The notes beneath the pieces are model-generated. The model saw only the letters and a program-made list of their open reading frames with translations. It made no database searches and was not told the origin of the DNA. Shown in pieces: positions 1 to 39,594 of a stretch of 39,594 nt of DNA; position 1 is the first letter of the stretch; each line of letters starts with the position of its first letter. The stretch comes from a virus, in IMG/VR virus record IMGVR_UViG_3300021440_000062, positions 1 to 39,594 of that record. One strand, 5' to 3'. The position numbers were made by a program, and so were the translations under genes.

Positions 1-98
1 AATCAATTAGTATCGGATTCCGTGAGGCTATCCGGGCATATCGAAACATCAAGCGTATGAATCAGTTTGATCGTGCTGGCAAGTTTTCACCATTCTGA
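1..98 (+). CDS. 5'-truncated small basic protein (partial)
   Basis: This is the 3' part of the 37-aa gene that is complete at 36504-36617. The window starts at the second base of a codon, and the stop is TGA at 96-98. The readable residues include AIRAYRNIKRMNQFDRAGKF, which are basic and polar. It precedes the recombinase gene by 8 nt, so it is the first gene of the recombination operon. I do not recognise the family. It is partial only because the contig begins here. Confidence 0.6.
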   Translation, partial: SISIGFREAIRAYRNIKRMNQFDRAGKFSPF

Positions 99-106
99 GG
101 TAACAA

Positions 107-727
107 ATGGGCGTCCACAAAAAACTCATGCAAGCGCGTATGGCGCTGCAAAGCAAACAACTCAAAAAATCTGGCGTAAATGCGTTTGCTAAATACGAAT
201 ATTTTGAGCTAGGCGATTTTCTGCCAACAGTTCAATCTATTTTTAATGATGTTGGTTTGTGTGGCGTTGTGTCATTCGCTCCAGATGTTGCGACACTGAC
301 AATTACCGATTGCGATGATGGAACATCGTTAGCAATTCAATCGCCAATGGCAGAAGCAAATCTAAAGGGCTGTCACCCAATCCAAAACCTAGGAGCAGTG
401 GAAACATACACACGCCGTTATCTGTGGGTTACGGCTATGGAAATTGTTGAGCATGACGCACTAGACGCAACAACTGGAAAAGAAGCGCCACGCCATGCAC
501 CAGCAACAACTGAGCAATCTATCGTAAAACCTGAACGTGTAGATGTGCTGATTAACGTCGCAGACAACATGCGCTCATACTACTCAAATAACGATGTGAT
601 TGCAGCGTTTGAAGAATACGAATCCGTCACAGACGCTGAAGAACGCGCTTATGTCTGGGCGCTACTCAAACCAGATAGCAAACTTCGTGCAGCGATTAAA
701 GCACACGGTCAATCACTGAAAGGTTAA
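107..727 (+). CDS. erf: ERF-family single-strand annealing recombinase, version A
   Basis: Probable ssDNA-annealing protein of the ERF superfamily, which promotes RecA-independent recombination and genome circularisation in P22-like phages. The N-terminal part (about residues 1-125) has the family layout: a KYEYFELGDFLP stretch followed by a GLCGVVSF strand, then ETYTRRYLWVTAMEI, which resembles the Y-x-RRY motif of ERF proteins. From about residue 130 the protein carries a tail nearly identical to that of the version B protein at 36626-37294, although the N-terminal parts are unrelated at sequence level. SD-like GAGGTAA lies just before the ATG. The SSB-like gene follows 2 nt downstream, which fits a joint role on ssDNA. 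Length (206 aa) matches P22 Erf (about 204 aa). Confidence 0.75.
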   Translation: MGVHKKLMQARMALQSKQLKKSGVNAFAKYEYFELGDFLPTVQSIFNDVGLCGVVSFAPDVATLTITDCDDGTSLAIQSPMAEANLKGCHPIQNLGAVETYTRRYLWVTAMEIVEHDALDATTGKEAPRHAPATTEQSIVKPERVDVLINVADNMRSYYSNNDVIAAFEEYESVTDAEERAYVWALLKPDSKLRAAIKAHGQSLKG

Positions 728-729
728 AA

Positions 730-972
730 ATGAGCGATTTCGACAATACAAATACAGGCGTCTTGTTCAAGAACGAAGATAAACAGTCTGCCAATCATCC
801 TGATTACAAAGGATCAATAAATGTGAATGGTCAAGAATTTTGGCTTTCCGCATGGATTAAACCATTGAAGAAAGACCCGTCTAAACGATTTATGTCTATT
901 TCTGTCAAACCAAAAGAAGCAAAGCAAGCGCCTGCTTCTGACCCTGATTTTGTTGACTCGATTCCGTTCTGA
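730..972 (+). CDS. Small SSB-like protein with acidic C-terminal tip
   Basis: An 80-aa protein that I infer binds ssDNA together with the ERF protein encoded 2 nt upstream. The body (about residues 9-58) looks like a small beta-rich OB-type domain with conserved Trp residues (EFWLSAWIKPLKKDP). The last residues, DPDFVDSIPF, copy the acidic tip of bacterial SSB proteins that recruits partner enzymes. The near-identical copy at 37297-37563 has a slightly longer linker (KQAAKPAPA). An ssDNA role is inferred from the tail and the neighbour; I cannot assign the domain family with certainty. Confidence 0.65.
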   Translation: MSDFDNTNTGVLFKNEDKQSANHPDYKGSINVNGQEFWLSAWIKPLKKDPSKRFMSISVKPKEAKQAPASDPDFVDSIPF

Positions 973-1114
973 TGGCTGCTTAGGTCGCTCCTAAGATGAA
1001 CTGAGAAGCGGAAACCGCAACGGGATAAATCAGTGATGTATAGGCCAAATGACACAGTGTTAAGTCGCTTGAATACTTTGGCAAATCCCGACCAATTTAA
1101 CTAAAGGAAAAATC
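973..1114 (+). other. Intergenic segment with two small hairpins (left copy only)
   Basis: This 142-nt gap has no counterpart in the right copy, where a MazG-like gene and a 66-aa gene occupy the place. It holds a hairpin at 979-995 (CTTAGG / CCTAAG, loop TCGCT) and a second at 1008-1018 (GCGG / CCGC, loop AAA). Neither is followed by a U-run, so they do not look like intrinsic terminators. They may be a processing signal or the scar of a gene replacement. The SD for the next gene (AAAGGAAAAATC) closes the segment. Confidence 0.4.
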
Positions 1115-1303
1115 ATGTTTGCACTTTTGAATGATCTGGCTAAAGCCGCTGTTGGTGTTGTAGTTGAAACTCCTGTAGCGATTGCTGCCGATGTTTTGAC
1201 TCTTGGTGGTTCAATTACTGACAAAGATGAGCCATACACAGCAACTGCACTAAAACGTGTTATGGACAATGTTGAACACGCTGTTACACCGGATAAATCA
1301 TGA
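1115..1303 (+). CDS. Small hydrophobic protein of unknown function
   Basis: A 62-aa protein. Residues 8-30 are Ala/Val-rich and amphipathic to hydrophobic (AKAAVGVVVETPVAIAADVL), which could be a membrane-associated helix. A polar segment with DKDEPYTATALKRVM follows. A clear SD (AAAGGA) precedes the ATG, and the stop overlaps the next start. The gene is present only in the left copy of the repeat. Small Ala/Val-rich proteins of this style are common in phage early regions, but I cannot name a function. Confidence 0.6.
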   Translation: MFALLNDLAKAAVGVVVETPVAIAADVLTLGGSITDKDEPYTATALKRVMDNVEHAVTPDKS

Positions 1304-1464
1304 CTGAATACATTATTGCAATCAAGATTAAATCACCTGTAGAGTTACCTAAAGATATTGGTAATATTCTTGATAAGGTATCTCAAACAGCGTACAACCA
1401 TATCGCAGCAAAAGGTATTCAGCCTGATGTCTCTGCGGAACTTCGTAAAACGATTAAAAGCTAG
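1300..1464 (+). CDS. 54-aa conserved small protein (left copy)
   Basis: Starts at an ATG overlapping the stop of the upstream gene (ATGA) and ends with TAG at 1462-1464, which is also the first half of the operator dyad 1462-1476. The protein (MTEYIIAIKIKSPVELPKDI...) is identical in the right copy at 38183-38347, although the DNA has synonymous differences. That pattern indicates purifying selection and a real gene. Predicted alpha/beta and soluble. Function unknown. Confidence 0.65.
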   Translation: MTEYIIAIKIKSPVELPKDIGNILDKVSQTAYNHIAAKGIQPDVSAELRKTIKS

Positions 1465-1476
1465 GGTAAATCCCTA
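1462..1476. promoter_or_regulatory. Operator-like 15-bp dyad, site 1
   Basis: TAGGGTAAATCCCTA, with TAGGG and CCCTA as perfect inverted arms around 5 bases. The same element occurs at 38345 and, in the form TAGGGTAAACACCTA or its reverse, at 26701, 29941 and 36440. Downstream comes TTTGACAATATAGG and then AAACAGGAGTT, the SD of the gene at 1528. I infer a protein-binding site controlling the transcript that starts here. The binder is unknown; the Cro/YdaS-like protein at 30275 is a candidate. Confidence 0.6.
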
Positions 1477-1527
1477 TTCAAATAGCTTTGAGTTAGTTTG
1501 ACAATATAGGCTAAACAGGAGTTAGAA

Positions 1528-1914
1528 ATGACAGCACATAAACACGCAGAAAACATGCTTCTTTATGCACAAGATGCAGCAGAGACAGAAACACCGTGGG
1601 AGAGATGGGAATACCTGTGCGGAGGAAAATGGTTGTCACTATTTAGCAATCCAAATTGGCAGAGTGGATTTGTATTTCGCCGTAAACCAAAGACCCGCAA
1701 AGTAACGGTTGATGGTATTGACTATGAGTTTCCAGAGCCTTTGAAAGAGTGGCCTAAAGGAAATAAAGAAGCATGGGTTGTAAGTGGTCATTGTATTTTT
1801 CCTTTGAGGGATGAGTTAATCGCAGCAGTTAAGCTTGGAATAGCTCAAGCCACAAAACAAGGTGCAGAAGCACAACTCAAAGCCATTCAAGCAGTCTGCG
1901 GGGTATTGAAGTGA
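1528..1914 (+). CDS. Conserved phage protein of unknown function (MTAHKHAENM type, left copy)
   Basis: A 128-aa protein beginning MTAHKHAENMLLYAQDAAET, followed by a Trp-rich middle (PWERWEY) and KVTVDGIDYEFPEPLKEWPKG. The middle resembles small phage proteins that describe W-containing beta-sheets, but I cannot assign a function. The right copy (38557-38946) shares both ends and differs in the central 20 residues. SD AACAGGAG lies 8 nt before the ATG. The 3' end overlaps the GTG start of the next gene by 4 nt; in the right copy a G-run one base shorter moves the stop to just upstream instead. Confidence 0.65.
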   Translation: MTAHKHAENMLLYAQDAAETETPWERWEYLCGGKWLSLFSNPNWQSGFVFRRKPKTRKVTVDGIDYEFPEPLKEWPKGNKEAWVVSGHCIFPLRDELIAAVKLGIAQATKQGAEAQLKAIQAVCGVLK

Positions 1915-2141
1915 CTCCCGAAGAAAAAGAGCAACAGTCAGCAAATGATCTTGTTACTCACATTGTTAAACGTGTGAGTGATAGCGTATTTATCGCAAAG
2001 TCAAATGCTGGTACTTATGCTTATCAAAACAATCCAAACCCTGACGATCACTCAGCAGCTAGGACAGCAATTATTCAATCTGCAATTGAAAAAGCAGAGT
2101 GTGGGATTGTTAGGGCTATTTTGAAAGAGGCTTTGAAATGA
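1911..2141 (+). CDS. 76-aa acidic/helical hypothetical protein (left copy)
   Basis: Starts with GTG inside the GTGA overlap with the upstream stop, so translation is probably coupled. The sequence (TPEEKEQQSANDLVTHIVKR...) is charged and mostly helical. It differs from the right copy (38948-39178) at one residue, P versus Q in the NN(P/Q)NPDD stretch. No motif is recognised. The stop overlaps the next start as ATGA. Confidence 0.6.
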   Translation: MTPEEKEQQSANDLVTHIVKRVSDSVFIAKSNAGTYAYQNNPNPDDHSAARTAIIQSAIEKAECGIVRAILKEALK

Positions 2142-2764
2142 TTGAAGCAATGAAACAGTGGCTCGAGGCTTTGGAGAATGTAGAAGCTCTTATTGAGCAT
2201 CAATACACAGGAACAAGAGAAGCAATGTCCTACCTGCAAAACACGGCGGACGATGCGCAAGAGGCACTAACATCCCTTCGAGCCGTTATCGAGCAGGCAG
2301 AGAAGCAGGAGCCGGTGGCATGGGTACATAAGGCGCACAAGCATGTTATTTGGTTCGCTCCAGTCGATATGGAAGCGGCTAATTTGTCACCACTCTACCC
2401 CGCACCAGCACAGCCAACGCATGCCATACACCCAGATAATTGCATCTGGAAACGCAACGGACATGAAGCATGTACTACTGCACAGCCAGTGCAGGATCGT
2501 TGCGCACACTGCGACGATACAGGCGACGTGCATTCGATTGATGGTCAGTGGCGTGGCAAGTGCATCTGCAAGTCGACACAGCCAGCACTCAAGCCGCTGA
2601 GTGAGCATTACGAAGCATTAGAACCAGCGTTAGAAAATTTGGTGAACGTCTGCAATAACAGTGTTTTTATGTCCACAACAGACGAAGTAATTTCAGCAGA
2701 GGCCGCGCTTGAACGATTGCACAAAGCACGAAAAGCCGCCAATGCACTCAAGGAACAAAAATGA
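2138..2764 (+). CDS. Mosaic MIEAMKQ-type protein, left copy only
   Basis: A 208-aa protein beginning MIEAMKQWLEALENVEALIE, a helical opening shared with the unrelated-locus gene at 28307-28735. In the middle, QEPVAWVHKAHKHVIWF and PLYPAPAQPT are the proline/glutamine linker modules frequent in phages of environmental proteobacteria. At about residues 107-147 there is a Cys/His cluster (C-x7-HEAC, CAHCDDTGD, GKCICKS) that looks like a DnaJ-type zinc ribbon. It ends with a helical C-terminus. The entire gene is absent from the right copy, where the upstream ATGA junction leads straight into the next gene. Function unknown. Confidence 0.6.
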   Translation: MIEAMKQWLEALENVEALIEHQYTGTREAMSYLQNTADDAQEALTSLRAVIEQAEKQEPVAWVHKAHKHVIWFAPVDMEAANLSPLYPAPAQPTHAIHPDNCIWKRNGHEACTTAQPVQDRCAHCDDTGDVHSIDGQWRGKCICKSTQPALKPLSEHYEALEPALENLVNVCNNSVFMSTTDEVISAEAALERLHKARKAANALKEQK

Positions 2765-2970
2765 CAATCGCACAAGAGATTAGAAACGCTGCTATCAACT
2801 GGCCTCAGTTTATTGGTGATGTTGAGTGCGATGTTGCGCAGGCTTTTGATGATGTTCCATACAACCGCATTCACACTTATTTAACAAGTGCACCAGACGA
2901 TGGATGCTGGAAAGGTTATGAATATCAAGCCCGTATATTTATGCTCTTAGTAGCAGAGGCGCTTGAATGA
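2761..2970 (+). CDS. 69-aa hypothetical protein (left copy)
   Basis: ATG overlaps the upstream stop. The first 20 residues (MTIAQEIRNAAINWPQFIGD) and the last 12 (RIFMLLVAEALE in this copy) are shared with the 56-aa version at 39175-39345. The middle is different and longer here (AFDDVPYNRIHTYLTSAPDDG). A conserved frame around a replaced core suggests local recombination. No function is recognised. It is coupled to the next gene by a 4-nt overlap. Confidence 0.55.
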   Translation: MTIAQEIRNAAINWPQFIGDVECDVAQAFDDVPYNRIHTYLTSAPDDGCWKGYEYQARIFMLLVAEALE

Positions 2971-3209
2971 GCCTACAAAAAAACATCATAGAACTTCTAA
3001 GAAAGAACGAGGAAGGGCTAACCACAAACCAGATTTGCACTCAGCTTAATGTTGAGAAAAAAGCTGTGCAACAATCAATGCGGCGACTCAGGGAATACTG
3101 CGTTTATATCGACCACTGGACTATCCCAAGGAACATTAAGCGCCCAACTGCTGTATTTTGTTTAGCCTATCTTCCTCCAGATTGCCCGTCGCCCGATGAA
3201 AAGACCTAA
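2967..3209 (+). CDS. Winged-helix DNA-binding protein (left copy)
   Basis: An 80-aa protein with the plan of a small winged helix: helix (QKNIIELLRKNEEG), helix-turn-helix (LTTNQICTQLNVEKKAVQQSMRRL), then a short wing (EYCVYIDHWTI). It is identical in protein sequence to 39342-39584. It probably regulates phage or host transcription, but no target can be read from the sequence. The 3' end overlaps the next gene by 14 nt. Confidence 0.6.
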   Translation: MSLQKNIIELLRKNEEGLTTNQICTQLNVEKKAVQQSMRRLREYCVYIDHWTIPRNIKRPTAVFCLAYLPPDCPSPDEKT

Positions 3210-3573
3210 TCCGTTAGTCGTTAAAGTAGCACTAGAGAATGTGCGAAAACAGTTGTTGAACTTTCGTATAGCTCTCTTTGAGTTGGATGAAGGCGCAGAT
3301 TGTCAAGAGTTCGCGTTACTGCTAAACGATCAGGTCTATATCATTGCCAAGGCTTTTGAGTTACTTGGTAAAACGGATACATTGGAATACAGAAAACTGA
3401 AGTCAGCATCAAAGACTTTGGTAGAGTGTTGTAACAGAGGGTTTACATGGCGCAAATCAGATGCGGTTACACTGGATAACGCAGTTGAGATATTTGCAGA
3501 TCATGTAAATAAAATCCCAATCAAGACTATTATTCAAGCAACAGAGATTTTTCAGCAGGAGTTAAGAAAATGA
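3196..3573 (+). CDS. 125-aa helical hypothetical protein
   Basis: A mostly helical, charged protein (MKRPNPLVVKVALENVRKQL...) with two Cys residues (DCQEF, VECCNRGF). It overlaps the winged-helix gene upstream by 14 nt and rtcB downstream by 4 nt, so it lies in one operon with them. Its first 24 bases recur at 39571-39594, where the contig stops. Continuing 39594 with base 3220 restores this gene without a gap. Function not recognised. Confidence 0.6.
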   Translation: MKRPNPLVVKVALENVRKQLLNFRIALFELDEGADCQEFALLLNDQVYIIAKAFELLGKTDTLEYRKLKSASKTLVECCNRGFTWRKSDAVTLDNAVEIFADHVNKIPIKTIIQATEIFQQELRK

Positions 3574-4760
3574 AACAAGTAATTAAAGAAGCAAATGCAC
3601 GTCCTATAAAAATTTGGACGGATGAAGTTGAAGACTCTGCATTAACGCAATTAAAGAACCTATCTAGACTTCCATTCATTGCAAGCAATGGTGTTGCATG
3701 TATGCCGGATGTACATGCTGGTATTGGTTCTACTGTTGGCACTGTGATTGCTACAGACAAGGCAGTTATACCTGCTGCTGTTGGTGTAGATATTGGGTGT
3801 GGAATGAACGCGGTCCGATTGTCTTTAAAAGCATCTGATTTGCCTGAAAACTTAAAGCCTTTGCGAGATGAAATTGAACGCAAGATTCCTCTAGGTGTTG
3901 GCGGCGCACACGATCACAGCACCGATATTGGAGAAATTACACAAGAACTACATAAATCAGTGATTAACCCTGTTTTTAAAGGAGATTTAAATAAATTCCA
4001 TGCAAAAGCAGCAAGTCAAATGGCATCACTTGGTAGTGGAAATCATTTTATTGAAATTTGTCTTGACGAAAATCAAGATGTATGGGTAATGCTACATTCC
4101 GGCTCTCGTGGAATTGGAAACATGATTGGTTCTCATTACATTGAGATTGCTAAACGCAATATGGAAAAGTTTTTTATCTCTTTGCCGGACGATAATTTGG
4201 CTTATTTTCCAGAAAATACAGAAGATTTTGAAAGCTATATGTGTGCTGTTGGATGGGCGCAAAACTATGCTTTTGAAAATCGCCGCCGCATGATGATTTA
4301 TGTAATTGAAGCAATGCAAGGAATAATTACAAAACCTTTTACTATCACACAAGAGGCTATTAACTGTCACCATAATTATGTAGAGCGTGAAAACCATTTC
4401 GGTAGAAATATGTGGGTTACACGAAAAGGTGCAATTAGAGCTAGAAAAGGCGATCTAGGAATTATTCCGGGTTCAATGGGTCAACGCAGTTATATTGTTC
4501 GAGGAAAAGGAGATTTACAGTCTTATTGCTCTTGCTCTCATGGCGCTGGACGTGTTATGTCACGCGCAGAAGCAAAGAGAAAATTTAGCTTAACTGATTT
4601 GATTGAACAAACAAAAGGCGTTGAGTGTAGAAAAGATGAATCTGTAATTGATGAAATTCCAGCTTCATACAAAGACATTGATACTGTTATGGCAAATCAA
4701 ACTGATTTGGTTGAGGTTGTTCACCAACTAAAACAAGTTTTATGCGTCAAAGGCAATTAA
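3570..4760 (+). CDS. rtcB: RtcB-type RNA ligase
   Basis: GTP- and Mn-dependent RNA ligase joining 2',3'-cyclic phosphate or 3'-phosphate ends to 5'-OH ends, as in tRNA repair. At 396 aa it is full length (E. coli RtcB is 408 aa). Visible motifs: MPDVHAGIGSTVG (45-57), GVDIGCGM with metal ligands D74 and C77, LGSGNHFIE, HSGSRGIGN, CHHNYVERE, and SHGAGR with the probable guanylated histidine H324. All expected active-site residues appear present. The gene is coupled by ATGA to the upstream hypothetical gene. A strongly paired intergenic element follows directly. I infer repair of host or phage tRNAs cut by anticodon nucleases, or ligation of a phage RNA; neither is shown by the sequence. Confidence 0.93.
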   Translation: MKQVIKEANARPIKIWTDEVEDSALTQLKNLSRLPFIASNGVACMPDVHAGIGSTVGTVIATDKAVIPAAVGVDIGCGMNAVRLSLKASDLPENLKPLRDEIERKIPLGVGGAHDHSTDIGEITQELHKSVINPVFKGDLNKFHAKAASQMASLGSGNHFIEICLDENQDVWVMLHSGSRGIGNMIGSHYIEIAKRNMEKFFISLPDDNLAYFPENTEDFESYMCAVGWAQNYAFENRRRMMIYVIEAMQGIITKPFTITQEAINCHHNYVERENHFGRNMWVTRKGAIRARKGDLGIIPGSMGQRSYIVRGKGDLQSYCSCSHGAGRVMSRAEAKRKFSLTDLIEQTKGVECRKDESVIDEIPASYKDIDTVMANQTDLVEVVHQLKQVLCVKGN

Positions 4761-4766
4761 AGTTAA

Positions 4767-4878
4767 GCTAGGCGGCAACTGCGGTCACTTTCGCTATGGG
4801 CGGCATGCCATGTCGTTAGCCTTTCCATAACATCCCATAGGATTGGGTTTCCAGTGTCGTACAAGACAGCCGCCTAGC
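4767..4878 (+). ncRNA. Structured intergenic element after rtcB (candidate RNA)
   Basis: Closed by a perfect 10-bp inverted repeat (GCTAGGCGGC at 4767-4776, GCCGCCTAGC at 4869-4878). Inside is a second perfect 7-bp pair (CTATGGG, 4794-4800, with CCCATAG near 4835-4841) and a small hairpin (TGTC-GTACAA-GACA) before the closing strand. No U-run follows directly, so it is not a simple terminator. It lies between rtcB and the 67-aa gene, in the rtcB transcript. It could be a multi-branched small RNA, a processed RNA, or a leader of the next gene. No known family is recognised. Confidence 0.5.
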
Positions 4879-4914
4879 ACCTTACCAGCCTATTGGCATT
4901 TTTTGGAGATTGAA

Positions 4915-5118
4915 ATGAATGAACAAAACTATGGATATTTGAGAGCATCAATTGCCTATAAGGCATATCAGAATATGGCTGAAAATCTTGACGAAGAAGG
5001 CTTGTCTGGTCATTCTTTGAAATTTGATGATCTTGACGAAGGCACTAAGCAATGCTGGATTGCCGCGGCAGAATCCGTCCATACTCATTCAATTGAGCCA
5101 TTTGTTAAAGCTTTGTGA
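4915..5118 (+). CDS. 67-aa hypothetical protein
   Basis: ATG chosen at 4915 because TTGGAGATTGAA supplies an SD. An upstream in-frame extension would run into the paired element. The protein (MNEQNYGYLRASIAYKAYQN...) is acidic and helical and ends HSIEPFVKAL. It is the last gene of the leftmost plus-strand operon, followed by a terminator. No family recognised. Confidence 0.65.
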   Translation: MNEQNYGYLRASIAYKAYQNMAENLDEEGLSGHSLKFDDLDEGTKQCWIAAAESVHTHSIEPFVKAL

Positions 5119-5171
5119 TATACTTTAACTTGAATCTGAATCCCGGCTAGTCTGGATAGTAGGTTTCAACC

Positions 5172-5199
5172 GGGGAGCTTATGCTCCCCTTTCTTTTTG
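5172..5199 (+). terminator. Rho-independent terminator of the rtcB operon
   Basis: GGGGAGC (5172-5178) and GCTCCCC (5183-5189) form a perfect 7-bp stem with loop TTAT, followed by TTTCTTTTTG. It closes the plus-strand operon 53 nt after its last stop and faces the minus-strand late operon. Confidence 0.85.
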
Positions 5200-5211
5200 T
5201 TCATTGGCACC

Positions 5212-5246
5212 CAAAAAGAAAGCCCCTACACCGAAATGTAAGGGCT
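5212..5246 (-). terminator. Rho-independent terminator of the late operon
   Basis: On the minus strand, arms 5237-5246 and 5221-5230 pair over 10 bp (one G-U) around a 6-nt loop, followed by TTCTTTTTG. It lies about 140 nt beyond the endolysin stop. The T-rich tails of this terminator and of the plus-strand one are complementary to each other, giving a compact bidirectional stop. Confidence 0.8.
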
Positions 5247-5292
5247 AAATCCATGAAGATGGACAACAGGAGACTTCAACGAAACTAATAGA

Positions 5293-5362
5293 CACTCCAG
5301 TTTGAGCATCGCCTTGTCAGGCCAGCATTACCGGGAATCCCCAGAATTCTAGGCTTGGAGTG
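5293..5362 (-). other. Paired element in the 3' UTR of the late operon
   Basis: CACTCCA (5293-5299) and TGGAGTG (5356-5362) form a perfect 7-bp inverted repeat. It encloses a GCCT-TGTC-AGGC hairpin and a GCCTAG sequence (as in three other paired intergenic elements of this window). Between the endolysin stop and the terminator I see no gene. It may be a processed 3' UTR RNA or a stabilising structure. Strand is assumed from the late transcript. Confidence 0.35.
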
Positions 5363-5384
5363 CTAATAAAAGAACTATATCACA

Positions 5385-5825
5385 CTAAATCAATTGTGCC
5401 TCAAACTCACGGCGCAAAGTTAATCCTTTCAAAACTCTGCCGCCTGCTTTGTTCCATTTGCGCAATTCATCTGGTACGCTATTCCAATCACCAGCATTGA
5501 TTCTTTTTCTCAACGTGCTAGACCTTAGCGCACCTACACCAAGATTAAAAGCAAAATCAACTATTGCAGCGAGTCTATCATCTGAATCAATTTTTGGGCA
5601 AAGCTGGATTACTTTTGGCATGTATTGATTTTTAATCATACAAAGCAAAAGTTCATTTGCACGTTCTTTTGTTATTGGACTGTCTTGCAATGTTACTCGT
5701 GTTCCATTTTCGTAGTATGTAGCCCCGTATCCAATCGTAGGAACTCCGGCAGGGCATAAATATGGCGTGAGATAGCAGCCCTCAAAACGACGGGCTAGAG
5801 CAGCGGCAATCTCAACGGCGCTCAT
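5385..5825 (-). CDS. Endolysin, T4/P22-type lysozyme (GH24)
   Basis: Muramidase that cleaves peptidoglycan at lysis. The catalytic triad pattern E-8x-C-5x-T is complete: E15 (FEGCYLTPYL), C24 (CPAG) and T30 (TIGYGAT). At 146 aa it matches P22 gp19-type lysozymes. Downstream, VDFAFNLGVGALRSSTLRKRINAGDW and RRRE-type C-terminal residues are typical of the family. I see no signal-arrest sequence, so release should need a holin. It is the last gene of the late operon and overlaps the holin-like gene by 4 nt. Confidence 0.9.
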   Translation of the reverse strand: MSAVEIAAALARRFEGCYLTPYLCPAGVPTIGYGATYYENGTRVTLQDSPITKERANELLLCMIKNQYMPKVIQLCPKIDSDDRLAAIVDFAFNLGVGALRSSTLRKRINAGDWNSVPDELRKWNKAGGRVLKGLTLRREFEAQLI

Positions 5826-6286
5826 TTTCCGCGCTTTGCAAGGTTACGGTCTGCCAAATAGATGCCAAGTGCAGCACTGGCTACAGATGCGGCAAACTCG
5901 CTTAGAACAATCAATCGAAACTCGGACATGGTAATCATTGCAATTGCCCATGTAGCCGTTCCCGGACGTATTACAGCACTCCATGCGTCAACCCATAAAA
6001 CACCCGTTTTCACTGCCGTAGCTTTGATAGCCTCAAGCCAGCCATTCGCCTCAATCTCTGAAATATTGGCCTCTGCTTGGACTTGGATTGTCTTAACACC
6101 TAATTCAGATTGAACGCGGATAGCCTCAAGGTTTCTGGCATGTTGTGCTGCGTCTAATTCAGCTTGCAACCTCATGCGCTCTAATTCTTGTTGGTGATCT
6201 TGCTTTTTGGTTAGCCATGCTGAAATTTCACCCCAAAGCATGCGAAATACTGATCCACCAAAAAAGGAGATAAGTGCGCTAATCAT
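5822..6286 (-). CDS. Holin-like membrane protein with coiled coil
   Basis: A 154-aa protein: an N-terminal amphipathic/hydrophobic segment (1-20), a long charged coiled-coil-like region (about 25-85, KKQDHQQELERMRLQAELDA...), then two hydrophobic stretches near WSAVIRPGTATWAIAMITM and EFAASVASAALGIYLAD. The RPG-x-W motif and this order resemble the 3TM holins of gene-transfer agents and podoviruses. It sits next to the endolysin with ATGA overlap, which supports a holin role. Confidence is moderate because several other membrane proteins in this cluster compete for that role. Confidence 0.6.
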   Translation of the reverse strand: MISALISFFGGSVFRMLWGEISAWLTKKQDHQQELERMRLQAELDAAQHARNLEAIRVQSELGVKTIQVQAEANISEIEANGWLEAIKATAVKTGVLWVDAWSAVIRPGTATWAIAMITMSEFRLIVLSEFAASVASAALGIYLADRNLAKRGK

Positions 6287-6403
6287 TCAATCCTCCATCC
6301 AGTAATCAATACTGTTGTAAATAAGCAAAAACACGGAAAGGATAGCTAGCAGTCCTAAGACTGAGAGAATCCATAGCGTGTGTAAAGCATTCATGATTTT
6401 CAT
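6287..6403 (-). CDS. 38-aa single-span membrane protein (antiholin/holin candidate)
   Basis: A small gene with ATG overlapping the upstream stop (ATGA) and TGA directly abutting the next start (TGAATG), so it fits the operon exactly. The protein has one hydrophobic helix (LHTLWILSVLGLLAILSVFL, about residues 7-26) with a basic N-terminus (MKIMNA) and an acidic C-terminus (YWMED). Its position between the 306-aa gene and the holin-like gene suggests a lysis-timing role. This is inferred from topology and context only. Confidence 0.6.
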   Translation of the reverse strand: MKIMNALHTLWILSVLGLLAILSVFLLIYNSIDYWMED

Positions 6404-7320
6404 TTCAGCGCATTAAGCAAAAGCGACACTGACTCTAAATCTTGTTTTGTGTATTCTGATTTTGGCTTGTTTGCAAGCTCATACAGCTTTTGCTCTATTT
6501 CTTTGTAGTTTGATGCTTTGAATGAGTCGCTAGAAATGCCACCATACTTTTGTGAGGCGGCTCTTATTAAAGAGCCTTCACCACTGCCAAGAGCAATATT
6601 TAGTGCATCACCAACCTTTTTACCAATTGAACGATCTACTTTAACTCGATCAGCCAAAGGCAGACCAATACTTTTTACTTCTTTCAGCATTTCTTCAAAC
6701 GTTGCACCCGTGTGTGGGTCAACAGAATAATCTGCGCCATGCACATTTCGGTGGTCGCTAATTCTTACTTTGTACGCGTCCCCGGTTGATGGATTGTCGA
6801 ACATAAAATACCGCGCCGGGGATATGTTGCTTTTATCGTATGCGTAATCAACATTAGCATCGTCTAGTAATTTACCAAATCTGTTTGACAGCTTTTCAAC
6901 ATCTGATGCTGTTTCAGGTATTTGCCCTCGCCCTTCAATTCGCAGCATTCCAGCTTGCCGGTTCATTGTTCTAGGCGCTGCAAGGTTTGCGCCGTATTGA
7001 TTCAGCATTTTTGCTGCGCCCGCTGCGCCTTGTTTAGTTGCCAGCAATGAGGATAGTAATCCCAAGGTTTCCCCCGCTACTTTTGGCGCTCCATTCTGTA
7101 TGGGAGGTGTTAGGCCAACTTGCTCCATCCAGTCGCTACCCATTACGGGCTTTGGCCCAACTGGTACGCCAGCTTTTCTCAAAAGCCATGCAGCTACGTC
7201 AACAGGCCCGCTTACATTGGATGCAATGGTGTTGCTTGCTGATTGCGCTAGGTCGCCTGCGTTCTTTTTTAAGTCACGCTGGAACTGTTCATCTTGCAGT
7301 ATTTCCAGAAGCGATGCCAT
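6400..7320 (-). CDS. 306-aa protein of unknown function in the lysis region
   Basis: The first half (MASLLEILQDEQFQRDLKKN..., about residues 1-115) is Ala/Gly/Pro-rich and resembles phage ejection-type sequences. The second half (about 130-306) looks like a separate folded domain with RIEGRGQIPETASDVEKLSN, DNPSTGDAYKVRISDH and DPHTGATFEEM. The H-x-x-x-x-ADYSVD region could be catalytic, but I do not recognise the family. SD GGAG precedes the ATG. Lying between the lysis genes, it may be a virion-delivered effector or a superinfection factor; this is speculation from the position. Confidence 0.55.
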   Translation of the reverse strand: MASLLEILQDEQFQRDLKKNAGDLAQSASNTIASNVSGPVDVAAWLLRKAGVPVGPKPVMGSDWMEQVGLTPPIQNGAPKVAGETLGLLSSLLATKQGAAGAAKMLNQYGANLAAPRTMNRQAGMLRIEGRGQIPETASDVEKLSNRFGKLLDDANVDYAYDKSNISPARYFMFDNPSTGDAYKVRISDHRNVHGADYSVDPHTGATFEEMLKEVKSIGLPLADRVKVDRSIGKKVGDALNIALGSGEGSLIRAASQKYGGISSDSFKASNYKEIEQKLYELANKPKSEYTKQDLESVSLLLNALK

Positions 7321-7543
7321 GATTCATTCTCCACAATTTCCATGCTGTTGCTACACAATAGATAGCAACACCAAATCCAAGACACATAAACGAATTTTCG
7401 TGCCTATTTACCCCTGACGCAATAGCGCCTATTGATGTTACAGCCATTCCTATTCGCTGCAATAGTGTGTCTTTGAACTTGCACGAAAGCACGCCAACAA
7501 TACAGGCCGATGCTACGCAAAGCATAGCAAGCATAAAGACCAT
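7289..7543 (-). CDS. 84-aa membrane protein, holin candidate
   Basis: Three hydrophobic segments can be read: MLAMLCVASACIVGVL (about 4-19), IGMAVTSIGAIASGV (about 31-45) and MCLGFGVAIYCVATAW (about 53-68), with a basic region between the first two (KFKDTLLQR). Small size and a charged tail fit class I holins. It overlaps the following gene by 32 nt and starts 4 nt after the stop of the 102-aa membrane protein. Either protein could be the main holin. Confidence 0.55.
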   Translation of the reverse strand: MVFMLAMLCVASACIVGVLSCKFKDTLLQRIGMAVTSIGAIASGVNRHENSFMCLGFGVAIYCVATAWKLWRMNHGIASGNTAR

Positions 7544-7546
7544 ACA

Positions 7547-7855
7547 TTACCTCTTAAAAAACTTTTCAATGAGGCCGTTTGTAATTCTTTTGATCTCAAG
7601 AGTTGTTATCCCTTCGTGAACTTTTGCGACTATCGCCATGCCGAATAAACCAATCAGAAACCCGACAAGCCCGACAGATTCGCTCATGTGGATTAGTCTT
7701 GCAACGTAGTCGCTTGAATAGTATGACAACACCGCACCGCCAGCAGACATAGAAAGTCTTTCGGGAAGTGTGCCATTGATGAAGTTAAGCGAAACCAAAG
7801 CACCAGCGACAGAAGCGCCTACTTTTGCAATAGTTGGGTCAACGTCTGCCGCCAT
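7547..7855 (-). CDS. 102-aa membrane protein, holin candidate
   Basis: Start set at 7855 because GAGGTG lies 5 nt upstream; a longer frame to 7897 would begin inside the upstream gene and lacks an SD. Hydrophobic segments: VGASVAGALVSLNFI (about 11-25), SMSAGGAVLSYY (about 35-46) and LVGFLIGLFGMAIVA (about 61-75), followed by a charged C-terminus (EIKRITNGLIEKFFKR). This layout matches phage holins. Its place between a lipoprotein and another small membrane protein supports a lysis role. Confidence 0.6.
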   Translation of the reverse strand: MAADVDPTIAKVGASVAGALVSLNFINGTLPERLSMSAGGAVLSYYSSDYVARLIHMSESVGLVGFLIGLFGMAIVAKVHEGITTLEIKRITNGLIEKFFKR

Positions 7856-7857
7856 AA

Positions 7858-8166
7858 TCACCTCAAGAATAGTAAGTTGCTCGCGGCGACGCCGCATGTA
7901 ATCGCGTTGGCCGCAACGCGCCCTTCTTTGGGTACTTCGTCACGCTGAAGAATCCATGCAAAACCAGCTTTGAACGCGATGAAAGGTAGCCAGCCATGCG
8001 ACATAAGCCCCTTCATTAACGGGTTTGATTCAACCCCCGCGCCGCTTGTGATCGCAATTTTTGTCGTCACCACATCCGCAGCTTGACAAGCCACAGCCGT
8101 GTTTTTACTCTCAAGCGTTGCGCAGCCTGAGAGCAGAATGGCAATGGCAATAATGATGGCACGCAT
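7858..8166 (-). CDS. Small lipoprotein of the lysis/tail region
   Basis: A 102-aa protein with a short hydrophobic signal ending in a lipobox, IAIAILLSGC (Cys15), predicting lipid anchoring after export. The mature part has two Cys-containing hydrophobic stretches (WLPFIAFKAGFAWIL, AANAITCGVAASNLL). It is not a typical o-spanin, as it lacks a proline-rich region. It could mask a receptor or act in the envelope. It starts 1 nt after the tailspike stop. Confidence 0.6.
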   Translation of the reverse strand: MRAIIIAIAILLSGCATLESKNTAVACQAADVVTTKIAITSGAGVESNPLMKGLMSHGWLPFIAFKAGFAWILQRDEVPKEGRVAANAITCGVAASNLLFLR

Positions 8167-8167
8167 A

Positions 8168-10126
8168 TTAATTCACAGATCGGCAAGTCTCAAACCAATT
8201 TGTACCATCATGGATAAAACTGATTGTTGTGTTAATCGCACCAGTCAGATTACCAGCCATACGAAGGTTTGTGCCATCAACTAAGGTCGTATTTGCATTA
8301 CCAAACATCACTGTCAATCGTTGACCAGTTTTTCCACCTGCAATACTTGTTACATTTGTTGCTGATGAATTGTTGAACATCACTAAATCTTGAAGACCGG
8401 GAAGCGTAGGTGTTGCGCTGTTGTCGCTAATCATCGTCGGGAACGCTGAGTAATACAGAAGCGTGTTCTGCATGAAGTTCTTTTGAACTGTCCCGCTAAT
8501 GTCGCCACCCAAGAGATTGACAATACACCCTGCTGTCTGTGTTAATGATGTGTAACGCACATTAAAGAGATTTGCCGCTGTACTAGCGCCGATTGTTATT
8601 GCTTGCACTTCACTTTGCGCGATGCTGAAATTGCGCACCGTGCCAGATGTCAAGATTGAGCCACCTTGAACACCACTCAACGAGCAGTTGACGGATGTTC
8701 CATTCAAGACAAAATCAGCACCATCCGTAGGCGATGCGTTGGTGTTTTCAAAGTGGGCACCGAAGAACTTCGGATTACACCCGGTTGAGTATACGAGAGA
8801 CTTTGTGAAATACCCTTGGAACGTGACCCCGTAAAAGTTTGCTTCAAACAGTGTTGAGCCACCTGTTCCTGACGTTGTATCAATCTCAATTGCTCGTTGA
8901 ATCGTCCCCGCGCCGGATGACCCGACAACTTCCACGCCATGCCAATTGACCGCATTGCAGGCATACTCAACACGAATACCCACAGTAGCAGATTGGTAGA
9001 CTTTCAGGCTTTGAATTCTGGATGTCTGGAAGTTTGTGCCCCAAAGTCCATATGCCCAACGTCCTGAACCAGATGCAGTAATGTTAACGCTTTCAATTTC
9101 GTCATTACTTGCGCCAAGTGTTTTATTGCTGATATTGATCGCCTTGCCACCGCTTGCATTTGACGTGCGAATTTGCAAATCAGCTAAACGGTATTGCGCA
9201 TAGTTTGCCGAAACGACAATACCATCAGTCGCCCCCGTGAAATTGATAATGCTCGATTCTCGGCCTTGCCCCTGCAATACACAATTATCCGGTACTACCA
9301 CAGCAGCAGAACTATTTGAAGTGCCAGCAGGAATGGTAACAGTTCCGCCGCCATTTGCAGCGACAAGATTTAGCGCGGCAGTGATAGCGGCGTTGTCGTC
9401 TGTGCTTCCGTCTATCTTTGCTCCTGCCATCGTCGTATCAATATCAATGGTATTGACGCGAACCCATACGCCATTTGTTCCAGAAGCAGTTTCACCAGTG
9501 CCAGCAAGAAACGCAGACAGAGACTGAGAACCAACGCCCGGAACAGTAGGGCTGATTACTGTGATGCCGTTGTGTGTTGACTTTGCCTTACTCGCATTCC
9601 AGACAAACAAACCGCCACCTTGAGGGCCGCGATTTGTTGCCGCGTATCCGTTGTAAAAGCTCACGCAGTCATAATAAACGCCGTCTGTAGTTGGGATGAT
9701 CCCCGCAAGGTTTTGAATGGTGTTGCCGCCGCTGTTACCAAAATCAGCCGCGCTAACGGATTCTCGCATCTTTTCGGCAACCGTCCTAACCTCATCTCCC
9801 TCTGTTGTGTAACTAACCAAATCAGCACTGAATTTGTACGGCATGGAAAGTTCTGAATAAACCTGAGAGCCTTTTTTGTCTCGCACAAGAATAGAGTAGT
9901 CGCCGGATGTGTAAAACATCGCGGGCGAACCATTGCGCGAAGGGTATCCGTTGATTGTGCGGATTGGCTGCTCTGCCGTGATTGTTAAATCCTCATCCCA
10001 ATACACAGTTTGAGGGTTGCCAATAGGCTCTAGATTGACTGTGCCAACATAGATATAACCATTCTCAAGAGGGATTCCAGCCGTATCAGCAAAAAAAGGA
10101 TATGGAGGTGTTACTGATTGGGTCAT
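8168..10126 (-). CDS. Tailspike: P22-type head-binding domain plus beta-helix
   Basis: A 652-aa trimeric receptor-binding spike, expected to bind and cleave surface polysaccharide such as O-antigen. Residues 1-105 match the P22 tailspike head-binding domain in layout (MTQSVTPPYPFFADTAGIPL, ENGYIYVG, NGYPSRNGSPAMFYTSGDYS). About 130-520 is a pectate-lyase-like right-handed beta-helix (GSTDDNAAITAALN, GGGTVTIPAGT, then Asn/Gly/Ser-rich rungs). The end (about 590-652) is a separate beta-domain finishing FIHDGTNWFETCRSVN. It overlaps the gp16-like gene by 4 nt. The enzymatic residues cannot be identified by eye. Confidence 0.88.
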   Translation of the reverse strand: MTQSVTPPYPFFADTAGIPLENGYIYVGTVNLEPIGNPQTVYWDEDLTITAEQPIRTINGYPSRNGSPAMFYTSGDYSILVRDKKGSQVYSELSMPYKFSADLVSYTTEGDEVRTVAEKMRESVSAADFGNSGGNTIQNLAGIIPTTDGVYYDCVSFYNGYAATNRGPQGGGLFVWNASKAKSTHNGITVISPTVPGVGSQSLSAFLAGTGETASGTNGVWVRVNTIDIDTTMAGAKIDGSTDDNAAITAALNLVAANGGGTVTIPAGTSNSSAAVVVPDNCVLQGQGRESSIINFTGATDGIVVSANYAQYRLADLQIRTSNASGGKAINISNKTLGASNDEIESVNITASGSGRWAYGLWGTNFQTSRIQSLKVYQSATVGIRVEYACNAVNWHGVEVVGSSGAGTIQRAIEIDTTSGTGGSTLFEANFYGVTFQGYFTKSLVYSTGCNPKFFGAHFENTNASPTDGADFVLNGTSVNCSLSGVQGGSILTSGTVRNFSIAQSEVQAITIGASTAANLFNVRYTSLTQTAGCIVNLLGGDISGTVQKNFMQNTLLYYSAFPTMISDNSATPTLPGLQDLVMFNNSSATNVTSIAGGKTGQRLTVMFGNANTTLVDGTNLRMAGNLTGAINTTISFIHDGTNWFETCRSVN

Positions 10127-12159
10127 GGCTGGCCTTTCTTCAATTCGCTTGCAAAGTTGATTGTTCGGTCTATCTTTTGTTTGATTGCTTTTTCTTGCGC
10201 TACACTTCTGAGAGCGCGAAGCGTACTCATTACTGGTAAAGGCAAACCAGTTGCAGCGCCCATTGCGCCAGCTTCGCCTAGTGCGGAGATAAGCGTTAGA
10301 GCCGTGCCGCTGGTGTTGACCAATGTTCCGGGCGGTACTGTTTCAATCCAGTTAGCCACATCAGCAACATCTCGCACGGTTTGGGCGCGTTGTTTGCCTA
10401 GCACAAGATCAAGCCTGCCGTTTGCATCCAATGTCTTAACAGCATCGCCCAACTTCGCAGAACTAAACATAGCTTGATCTGCGGAACCAGTGGCGCGAGA
10501 GGTTGCACGTTCTTGAATATGGCGAATCGTGGCAGCTTGCAGGTCTTTCCAAGCGTCCGGGCCTTCGCCGCCAGTTGTATGCAAAACACGTTTCAGAAAA
10601 GTGATTTCGTCAGGGCTTGCGCGAAGTATTGAATTGCGGAAAACCTCGTCAGCGTACACACGACGATCATCAGAACCGCGCTTCGTCTGCAAAAGGTCTT
10701 TCACAATAGCGCGGTTTTCAAATTTGACAGCTTGCATACGGCGCTGCGCATTGGCCTGTTTCAGCAGTGGGCCAGCATATGGATCAATCTGCGCGTCAAT
10801 CAGGTTTTTCATTACTGCCAACTGCCTGCGTTCTGTTGCATTTGATGGAGATATTTCGCTAATCTCTCTACGAATTTTTGCAAAATCGCTCACCGTCATT
10901 CCCGGAATTTGCTGATATGAATCAGCACCAACACCAGAAAAAGGTGAATTGCTTGATTTTGTTAAAGTGTCTTTTTTAAGTGATATTTCACCGCTGCGGT
11001 CAACTTCACCAAGACCTAAATGGGCAATTGACCGCTTAACAGAATCAATTACTTTTGTTGAATCAACGCCATAAGGATGGCTGTTTAACCATGATTCAAG
11101 AGTTCCATTAAATACATCTTCACCAAACTGGATCATCACAGGACGAGCAACATCCACCATATTGTTAGCCTCTGGTGATTTATAAAACTGGTTATACATT
11201 GCCCGCGTTTTGGCTTTCTCTTTGTCCCAACCCTCAGACAAGGCGCGGATAACACGATCTCCAGCCGTTGATGGTGATACAACGCTTGACCCTGTTTGAT
11301 CTGCAATAGCGTCAAAGTTTGCCAACACATCACGATGCGCCCGTTCTTTTTGTTCGCGCAACGCTTGACCGCTTTGACGTTTGATCTGATCCCTCTCAAA
11401 AGCCAAAATATCAGGGTTACGGGTCAATTCGCCACCAGTCAGAGACACAGACACGGGCAAGCTCTCTGCGGTAGTCATGCGGCGCATCACATCCGGCAAT
11501 TGAGCACTACCTGCCGAGGCTTTGCCAAAGGCTTGTTCTGCCGCTTGTGACAGCGCATCACCACCAGACATAGATTCACGGGCTTTCGTTGCAATGTTTG
11601 CAATGCCTTGTTCTGCGGCGCGTCCAACTTGAGCACCACGCGCCAAAGCCGCATTGCCTGCCACTTGTATCAACGGCACTTGTTGGGCAATTGCACGGCT
11701 TGCACCTTGGCCCATTCCTACCAATCCCATAGGGCCAGCAATCACGGGCGGGAGTTTCGCCTCTTCCATGAATTGCGCCACGTTTTGCAGCGTTGCAGCG
11801 CCCTCTTGAGATGGTTTGTATGTCATGCCCTGCATAACACGCTGGAAGGCTTGTTCAGGCGTTTCTTGCCCTGTTCCTAGGGCTGCGTTATATGCCGCCA
11901 TAGCACCGGGGACAACACCAACAGCGGCAGAGCCTGCGGTTAGTGCTGCTTCGCCAATTCCTTTAAGCGTTGTCGGGCCTGAAACCGTTTCAGCCAGTAT
12001 AGGCTCACGCCCTAGGTCTTGGTATGTAGTTCCGGGGATATTCGCGCCGGGTTCTTTTCTTGCGCGAACAATCTCAGCCCCGAGAATACGGGCATATTCC
12101 ATATTCCCGGCGTTGTAGGCTTTTTGCAGGCCTTCTTCAAGTTGCGCAATCGTTGCCAT
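10123..12159 (-). CDS. Large ejection (internal virion) protein, gp16-like
   Basis: A 678-aa protein in the position of P22 gp16, the largest of the three proteins ejected with the DNA to form a conduit through the envelope (P22 gp16 is 609 aa). The N-terminus is a small helical repeat (MATIAQLEEGLQKAYNAGNM). At about residues 65-190 there are Ala/Gly-rich hydrophobic stretches (GEAALTAGSAAVGVVPGAMA and PPVIAGPMGLVGMG) that could insert in membranes. The remainder is mostly helical with long charged segments. TAATG overlap with the upstream gene. Confidence 0.75.
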   Translation of the reverse strand: MATIAQLEEGLQKAYNAGNMEYARILGAEIVRARKEPGANIPGTTYQDLGREPILAETVSGPTTLKGIGEAALTAGSAAVGVVPGAMAAYNAALGTGQETPEQAFQRVMQGMTYKPSQEGAATLQNVAQFMEEAKLPPVIAGPMGLVGMGQGASRAIAQQVPLIQVAGNAALARGAQVGRAAEQGIANIATKARESMSGGDALSQAAEQAFGKASAGSAQLPDVMRRMTTAESLPVSVSLTGGELTRNPDILAFERDQIKRQSGQALREQKERAHRDVLANFDAIADQTGSSVVSPSTAGDRVIRALSEGWDKEKAKTRAMYNQFYKSPEANNMVDVARPVMIQFGEDVFNGTLESWLNSHPYGVDSTKVIDSVKRSIAHLGLGEVDRSGEISLKKDTLTKSSNSPFSGVGADSYQQIPGMTVSDFAKIRREISEISPSNATERRQLAVMKNLIDAQIDPYAGPLLKQANAQRRMQAVKFENRAIVKDLLQTKRGSDDRRVYADEVFRNSILRASPDEITFLKRVLHTTGGEGPDAWKDLQAATIRHIQERATSRATGSADQAMFSSAKLGDAVKTLDANGRLDLVLGKQRAQTVRDVADVANWIETVPPGTLVNTSGTALTLISALGEAGAMGAATGLPLPVMSTLRALRSVAQEKAIKQKIDRTINFASELKKGQP

Positions 12160-13397
12160 TACTTCATTACTCCCAATTCACGGAGAATGTCATCAGTTGA
12201 TTTGCCGCCACTAGGACGTGCTGAAGGTGTATCAGGGATGGAGTCAGGAGCGCCATATTTTTTAGTCAATGTTGCTCTTGCTTTCAGCATCAATCTCTGG
12301 GCTTCTTTTACGTTGTCAGTAAATTGCTGCTCAGATTGAGCGCGTGACAAATTGGTTAATGCGGCGCGAAGCTGCTCACCCTCTGCGTTACTTAATGAGC
12401 CTGTCCCCTTCATAGCGGGGATTTGACTCAAGAATGCTTGAGAGCCTAATGTATTGATAAGCGCAATTGCATCAGCAGATTTATCGCTAAATGGCGCACT
12501 TCCACCGGGGATACGGCCTTCAATTGCTCCAAGAACTCGCGGCAATGCTGGATTTTGAAGCAATCGATCAGCAGTGTTAAGGAAGTTGTCAATTGTTGCT
12601 CTGCCTGATTCCAGATCGGATACGCGCTGTCGTGCCTCTGTTCCAATTTTGTCTTGCATCTCTTGTATTTTTAGCCCAAGTTCCTGCCGTTTAAGCACGT
12701 TGGTTTCACGAGAGATAGCCGCATTCAGTGCTGCAATGCGGTTTTTTTCCTTGTCGCTGGCAATGTCATTTTTGACTTTCTCCAAATCCCAAATTGCTTT
12801 TTGCTCTGCGTATTGAGCTTGTACGCCTTTTGTTTTTGCTTCAGCTTGTGACTGTTGCAATTCAGATGGAGCTTTTTCAGCGGTACGTTGTTCACCTGCC
12901 ATTTTTGCCCATTTATCAGGGTCAACAGCAGACAAAGCAAGCCCAAGATTTGCGCCAATCAAATCAGGGGCAGAATCCAGAGCCTGACGCATGATCTTGA
13001 ACTGAGTTACATCACGCCCTGCGTTTTGGTTAGCCGTGATTTGATCGTCAACAATCTTTTTGGCTACATCAGGAGCGCCGTTACGAATGGCGTTGAATGC
13101 TTGAACTCCTAGCGTAAAAGATTCTTCTTTCTGCGCTTCGTTTTGTACTTTCCATGCGTTAGTAAACGCATCTTTTACTTGCGGATACTTGGCCGTAATC
13201 ATTGCCGCGCCGGAGGCTGAGGGCTTCATGAAATACGACTGAATATCTTGCTGGTATTGGAGTTGAGCCTGACGCGCTTGCTCTTGGGCTACGCGTTGTT
13301 GCTCCATCTGATTAACAGCTTGACCAAGCTGCAAGCCTTGCACATAACCTTCAAGCGGCTGCGCAGTTGGTACGGTGTAGTCATAAGGCGCTACCAT
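12159..13397 (-). CDS. Ejection (internal virion) protein, gp20-like
   Basis: A 412-aa helical protein, very rich in Gln, Ala and charged residues (QQRVAQEQARQAQLQYQQDI; residues about 165-260 form long coiled-coil-like helices). Size and position between the gp7-like and gp16-like genes fit P22 gp20 (471 aa). It probably lines the ejection conduit. The end has PSARPSGGKSTDDILRELGVMK, an acidic-amphipathic tail. Assigned by order and composition rather than by a signature motif. Confidence 0.65.
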   Translation of the reverse strand: MVAPYDYTVPTAQPLEGYVQGLQLGQAVNQMEQQRVAQEQARQAQLQYQQDIQSYFMKPSASGAAMITAKYPQVKDAFTNAWKVQNEAQKEESFTLGVQAFNAIRNGAPDVAKKIVDDQITANQNAGRDVTQFKIMRQALDSAPDLIGANLGLALSAVDPDKWAKMAGEQRTAEKAPSELQQSQAEAKTKGVQAQYAEQKAIWDLEKVKNDIASDKEKNRIAALNAAISRETNVLKRQELGLKIQEMQDKIGTEARQRVSDLESGRATIDNFLNTADRLLQNPALPRVLGAIEGRIPGGSAPFSDKSADAIALINTLGSQAFLSQIPAMKGTGSLSNAEGEQLRAALTNLSRAQSEQQFTDNVKEAQRLMLKARATLTKKYGAPDSIPDTPSARPSGGKSTDDILRELGVMK

Positions 13398-13399
13398 TT

Positions 13400-14251
13400 T
13401 TAACCCCCATATCCCGGAATGCCAATTGCAGAACCAAAAGCACCCGATGACAAATAACCACCATCAGAAGGCGTAAACGATCCACCTGAACCGCCAAACA
13501 AGTTTTTAAACAATCCTGAGCTTTGCGCATAGCCTGCAAGCTGTCCGGGGATTTGATACAAGCCCTGCATGGCCTTGGCGCTACCAAGAATTCCACCAGC
13601 TTGTGCAGCACCTGCCTGCCCTTGCAATGCTGCAATCTGCGCCGCAGAGTTCAATCCGCCTACACCAGTCTGTGCTGCGCTTGCTTGCCCGATTTGCGCA
13701 AGGTTTTGCGTAGTGGTTTGCCCGAGCGATGTAAGACCGCCGAGACGTGAGTATTGCTGGTTAATCAAGGAGTTAAGCAACTGAGGACGGAACTGTGCCA
13801 GAGCCGCCTGAGTGTTGCCACCACGAAGCCCGCCAGTTGCAGATGCGTTTTGCAGCAAAGCATTTTCTCCTTGTTGCGTGAGCGCCTGCATTTCGGGCGA
13901 CTGTGCAATTTTGTCGATTGCCGATTGCTGCGCAGCGCCACCAGACAGGCCAATTAAGGCTTGCTGTTGCGCCAGTGCAGGAGCGCCTGCTTGTGCGTAT
14001 GGCTGCAAATTTGTGAGGCTTGCAGTTCCTTGATTTACATAAGGTCGCAGCAATGCCTGAAGAGCGTCGAATTGTCTGCGCTGCTCCTCAATACTGTTTG
14101 CTGAAGCCTGTGTTTGCGCGGCGGAAGCGGCTTGCGATGCGTCTGCTGCTGCATTGCTTGAATCAATGCTTCCACCAATTGATGCGCCGATTACTCCACC
14201 AATACCAGGAGCAATAGCGTTTCCAATAATTCCACCGACTAGACCGCCCAT
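13400..14251 (-). CDS. Ejection (internal virion) protein, gp7-like
   Basis: A 283-aa protein with a Gly-zipper-like membrane-active N-terminus (GGLVGGIIGNAIAPGIGGVI, GASIGGSI). Long Ala/Gln-rich segments follow (ADASQAASAAQTQASA; AALQGQAGAAQAGGIL), and the C-terminus is Gly/Ser-rich. This is the composition of the gp7-type DNA transfer proteins (P22 gp7 is 229 aa). It is the first of three consecutive ejection genes and overlaps the acetyltransferase-like gene by 13 nt. Confidence 0.7.
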   Translation of the reverse strand: MGGLVGGIIGNAIAPGIGGVIGASIGGSIDSSNAAADASQAASAAQTQASANSIEEQRRQFDALQALLRPYVNQGTASLTNLQPYAQAGAPALAQQQALIGLSGGAAQQSAIDKIAQSPEMQALTQQGENALLQNASATGGLRGGNTQAALAQFRPQLLNSLINQQYSRLGGLTSLGQTTTQNLAQIGQASAAQTGVGGLNSAAQIAALQGQAGAAQAGGILGSAKAMQGLYQIPGQLAGYAQSSGLFKNLFGGSGGSFTPSDGGYLSSGAFGSAIGIPGYGG

Positions 14252-14613
14252 GATTTCAACTCCATACTAACAAAGCCGTTTTGCTCTTCAACCGGTTTGA
14301 ATCCAAGTCGTTGCGCAAAACAAATGCTTTTTTGGTTGTCCTTGTGGGCTTTTGTGCGGGCTTTACCGAACCTCTCGACCAAACCGCCCACTACGCGCCG
14401 CAATAAGCCTTTTGTTGCCCATTGCCCATGCTTTTCAGGAACTACAAAACAATCAATTTCGTTTCCAGAAACAATAAAACACCCGCCGTTAAACGGGTAA
14501 ATTTCGCATGTGCTCTCAAGGATTGAACGGGCTTTTTCGTCCGGGCGAATGCCGTAATATTTCTCAGTCGTTGACTGTATTACTTGCCAGACTTGATCGG
14601 AGATTAGCGCCAT
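14239..14613 (-). CDS. GNAT-like N-acetyltransferase fold protein
   Basis: A 124-aa protein with a GNAT-like arrangement: an N-terminal helix, a beta segment EIYPFNGGCFIVSGNEIDCFVVP, a turn KGLLRRVVGGLVERFG in the acetyl-CoA loop position, then NQKSICFAQRLGFKPVEEQNGFVSMEL, typical of the last helix and strand of GNAT proteins. The classic Q/R-x-x-G-x-G/A loop is not clearly conserved, so it may bind a ligand without catalysis. Similar small acetyltransferase-like genes occur next to ejection proteins in other podoviruses. Its role in the virion is unknown. Confidence 0.6.
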   Translation of the reverse strand: MALISDQVWQVIQSTTEKYYGIRPDEKARSILESTCEIYPFNGGCFIVSGNEIDCFVVPEKHGQWATKGLLRRVVGGLVERFGKARTKAHKDNQKSICFAQRLGFKPVEEQNGFVSMELKSWAV

Positions 14614-14689
14614 TCCTATGCCCCTAGAACATGGCCGCTGGTTGCCTTATCTCAGCGGTCACAAATATACCAGATTTTTATAAAACAAA
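14614..14689 (-). other. Intergenic gap with one hairpin
   Basis: A 76-nt gap in the late operon. It holds CCGCTG (14635-14640) and CAGCGG (14653-14658), a 6-bp stem with a 12-nt loop. No U-run follows on the minus strand, so termination is unlikely. It may protect or process the long late mRNA. Confidence 0.4.
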
Positions 14690-15025
14690 TCAAGTAATTT
14701 CTCGCCCATTTGCGCGAATTGTCAAAGATGTTGCAGCGCCTGCTAATGTGGATATAAATCCACCAGACTCTAATGATTGCCCAACCAACTCAGGACAATG
14801 ATAAGTTTCACCGGGCGCAATTGATTTTGAGCTAATCAACAAATTAGCAGAGCTAGCAGAGCCGCCCGAAGTAACCAAATTAGCCGAAAACGTAACGTTT
14901 CCAGAGGTTGTATTTGTCACTTTGAAACTATCAATAATTGTTTTGCAATTAGTTGCTGTGTATTGAGTAGTTTGTGCATTCTCAGCTTGTTTTGCTGCAA
15001 TTAGAACTTTTACGGTTACTGTCAT
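14690..15025 (-). CDS. Small beta-rich virion protein
   Basis: A 111-aa Ser/Thr-rich protein with alternating strands: SFKVTNTTSGNVTFSANLV, SANLLISSKSIAPGETYHCP and SLTIRANGREIT. The APGETY turn and overall look fit an Ig-like or jelly-roll head decoration or fibre-associated domain. It lies between tail genes and ejection genes, 12 nt after the 266-aa protein. Function not proven. Confidence 0.55.
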   Translation of the reverse strand: MTVTVKVLIAAKQAENAQTTQYTATNCKTIIDSFKVTNTTSGNVTFSANLVTSGGSASSANLLISSKSIAPGETYHCPELVGQSLESGGFISTLAGAATSLTIRANGREIT

Positions 15026-15036
15026 GGCATCACCTC

Positions 15037-15837
15037 TTAAATATTGTTGCTCACGGTTACGATGATTGAAGGAATTGCTGGAACAGGAGCCGCAGCAGCA
15101 AAGGCCGCTAATTGCACCGAAGTATCACTGACTGCAAATTTAAATTCAGCGTAATCGCCTGCTTTCAAATCCAAGAAGAAATTAGCAGCACTAAATATCT
15201 CTGCGTTATTGCCTTGGACTTGAATTTGACTTGCTGAATTGGCTACATCCGTACCATTGATTGCAGACCAAATCCAAAAATTAGCAGTTCCACCAGTTGA
15301 TTTATCTAGTTGAATTGAAAACTGAAAGTCATAAACTCCCGGTTCATCAACATAAATTCTTGAGGTTGTCGCACCGATGTAAACACCCTTGCTTAATGAA
15401 GTGGTGTTATAGGTGATCGGGTAAGCCGTGTTTGCTACTGCCGCTGTTTGCGTGGTCGTATCCAAAAACATGCCATGCCGCGACCGCTTTACTGGAGGTG
15501 CAGGAGGAGCAGTCAAGAGCATATCCAAGTCGTGCCGGATGCCGCTTAAATCTGATTGTTGCGGGATGGATAGGGCAAGGTCTTGGGCTACCTGAGATAG
15601 CGTGTTTAACGCTTGCTCTGGGCGTGTACTGGTTAACGAAACCTCATGCGCTAAAGCAGAGAAAAGAGCTAATGCTTCCTGAGCGGTGAATTCTGCCGTA
15701 TCAGCGGATAGCGTGACTTCCTCTAGCTGGTTGTCTGAAATAGTGTTAGCCGTACTAAACAACTGTTCAAACTGTTTGATGGACTCAGCATCAGGCAGAA
15801 ACTTTTCCAATTGAGCGCGGGATAGCTTTAACCTCAT
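15037..15837 (-). CDS. Two-domain virion protein with C1q/TNF-like C-terminus
   Basis: A 266-aa protein. Residues 1-115 are helical (MRLKLSRAQLEKFLPDAESI ... LALFSALAHEV) and end in a proline-rich linker (APPAPPVKRSRHG). Residues 118-266 form a beta-sandwich with the C1q-like order: FLDTTTQTAAVANTAYPITY, YVDEPGVYDFQFSIQLDKS, LDLKAGDYAEFKFAVSD. Such domains occur in phage fibres, decoration proteins and tail knobs. It overlaps the gp10-like gene by 4 nt, which suggests attachment to the tail machine. Confidence 0.6.
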   Translation of the reverse strand: MRLKLSRAQLEKFLPDAESIKQFEQLFSTANTISDNQLEEVTLSADTAEFTAQEALALFSALAHEVSLTSTRPEQALNTLSQVAQDLALSIPQQSDLSGIRHDLDMLLTAPPAPPVKRSRHGMFLDTTTQTAAVANTAYPITYNTTSLSKGVYIGATTSRIYVDEPGVYDFQFSIQLDKSTGGTANFWIWSAINGTDVANSASQIQVQGNNAEIFSAANFFLDLKAGDYAEFKFAVSDTSVQLAAFAAAAPVPAIPSIIVTVSNNI

Positions 15838-17216
15838 TCCAAAGCCTCCACAGTTGCCTCAAGCCGCGCAAAACTTGCATGTGCTTGGCTAGTCCCTCTG
15901 AATCGCTGCATTCTGAGGTAGTCCATCTTTCCTTGCTGCAACCATGCAAGGCGCTTCATACGTGCACCCGGCGCGCCAGCAGAGATATAGCGGTCTTGGC
16001 TCCATGTTTGGCCATCAACAGAATAGGACGTACTTATTCGCGCTTCTTCTGTTGCGTAGCCAGTTAATGCTACCAATTCAAGAGCATGGAATATTGCCCC
16101 TTTGCCTTTGTTGTAGGCAATTGATGTGCCAAACTCCCAGCGAACATTACTACCCCATAGGGTAGAAACATCGCGAGTAAGCCTTCCAATTTCTGTACCG
16201 TATCCGCAATACCAATCGCCATAACAAAAAACAAAGTTAAGCGCCTGATATGCGGAAAACCCGCTTAGAGTGGTCGTTAAAACATGCCAAACCGCAGTGC
16301 CGAATACTTTAGATGCGCCTGCGTCAAATACTAGCGTTTTATCAGGCAAACGGATATAGAGAAACTCATGCGACTTATCAATGCGTGATTCAACTTTAAT
16401 AGACTGAATTTCAGCTTCTGTATAACTCGCGATGATTTCGTCAATCTCTTGAGTAGAGATTTTCTGCGTTTGTCCATTGGCGCCAATGTAAACAGATACC
16501 CCCTCGTTTCTACCAGAGCCAACAAAAGCAATTGAATCTAGGAACTTGCAGCAGGCAAACGTGCCAACTGCACCTTTCATTATTTGCGCACCTTCAATGC
16601 GTTGATATGGGAATAAATCGCCGCCTACGTTGTCGAAAGCTTCAATGGTATAGCGATTGACAGCATGAGGCTCATTCCTTAGCTTAATCAATGCTTTAAC
16701 AGGGTCAGGATCAGCCTCTGAACTTCCGTATTTCAAAGGGTTAACACTTGTCGGGTCATTTAGCTCTGTGACGATTAGGTTATCACCATCGGTCGTCATA
16801 AAGTAACCGTCAGTGAAACAGAAATGAACTACCGTTCCCAAGTCTGGGTCTGTGACTTGCGTAAGCGTCGATCCATCCCAATAGAAAAGACTCCCACTAG
16901 AAGCAATCGCCAGACGATCAAAGGAGTAATCAAGAGTGACATATCCAGAACCCCCAACATCGCCTAAAGTCGTTACAACACCCGCGCTAGACACAGACAC
17001 TAGCTTCGTGCCCATAACGCGATACATCACGTCATTCCAGGCAATACCGCCTCGATCATCGCCGGGGCCAGTGGCAAACGATGTAACACCATCAGCAGGA
17101 CGCAAATAACCCTTGCTAATCCCTTGCTCTTTTGGGACTGGAACTAGGTTAACCGGGTATGAGACACGAAAATCAGCGTTTTCCGTGTAGATACCGCTGA
17201 GAATATCGACTTGCAT
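15834..17216 (-). CDS. Tail hub / packaged-DNA stabilisation protein, gp10-like
   Basis: A 460-aa protein similar in length and pattern to P22 gp10 (472 aa), which closes the portal after packaging. Characteristic stretches: NLVPVPKEQGISKGYLRPADG (about residues 24-44), GIAWNDVMYRVMGTKLVSVS, YVTLDYSFDRLAIASSGSLF, and WHVLTTTLSGFSAYQALNF in the C-terminal third, typical of a beta-propeller. Gene order (gp4-like, small protein, gp10-like) agrees with P22. TAATG overlap with the upstream gene. Confidence 0.85.
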   Translation of the reverse strand: MQVDILSGIYTENADFRVSYPVNLVPVPKEQGISKGYLRPADGVTSFATGPGDDRGGIAWNDVMYRVMGTKLVSVSSAGVVTTLGDVGGSGYVTLDYSFDRLAIASSGSLFYWDGSTLTQVTDPDLGTVVHFCFTDGYFMTTDGDNLIVTELNDPTSVNPLKYGSSEADPDPVKALIKLRNEPHAVNRYTIEAFDNVGGDLFPYQRIEGAQIMKGAVGTFACCKFLDSIAFVGSGRNEGVSVYIGANGQTQKISTQEIDEIIASYTEAEIQSIKVESRIDKSHEFLYIRLPDKTLVFDAGASKVFGTAVWHVLTTTLSGFSAYQALNFVFCYGDWYCGYGTEIGRLTRDVSTLWGSNVRWEFGTSIAYNKGKGAIFHALELVALTGYATEEARISTSYSVDGQTWSQDRYISAGAPGARMKRLAWLQQGKMDYLRMQRFRGTSQAHASFARLEATVEALE

Positions 17217-17563
17217 TAGCCGATACGCCAGTTTGTGCCATCGCTGAAAACGGGCACTTTGTTAGAGCCACCACCAGCTACAACGCTGTTAAATGTGGTT
17301 GCGTTTGCGTCAGTTACAAAAGATCGCGCACCAACGCCAGCGGTAGAAGCACTAAACAGATTTGCAACTGTCACGCCCGTGGTTTTCACGTAGTTAGTCG
17401 CCACAAGGCTATCGGCTTCAACGTCATCAAAGTTAGCTTGCAACCAATCTTTAATCGTGGTTAGCGTTACTTTGCGAGAATCGCCAGCGTCTGAGGAATA
17501 AACAGGAAATTGCAGCCCTGCGGATGCTGTATCAATTTCGGTCAATTGGTTAATCGTTGCCAT
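17216..17563 (-). CDS. 115-aa virion-associated protein
   Basis: A beta-rich Thr/Ser/Val-rich protein (MATINQLTEIDTASAGLQFP, VYSSDAGDSRKVTLTTIKDWL, then KVPVFSDGTNWRIG). The DSRKVTLTTIKDWLQANF module is typical of N-terminal parts of podovirus tail or fibre proteins. It may be a short decoration or adaptor protein. It is located between the gp4-like and gp10-like tail factors. No enzymatic motif. Confidence 0.6.
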   Translation of the reverse strand: MATINQLTEIDTASAGLQFPVYSSDAGDSRKVTLTTIKDWLQANFDDVEADSLVATNYVKTTGVTVANLFSASTAGVGARSFVTDANATTFNSVVAGGGSNKVPVFSDGTNWRIG

Positions 17564-17570
17564 GTTTTCC

Positions 17571-18047
17571 TCACAAATCTATGTTTCCATCCAAACCCGT
17601 TGAAAGTGGGTCTGTAGGTGGTTGTAATGTTGGGCTTGTATTACGCCAGTATTTATTTCCTGACCCTGCCAATGTCGGAAATGAATATTGCATTTCAGAA
17701 GGTATAAGCGTTTTTGACAGCAGCGCGTCATAACCTTGTTTAGCTGCTACTTTTATTTCAATGGAAACCGCTTTCCCATAGGCTGGGCCTAGACGTACTG
17801 ACAAATTATTAATGATTGCTGAATTAGCCGAATCAGTAACATTTGTTTCTGAATCCAGATCGGAATTTTCAGGCGATGTAGGCAATGGATAACCTAGGCG
17901 AATACCCAAAGCATTCCATTCAGCCATCATTGCATCAAGTTTACGAAGCGCACGCTCCCATTGATCGGCAGACAGTTCAAAGGCGTAAGTCGCAAGACCT
18001 AGGCCGTCAAACGCTTCTTCAATGAATTGGCGCTTCGTGTAGCTCAT
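17571..18047 (-). CDS. Head-to-tail connector, P22 gp4-like
   Basis: A 158-aa protein with the P22 gp4 pattern: MSYTKRQFIEEAFDGLGLATY, the helix DQWERALRKLDAMMAEWNA followed by LGIRLGYPLP, and SVRLGPAYGKAVSIEIK later. P22 gp4 is 166 aa and binds under the portal as the first tail accessory factor. P22 gp4 also has muramidase activity; I cannot confirm that here. Overlaps the upstream gene by 4 nt. Confidence 0.85.
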   Translation of the reverse strand: MSYTKRQFIEEAFDGLGLATYAFELSADQWERALRKLDAMMAEWNALGIRLGYPLPTSPENSDLDSETNVTDSANSAIINNLSVRLGPAYGKAVSIEIKVAAKQGYDALLSKTLIPSEMQYSFPTLAGSGNKYWRNTSPTLQPPTDPLSTGLDGNIDL

Positions 18048-18325
18048 TTTGTTGCCTCATCAATCTTTGACAACAGTGTTTTGTCGGATGTGCGACCATC
18101 AAACTTAATGCCTAACTCGTTAGCTTTAATCTCAAGCTCTGCTCGAGTAGGTGCGTCTGCGCTCTCTGCTGGTTTTACGCTTTGCGTTTCGGCAACAGCT
18201 TGAGGAGAATCAAGCCAACCATCAGCCAGATATTCTTTAACCTGCTCATCTTTTACGACAATGGTTTGCACCATTACACCGTGCAATTTTTCTTTGCCGC
18301 CTGATTTGTAAAGCATCGTGCTCAT
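18044..18325 (-). CDS. 93-aa protein with HeH/LEM-like C-terminal helix pair
   Basis: The N-terminal half (LYKSGGKEKLHGVMVQTIVVKDEQ) is beta, followed by a disordered Ala/Glu/Pro linker. Residues about 59-93 (PTRAELEIKANELGIKFDGR, TSDKTLLSKIDEATK) match the HeH/LEM-like helix-extended-loop-helix domain found in phage head proteins downstream of coat genes. It is likely a minor head or head-completion protein. It begins within an ATGA overlap with the 45-aa gene. Confidence 0.65.
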   Translation of the reverse strand: MSTMLYKSGGKEKLHGVMVQTIVVKDEQVKEYLADGWLDSPQAVAETQSVKPAESADAPTRAELEIKANELGIKFDGRTSDKTLLSKIDEATK

Positions 18326-18459
18326 TTTTTAGCCTTTTTCTTTGCCTCTTTAGCAACGCTCAAAGCAATAGCGACTGACTGCTTTTGAGGTTTGCCTGAC
18401 TTGATTTCCTTTTTGATGTTTTCGGAAACCGTCTTTTTGGAATAGCCTTTTTTCAGCAT
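18322..18459 (-). CDS. 45-aa lysine-rich small protein
   Basis: Starts ATG at 18459 and ends TGA at 18322-18324, overlapping the next start (ATGA). Protein begins MLKKGYSKKTVSENIKKEIK, followed by SGKPQKQSVAIALSVAKEAKKKAKK. The GYSKKT-SxNIKxE-xxSGKPQxQAVAIAL pattern is a recurrent small phage protein near coat genes; function unknown. Very basic, so nucleic-acid contact is plausible. Confidence 0.7.
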   Translation of the reverse strand: MLKKGYSKKTVSENIKKEIKSGKPQKQSVAIALSVAKEAKKKAKK

Positions 18460-18504
18460 GTCACTTCCTTTATGGAAAGAGAGGGGCCGAAGCCCCTCCA
18501 TTTA

Positions 18505-19752
18505 TCAGGTCTGGTTTTCCAGCATGATGCCAGCCAACTCAGGATTGAGCACAGCGGCGTTAGCCCAGATAAACATGCGGTATTTAGCCACAAGCGTATC
18601 CACGTTGGAATCAGACAGCATCACGATCTGGATGCCAGAATCGGTCGTAGCCTTGCGGACTTTCTTACCAGTGCTCTCGAAAGGCTCTGTATTGAAGTCA
18701 GCATGCAGGATTTCGACTGCGGGTTTCTCGTAGAACACGGACACAGGCTTTGTGACGATGTTCTTGATTGTGATAGCAGCGTTATCGGCTGGTGTAGTGT
18801 TGACGTTCGCATAAGCCTTTTGAGCAGCGGAAGAGCCGTCAGCAGGAACAATGGCAGGACTGATAGTCCAGTTACCACCGCTAATAGCCATAATGCGGAA
18901 TGTTTTCAGTTGACCGGTGGACTGCTTGTTGATTTGACCAACAGCATACACACCAGCAATAGTAAACACATCGCCCACAGCAGCATTAGCGCCAGTATCG
19001 ACTGCCAGAGTCTGCGTACGGTTATCTACTGGCAAACCAGCAGAAGTAGCGGCAGGAGTGGTGTATTGGTTTGCACCGTTCACCAAATAGCCGGAACCAG
19101 TCGAACCCGTCAAAGTCTTGGCGTAGTCAACGCGGAAGGTATCAAAACCAGCCACAGGAGGCAGAGCGGAACGAGTGTAAGCGTCCATTGGAGCGCCTGC
19201 CATCGTACCACGGCTTGCCAGATTACCAGCCATGTTCTTTGCCATGCGGGGATTCAGCAGCATCACGCGCTGGCCTTGAGTGCATTGCTGTTCAAGCATC
19301 AGGGCATCAGCTTCAGCGGCATCATCGTATGTATCAATGGAAGTAGTGTTAATCACTGCCAATGTGCCATAGTCAGCAATCGCGCCTGCAACCAGAGTAT
19401 CCACTTTGTTAGAAAGCAGTTTCTGAGTTGTAGCGACAATATTTGCCATGATGTGAGGATTGTTCAAATCCACACCAGTCAGCGACACAGGCACGTTACG
19501 AATGTGCGACTCTGTGAGAGTGCTAGGGACGGTCAGCTCTGTCAGGTCTTTGTAGCTGGACGACATATCACGACCGTCAACCACCTCAGACATGAGAGGC
19601 ATAGGGCGATAGAACGTCTGACCAGACTCGGCAAGAGCGCCGGACGGGGCTTTGTACTTAGATACGTTTTTGGCTGTGACGTTAGATGCGTCAAAACCAG
19701 CAACAACATCCTCGAAGAAGATGTCAACTTTTTTAGAAAATGAGTTTGCCAT
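18505..19752 (-). CDS. Major capsid protein, P22 coat (gp5) type
   Basis: A 415-aa HK97-fold coat protein (P22 gp5 is 430 aa). The N-terminus MANSFSKKVDIFFEDVVAGF, FYRPMPLMSEVVDGRDMSS, LTVPSTLTESHIRNVPVSLTG and the turn LVNGANQYTTPAATSAG are in the P22 order. An inserted beta-domain, characteristic of P22-type coats, seems to be present around residues 230-330 (DTGANAAVGDVFTIAGVYAV). It lies after scaffold and portal as in P22 and has its own promoter (19864-19891) and a leader of about 110 nt with two small stems. SD AAGGAG is upstream of the ATG. Confidence 0.9.
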   Translation of the reverse strand: MANSFSKKVDIFFEDVVAGFDASNVTAKNVSKYKAPSGALAESGQTFYRPMPLMSEVVDGRDMSSSYKDLTELTVPSTLTESHIRNVPVSLTGVDLNNPHIMANIVATTQKLLSNKVDTLVAGAIADYGTLAVINTTSIDTYDDAAEADALMLEQQCTQGQRVMLLNPRMAKNMAGNLASRGTMAGAPMDAYTRSALPPVAGFDTFRVDYAKTLTGSTGSGYLVNGANQYTTPAATSAGLPVDNRTQTLAVDTGANAAVGDVFTIAGVYAVGQINKQSTGQLKTFRIMAISGGNWTISPAIVPADGSSAAQKAYANVNTTPADNAAITIKNIVTKPVSVFYEKPAVEILHADFNTEPFESTGKKVRKATTDSGIQIVMLSDSNVDTLVAKYRMFIWANAAVLNPELAGIMLENQT

Positions 19753-19863
19753 GATCGGCTCCTTAAAAAAATGAGGTTTAAATGCCTTGCGGCGTTCTTA
19801 CTCATCCTTTAGAGCCGGATGGAGGCTTTCGCTGCCCGTGAGGTGGGCGAGTCCGTGCAAAAT

Positions 19864-19891
19864 ATTATAGGGGAATTAAATCCCCTGTCAA
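19864..19891 (-). promoter_or_regulatory. Perfect-consensus sigma-70 promoter of the coat gene with dyad in the spacer
   Basis: On the minus strand: TTGACA (19891-19886), a 16-bp spacer and TATAAT (19869-19864). Both hexamers match the consensus exactly. The spacer is a dyad, AGGGGA-TTTAAT-TCCCCT (19886-19869), overlapping both elements, as expected of a repressor operator. The -35 abuts the scaffold stop codon. The transcript would start near 19857 and read the coat gene. Confidence 0.8.
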
Positions 19892-20722
19892 TTATTTTTG
19901 ATTTGCTTTGCGAAAAGCGATAACCTTATTAAAGTTACCTGTCTTTTCAGCCTCTGCGCGTAATTCTGCCAATTTGCGGTCGTAATTGCTTCCGGCAGTT
20001 GCTCCAACAGAAACAGTTTTTTCGGGAGGTGGAGGGGTCTTTTTCATTACAGTACCTTTCATTTTTGCGCGGTATTCATTCACAGCAAGGGCAAATCGAA
20101 TAGGGTCTTTGATTTCAGACAGCTTTTCCAATGCGTTGTAATCCTTGCCAATTGAATAAACGATTGCGGCAGAATCATCAAAGCCTTGCAGAATTACGGT
20201 TTGCTGCACTTGGCTTAACGCAGCGTTAATCATGGCCTCAGATTCTGCAAAATCAGGCGCTTTCAATTCTTCGCGCTGTTTGGAGTAGTGCTGAACGCGG
20301 CTTTGCCATTGCTCTTCAATGATCTGTTGTTCGCTCTTTACTTTTTCCTGTTGCGCGTCAAATTCCCGCTTTTCGGTGTACCACTTATCAATCTCTTCGT
20401 CGAATTTGTCTTGATCGTAATCAATGCTTGGGTCGCTCAATTTTGGGCGTTGACGAAGATTAACGGTTTGCACGTCCTGAGTTTTCAGCTTTTCGCGCAG
20501 TTCCCGCAGTTCTTTTTGCTGTTCTGCGTATTGCTTGCGCAACTGCTTTACCCAAGGGCGCTCAGTCTCTTCGGTTTTCTCTGGCAATGTTTCAACAGGT
20601 GTTTCTTCCTGATCCGAAGCTACAGGCTCTGATTCTGTTTCAGACTCTGTTTCTGCTTCAGTGATTTGATCTTCTTCTTCAATCTCGTTTTGTACTTCCT
20701 CGGGTGTTTCATTTTCAAGCAT
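19892..20722 (-). CDS. Scaffolding protein
   Basis: A 276-aa highly charged, helical protein (Glu/Lys/Gln-rich) in the position of P22 gp8 (303 aa), between portal and coat. The start at 20722 is preferred because GGAG lies 7 nt upstream; a longer frame reaches 20734. The N-terminus is extremely acidic (EEVQNEIEEEDQITEAETES); the middle has coiled-coil helices (KQLRKQYAEQQKELRELREK). The C-terminal end is basic and helical (KLAELRAEAEKTGNFNKVIA FRKANQK), which is where P22 scaffold binds coat. Expected to exit the prohead during maturation. Confidence 0.8.
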   Translation of the reverse strand: MLENETPEEVQNEIEEEDQITEAETESETESEPVASDQEETPVETLPEKTEETERPWVKQLRKQYAEQQKELRELREKLKTQDVQTVNLRQRPKLSDPSIDYDQDKFDEEIDKWYTEKREFDAQQEKVKSEQQIIEEQWQSRVQHYSKQREELKAPDFAESEAMINAALSQVQQTVILQGFDDSAAIVYSIGKDYNALEKLSEIKDPIRFALAVNEYRAKMKGTVMKKTPPPPEKTVSVGATAGSNYDRKLAELRAEAEKTGNFNKVIAFRKANQK

Positions 20723-22763
20723 TTGGCGCTCCATACTCGCTGGCTACGGGCAGCGGGGCCGCTTGGCTCAGGGATTGAGCCAAATTCATCAAGTGTTCTT
20801 GCTGGCTAATGTCCATCGTGGACATAGTTTGAGCCGTTTCCGCTTTAGTTTGCTCTGCTTTGGCAATGGTCAGCACAGTGTCAGCGTTAGCCTTCACAGC
20901 CTTAGCTTCAGCTTCACGCGCTGCGGCGTTCAGGTATTGCGTTTGCGCGTCTGGGGCTTGGCCTTGCATCTCTTGCATGAGTTGCTGCGCTTCTTCCTCT
21001 GTTGGCTTCAAAGCTCCCAACTTAATCAGCTTTCGGCGGTAATATTTATTCACATCCTCAGAACCTTCCACATCCATATTCATCATGGCAAGAGCCTCAA
21101 GGATTGTTTTTGTTTCAGGGTCTGTTGCTACAGCATTCATAGCGGTCAGATTCTTAACTGCCGCCTGACGTTTGGATTGTGAAGCTGGGCCAATTGTTGC
21201 TGTCACATCAAATTTTGCATCATCCAAATTGTTGATAACAGTTGTCTTTCCTTCGTTTGTCGCCATCAATTGATGGAGTTTCGCGCTAGAAGGTGTTCCG
21301 TTCTCATCAATCAGTTTGACGTTTCGATCATCCTCTACGTAAATTTCTTTAGCCATTGATAGCCAAATCTCTGCGCTGCGCTTGTCTGCTTTGGCGTAGT
21401 TTGAAAGGTAGATAAACGATTGCATATCTACGCGAGTCTGGATTAGTTCTACTGCTTGCGCAGAGATATTGCTAACCATCTTGTCAGCGCCATTAGATAC
21501 GCCTAACAAATCCTGAAGATCACGCTCTGCCACTTCAATTAAAGCAGCAATTGCAGGAGGAATAGAAGGTGGTTTTGTGTAGCCTACTGGCCCTGCGGCT
21601 TGTTGCGTTCCATCTGCTCCGGTGATTTTGTTAACCAGCATGTAAGGGTATTTATTAACAATGTCATTGCTCCACATATCAGAATGACCTTGCATCTGCT
21701 CGGGTACAAAAATAGGCTTCTCAATTGGAGATAACGAGGCAATTTCAACCAATTTAGAACGAAGAATATTGCCTAATCTTGCTGAGTCTTTGCATGTGCG
21801 AACAATGCCAGAGAATCGCTCGATACCACCAATAAACCAGCGTTTACCGTAAATAGGAACAATCGGAATTTGATCGCCAGCAATATAACCACAATCCTCT
21901 AGGACTTTGTTTCCATCAAGAATGTATTTATGAACCTTGCGTTCTTTGATTGTGCGCTCTGATACCTTTTTATTTCCAATGGCGTTAAATGTTGCTAGCG
22001 TTTCCTCGTCAAGATCGTCAATCTCAATCTTTTGCTTGTTGCCTGCTACATCTTCATAAATAGCAATTTTGCAGTCTTTGTATTCAACTTCGTAATACTC
22101 GCACAACCAGATGTAATCTGTTGATGCCCAATCAAACTGCAATCCATATTGTTGATAATTCCATGAGGTTGAATCTTCAATCCCGTATTCATCCTCATAT
22201 TCACCTTTTGTTTTAGGCGACAAAACCCAACATTTTTTTGCGTCTGACTTGTCTTGCCGTTTAGCGCCTAGATCGAAAAATACACGGCTTTCTGCTTCGT
22301 AGATTGGCTCAAATTTAATTCGTTGATTTTCGTTTTCAGGGTCTGATTCATCTTCATAGCATGAGCGCAATCGCCATGCGCCGAATCCACCTGCGCAAGC
22401 CTCATCAAATGCTCCGTCTTTAGCTTCATCTGCATTCGAATCTTTCTCGTCAGCACGCAAAAGCCCGTTGCAGAATTGAGCAAGTTTTGAATTGTCAGTT
22501 CCGTCTTTTGATGTAAAGTCAATCTCAATTCTGTTATTTCTATATTCTGCATAGACTTTTAACAATGCCATTTGAATCTTATTAGATTCAAACTTAGGGG
22601 CATTCTCAAACATATCACCAACAACACCTTCCCAACTTGCGCCGGGCAGCGCTACAAATCGCCTATCTTCAGCGCATAGATCACGCTCTTCTGATACAGC
22701 AGACCATACAAGATCAAATTCCTTAATGGCTGATTCGTGAATATCTTTGAGATTGCGTTTCAT
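20715..22763 (-). CDS. Portal protein, P22 gp1-like
   Basis: A 682-aa dodecameric portal (P22 gp1 is 725 aa). The N-terminal region has WSAVSEERDLCAEDRRFVAL and PGASWEGVVGDMFENAPKFES. AEYRNNRIEIDF and GDQIPIVPIYGKRWFIGGIE are typical of the P22 portal family. The C-terminal third is helical and ends Ala/Gln-rich (AAREAEAKAVKANADTVLTI), like the barrel domain. Located between terminase and scaffold, as in P22. Confidence 0.88.
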   Translation of the reverse strand: MKRNLKDIHESAIKEFDLVWSAVSEERDLCAEDRRFVALPGASWEGVVGDMFENAPKFESNKIQMALLKVYAEYRNNRIEIDFTSKDGTDNSKLAQFCNGLLRADEKDSNADEAKDGAFDEACAGGFGAWRLRSCYEDESDPENENQRIKFEPIYEAESRVFFDLGAKRQDKSDAKKCWVLSPKTKGEYEDEYGIEDSTSWNYQQYGLQFDWASTDYIWLCEYYEVEYKDCKIAIYEDVAGNKQKIEIDDLDEETLATFNAIGNKKVSERTIKERKVHKYILDGNKVLEDCGYIAGDQIPIVPIYGKRWFIGGIERFSGIVRTCKDSARLGNILRSKLVEIASLSPIEKPIFVPEQMQGHSDMWSNDIVNKYPYMLVNKITGADGTQQAAGPVGYTKPPSIPPAIAALIEVAERDLQDLLGVSNGADKMVSNISAQAVELIQTRVDMQSFIYLSNYAKADKRSAEIWLSMAKEIYVEDDRNVKLIDENGTPSSAKLHQLMATNEGKTTVINNLDDAKFDVTATIGPASQSKRQAAVKNLTAMNAVATDPETKTILEALAMMNMDVEGSEDVNKYYRRKLIKLGALKPTEEEAQQLMQEMQGQAPDAQTQYLNAAAREAEAKAVKANADTVLTIAKAEQTKAETAQTMSTMDISQQEHLMNLAQSLSQAAPLPVASEYGAPNA

Positions 22764-22766
22764 GAT

Positions 22767-23987
22767 TTACCACTTACTAAACATTGGTGTTGGAGTGAAT
22801 TGTACGGGTTTTGCGACATTATTTGCCCTTCTTGCTCCCTCACAAGCATATCTAAGTGCATCAATAACGTGATTTTTCTTATCTTCCAGAATTGGAAGAA
22901 CTTTCCCAGTTAAAGGGTCTGTTTTATAGCTGTAATGGGTTAATTCATCTATTGTGTGTTTACAGCGAGAATGTACGACTATTTCAAATGATTTAAGCCA
23001 TTCAATGCCATCCTCTACGGATTTTGGCCCTTTTACTGCCGCCATAATCTTGGGAAACCCGTTATTCCTCATGTGCGAAATAGTCTCAGGTCTAGCCGAA
23101 TCAGCAACGATAGGCCATTTTTCAGATTCTGGCACGGTCATAAACAAGCTAGGCGTGTCCATGATCTCGCACCCTACCATGTAAGCCTCATGGTCAATAA
23201 ATAGCTTTCTGCCAACGATATGACAACGGACTAACACTGTAGGGTCAACAGCAAATCCCCAGTCAGCACCTAAACGATGGACAGCATCATCAGGCGATTC
23301 AAAATCCTCAATTCCCCAATTCCTGAATACCTTAGTGTCTGAGCGTTGGAGATACTTACCCTCCCAAACGTGCGCAAATTTATCAGGGTCGCGTGAACGG
23401 TCGTACTCCATCTCACGGCGAAGCACATCAGGAAAGTGAGGGTTGTCACGGTAGTTAACCTCGATCACTGCGCTATCAGGAGGAGGCTTATCCCCTCTTA
23501 ATAGAGTATCAATAGGGTCTGTGTTTTGTGCTGGATTCCAGCTTGCCCAAATCTGGCTATTCGGCTTTCTAATTGTCGGGCGCAATAGATCAAGGCTTCG
23601 CTGGCTTAGGCTTTGGGCTTCTTCGATCCATGCTGCGTCAAACCCTTCCAGCGACTTAATCGAGTCTGCCGTGTGGTCTTGCATGCCTTGGAAAATGATT
23701 AGTGAACCAGTCTTTCCAATGATCTTGTTTTGTTGGACTTCAAATAGATGCCCAACTCCCAATTCTTCAATCTTGATCTCAATCAGCTTTTTAACCGATT
23801 GGTCTAGAGTCTTTTGAACCTCTCGGACACAAACCAAATGGAATTTTTCTGTCGCTGCACGTTCTACAGCCAACTCAGCAAAGAAATGAGATTTACCAGA
23901 ACCACGTCCACCATGAGCGCCTAGATACCTAAGATTAGGTTTAAGCAGCGGCTTAAATACTCTAGGCGTTGGTATTTCAAGCTTCAT
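22767..23987 (-). CDS. terL: Terminase large subunit
   Basis: DNA-packaging ATPase and nuclease. ATG at 23987 is preferred over an upstream TTG. Numbered from this ATG, the Walker A motif is GGRGSGKS (26-33), Walker B is WIEEAQ (120-125), a coupling-motif-like SWNPAQNTDP occurs near 149-158, and the RNase-H-like nuclease begins with GADWGFAVDPT (D242). The C-terminal KKNHVIDALRYACEG is the usual final nuclease motif. At 406 aa it is closer to the PBSX/Terminase_3 type than to P22 gp2 (499 aa). Overlaps terS by 11 nt. Confidence 0.9.
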   Translation of the reverse strand: MKLEIPTPRVFKPLLKPNLRYLGAHGGRGSGKSHFFAELAVERAATEKFHLVCVREVQKTLDQSVKKLIEIKIEELGVGHLFEVQQNKIIGKTGSLIIFQGMQDHTADSIKSLEGFDAAWIEEAQSLSQRSLDLLRPTIRKPNSQIWASWNPAQNTDPIDTLLRGDKPPPDSAVIEVNYRDNPHFPDVLRREMEYDRSRDPDKFAHVWEGKYLQRSDTKVFRNWGIEDFESPDDAVHRLGADWGFAVDPTVLVRCHIVGRKLFIDHEAYMVGCEIMDTPSLFMTVPESEKWPIVADSARPETISHMRNNGFPKIMAAVKGPKSVEDGIEWLKSFEIVVHSRCKHTIDELTHYSYKTDPLTGKVLPILEDKKNHVIDALRYACEGARRANNVAKPVQFTPTPMFSKW

Positions 23988-24312
23988 TGTGGTCAATGAT
24001 CTTTCGCACTACTGCTGTAACCGCAACAGGCCCTCCGCCTTCACCCACATGCTCAGTCCGATTTAGCTTAGGTGCGGCATATTCAGCCAGTTTTGCCAAC
24101 AAATCCAATGCTTTTTCAGGAGCTGGTTTTATTCCATGCTCTAATTGACCGTTAGCCACTTGCGATAGCCACAATTCCACGTTTGTGCTATTTCGCTCTA
24201 ACAATTGAGTAACAGTCTCTTTGAAAGCGATTGTTGCCTTATTTGGCGTACCTTTAGCCCTGCCGCCATATTTCGGCAATCCTTTAGGTCTTCCAACTGT
24301 TCCATTAGCCAT
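23977..24312 (-). CDS. terS: Terminase small subunit
   Basis: A 111-aa protein immediately before terL. It begins with a Gly/Pro/Lys-rich segment (GTVGRPKGLPKYGGRAKGTP) typical of one class of phage small terminases. A helical oligomerisation region follows (ATIAFKETVTQLLERNSTNV, ALDLLAKLAEYAAPKLN) and the end is short (VRKIIDHNEA). It recognises the packaging site. It is the first conserved gene of the late operon, behind a leader of about 600 nt from the promoter at 24932. Confidence 0.8.
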   Translation of the reverse strand: MANGTVGRPKGLPKYGGRAKGTPNKATIAFKETVTQLLERNSTNVELWLSQVANGQLEHGIKPAPEKALDLLAKLAEYAAPKLNRTEHVGEGGGPVAVTAVVRKIIDHNEA

Positions 24313-24330
24313 AAATCTCTCAGCGAACTA

Positions 24331-24420
24331 CTATGGTTTTATTGTCTCTTTTTTACTACATTTGTCAAGTCCCCAGTCTTTTGATGTTCTCTCGATTATT
24401 TTCTTCAGTGTGTCGCTCAT
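24331..24420 (-). CDS. Possible 29-aa leader peptide
   Basis: An ORF reading MSDTLKKIIERTSKDWGLDK and ending KETIKP, in the late leader 18 nt before the terS start. The composition is that of a real small protein, but the SD (GAAAAG) is weak and there is no independent support. It could be a translated leader coupling to terS. Confidence 0.3.
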   Translation of the reverse strand: MSDTLKKIIERTSKDWGLDKCSKKETIKP

Positions 24421-24439
24421 GTTTAACTTTTCTTGTTTT

Positions 24440-24467
24440 CTATACATGTTTTGTTCAATGTGTATAG
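24440..24467. promoter_or_regulatory. 7-bp dyad in the late leader
   Basis: CTATACA (24440-24446) and TGTATAG (24461-24467) are perfect inverted arms 14 bases apart in an AT-rich stretch. It may be a protein-binding site or an RNA hairpin near the possible leader peptide. No promoter hexamers are obvious around it. Confidence 0.4.
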
Positions 24468-24530
24468 GTTTTCGTGTTTTTTATGCAGATCAATGCCTAA
24501 GTTGACGAGATAACTATAAATTCACCTCAA

Positions 24531-24782
24531 AGCCTCCCCCTACCCCATTGAACTAAATTCAATCAGGATTGAGAGAGGAAGTTCTCACCCCACTAATGTG
24601 GACAATCATGCTAACCATAAGTTAGTCCCCAGGCTTGATTGTGCAGCCAGCCCCACGGATTGTTACGGATTTGCACCGGGCGGTATCTCTACCCCTTACC
24701 GTGTAATCGGTTTGTCTGAGTGCGGCCCCGATTGATAGGCCCGTTAGCTAACCCGCTCTGAGGGGTTTAGCAGCCACAAAAC
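24531..24782 (-). other. Gene-free, highly paired late leader segment
   Basis: This segment has no plausible gene but several inverted repeats: ACAATCA/TGATTGT (24602-24608, 24636-24642) enclosing CTAAC-CATAA-GTTAG (24611-24625), CGGTA/TACCG (24681-24685, 24697-24701), and GCTAACCC / GGGTTTAGC (24747-24754, 24763-24771, one bulge). It lies downstream of the late promoter and its first terminator-like hairpin, before terS. Possible roles are an antitermination element, a packaging site, or a small RNA. Strand assumed from the late transcript. Confidence 0.4.
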
Positions 24783-24878
24783 AAAAAACCCTGCCTAGGA
24801 GGCTTTAGGCTTGGTGGCCGCATACAACGGGTAACAATCATTCCGCTGTAGCTTTGACGAAGCCTGCCTAGGCAGGGT
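24783..24878 (-). terminator. Nested hairpin with U-run behind the late promoter (candidate leader terminator)
   Basis: A perfect 12-bp inverted repeat (24867-24878 with 24788-24799) encloses an inner 6-bp pair (AAGCCT at 24860-24865 with AGGCTT at 24800 or 24807) and an apical 7-bp stem near 24815-24852. On the minus strand it is followed by TTTTTTGTTTT. It starts about 45 nt after the expected transcription start, so the late transcript must pass it. This is the layout of lambdoid pR' and its terminator, where an antiterminator is needed. No Q-like gene is recognised. Confidence 0.65.
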
Positions 24879-24900
24879 ATTCTATTTGCTTGATTGTAGC

Positions 24901-24923
24901 TAAAACGGTTTACCACGCCGTTT
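24901..24923 (-). other. Small hairpin at the start of the late transcript
   Basis: AAACGG and CCGTTT form a 6-bp stem with loop TTTACCACG (plus-strand reading) close to the predicted late transcription start. It may stabilise the 5' end of the mRNA or act with the following terminator-like hairpin. Confidence 0.35.
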
Positions 24924-24931
24924 ATATTTAC

Positions 24932-24960
24932 ATTACACCATAACTGACCTATATTGTCAA
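24932..24960 (-). promoter_or_regulatory. Late promoter (sigma-70-like)
   Basis: On the minus strand TTGACA (24960-24955), a 17-bp spacer, and TGTAAT (24937-24932). The -35 is a perfect match and spacing is optimal. It is the only strong candidate upstream of terS and directed towards the whole late operon. Transcription start expected near 24925. Confidence 0.75.
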
Positions 24961-24975
24961 CAAAATAGGTCAGTT
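24942..24975. promoter_or_regulatory. 11-bp inverted repeat overlapping the late promoter (operator)
   Basis: AACTGACCTAT (24942-24952) and ATAGGTCAGTT (24965-24975) are perfect inverted arms with a 12-base spacer that contains the -35 hexamer. A dimeric protein bound here would cover the promoter core. The sequence differs from the TAGGG dyads of the early units, so a different regulator, or a regulatory RNA structure, is implied. Confidence 0.65.
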
Positions 24976-25094
24976 AGGGAAATTACTTAGTAAATAATCA
25001 GCAACTTTACATTTGCGTAAGCCACAAGTCAGTTTCAAGCCTAATAATTCACCCATGCCAAGCAATAACGCAAGGCAATAACAGGAGCCACAAA

Positions 25095-25265
25095 ATGAGC
25101 GCATACAGACACTGGAATGACGGTCGGCAATGGATTCGCATAATTGACGAAAACGGCAATGAATGGGATGAGCCAATCTCTGGCTGGACTGAAATACTCA
25201 ATTTGACAGATGGAAGCGCACAATACAGACATGGCGCAACAAATCGTGTTTGTAAAGCCATTTAA
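25095..25265 (+). CDS. 56-aa hypothetical protein
   Basis: SD AACAGGAG 9 nt before the ATG. Protein reads MSAYRHWNDGRQWIRIIDEN, then GNEWDEPISGWTEILNLTDG and a basic end. The Trp-containing beta-like pattern suggests a small soluble fold. It is the first of three small plus-strand genes, each preceded by AACAGGAG or AAGGTGA, that converge on ninG. Function unknown. Confidence 0.65.
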   Translation: MSAYRHWNDGRQWIRIIDENGNEWDEPISGWTEILNLTDGSAQYRHGATNRVCKAI

Positions 25266-25282
25266 TAACAGGAGAAACCGAA

Positions 25283-25474
25283 ATGAACAAAATTACCTAC
25301 ATGCCTCGGAACACAGGAGGCAAAGGCTGGACTGTTATTGAGAGAACAGGAAACCGGAAAATTGGCTACACAGAGAAAATAGCATCAAATACTGGTTTGA
25401 CCATGCACACAGCATGCGCTATCGCCGCAACAATGCAACGCGACTACAACCGCAGCGGACAATCTCAGATTTAA
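25283..25474 (+). CDS. 63-aa hypothetical protein
   Basis: SD AACAGGAG before the ATG, 17 nt after the previous stop. The protein (MNKITYMPRNTGGKGWTVIE ... RKIGYTEKIASNTGLTMHTA) is basic with a beta-hairpin-like N-terminus and a short helix at the end. No family recognised. Probably early or anti-host. Confidence 0.6.
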   Translation: MNKITYMPRNTGGKGWTVIERTGNRKIGYTEKIASNTGLTMHTACAIAATMQRDYNRSGQSQI

Positions 25475-25486
25475 GGTGAAATCAAA

Positions 25487-25684
25487 ATGATCTACTCACA
25501 CAAAAATCACCCACATCCACAAAAACTAATCAGTGGCTGGAAATTGGAAGACGGAAAAGTAACTATTTCCGGTTACGTGCTAGACCCTCAATTCATGGAG
25601 TCGTGCAGTATCGGCCTTGCTTGCAAGGATACGATTGAATACATCGAGGTCAAGAAAGCTATTGAAGCTCAGAATTTGCCTTGA
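25487..25684 (+). CDS. 65-aa hypothetical protein
   Basis: ATG preceded by AAGGTGAAATCAAA. The protein (MIYSHKNHPHPQKLISGWKL, then EDGKVTISGYVLDPQFMESC) is beta-rich with a short C-terminal helix (EYIEVKKAIEAQNLP). Its last 26 bases overlap the end of ninG on the other strand, so the two transcripts converge. No family recognised. Confidence 0.6.
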   Translation: MIYSHKNHPHPQKLISGWKLEDGKVTISGYVLDPQFMESCSIGLACKDTIEYIEVKKAIEAQNLP

Positions 25685-26228
25685 GTTTTCTGGCAGCTTC
25701 ACGGTAATGACGGGCTAACTCGATTAGCCCTTCTTTCGTGTATTTTCGGACTGTGTTATCAGACTCGATCATGTCCACAGCATCAAGGCCGATTCTTTCA
25801 ACCAATCCTTTTCTGTAAGCAACATGATTGCCGCCTAGGTGGTTGTTACAGTATTTACATTGTCCGTTCACGTTATCTTCGACAAATCTCATATGCGGGG
25901 CGCTGCCTACTGATCTGTAATGCCCTGCGTCATAGGTGTTCGGCTCTGGCCCTAAAGGCTTTCCGCATGAAATACAAGGTTTGCCAATGTCACGCGATCG
26001 AATGAAGGCATTAAACGCGATTTGAGCCTTTTTCTTGAGTTCTGGCAATCCTTGCATGGATTCCAGCTTCTCGCGTGTTTTAGCGCGTTCTAGGAGTGTC
26101 TCTCTGGTTTGTTTCTTTTCTGCTTGTTCGCGTGTGTGAGATAAAGCGCAATCAGGACTGCACACTTTTTGTAGTGGTCTAAGCCTTTGATATTCTGATT
26201 TACAGATTTTGCAGATTGATTTTTTCAT
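25659..26228 (-). CDS. ninG: NinG/Rap recombination protein
   Basis: A 189-aa HNH-like nuclease-fold protein of the lambda NinG (Rap) family, which acts on Holliday junctions and other branched DNA. The N-terminal zinc finger has C6, C9, C23 and C27 (CKICKSEY, CSPDC). The family core is present: KKKAQIAFNAFIRSRDIGKP, CISCGKPLG, DAGHYRSVGSAPHMRF, NVNGQCKYCNNHLGGN. It is read leftwards from a strong promoter at 26673-26700, behind an unusual leader of about 435 nt. NinB is encoded far away at 35820. Confidence 0.9.
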   Translation of the reverse strand: MKKSICKICKSEYQRLRPLQKVCSPDCALSHTREQAEKKQTRETLLERAKTREKLESMQGLPELKKKAQIAFNAFIRSRDIGKPCISCGKPLGPEPNTYDAGHYRSVGSAPHMRFVEDNVNGQCKYCNNHLGGNHVAYRKGLVERIGLDAVDMIESDNTVRKYTKEGLIELARHYREAARKLKANSELQ

Positions 26229-26310
26229 AATTAGCTAATGGTGGCCGGTGCTGATCCCCGGCTTGTGGGTGCACTTCGGATGCGTCCTCCACGGCTATCA
26301 TCTTCACCAT
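26200..26310 (-). CDS. Possible 36-aa ORF overlapping the ninG start
   Basis: ATG at 26310; reads MVKMIAVEDASEVHPQAGDQ, then HRPPLANYEKINLQNL, overlapping the first 29 nt of ninG in another frame. The composition is protein-like, but there is no clear SD and no independent evidence. It might be a translated leader of ninG. Confidence 0.25.
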   Translation of the reverse strand: MVKMIAVEDASEVHPQAGDQHRPPLANYEKINLQNL

Positions 26311-26664
26311 TGCGCCTCAGCTTGCGCATTCACCATCACGACTGTTGACTTCTCGCAATTCCCCGAAGGTACTTCCAGCTACGCCCGCAACGGCTGCGGG
26401 TGTTGCGCCCCGCCAAATCAACATGCGTGATGGCTCACATCACGGCGGCCACAACTATGTGCGGCCACGTCTTGTAATTCACCATCACGGCTGCGGACTG
26501 CTGTCCGGTGTCAAAGTCTGTTGCGGTCAGACACGCTGCCGCACTCTGTTTGCTCACCAGTCGCGCCACTTGAATGCTGGAACATCCTTGTCTTGAACAT
26601 GGCTTCCAGACCATGCCAATCCGCGCCCGTGATGGTGTTGGGCACAACTCCAACTCAGTGCGTT
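26229..26664 (-). other. High-GC leader region of ninG without a convincing gene
   Basis: About 435 nt of GC-rich sequence (26401-26460 has 34 G+C of 60) between the promoter at 26673-26700 and ninG. It holds a 13-nt direct repeat ATTCACCATCACG (26328-26340 and 26477-26489) and the inverted form CGTGATGGTG at 26628-26637. Three weak minus-strand frames exist: 26435-26653 with a TTG start, 26317-26424 (35 aa, MLIWRGATPAAVAG...), and 26200-26310. The repeat falls in different frames of these, so it is probably a nucleic-acid-level signal, for example regulatory RNA or iterons. Confidence 0.4.
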
Positions 26665-26672
26665 CAATGTCA

Positions 26673-26700
26673 ATTATAAATGTCTTTATGCTTTACTCAA
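26673..26700 (-). promoter_or_regulatory. Leftward promoter for the ninG transcript
   Basis: On the minus strand TTGAGT (26700-26695), a 16-bp spacer and perfect TATAAT (26678-26673). An operator-like dyad abuts the -35 at 26701-26715. Transcription would start near 26665 and read the gene-free leader and ninG. Confidence 0.7.
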
Positions 26701-26715
26701 TAGGTGTTTACACTA
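26701..26715. promoter_or_regulatory. Operator-like dyad, site 2
   Basis: TAGGTGTTTACACTA (on the minus strand TAGTGTAAACACCTA), one base away from the site at 36440 in reverse. It directly abuts the -35 of the ninG promoter and overlaps the stop codon of the 76-aa gene. The position suits either an activator or a repressor. Confidence 0.6.
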
Positions 26716-26943
26716 TGCTTTTGAGTAAGCAATCACTTGTCGTGTTCTGAGGATATCCTTGCTTCCCATTCCTTTAACTGCTCGAATATCCTCCCCTGCT
26801 TTTCTCTTGCTTTCAATACTGCTAGAGGTGTTTTTAGCATTATTCCGGGCTGTCTGTTCGTCAACCATTGAAATAGACGAAAACTTACGCCAGTTAAAAG
26901 CCGTGTTTGTTGATTTAGGTGTTCCGTCTGGCCATTTACTCAT
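26713..26943 (-). CDS. 76-aa basic hypothetical protein
   Basis: Start at 26943 by ATGA overlap with the upstream membrane protein; a longer frame to 27123 would run through two other genes. The protein reads MSKWPDGTPKSTNTAFNWRK, then a Ser/Lys/Arg-rich stretch (NTSSSIESKRKAGEDIRAVK). It ends RQVIAYSKA. The first part resembles short phage proteins with a Ser-Lys-Trp-Pro-x-Gly-x-Pro-Lys start. Last gene of the leftward accessory operon. Function unknown. Confidence 0.55.
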   Translation of the reverse strand: MSKWPDGTPKSTNTAFNWRKFSSISMVDEQTARNNAKNTSSSIESKRKAGEDIRAVKGMGSKDILRTRQVIAYSKA

Positions 26944-27116
26944 GGTGTGTGCCTCAGAAGAATCTGAATGCAGCCAGCGACAAAGATCACCGGAGCGCAG
27001 CAAATGCAGACCACACCAATGTCTCTCAACCAGTTGGGAATATAGGCGTTCCAGTCGTAAATGAGCAGGGCAATGGCGAAGACTGCCAAAGCTGCGGCGA
27101 TGTATATTAAGGTCAT
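26940..27116 (-). CDS. 58-aa two-span membrane protein
   Basis: Start at 27116, overlapping the upstream stop (ATGA). Two hydrophobic helices: LIYIAAALAVFAIALLIY (about 3-20) and IGVVCICCAPVIFVAGCIQI (about 32-51), with a short loop DWNAYIPNWLRD. C-terminus basic. May be an early membrane protein or superinfection factor; no family recognised. Confidence 0.6.
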   Translation of the reverse strand: MTLIYIAAALAVFAIALLIYDWNAYIPNWLRDIGVVCICCAPVIFVAGCIQILLRHTP

Positions 27117-27502
27117 TTGCCACCCCTTGCGCATCGTGCCATCTGCTTCTCTACTTCACCATCTACGTCCCACGCTTCATCTGCAACAACATAAGTGCGG
27201 ATGACTTTTCTGCATTCGTTTTTCCAATGCTCTGCTTTCTCTCGCTCTCTCAGCACGGCGGCTGCTTGTTGGTCGGCGGTGTAGAGAGGTAATGGCCAAC
27301 GGCGGACTGACATTTCCCATCTGACCTTTCCTAGATGGTTTTCAGCTACTGCCACAGGCTCCCCACTCCCTGCCAGCAGCTCTGCGCGGTAGTCGTCTTG
27401 TGTTTTCTGGATGAGGCGCTGGATTACGCCGTCAAACTCGGTTTTGTTATCAGAAATACCATCCCACCAAGCATTCAGCTCGGCCATGTTGTCTTTATCC
27501 AT
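27113..27502 (-). CDS. 129-aa hypothetical protein with AAAVLRERE module
   Basis: Helical and charged. The N-terminal part (MAELNAWWDGISDNKTEFDG) is acidic, then RRWPLPLYTADQQAAAVLRE, then a C-terminal helix ending MARCARGGK. The QQAAAVLREREKA module also occurs in 34146-34427 as QLAAAVLREREECA, so the two genes share an exchanged building block. An alternative start exists 5 residues downstream. Function unknown. Confidence 0.55.
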   Translation of the reverse strand: MDKDNMAELNAWWDGISDNKTEFDGVIQRLIQKTQDDYRAELLAGSGEPVAVAENHLGKVRWEMSVRRWPLPLYTADQQAAAVLREREKAEHWKNECRKVIRTYVVADEAWDVDGEVEKQMARCARGGK

Positions 27503-28304
27503 GATTCAGCTCCTTGAGTTTATTTTCGGCTGCAATTGCACCATCCGCCCACTCCGATGGCATTTCGGAAAAGAAATAGCTTGGCAGCCCGACCCACTCA
27601 CGCTCAAGCGCTTCGCCAGCCGCCATGGCTGCCTTGAAATCAGCCACAAAACCAATCGCTTGCAGGCCATATTCCTTCAGGATGTTTTCGACGGCAGGCC
27701 ACCAGGGGGGAGACTCATCCATCTTAGGCGCTGGTTTACGCTCGCAGTTCAGACAGCCCTCACCGGGAATCAGTGTTTTCCATCCGCACGCTTCGCAAAG
27801 CTCTAAGGCTTGCTGGTCGTATGTTGGTTCGCTGGATTGCACCTTGGCGATGACTAATTCTGCGTCTCTTGCAAGGCGGCCTGTCGAGTTGTCTTCAACA
27901 ATTCGTTTTGCTATTGTCAGCAACTCATCCCGCTGCGCCTCAAGTGCTTGCAGTCTAGACCGCATCATGTCAGCTCGGTGCATGCCTAGCTCTTTTGTCT
28001 GAATGGTTTGAATCACCCATTGCGTTTTTTCAAGCCATTCAACAATTGTTGAGTTTGCGCTTTCCAGCTTCTTCGCCAGTTCTTCGGATTGTGGGAAAAA
28101 CTGGCTCACGCCTTGGCCTTCTGCGCATTGCCGCCAGCCGTTTGTCTTGAGGTGTTCGATCCATTGAGCATCGCGGGCGGCTTCTATTGCTGCAAAATCG
28201 TTTCCTCTGATCCTGAAGGCAATTTCAGCAATCGCACGGCTGGCATACAGATGTGAAATTGCGTCAACCGCTTGTTCATCCGTCAGTTTAGGTGGTGTAC
28301 TCAT
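27495..28304 (-). CDS. 269-aa mosaic hypothetical protein with zinc-ribbon-like segment
   Basis: SD AAGGAGTAACC before the ATG. Residues 1-45 begin MSTPPKLTDEQAVDAISHLY; about 75-135 form coiled-coil helices (EELAKKLESANSTIVEWLEK, RLQALEAQRDEL). A four-Cys cluster (CEACGWKTLIPGEGCLNCE, about 169-187) looks like a zinc ribbon, and the C-terminus has ENILKEYGLQAIGFVADFKA. It reads as several modules joined by linkers, typical of environmental phage accessory genes. No function recognised. Confidence 0.55.
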   Translation of the reverse strand: MSTPPKLTDEQAVDAISHLYASRAIAEIAFRIRGNDFAAIEAARDAQWIEHLKTNGWRQCAEGQGVSQFFPQSEELAKKLESANSTIVEWLEKTQWVIQTIQTKELGMHRADMMRSRLQALEAQRDELLTIAKRIVEDNSTGRLARDAELVIAKVQSSEPTYDQQALELCEACGWKTLIPGEGCLNCERKPAPKMDESPPWWPAVENILKEYGLQAIGFVADFKAAMAAGEALEREWVGLPSYFFSEMPSEWADGAIAAENKLKELNHG

Positions 28305-28306
28305 GG

Positions 28307-28735
28307 TTACTCCTTGATGCCGTGGGCGGCTTCGATTTCTTGAGTAATCTCATAGATATTTCCGAGAAAACACCCTTCACCGGAAAGATCGTCAATCTGT
28401 TTTCGGCTCAGCGGCTTGAGTGATGGCTGTGCCGAAAATTGCTTTGGCAATTTCTCTTGATAGAAAAGTTTTGGAGGCGCCTCAGATTGGCGCTGATAAA
28501 CCGAAACGACACCCCCCCAATCCGGCGAGTCATACTCAAGCCCTGTAAAAAATTCTGGCAGTTTGGGCTCCTGCACTGGCTGTGCTGGTGCGGGGTGGGT
28601 GTCGGTTTGAGTATGAAGTAATAGCGTCAGGTCAATAACGCTCGACCGAAGCGCGTCGAACTCTGCCGTGCGTCGGTCGGCTACGTCAATTACAGCCTCC
28701 ATCGCCTCAAGCGCCTGTTTCATTGCTTCAATCAT
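28307..28735 (-). CDS. 142-aa mosaic MIEAMKQ-type protein
   Basis: The opening MIEAMKQALEAMEAVIDVAD corresponds to that of 2138-2764 (MIEAMKQWLEALENVEALIE), and both have PAPAQP, QPVQ and LKPLS linker words. The middle holds PKLPEFFTGLEYDSPDWGGV; the end is acidic and helical. This is a modular family found in phage accessory operons. No enzymatic motif visible. Confidence 0.6.
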   Translation of the reverse strand: MIEAMKQALEAMEAVIDVADRRTAEFDALRSSVIDLTLLLHTQTDTHPAPAQPVQEPKLPEFFTGLEYDSPDWGGVVSVYQRQSEAPPKLFYQEKLPKQFSAQPSLKPLSRKQIDDLSGEGCFLGNIYEITQEIEAAHGIKE

Positions 28736-28736
28736 T

Positions 28737-28835
28737 TCAATATCCCCTTGTCCAAATCTTCCATGCTTGTTTAAAGCCTAGATAACACCCTTTTGTCTTT
28801 GCGTACATCTTCCACAGATTGATAAATGTTTTCAT
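28737..28835 (-). CDS. 32-aa basic small protein
   Basis: ATG at 28835 lies in an ATGA overlap with the upstream stop. The protein reads MKTFINLWKMYAKTKGCYLG and FKQAWKIWTRGY: aromatic, basic and amphipathic, perhaps membrane- or nucleic-acid-binding. Coupling on both sides supports it as a real gene, despite its length. Function unknown. Confidence 0.5.
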   Translation of the reverse strand: MKTFINLWKMYAKTKGCYLGFKQAWKIWTRGY

Positions 28836-29098
28836 TTTTGCTCCTGTTTGAAACTTGCTTCTACTGCTTTCTCCCGCTTCATCTGTCTGGCTAGTGCCTT
28901 CTTTTCTGCGGGAGTGAGTTCTTTCGGCTCTTCGCCAGCCCGTGCGTACAGAGCGCCGCACAGAAGAAGGCCGATCACGATAGCCAGCAGGACACTGAAA
29001 AATGATTCGCGCTTGCTAGGCTTTTCAATTGCACAAGCTAAGTCGCCTTTACACCCAAAGGCTTCTAGTGTTGTACGTGGGTATTTGCGTGTGGTCAT
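28832..29098 (-). CDS. 88-aa single-span membrane protein
   Basis: Start at 29098 overlapping the upstream stop (ATGA); a longer frame to 29176 is a shadow. The N-terminus MTTRKYPRTTLEAFGCKGDL is basic and holds two Cys (CKGDLACAIE). A transmembrane helix follows (FFSVLLAIVIGLLLCGALYA, about 35-54), then a charged helical C-terminus (LTPAEKKALARQMKREKAVE). Topology suggests an inner-membrane anchor with a cytoplasmic tail. Function unknown. Confidence 0.55.
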   Translation of the reverse strand: MTTRKYPRTTLEAFGCKGDLACAIEKPSKRESFFSVLLAIVIGLLLCGALYARAGEEPKELTPAEKKALARQMKREKAVEASFKQEQK

Positions 29099-29379
29099 TC
29101 TTTTTTCGCTTTCAACATTGCTTCTGCCGCCTGATGACACCATCTCGCCCTGTCTGCCGGGTGATTCATTGGGCACACTACCAATGCCTTCGCCGCAAAG
29201 TCATCCCGCAGACTCTGCTCAATCATTGCATCAAGCCAATCTGTGCCGCTGTCGGGTACTTTAAGTTTGATTGCAGCGTACTGGCGCAAGGTCATGCCTT
29301 GGTTTTCTCCGATAAATTCTCCGTCCTTTGTCCAGCTTGTCGCCGGAAACGCTGGCCCGCCTGTTTCTTTGTTGCTCAT
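29095..29379 (-). CDS. 94-aa conserved phage accessory protein (MTLRQYAAIKL type)
   Basis: Contains TGGPAFPATSW near the N-terminus and GMTLRQYAAIKLKVPDSGTD in the middle. This is the GGPAFP...GMTLRDYFAAKAM pattern common to many small proteins of proteobacterial phages, whose role is not known. The C-terminal part (RARWCHQAAEAMLKAKKE) is helical. Overlaps neighbours by 4 nt on both sides. Confidence 0.65.
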   Translation of the reverse strand: MSNKETGGPAFPATSWTKDGEFIGENQGMTLRQYAAIKLKVPDSGTDWLDAMIEQSLRDDFAAKALVVCPMNHPADRARWCHQAAEAMLKAKKE

Positions 29380-29600
29380 GCTGTGCCACCTTTTACTTTT
29401 GCAATAGCCTCATCATAAATTATGTCAATGACGTTAATTCTATTTGTGTTTTGAATGCGCTTCATAGCATTAAGCAGTATGTTGCAATTGGATTCAAGCT
29501 TTCGCAGTTCGGCTGCGGCTTTCGCATCATTTGAGCCAGCTCTGTGCCAGTGGTCGAGCCAATCAGCTAATCTTTGCGCTTCGGTTTGTTTTGTACTCAT
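29376..29600 (-). CDS. 74-aa helical hypothetical protein
   Basis: MSTKQTEAQRLADWLDHWHR followed by AAAELRKLESNCNILLNAMK: two helices and a short end. The LADxLD...AAAELRRLHxxNxxLL pattern is common in phage accessory proteins and resembles coiled-coil regulators. It is overlapped by 4 nt on both sides. Function unknown. Confidence 0.6.
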   Translation of the reverse strand: MSTKQTEAQRLADWLDHWHRAGSNDAKAAAELRKLESNCNILLNAMKRIQNTNRINVIDIIYDEAIAKVKGGTA

Positions 29601-29878
29601 GCTGTCTCCTTTTGTGCAAATTCTGCAACGTACTTTTTAATCAACGCTTCACCAGTTCCATTGCAAAGTGCTGCGACGACTTCACTCAAGTCATTCATGT
29701 AGCACTCGACAATATCGGTAAGTGAATATCCGGTTTCAGCTACGTTTGTTTTAACGTCTGCATCATCAATCAGCTTTTCAGCATCTTTGGTGATGTACTC
29801 TTGTCGAGCTTCTAACGCTGCTTCGTTTTCCTCAAGTCGTGCAAAGTAGTTGTCGTCCATTGCTGTCATGTCAATCAT
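29597..29878 (-). CDS. 93-aa acidic hypothetical protein, first of the leftward operon
   Basis: SD AACAGGAG 7 nt before the ATG at 29878. The protein is acidic and helical (DDNYFARLEENEAALEARQE, then DIVECYMNDLSEVVAALCNG). First gene behind the leftward promoter at 29901-29929. Its acidic nature could fit a DNA mimic or host-takeover protein, but nothing specific is seen. Confidence 0.6.
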   Translation of the reverse strand: MIDMTAMDDNYFARLEENEAALEARQEYITKDAEKLIDDADVKTNVAETGYSLTDIVECYMNDLSEVVAALCNGTGEALIKKYVAEFAQKETA

Positions 29879-29900
29879 GTCAATCTCCTGTTAATGCCCA

Positions 29901-29929
29901 TATTCTGCCACAGTCGGGCTATGCGTCAA
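29901..29929 (-). promoter_or_regulatory. Leftward early promoter
   Basis: On the minus strand TTGACG (29929-29924), a 17-bp spacer and AGAATA (29906-29901), followed by TTAACAGGAG and the ATG at 29878. It is divergent from the rightward promoter at 29967-29995, with the dyad 29941-29955 between them. The TGTGGCAGAAT block around the -10 is repeated near 36474. Confidence 0.65.
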
Positions 29930-29940
29930 CATTTATTTAA

Positions 29941-29955
29941 TAGGTGTTTTCCCTA
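29941..29955. promoter_or_regulatory. Operator-like dyad, site 3, between divergent promoters
   Basis: TAGGTGTTTTCCCTA, the same dyad family as sites 1462, 26701, 36440 and 38345. It is 11 bp upstream of both flanking -35 regions, so one bound protein could act on both transcripts. Confidence 0.65.
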
Positions 29956-29966
29956 GTAAAATAATC

Positions 29967-29995
29967 TTGTAAATCGGCATAGTGTGGCATATACT
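29967..29995 (+). promoter_or_regulatory. Rightward early promoter
   Basis: TTGTAA (29967-29972), 17-bp spacer, TATACT (29990-29995), then TTTAACAGGAG and the ATG at 30021. It should drive the rightward operon with the Cro-like gene, methyltransferase and replication genes. Confidence 0.7.
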
Positions 29996-30020
29996 AGCAC
30001 GACTTTAACAGGAGTTTGAT

Positions 30021-30278
30021 ATGACTGAACGAATCTGGCACTCTGGTAAACCTCCTTGTGTTGGTTGGTATAACGCAAGCAAACAAAGGCAAGCTAATTG
30101 TTGGCGTTGGTGGGATGGACTGCTCTGGTCTTTGCCAGCTTATGAAAATGAAAAATCAGATTTAGCCCTTCAATCTGCATTTGCAAAAGCCGAGTTTCAA
30201 GATTGCATCGAATGGACAACCTACTGGCCCAAAAATCCCCGCGTACCTGATACACGTAATCTGAAAGGATACAAATGA
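30021..30278 (+). CDS. 85-aa Trp-rich hypothetical protein
   Basis: First gene behind the rightward promoter; SD AACAGGAG. The protein is rich in Trp (MTERIWHSGKPPCVGWYNAS, then NCWRWWDGLLW and CIEWTTYWPKNPRVPD). The H-x-G-x-PP-x-x-GWY pattern with a final WTTYWP resembles small phage beta-barrel proteins. It is seen in many phage accessory regions, without known function. Overlaps the next gene (ATGA). Confidence 0.65.
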   Translation: MTERIWHSGKPPCVGWYNASKQRQANCWRWWDGLLWSLPAYENEKSDLALQSAFAKAEFQDCIEWTTYWPKNPRVPDTRNLKGYK

Positions 30279-30481
30279 GAAAAGGAAACCGACTATTGCG
30301 AAAGTGGCTAGACAAACAGCCACAAGGCTCACGCGCACACTTAGCTCGATTGTGCAATGTTGACCCTTCTACTATTGGGAAACTTGTTCCACGTAGGAAG
30401 GATGTGTTAGCTCGTAGCCCTTCGCCAGATTTGGCTGAGGCAATTGAACGATTTACAGGAATTGGGGTGAACACATGGTAA
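30275..30481 (+). CDS. Cro/YdaS-like helix-turn-helix protein
   Basis: A 68-aa DNA-binding protein. The HTH reads SRAHLARLCNVDPSTIGKLV (about residues 19-38), with LLRKWLDKQ before and LAEAIERFTGIGV after, a Cro/YdaS layout. It is the only obvious small repressor in the window and is encoded close to the divergent promoters with the dyad 29941-29955, so it is the best candidate to bind the TAGGG dyads. No CI-type partner is seen. Overlaps the methyltransferase start by 7 nt. Confidence 0.7.
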   Translation: MRKGNRLLRKWLDKQPQGSRAHLARLCNVDPSTIGKLVPRRKDVLARSPSPDLAEAIERFTGIGVNTW

Positions 30482-32085
30482 GTGAATTCCATGTTGTCGA
30501 AGAAAAAGAATTCTTCGCGCCCGTTTCTGCTGATGTGGTTGATGGATTAGTTGGTCAGTATCAATCCATGCGCGGCAAGATCGAGGCGATGGCATCGCGC
30601 ATGACGGATGTGGACGCTCAGACGGCCATGCACTATTTCTTGGACGCAGCCGCCCGCCATGACCGCCAACGCAGCGCACCCGCTGTTGCAGAGCTATTCA
30701 GGCTGGCTCCAGCCATCGCCAGCCTCAACGCGGCATACTGGTCGAAGGCGCTCCAACTCACTGACGTGCTGGACACCATGCCTCAAGCACGACGGGATGC
30801 GTGGAACGAGCAAATCCGAAACCCAGAGGGAAACAGGCGTGACAGGCACTCCAAGGACTGGATCAACCCACCGCTGCCAGACTTTACCGATGACAACGTG
30901 CGCAACACGCTGGGCGACCTGCTGCGCATGCGCGGGCAGTTCTTGGCCGAGCGCGTGGACGGCATCTTTCGTGGCCTGAGCGGCGAGCACGTCACTAATG
31001 CGCCAGAAGCCTTCGGCAAACGCATGATTGTGGCATTTGTGCTGGGCGACTACTACGCTACCAACCATGGCCGCGCTGGTCTCATCAACGACCTGCGGGC
31101 CGTCATCGCAAAATTCATGGGCCGCGATGAACCGAAGTGGCACGCCACGTCTGGGCTTATCGAGACGCTGAAATACCGCTGGGGTGAGTGGGTTGCCGTC
31201 GATGGTCATGCCCTGCGAATCCGGCTCTACAAAAAGGGCACGGCGCACATTGAAGTTCACCCGGACATGGCGTGGCGGCTCAACTGCGTGCTGGCGCAGA
31301 TGCACCCGCGTGCCATCCCCTCTGAGTTCCGGCAGCGCCCGACCAAGCGACCGAAAGAAATCAAGCCCATGCAGCGCCCACTCCCCTTCGCCGTGGTCGA
31401 GGAACTTGCCAACTTCAAGCGCGACCGCCACGGTGCCCGGTGGTCATTCGGATACGGCAGCAGCGAGGGCAAACACAGCCGGGAGGAAGCCGTCCGCATC
31501 ATCGAGAGCATCGGCGGCGCGAAGACTGAAAACGGCTTCGGGTTCGACTATGACCCTACGGACGTTCTGGGCGACATCGTTGCCAGCGGCTGCGTGCCAG
31601 ATCAAAAGTCGCATCAGTTCTACCCGACACCCGAGAAACTGGCCCGCATCGCCGTCGAAGCCGCTGAGATTGACCACATGCACACGGTATTGGAGCCGAG
31701 CGCCGGTCAAGGCGGCTTGGCCGACATCATCGGCGAGAACACGAAGACGCTGGACTGCGTGGAGCTGTCGTCCCTGCACTGCAAGGTGCTGGAGGCCAAG
31801 GGCCATCGCGTGACCAATGCGGATTTTCTGGCGCTGCACACAAACCGCGAACTCTACGACTGCGTGGTGATGAACCCGCCCTTTGATCAAGGCCGCTGGC
31901 AAGCGCATCTTGAGCATGCGGCCAAGCTGGTGAAGCATGGCGGGCGGCTGGTTGCCATCCTGCCCAGTGGAGCCAAGAGCCGCGATTTACTATCCGGCTT
32001 CGATCTTGAGTGGCGCGGGCCATTCGACAACGAATTCCCCGGCACATCGGTGTCCGTGGTGATTCTTGTGGCAGACAAAAAATGA
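30475..32085 (+). CDS. DUF4942 plus N6-adenine DNA methyltransferase
   Basis: A 536-aa two-part protein. The N-terminal ~370 residues match the DUF4942 type (AEERVDGIFRGLSGEHVTNA-like region near 155-180, then TLKYRWGEWVAVDGHALRIR). The C-terminal part is a class I SAM-dependent methyltransferase: QFYPTPEKLARIAVEAAEI, motif I LEPSAGQGG (406-414) and motif IV NPPF (467-470), which specifies N6-adenine (or N4-cytosine) methylation. G+C is much higher than in the neighbours (30901-30960 has 43 of 60; 33481-33540 has 24 of 60), so it was probably acquired from a high-GC genome. It probably protects phage DNA from restriction, as no nuclease partner is seen. Confidence 0.85.
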   Translation: MVSEFHVVEEKEFFAPVSADVVDGLVGQYQSMRGKIEAMASRMTDVDAQTAMHYFLDAAARHDRQRSAPAVAELFRLAPAIASLNAAYWSKALQLTDVLDTMPQARRDAWNEQIRNPEGNRRDRHSKDWINPPLPDFTDDNVRNTLGDLLRMRGQFLAERVDGIFRGLSGEHVTNAPEAFGKRMIVAFVLGDYYATNHGRAGLINDLRAVIAKFMGRDEPKWHATSGLIETLKYRWGEWVAVDGHALRIRLYKKGTAHIEVHPDMAWRLNCVLAQMHPRAIPSEFRQRPTKRPKEIKPMQRPLPFAVVEELANFKRDRHGARWSFGYGSSEGKHSREEAVRIIESIGGAKTENGFGFDYDPTDVLGDIVASGCVPDQKSHQFYPTPEKLARIAVEAAEIDHMHTVLEPSAGQGGLADIIGENTKTLDCVELSSLHCKVLEAKGHRVTNADFLALHTNRELYDCVVMNPPFDQGRWQAHLEHAAKLVKHGGRLVAILPSGAKSRDLLSGFDLEWRGPFDNEFPGTSVSVVILVADKK

Positions 32086-32285
32086 AACCGAATCCGCGTA
32101 TGGTATTGCACTGTTCGCGGTGCGGTAAAACGCTACTAAACAAGCCTGCCGGATGGATAGCAGACATGGCCTTCGGGCCTGTTTGTTTCGCAAAAATCAA
32201 AGGTGCAACAGTTCAAATCCAAGAGTCTAAGATCGTGCGGGATGATAAGACTGTTGATATGTTTGAGGTGAAAAACAAATGTTAG
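32082..32285 (+). CDS. 67-aa zinc-ribbon-like protein
   Basis: Start at 32082, in an ATGA overlap with the methyltransferase stop; a longer frame lies in the shadow. Protein: MKPNPRMVLHCSRCGKTLLN, then KPAGWIADMAFGPVCFAKIK. The C-x2-C plus a later Cys fit part of a zinc ribbon. G+C drops back to the phage average within it. Function unknown; the coupling suggests it travels with or follows the methyltransferase. Confidence 0.6.
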   Translation: MKPNPRMVLHCSRCGKTLLNKPAGWIADMAFGPVCFAKIKGATVQIQESKIVRDDKTVDMFEVKNKC

Positions 32286-32455
32286 TAAATGCTATAAATT
32301 TCCCCGGCCCTGCTTTATGGCAAGGTTTGATGATGTGCGCTATCCCATTTTTTTTATGGCTTGCTTTACACAAAGATGGCAAACATATCAAGCTTGCTTC
32401 AATAGGATATTGTGCTTTAGGGTTTGTCTTATTCTTTGTAATTGGAGTGAAATAG
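32279..32455 (+). CDS. 58-aa two-span membrane protein
   Basis: ATG overlapping the upstream stop by 7 nt. Hydrophobic helices LWQGLMMCAIPFFLWLAL (about 13-30) and LASIGYCALGFVLFFVIGV (about 39-57), with a charged loop HKDGKHIK. The gene ends 31 nt before the paired element at 32486. No family recognised. Confidence 0.55.
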   Translation: MLVNAINFPGPALWQGLMMCAIPFFLWLALHKDGKHIKLASIGYCALGFVLFFVIGVK

Positions 32456-32485
32456 AATATAATTTAATCGTGAATTCTTAGATAT

Positions 32486-32575
32486 AGCCGTGGACAAGAC
32501 GGTTACGCTAAGGGTTCAACCCTCGCCTAGTGGCCCCTCTGCTTGTCCCAGAGGTTTGCCCTAGGCGTTTTTTTT
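32486..32575 (+). terminator. Terminator-like element with complementary hairpin loops
   Basis: Hairpin 1 (AGCCGT 32486-32491 / ACGGTT 32499-32504) has loop GGACAAG. The second element has an outer stem CGCCTAG/CTAGGCG (32524-32530, 32561-32567) enclosing CCTCTG/CAGAGG (32536-32541, 32549-32554) with loop CTTGTCC. The two 7-nt loops are perfect complements, so they can form a kissing or pseudoknot contact. Eight T follow (32568-32575). It ends 10 nt before the ATG of the DUF1376 gene, which has no normal SD. It probably is an intrinsic terminator or attenuator controlling the replication genes. Confidence 0.7.
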
Positions 32576-32585
32576 GGCTATTTTT

Positions 32586-33338
32586 ATGCACTATTACAAA
32601 CGCAATATTGGAGACTATGCTAAACGGACGAGCAGGCTTACGCTTTTGCAGCATGGTGTTTACACGCTTTTGCTAGATGCTTGTTATGACCGTGAGGTTT
32701 TTCCAACTGAGGAACAGGCAATTCAATGGCTTTGGGCAAGCAGCGCAGAGGAAATTGAAGCTATCAAATTTGTCTTGAATCGGTACTTCATTAAGTCTGA
32801 TGATGGAACATTTACACATGACGATGTGCTTGCTGATCTGTGTGAATATCATGCAATGGCAGACAGAAACAAGCTCATCGCCATTGAAAGAGAAACGAGA
32901 CGTAAGGAATTACGCACGAGTCGTGCACACACCGTAAACGGCGCGTCACGAGATATGCACGAGTCGCCACCTAACCAAGAACTAAGAACTAAGAACAATA
33001 AACCATTAACAACTAACCAAGAAACAAAATATACATCGCGCAAGCGCGTTTCAAATACTTTTCAAAAGCCTGATGATGTAGATGAGTCAATCTGGAATGA
33101 TTTTCTTGAAATCAGGAAAGCTAAGCGGTCGCCTTTGACTGAAACAGCATTAGCCGGAATCAGATCAGAATCTGATAAAGCAGGGCTATCAATGAATGAT
33201 GCGCTGCGAACATGTTGCCTTCGTGGTTGGCAAGGGTTTAAGGCAGACTGGATAACAAAAACTGACAAGCCTAAGACTTTTCACAATGTCGCTGGTATGG
33301 ATTACACGCAAGGAGTGAAGCCAGATGGAAGTTTCTAA
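32586..33338 (+). CDS. DUF1376 replication-associated protein
   Basis: A 250-aa protein. The N-terminus MHYYKRNIGDYAKRTSRLTL followed by LQHGVYTLLLDACYDRE is the DUF1376 signature, found next to replication genes of many phages (an O/DnaT-like role is assumed). The middle has a basic linker and the C-terminal domain resembles a DnaT/YdaV-associated winged region (DVDESIWNDFLEIRKAKRSP ... TCCLRGWQGFKADWI). ATG at 32586 is preferred; a TTG at 32574 lies in the T-run. No SD precedes it. It overlaps the dnaC-like gene by 14 nt. Confidence 0.85.
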   Translation: MHYYKRNIGDYAKRTSRLTLLQHGVYTLLLDACYDREVFPTEEQAIQWLWASSAEEIEAIKFVLNRYFIKSDDGTFTHDDVLADLCEYHAMADRNKLIAIERETRRKELRTSRAHTVNGASRDMHESPPNQELRTKNNKPLTTNQETKYTSRKRVSNTFQKPDDVDESIWNDFLEIRKAKRSPLTETALAGIRSESDKAGLSMNDALRTCCLRGWQGFKADWITKTDKPKTFHNVAGMDYTQGVKPDGSF

Positions 33339-34080
33339 CTCTGACGTACAAAAAAGAACTTGCCTTACTCATGGAGAGTATGAGCAATCTTTTGTCGAAA
33401 TCCTTGGTAGAAAGATTTACAAAAACTGTCCCAAGTGCATTGCTGAACAAAGCAAGAAAGAAGATTCTTTGAAAACAAAACTAATTGAAGAAAGACGACT
33501 TCGTGAAATTGAGCGATGCCGTGAAAAGTCTTTGATACCAAAACGGTTTAAGTCTTGTAGTTTTGAAAATTTCAAAATATCCAATGATGGACAAGCTGCG
33601 GCGCTTAAGTCTGCGATGGAGTTTGTATCCGATTGGGAGGAAGTAGAAAAGTCTGGGCGATGCTTGATTTTTTCCGGCAAGGTAGGAACAGGAAAAACGC
33701 ATTTAGCATGTGCTATTGCCAACAATCTTGTTGAACTGTCCGTTTTATCAAAACTGTACACAGTAGCTGGATTGATGCGCTACGTGAAGGAATCATTCTC
33801 AAGTGATTCGCAAGAATCGGAATCAATGATTATTGATGAGTTATCAAATCTTGATTTGCTACTTTTGGATGAAGCAGGAATGGACTACGGAACAGATTTT
33901 AACAAAGCCACGTTGTTTGAGATTTTGAATCGTAGATATGAAAACATGAAGCCAACAATCTTAATGACGAATCTAGACATTAACGCTCTGCGTGAATATT
34001 TGGGTGATCGTCTGCTAGACAGAATGAGAGAGGGCGGCGGCAAGTTGGTTTCATTCACATGGGAAAGCCAACGAAGATAA
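33325..34080 (+). CDS. DnaC/IstB-like helicase loader ATPase
   Basis: A 251-aa AAA+ ATPase that I infer loads host DnaB at the phage origin. An N-terminal zinc-finger-like part has C13, H16, C35 and C38 (TCLTHGEY, CPKC). Walker A is GKVGTGKT (118-125), Walker B LLLLDE (178-183), sensor I at ILMTNLDI, and the end DRLLDRMREGGGKLVSFTW has the arginine of the last conserved box. It follows the DUF1376 gene, the usual arrangement. Confidence 0.88.
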   Translation: MEVSNSDVQKRTCLTHGEYEQSFVEILGRKIYKNCPKCIAEQSKKEDSLKTKLIEERRLREIERCREKSLIPKRFKSCSFENFKISNDGQAAALKSAMEFVSDWEEVEKSGRCLIFSGKVGTGKTHLACAIANNLVELSVLSKLYTVAGLMRYVKESFSSDSQESESMIIDELSNLDLLLLDEAGMDYGTDFNKATLFEILNRRYENMKPTILMTNLDINALREYLGDRLLDRMREGGGKLVSFTWESQRR

Positions 34081-34145
34081 GGGTTTATCCCAATTGCATC
34101 ACATCAACTAAAGATTGAGAATTGAGATTAACAGGAGTAAATGAC
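34081..34145 (+). promoter_or_regulatory. Intergenic leader with degenerate dyad
   Basis: GGG-TTTAT-CCC (34081-34091) right after the stop codon has the same GGG-N5-CCC spacing as the TAGGG dyads but lacks the outer TA/TA. The leader ends with TTAACAGGAGTAAATGAC before the next start. It may be a weakened operator with a promoter; no good -35/-10 pair was seen. Confidence 0.35.
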
Positions 34146-34427
34146 ATGAGCAAACAAACAGATGCACAACTGATTAAAAACTTCTTAGAAAAACAATGGA
34201 AGTCTGAAGTGCTTATTAGAGAACTTTATGCGCAGCGGGATGAGTTGCTGAAGGCGCTGCAGTCTATCTACGCCGACCAACTAGCAGCCGCCGTGCTGAG
34301 AGAACGAGAGGAGTGCGCAAAAGAGTGTGAGCGAATGGTATTGTTTCCGGGAGGTAGGCAAGAAGCTCATGCGCACAGTAGCGTGTGGGATGCCGCCAAA
34401 GCCATCCGCGCAAGGGGTGGCAAATGA
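34146..34427 (+). CDS. 93-aa hypothetical protein with AAAVLRERE module
   Basis: Start at 34146 with AACAGGAG upstream. MSKQTDAQLIKNFLEKQWKS is followed by two helices, the ADQLAAAVLREREECAKECE module (similar to one in 27113-27502), and AAKAIRARGGK at the end. This is the common phage AVLRERE..CAK-CE...AAAIRAR family; function unknown. ATGA overlap with the next gene. Confidence 0.6.
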   Translation: MSKQTDAQLIKNFLEKQWKSEVLIRELYAQRDELLKALQSIYADQLAAAVLREREECAKECERMVLFPGGRQEAHAHSSVWDAAKAIRARGGK

Positions 34428-34609
34428 ACCGCACAGAAACACTTTTAAAACTCCTTCGCTTAGGCCAGTTGCAAGCATGGGAGATATTTGAAGCTATGGG
34501 CGGTTCAATCGAATCAGTCAAAGACGCTATTAACGATGCTGTAACACGTGAATTGGTTACTTATAAGCATTGTTATGGCGGTAGGTTTTATTGTCTTAAA
34601 CAGGAGTGA
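34424..34609 (+). CDS. 61-aa winged-helix-like protein
   Basis: Start at 34424 in an ATGA overlap. MNRTETLLKLLRLGQLQAWE leads into IFEAMGGSIESVKDAINDAV and a wing-like VTYKHCYGGRFYCL. Length and layout fit a minimal winged helix, hence DNA binding is inferred. SD follows for the next gene (AACAGGAGTGAGTT). Confidence 0.55.
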   Translation: MNRTETLLKLLRLGQLQAWEIFEAMGGSIESVKDAINDAVTRELVTYKHCYGGRFYCLKQE

Positions 34610-34612
34610 GTT

Positions 34613-34906
34613 ATGACAGACAAAGAACTATTAGAGCTTGCTGCTAAGGCGGCTGGATACAAAGAATACAGCTATGGAGAATTAAGTGGAGGAGATTCTT
34701 GCTTGTATTTGCACGATACGGATTTCACAGGAATCTGGAACCCACTTACAGACGATGGTGATGCGCTTCGGCTGGCGGTGAAGTTAGGATTCGGGATAAC
34801 AAAGCATTGGCCTGTCACCCGATCCACAGACGGCACAGACCCATACGCCGCAACCCGCCGCGCCATTGTCCGCGCCGCCGCTGAAATTGGAAAGGGTATG
34901 AAATGA
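34613..34906 (+). CDS. 97-aa DUF2591-like phage protein
   Basis: Reads TDKELLELAAKAAGYKEYSY, then GIWNPLTDDGDALRLAVKLG and AATRRAIVRAAAEIGKGMK. The NPLTDDGDALRLAVKL motif and the final helix are widespread in small phage proteins of the DUF2591 type, which have no known role. ATGA overlap with the next gene. Confidence 0.7.
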   Translation: MTDKELLELAAKAAGYKEYSYGELSGGDSCLYLHDTDFTGIWNPLTDDGDALRLAVKLGFGITKHWPVTRSTDGTDPYAATRRAIVRAAAEIGKGMK

Positions 34907-35208
34907 AATTTCCTGATTGGATTGGCCTTGCCCGGAAAAATGACCCGCAAACAAGCAAAGAAGCGGCAAAGCAAGTGCAAGAGTTTTCCGCTAACCACAA
35001 GACACGGATTCTTGATGCTCTAAACTTGCTTACAGAGGCTACAGCGCATGAAATAGCCCCTCACTGCGGGATTGATAGCGTTGCAGTGACCAGACGATTA
35101 TCAGAGCTTGCAGACGATGGATTGATTTACTGCCCAAATCAGAATGGATGTGATATGACTCGCAAAACACCTTCAGGACGTTATGCTAGGGTTTGGAGAT
35201 TGATGTGA
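34903..35208 (+). CDS. Winged-helix DNA-binding protein
   Basis: A 101-aa protein: DPQTSKEAAKQVQEFSANHK, then a winged helix (KTRILDALNLLTEATAHEIA, HCGIDSVAVTRRLSELADDG, LIYCPNQNGCD, GRYARVWRLM). Recognition-helix-like DSVAVTRRLSEL and a wing with two Cys are visible. A transcriptional regulator or a DNA-binding accessory protein. Confidence 0.65.
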   Translation: MKFPDWIGLARKNDPQTSKEAAKQVQEFSANHKTRILDALNLLTEATAHEIAPHCGIDSVAVTRRLSELADDGLIYCPNQNGCDMTRKTPSGRYARVWRLM

Positions 35209-35609
35209 AAAAAGTCGAAACTATGTACAAAAAAGTAGGGCGTAAATATGTCCCTGTCGGCATTCGTTGGTATGAAGATCACAATTGCTCAGGATCAATG
35301 AACGTTGGCACTTTTCTTTTGACTTATGCTTATACAGAAGGCGGGAGAATGTACGAATATTCTGTCAAGCCTGATACAGCATCATTTATTGCAGCTTCGA
35401 TGGTTGCACGTAAAGCGATGGAAGAAAAAATAACGGAATTCGCAAAAGCGAAGCCCAGTGGCACAAAAAAGTACACAGACAAACAACTAGCCGCAATTGC
35501 TGAGTTTCGCGAAAAGATGGGCGGCATGTTTCCTACTTGGTGGATTGAAAATAGCAGTTATGACATTGCCAAAGCTGGCATTGATGCTGTTATAAATTAC
35601 AAACCATGA
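35205..35609 (+). CDS. 134-aa hypothetical protein, GTG start
   Basis: GTG at 35205 is chosen because TTGGAG lies 6 nt upstream and the codon overlaps the previous stop (GTGA). Start residues KKVETMYKKVGRKYVPVGI, then GIRWYEDHNCSGSMNVGTFL, and a C-terminal helical half with YTDKQLAAIAEFREKMGGM and FPTWWIENSSYDIAKAGIDA. A similar YKKxGRRYxPV...W architecture occurs in phage accessory genes. No function recognised. Confidence 0.6.
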   Translation: MKKVETMYKKVGRKYVPVGIRWYEDHNCSGSMNVGTFLLTYAYTEGGRMYEYSVKPDTASFIAASMVARKAMEEKITEFAKAKPSGTKKYTDKQLAAIAEFREKMGGMFPTWWIENSSYDIAKAGIDAVINYKP

Positions 35610-35914
35610 CTTGTGAATGTTGCGAGTTAGCAAGAGACAATCCATATTACAGAGTCGGTTCGACTGGTTGCAAGTGGTGCGTGGCTCGATTGATTGGATT
35701 TGTTATGAGCTACAACATTCCAAAGGAAGAAAAGCAGGCTAGAGCTAGATCACTTCTTGAATCGGCTAGGTGGAGTGACCCAGACGAGATAAGGGCGCTG
35801 GTTAAACGAAAAGAGTTCTATGAAAAAATCATTCAAACTGTACGAGAAGAAACAAGCACATCAGGTGATTCTCGAAGTATGGGAGCTGGCAAAAGAGCTA
35901 ATAGGAAGCGGTAA
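35606..35914 (+). CDS. 102-aa Cys-cluster protein overlapping ninB
   Basis: The N-terminus has a zinc-binding-like cluster (MTCECCELARDNPYY, STGCKWCVARL), followed by a helical middle (KQARARSLLESARWSDPDEI RALVK). The last 95 nt overlap ninB in another frame, and its last 30 residues look unstructured, so the stop seems to have been lost and the protein extended. It is coupled to the upstream gene (ATGA). The pattern resembles small Cys-x-Cys-Cys phage proteins of unknown role. Confidence 0.55.
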   Translation: MTCECCELARDNPYYRVGSTGCKWCVARLIGFVMSYNIPKEEKQARARSLLESARWSDPDEIRALVKRKEFYEKIIQTVREETSTSGDSRSMGAGKRANRKR

Positions 35915-36236
35915 GAGACTAACTCTCACACTTGCAGAGCAAACCAGATCACTTGAACAAAATTCCTTGCTTCACGACCTTTTCACAGACGCAGCTAATC
36001 AGGCCGAATGGATGGGTAAAAAGCGTACAGCAGAGGAATGGAAGAATTTATTTATCAGTGGTCATGCAATGGCTACAAAACAAGGTGTTGAGATAGTTCC
36101 CGGTCTTGAAGGAGAGTTCTTGAACATCCGAGAGAGTTCCGCGCAAATGTCAGTTGAAAGAATGACAAGCCTCATAGAGTACGTTATTGCATGGGGTACG
36201 CAGAATGGAGTTAAGTTTAGAAAGGTTCAACCATGA
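35820..36236 (+). CDS. ninB: NinB recombination protein
   Basis: A 138-aa ssDNA-binding recombination mediator of the lambda NinB (Orf) type. Shows KRLTLTLAEQTRSLEQNSLL followed by HDLFTDAANQAEWMGKKRTA, EEWKNLFISGHAMATKQGVE and an RESSAQMSVERMTSLIEYVI helix, in the NinB order. The family loads recombinases onto SSB-coated DNA, so it should act with the ERF/SSB-like pair encoded just downstream. Confidence 0.88.
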   Translation: MKKSFKLYEKKQAHQVILEVWELAKELIGSGKRLTLTLAEQTRSLEQNSLLHDLFTDAANQAEWMGKKRTAEEWKNLFISGHAMATKQGVEIVPGLEGEFLNIRESSAQMSVERMTSLIEYVIAWGTQNGVKFRKVQP

Positions 36237-36442
36237 AGATTCTTTTAGAAGCAGGCGAAGAAGAGGAAATTTTGTTTGGTAATGACCAAGACATTGCACT
36301 AAAAAACTTCTTAGATACGTTCGGCGATATTGTTTCCAGAGTAGAGCAATTACGCTATATGGCGGCGGTAACCGGGGCAATGCGATGGCAAGAAAGTCAA
36401 GAATTTCCAATTCGTCTGGAATGGAGGTTAAGCGTTAGATAG
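36233..36442 (+). CDS. 69-aa hypothetical protein
   Basis: Overlaps the ninB stop (ATGA). MKILLEAGEEEEILFGNDQD is acidic, followed by helices (NFLDTFGDIVSRVEQLRYMA). Its stop TAG (36440-36442) is the first half of the operator-like dyad, as in the 54-aa gene at site 1. Function unknown. Confidence 0.55.
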   Translation: MKILLEAGEEEEILFGNDQDIALKNFLDTFGDIVSRVEQLRYMAAVTGAMRWQESQEFPIRLEWRLSVR

Positions 36443-36499
36443 GGTAAACACCTATTTATTTTTCTAACCATAGTGGCAGAATTTAGGTTAACAGGAGTA
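36440..36499 (+). promoter_or_regulatory. Operator-like dyad (site 4) and promoter of the recombination operon
   Basis: TAGGGTAAACACCTA at 36440-36454, then AGAATT (36478-36483) as a possible -10 with TTTATT 17 bp upstream, and TTAACAGGAG before the ATG at 36504. The AGTGGCAGAATTTAGG block resembles TGTGGCAGAATATGGG at the leftward early promoter. The -35 is poor, so an activator may be needed. Confidence 0.55.
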
Positions 36500-36503
36500 A
36501 GCA

Positions 36504-36617
36504 ATGAAAGCAATTTTTCAATCAATTAGTATCGGATTCCGTGAGGCTATCCGGGCATATCGAAACATCAAGCGTATGAATCAGTTTGATCGTGCTGGCA
36601 AGTTTTCACCATTCTGA
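36504..36617 (+). CDS. 37-aa small basic protein, complete copy
   Basis: ATG at 36504 with SD ACAGGAGTAAGCA. Protein MKAIFQSISIGFREAIRAYR, then NIKRMNQFDRAGKFSPF. Basic and amphipathic. Bases from 36520 on are identical to the window start, so this copy shows the missing 5' end of the first feature. Function unknown. Confidence 0.6.
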   Translation: MKAIFQSISIGFREAIRAYRNIKRMNQFDRAGKFSPF

Positions 36618-36625
36618 GGTAACAA

Positions 36626-37294
36626 ATGTCTGTTTACAAAGCAATCAATGCAGTACAAAAAGCACTAGCAAAATCTGGAATCTCAAAAGATTCTGAAAAC
36701 AAGTTTGATGGTTATAAGTTTCGTGGAATTGACGCTGTTTACAACGCGCTTTCACCTTTATTGGCAGAGCATGGATTGTGTATTTTGCCGCGCATGATTT
36801 CTCGCATTTGCGACGAACGCCTTTCCCAAAAAGGAGGAGCGTTGTTTTATGTAACGGTTGAGGCAGAGTTTGATTTTGTGTGTGCTGAGGATGGTTCTAA
36901 GCACACAGTTCGCACATTTGGCGAAGCGATGGATAGAGGCGATAAGGCTACCAATAAAGCCATGTCAGCGGCCTACAAATATGCGGCTTTCCAAACCTTT
37001 GCAATTCCAACAGAGGGCGATAACGATGCTGATGCACAGAGCCATGATGTAAAACCAAAACACGCACCAGCTACAACAGAGCAATCCATAGTCAAGCCTG
37101 ACCGTGTAGATATTCTGATTTCCGTAGCCGACAACATGCGTTCACACTATGCAAGCGATGATGTTATTGGAGCGTTTGAAGAATACGAAACTCTGACAGA
37201 TTCAGAAGAACGCGCTTATGTCTGGGCGCTACTCAAACCAGATAGCAAACTTCGTGCAGCAATTAAAGCACACGGTCAATCACTGAAAGGTTAA
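36626..37294 (+). CDS. erf: ERF-family single-strand annealing recombinase, version B
   Basis: A 222-aa ERF protein. The N-terminus MSVYKAINAVQKALAKSGIS, NKFDGYKFRGIDAVYNALSP, LLAEHGLCILPRM and NKAMSAAYKYAAFQTFAIPT follow the ERF family pattern closely. From about residue 148 the tail (HAPATTEQSIVKP, RVDILISVADNMRSHYASDD ... SKLRAAIKAHGQSLKG) is nearly the same as in version A at 107-727. Head and tail thus evolve separately. Followed by the SSB-like gene after 2 nt. Confidence 0.85.
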   Translation: MSVYKAINAVQKALAKSGISKDSENKFDGYKFRGIDAVYNALSPLLAEHGLCILPRMISRICDERLSQKGGALFYVTVEAEFDFVCAEDGSKHTVRTFGEAMDRGDKATNKAMSAAYKYAAFQTFAIPTEGDNDADAQSHDVKPKHAPATTEQSIVKPDRVDILISVADNMRSHYASDDVIGAFEEYETLTDSEERAYVWALLKPDSKLRAAIKAHGQSLKG

Positions 37295-37296
37295 AA

Positions 37297-37563
37297 ATGA
37301 GCGATTTCGACAATACAAATACAGGCGTCTTGTTTAAGAACGAGGATAAACAATCCGCTAATCATCCTGATTACAAAGGTTCAGTAAACGTGAATGGTCA
37401 AGAATTTTGGTTGTCTGCATGGATTAAACCATTGAAGAAAGACCCGTCTAAGCGATTCATGTCTATCTCTGTCAAACCAAAAGAATCAAAGCAAGCGCCT
37501 AAGCAAGCTGCAAAGCCAGCGCCAGCTTCTGATCCTGATTTTGTTGATTCGATTCCTTTCTGA
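37297..37563 (+). CDS. Small SSB-like protein, right copy
   Basis: An 88-aa version of 730-972 with 8 more residues in the linker (KQAAKPAPA) and the same acidic tip DPDFVDSIPF. The body is otherwise almost identical. Same role inferred: ssDNA binding with ERF and NinB. A basis for comparison of the two haplotypes. Confidence 0.65.
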   Translation: MSDFDNTNTGVLFKNEDKQSANHPDYKGSVNVNGQEFWLSAWIKPLKKDPSKRFMSISVKPKESKQAPKQAAKPAPASDPDFVDSIPF

Positions 37564-37573
37564 GATAAAAAAC

Positions 37574-37993
37574 ATGATTAACGAAATCAAACAATGGTTT
37601 GAGGCCGCAGTGCCTGAGCCAACAGACAAAAGCCGTGCTGTTCAAATTGGCATCCACTATGAGGAAGTTGCCGAAATGCTTGATGCTGTTGGAGATGATT
37701 TCCCAGATATGGAATGGTTATCTGCTTACTACAAAATAACATCCCCCGGAATTGGTGTTGACGAAGTTGACCGAATAGCCATGCTTGATGCGCTCTGCGA
37801 CCAAATTGTTACCGCCATTGGTGTGGCACACATGTTCGGAATGGACATTGAAGGCGCATTGGCAGAGGTGAATCGCAGCAACTGGAGCAAATTTGTTGAA
37901 GGCGTTCCGCACTTTGACGCAAACGGAAAGATCATCAAAGGCCCAAGCTACACACGACCTGAATTGTCAAATTTTGTTTTAGGTGCAAAATGA
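37574..37993 (+). CDS. MazG-like nucleotide pyrophosphohydrolase
   Basis: A 139-aa all-alpha NTP pyrophosphatase-like protein, start at 37574. The family's metal-binding EExxE / DxxD pattern is suggested by HYEEVAEMLDAVGDDF and DALCDQIVTAIGVAHMFGMD. ALAEVNRSNWSKFVEGVPHF and GKIIKGPSYTRPELSNF match the C-terminal signature of phage MazG-like proteins. It probably hydrolyses (d)NTPs or ppGpp-like nucleotides. Present only in the right copy. Confidence 0.8.
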   Translation: MINEIKQWFEAAVPEPTDKSRAVQIGIHYEEVAEMLDAVGDDFPDMEWLSAYYKITSPGIGVDEVDRIAMLDALCDQIVTAIGVAHMFGMDIEGALAEVNRSNWSKFVEGVPHFDANGKIIKGPSYTRPELSNFVLGAK

Positions 37994-38190
37994 AATTTAA
38001 GTTTTATATGGATGTTTGGCCCGGTATTGATTTTTCTTATGCAGGAGCAACAACAAATCCAACATGGGAAAAACCGCCAAACGGAAAACGTATTTCTTTT
38101 GAAGTTGAGATTCCAGATCACCTTATTGGGAAAGGTGTAGATTTCAAAGTTCAAGAAACTTCAATTGCAAAAGAGGTTAAAAATGACTGA
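37990..38190 (+). CDS. 66-aa beta-rich hypothetical protein
   Basis: Overlaps the upstream stop (ATGA). MKFKFYMDVWPGIDFSYAGA, then NGKRISFEVEIPDHLIGKGV: alternating strands, no motif. Present only in the right copy. It overlaps the next start by 8 nt. Confidence 0.55.
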   Translation: MKFKFYMDVWPGIDFSYAGATTNPTWEKPPNGKRISFEVEIPDHLIGKGVDFKVQETSIAKEVKND

Positions 38191-38347
38191 ATACATCATT
38201 GCAATCAAGATTAAATCACCTGTAGAGCTACCTAAAGACATTGGAAATATTCTCGATAAGGTATCTCAGACAGCGTACAACCACATTGCAGCAAAAGGTA
38301 TCCAGCCTGATGTATCTGCGGAACTTCGGAAAACGATTAAAAGTTAG
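38183..38347 (+). CDS. 54-aa conserved small protein (right copy)
   Basis: Protein identical to 1300-1464 with synonymous DNA changes. The start at 38183 matches the left copy. The TAG stop again is part of the operator-like dyad. Function unknown. Confidence 0.65.
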   Translation: MTEYIIAIKIKSPVELPKDIGNILDKVSQTAYNHIAAKGIQPDVSAELRKTIKS

Positions 38348-38359
38348 GGTAAATCCCTA
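38345..38359. promoter_or_regulatory. Operator-like 15-bp dyad, site 5
   Basis: TAGGGTAAATCCCTA, identical to site 1, followed by GTTTGACAATATAGGCTAAACAGGAG, as at 1496-1521. In this copy the SD serves the 49-aa gene rather than the MTAHKH gene. Confidence 0.6.
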
Positions 38360-38410
38360 TTCAAATAGCCTTGAGTTAGTTTGACAATATAGGCTAAACA
38401 GGAGTTAGAA

Positions 38411-38560
38411 ATGAGTTATATCTTTAGTTTCTTTTGCGTACTGATCGGGGAAATTGTTTCTTACTTTTTGGTAGGTCACGGGCATACTTTTCCTGTTCTA
38501 TATGGCGCTGCCATTGCTTTAACAGCGCACAAAGTTCTATTTTTGGATCAATCAAAATGA
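38411..38560 (+). CDS. 49-aa two-span membrane protein (inserted gene)
   Basis: ATG directly uses the AACAGGAGTTAGAA leader that serves the MTAHKH gene in the left copy. Hydrophobic: MSYIFSFFCVLIGEIVSYFL and VLYGAAIALTAHKVLFL. Its end overlaps the next ATG (ATGA). The gene looks inserted exactly at the start codon. Function unknown. Confidence 0.6.
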   Translation: MSYIFSFFCVLIGEIVSYFLVGHGHTFPVLYGAAIALTAHKVLFLDQSK

Positions 38561-38946
38561 CAGCACATAAACACGCAGAAAACATGCTTCTCTATGCGCA
38601 AGATGCAGCAGAGACAGAAACACCGTGGGAACGTTGGGAATATAAACTTTGTGGATACTCAAACCCGTGGATTAACATTGAATGTAGTCCAGATTGGTCT
38701 TTTTTGTGTGATTACCGCCGTAAACCAAAGACACGCAAAGTAACAGTTGATGGTGTTGACTATGAGTTTCCAGAGCCTTTGAAAGAGTGGCCCAAAGGAA
38801 ATAAAGAAGCATGGATTTTAAGTGGTGACTGCATTTTTCCTTGCAAGGATGAGTTGAGCGCAGCAGTTAAGCTTGGAATAGCTCAAGCTACAAAAGAAGG
38901 CGCAGAAGCACAACGAAAAGCCATTCAAGCAGTCTGCGGGTATTGA
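38557..38946 (+). CDS. Conserved phage protein (MTAHKHAENM type, right copy)
   Basis: Start at 38557 by homology to 1528-1914. 129 aa. The centre (EYKLCGYSNPWINIECSPDW) differs from the left copy; the ends are almost the same. One G less near 38937 ends the protein at CGY rather than CGVLK and leaves 1 nt between its stop and the next GTG. Confidence 0.65.
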   Translation: MTAHKHAENMLLYAQDAAETETPWERWEYKLCGYSNPWINIECSPDWSFLCDYRRKPKTRKVTVDGVDYEFPEPLKEWPKGNKEAWILSGDCIFPCKDELSAAVKLGIAQATKEGAEAQRKAIQAVCGY

Positions 38947-38947
38947 A

Positions 38948-39178
38948 GTGACTCCCGAAGAAAAAGAGCAACAGTCAGCAAATGATCTAGTTACTCACAT
39001 TGTTAAACGTGTGAGTGATAGCGTATTTATCGCAAAGTCAAATGCTGGTACTTATGCTTATCAAAACAATCAAAACCCTGACGATCACTCAGCAGCTAGG
39101 ACGGCAATTATTCAATCTGCAATTGAAAAAGCAGAGTGTGGAATTGTTAGGGCTATTTTGAAAGAGGCTTTGAAATGA
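38948..39178 (+). CDS. 76-aa acidic/helical hypothetical protein (right copy)
   Basis: GTG start as in the left copy (1911). One amino-acid difference (NNQNPDD). Here its stop leads directly into the MTIAQE gene; the 208-aa gene found between them in the left copy is missing. Confidence 0.6.
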   Translation: MTPEEKEQQSANDLVTHIVKRVSDSVFIAKSNAGTYAYQNNQNPDDHSAARTAIIQSAIEKAECGIVRAILKEALK

Positions 39179-39345
39179 CAATCGCACAAGAGATTAGAAA
39201 CGCTGCTATCAACTGGCCTCAGTTTTTGGGTGATATTGAGAGTGAAATTGTGTATTCGTTTTATGGCTCTATGTTGTTTTTCCCATCAAATATAGATTTT
39301 GATTGCCGTGTATTTATGCTCCTAGTAGCAGAGGCACTGGAATGA
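39175..39345 (+). CDS. 56-aa hypothetical protein (right copy)
   Basis: Shares the first 17 residues and the last 10 with 2761-2970, but the centre (IESEIVYSFYGSMLFFPSNI) differs. ATGA overlap at both sides. Function unknown. Confidence 0.55.
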   Translation: MTIAQEIRNAAINWPQFLGDIESEIVYSFYGSMLFFPSNIDFDCRVFMLLVAEALE

Positions 39346-39584
39346 GCCTACAAAAAAACATCATAGAACTTCTAAGAAAGAACGAAGAAGGTCTAACAAC
39401 AAACCAGATTTGCACTCAGCTAAATGTTGAGAAAAAAGCAGTTCAGCAATCAATGCGGCGACTTAGAGAATACTGCGTTTATATCGACCACTGGACTATC
39501 CCAAGGAACATTAAGCGCCCAACTGCTGTATTTTGTTTAGCCTATCTTCCTCCAGATTGCCCGTCGCCCGATGAAAAGACCTAA
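39342..39584 (+). CDS. Winged-helix DNA-binding protein (right copy)
   Basis: 80-aa protein identical to 2967-3209 in sequence; the last 127 bases of the window, which include its 3' half, are also identical in DNA. Winged-helix layout as described for the left copy. Confidence 0.6.
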   Translation: MSLQKNIIELLRKNEEGLTTNQICTQLNVEKKAVQQSMRRLREYCVYIDHWTIPRNIKRPTAVFCLAYLPPDCPSPDEKT

Positions 39585-39594
39585 TCCGTTAGTC
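39571..39594 (+). CDS. 3'-truncated 125-aa hypothetical protein (partial)
   Basis: The first 8 codons (MKRPNPLV) of the gene complete at 3196-3573. The contig stops here; joining base 39594 to 3220 restores the gene, supporting circularity of the molecule. Confidence 0.6.

Follow-up and report, generated by a model that had tools for sequence, protein, structure and literature searches.

In the plasmid copy-number RNAs ColE1 RNA I/II, seven-nucleotide loops pair completely and the loop sequence sets the specificity; the two molecules come from opposite strands. The put RNAs of phage HK022 are pairs of stem-loops of ~70 nt, of which putL sits just downstream of its early promoter, and the cryo-EM paper reports neither a kissing loop nor a built-in terminator (PMC9378689). 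In the corrinoid riboswitches of P. megaterium metE and A. halodurans cobT, a kiss between the aptamer loop and the expression platform controls a terminator, for which compensatory mutants were tested; the kiss promotes the terminator in one case and favours read-through in another (PMC10653944). Pairing by the CI RNA of P4 controls termination ahead of the replication genes (PMC4825925).

We analysed a window of 39,594 nucleotides, the whole of the IMG/VR phage record IMGVR_UViG_3300021440_000062, whose gene content includes Erf, SSB, NinB, NinG, a DnaC-like loader, an endolysin, portal and head genes. Upstream of its replication genes lie two hairpins, HP1 and HP2, with complementary loops. 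As in HK022 put, there are two long stem-loops in nascent early phage RNA, near the promoter; unlike put, whose description contains neither feature (PMC9378689), they have kissing loops and HP2 is by its sequence a terminator within the element. The corrinoid riboswitches also have an upstream loop that can kiss the loop of a downstream hairpin, the decision there lying between terminator and read-through, but that kiss comprises ~3–5 pairs and is tied to an aptamer that binds a ligand, whereas here there are seven pairs, no aptamer was seen and the kissing hairpin is itself the terminator. Like P4 CI/C4 (RF01695) with isrK/seqA (RF01394), the element is an untranslated leader upstream of replication genes; its structure is different, however, and CI pairs with the separate sites seqA and seqC, whereas in the present case a single short leader holds both partners. 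In contrast to ColE1 RNA I/II, both loops are within one transcript. The features, all on the + strand, are as follows.

32279–32455, + strand: small upstream ORF of 58 amino acids, ending inside the promoter (ORF list)
32436–32463, + strand: predicted promoter TTGTAA-16 nt-TATAAT, ending just upstream of HP1
32471–32518, + strand: HP1, with outer stem TGAATTCTTAG/CTAAGGGTTCA and inner stem TAGCCGT/ACGGTTA (RNA fold, covariation)
32492–32498, + strand: HP1 apical loop GGACAAG, pairing partner 1 (complement of 32542–32548)
32511–32523, + strand: possible middle hairpin AGGGT-TCA-ACCCT, which shares nucleotides with the HP1 3′ arm and cannot form together with the HP1 base
32524–32567, + strand: HP2 terminator hairpin, CGCCTAG/CTAGGCG, GGC/GCC and CCTCTG/CAGAGG (RNA fold, covariation helices 4 and 5)
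32542–32548, + strand: HP2 apical loop CTTGTCC, pairing partner 2 (covariation, as for loop 1)
32568–32575, + strand: T8 tract of the terminator (sequence)
32586–33338, + strand: first gene, DUF1376 primosomal protein/O-like replication initiator (PHROGs 6451, E 1.3e-37, and 678, E 2.6e-20)
33325–34080, + strand: second gene of the operon, DnaC-like helicase loader (PHROG 50, E 8.2e-73)

The original prediction had described two loops that are exact complements, a 7-bp outer stem around the second hairpin followed by eight T, and a DUF1376 start codon 10 nt further on without a Shine–Dalgarno (SD) sequence. All of this agrees with our analysis: the loops are exact reverse complements at the positions given, the outer HP2 stem occupies 32524–32530/32561–32567 and runs directly into the T8 tract, and the ATG at 32586 follows 10 nt past the T run, without an SD sequence in the window copy. 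HP1, however, is longer than had been given; its outer stem begins at 32471 and the whole element spans ~32471–32575. The + strand of this interval is predicted to fold into two hairpins with z = −6.55, and 0 of 200 shuffles were equally stable. Neither GGACAAG nor CTTGTCC occurs as a hairpin loop anywhere else in the window. With its G+C-rich stem directly before a T run on the transcribed strand, HP2 is an intrinsic terminator by sequence; its stem is interrupted by an internal loop, and a generic terminator scan of the window did not list it. Transcription is likely to start at ~32470, the base of HP1. A known aptamer upstream would mark a metabolite riboswitch; none was found among Rfam families at gathering score, and since HP1 stands at the likely transcript start there appears to be no room for one.

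Rfam searches with the window and a canonical family member (L296) gave nothing at gathering score, L296 showing sub-threshold matches only. The C4 model (RF01695) matched neither of the two, with P4 itself scoring 74.9 bits; the isrK (RF01394) and C4 models match P4, not the present element. The int-alpA RNA (RF02996) likewise stands immediately before DUF1376 genes in contigs of related phages, yet it is a different family: its model did not match the window element and did match four other loci, where it lies before DUF1376 in the same place as the present element (L026:2553–2620, L028:2910–2977, L034:2910–2977 and L042:2911–2978). Other terminator-ended structured leaders of different architecture stand within a few hundred nucleotides upstream of DUF1376 in L009, L021, L040 and L048, and these too have complementary segments, for example in L021 (TGCAGTA with the hairpin loop TACTGCA) and L040 (GCAATA with TATTGC). 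A motif of approximate form CGGCTAG..AAGTCATGAG..CGAAAAG..CCTGCCG recurs upstream of DUF1376 in L008, L017, L024, L027, L054, L055 and L057; these loci gave no Rfam match at gathering score, and the motif may represent a further RNA family or be remotely related to int-alpA.

In L007, the closest relative by DUF1376 protein, the element is present and its loops differ by a compensatory change (GTACAAG/CTTGTAC); a scan of loci for two hairpins with complementary loops added L011, L019, L025, L123, L129 and L137. A loop-blind pattern, AAGCCNTCANNGGCTGACCC, for which only the 3′ arm of HP1 and the linker served as template, gave matches in 63 viral stretches, in 62 of which the covariance model found the element (60 complete, two cut by a contig end). 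L294 was discarded as a chance match to this pattern in coding sequence, without hairpins, and strand-reversed mirror matches were likewise discarded. A last pattern search, in which only the edges of loop 2 were fixed, gave more members, and loop complementarity was perfect in 11 of 11 rows (10 distinct), one of which, L422, was found by DNA similarity. The element is also carried by the uncultured GenBank phage MW202710.1. Pattern and covariance-model searches together yielded 52 distinct elements in environmental phage contigs. Twelve words occur as loop 1 (GGACAAG, GTACAAG, GTACGAG, GAATCAG, GGACTAG, GTACCAG, GTACTAG, GGTCGAG, GGTCAAG, GGTTCAG, GTAGAAG and GTAACAG), always with G first and AG last.

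The covariance model R1 scored 53.5 bits on the window (E 3e-12), which is not an independent score since the window is among the 42 building sequences. Specificity was controlled with 80 unrelated phage loci (715 kb), in which R1 found no match at E up to 0.01; these were taken from the matches of a loop-centred pattern and of the pattern GGTTACGCTAA, nearly all due to chance. The exact pattern CTAAGGGTTCAACCCTCGCC gave zero matches. A weak model match in the window itself (5206–5285, − strand, E 0.049) is an ordinary hairpin with a T tract near the lysis gene, in which no loop pair was seen. Searches of phages for DNA similarity around the element led to Vibrio and Thalassomonas phages, where the match was to the beginning of DUF1376; in three of these phages the model detected no element. 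Host genomes were negative (0 of 399 Burkholderiales, 0 of 6 others), a result that shows little as it lacked a positive control.

Covariation of the loop pair in relatives, which the original prediction had proposed as a check, was found, both in the compensatory change of L007 and in the loop-blind sample, where 40 of 40 distinct complete members keep all seven loop–loop pairs. This sample was taken to remove a selection bias: the 42-row alignment A2 was drawn from a list requiring loop complementarity, so that its 100% kissing helix is partly selection. Covariation over the whole structure was 0.458 in A2, against 0.170 in shuffles and 0.04–0.07 in slid controls; for 28 less redundant members the values were 0.515, 0.175 and 0.04–0.08, with 96.5% of cells paired. 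Helices 1 and 2, which form HP1, are 96–99% paired and show double changes in 12–13 of 19 pairs (42 and 28 relatives). The kissing helix of the 28 members is 100% paired, with double changes at four of its seven positions, two of which show all four Watson–Crick pair types. G-U pairs, common in the stems, are absent from the 294 kissing cells. Over paired columns G-U outnumbers A-C by 154 to 14, which identifies + strand RNA as the functional molecule. The structure and its conservation are firm. With 52 distinct relatives and perfect loops in 40 of 40, the element is not a product of chance, and its hairpin loops are kept complementary by compensatory changes, as expected of a kissing-loop RNA. 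It represents a structured RNA family that is absent from Rfam 15 and of which environmental phage contigs contain 50 or more distinct versions.

The surroundings of the element are also conserved. Most of 32 aligned members have a -10-like box, often extended (TGNTATAAT-like), ~7 nt before HP1, and all members listed have a T-rich tract after the HP2 stem, which in members other than the window has a GGGG-type base. The ATG lies 18–23 nt from the start of the T run in 24 of 28 members, a near-constant spacing of ~19 nt, and GGAG or GGGG stands between the two in most relatives, with the window copy lacking such an SD sequence. The layout is constant: a promoter comes first, then HP1, at whose base the transcript is likely to start, then a short linker, the HP2 terminator, usually an SD sequence, and the start codon. 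The genes behind the element are the first of early replication modules and of unrelated types, including DUF1376 (MHYYKRN), MARIRTIKPEFW, MAGDWIK, MKRPSFQFYPSDW and others, sometimes preceded by a small ORF or an HNH-like gene; types in relatives were read from the sequences, and family tests were made for window genes only. Upstream ORFs in relatives are often small HTH-like proteins, as judged by eye, and no family match was found for the 58-amino-acid ORF of the window. A large DNA methyltransferase gene lies upstream of the element (30475–32085; PHROG 6263, E 4.3e-187). Elsewhere the window encodes an RtcB-type RNA ligase (3570–4760; PHROG 1075, E 8.9e-149), and its ends, 1–3219 and 36520–39594, repeat each other imperfectly (89–100% identity, piecewise), so that Erf-like and phrog_18768 ORFs each occur twice; this looks like an overlap between ends that come from strain variants of a circularly permuted genome, or like an effect of the assembly.

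We propose, with a probability of about 0.58, that the element is a conditional intrinsic terminator (attenuator) in the 5′ leader of the replication operon, with read-through set by loop–loop pairing. The gap between terminator and start codon is too small for a promoter, so the first gene would be transcribed only by read-through of HP2, and it is mainly for this reason that we call the terminator conditional. The anatomy supports an attenuator role well, and the originally predicted role in deciding whether transcription enters the replication genes is well founded, given the position at the operon entrance and this promoter-free gap. Transcription would begin at the base of HP1, which would fold first. 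Once the apical part of HP2 has left the polymerase, its loop would be free to form seven base pairs with the HP1 loop, and a race between kissing and closure of the lower HP2 stem would set the share of polymerases that stop at ~105 nt rather than enter the initiator gene. HP2 would terminate in vivo, and the kiss would alter read-through. Polymerase speed, a protein of phage or host, or competing RNA copies might bias the choice.

The sign of this effect cannot come by analogy, given the opposite signs of the kiss in the corrinoid riboswitches. Mean energies were −24.5 kcal/mol for HP1, −23.2 for HP2 and −8.6 for the isolated 7-bp loop duplex. When the helices were modelled as rods with a 9-nt linker, a coaxial kiss was incompatible with complete closure of HP2 unless both hairpins bend by ~90 degrees or more; with the 5-nt linker of the window, a kiss with closed HP2 needed a bend of >100 degrees. 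As long as the lower stem of HP2 stayed open, the kiss was always reachable. This coarse geometry, from crude rods where real bulges can bend more, suggests that the kiss opposes terminator closure, in which case kissing would mean read-through. A middle pairing of the HP1 3′ arm with the linker, AGCC/GGCT, can form in 47 of the 50 distinct members, the window (AGGG/CCCT) and L137 (AGTC/GACT) having variants of it. This pairing precludes the HP1 base and suggests a second conformation, for which the evidence is moderate since most copies are invariant; in the rod model that conformation did not rescue the kiss with HP2 closed. Alternatively, the kiss could stabilize one compact RNA or act between molecules.

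An action between molecules is the substance of another explanation, in which the terminated ~105-nt transcript pairs with the nascent loops of further copies of the same phage and causes termination, as a control of copy number or superinfection. The RNA would then resemble plasmid antisense RNAs or the P4 CI RNA, with the loop words as specificity groups. The element does own both a promoter and a terminator, and its twelve loop words are matched within every element. Apical stems vary by 0.8–1.1 bits per column, against 0.3–0.45 for the outer stems and linker, and loops differ in 13 of 24 element pairs that have ≤2 differences over 59 core columns, mostly by two matched substitutions; such fast apical change may, however, be relaxed constraint. 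Both contigs with two elements carry unlike words, GTACGAG and GGACTAG in L305 (1245–1363 and 3573–3693) and GGACTAG and GTACCAG in IMG/VR contig 3300022748_000017 (L292, L424), although in two genomes this could be chance, given the loop frequencies. Different genes lie behind each copy in these contigs. The variation and the unlike words fit a loop-keyed recognition that may operate in cis or in trans. Against a trans-acting RNA, a second target hairpin with these loop words is absent from the window. No tyrosine integrase, serine integrase or S24 repressor was found in 25 contigs, which may be incomplete; classical lysogenic immunity is therefore unlikely and is disfavoured as the main function. 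On balance we consider regulation in trans unlikely. A combined version for these phages, in which no integrase was detected, seems to us slightly less probable still: each phage would have its own loop key, the nascent leader would read itself by the kiss, and terminated leader RNA would act in trans as a competitor of nascent copies with the same key. If it were true, phage genomes would be counted and replication-gene transcription shut off by copy number, with phages of other keys in the same cell ignored.

The two-hairpin RNA might instead bind its own polymerase and make it resistant to HP2 and later terminators, in the manner of put. An early transcript that opens with two long stem-loops recalls putL after its promoter (PMC9378689), and the sequence of the outer stems and of the linker GGCTGA is conserved, as would be expected if a protein read it. 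Membership of the put type, which had been suggested originally, was not borne out: the best R1 match in the HK022 genome (14 bits, E 0.053, − strand near gene O) is not significant, and neither the kissing pair nor the built-in terminator has a counterpart in the put paper (PMC9378689). We regard processive antitermination of this kind as improbable.

It is very unlikely that HP2 is an ordinary insulating terminator that separates operons, with HP1 protecting the 5′ end and the kiss compacting the RNA or aiding translation. The near-constant ~19 nt between T run and start codon, with the adjacent SD sequence, would suit such an arrangement, but insulating a promoter from its own gene would defeat the promoter, and a 7-bp loop helix with zero G-U in 294 cells is not obviously required for stabilization. 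The element might also act as DNA, as a replication origin, cruciform or operator with inverted repeats that merely resemble RNA hairpins. This reading suits its position beside the replication initiator gene but is scarcely tenable, being contradicted by the G-U/A-C asymmetry and at odds with the one-strand T tract and the fixed-distance promoter.

For the attenuator that we favour, a search of the literature on phage kissing loops combined with terminators or with antitermination found no description of the layout, subscription journals lying largely outside its coverage. As far as this literature and Rfam show, a terminator hairpin whose loop is tied, through seven covarying Watson–Crick pairs, to a hairpin upstream is a new attenuation layout, and it is accompanied by 12 natural loop specificities. 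The sign of the kiss and any action in trans are what we infer from the model and the loop variation. If confirmed, the element would offer an aptamer-free switch for real-time study of kissing against terminator closure, together with a ready-made set of regulators that are probably orthogonal. Whatever type of initiator the phages themselves use, the element stands at the entrance to the replication operon, and it is probably a sequence-keyed switch for transcription of the replication genes.
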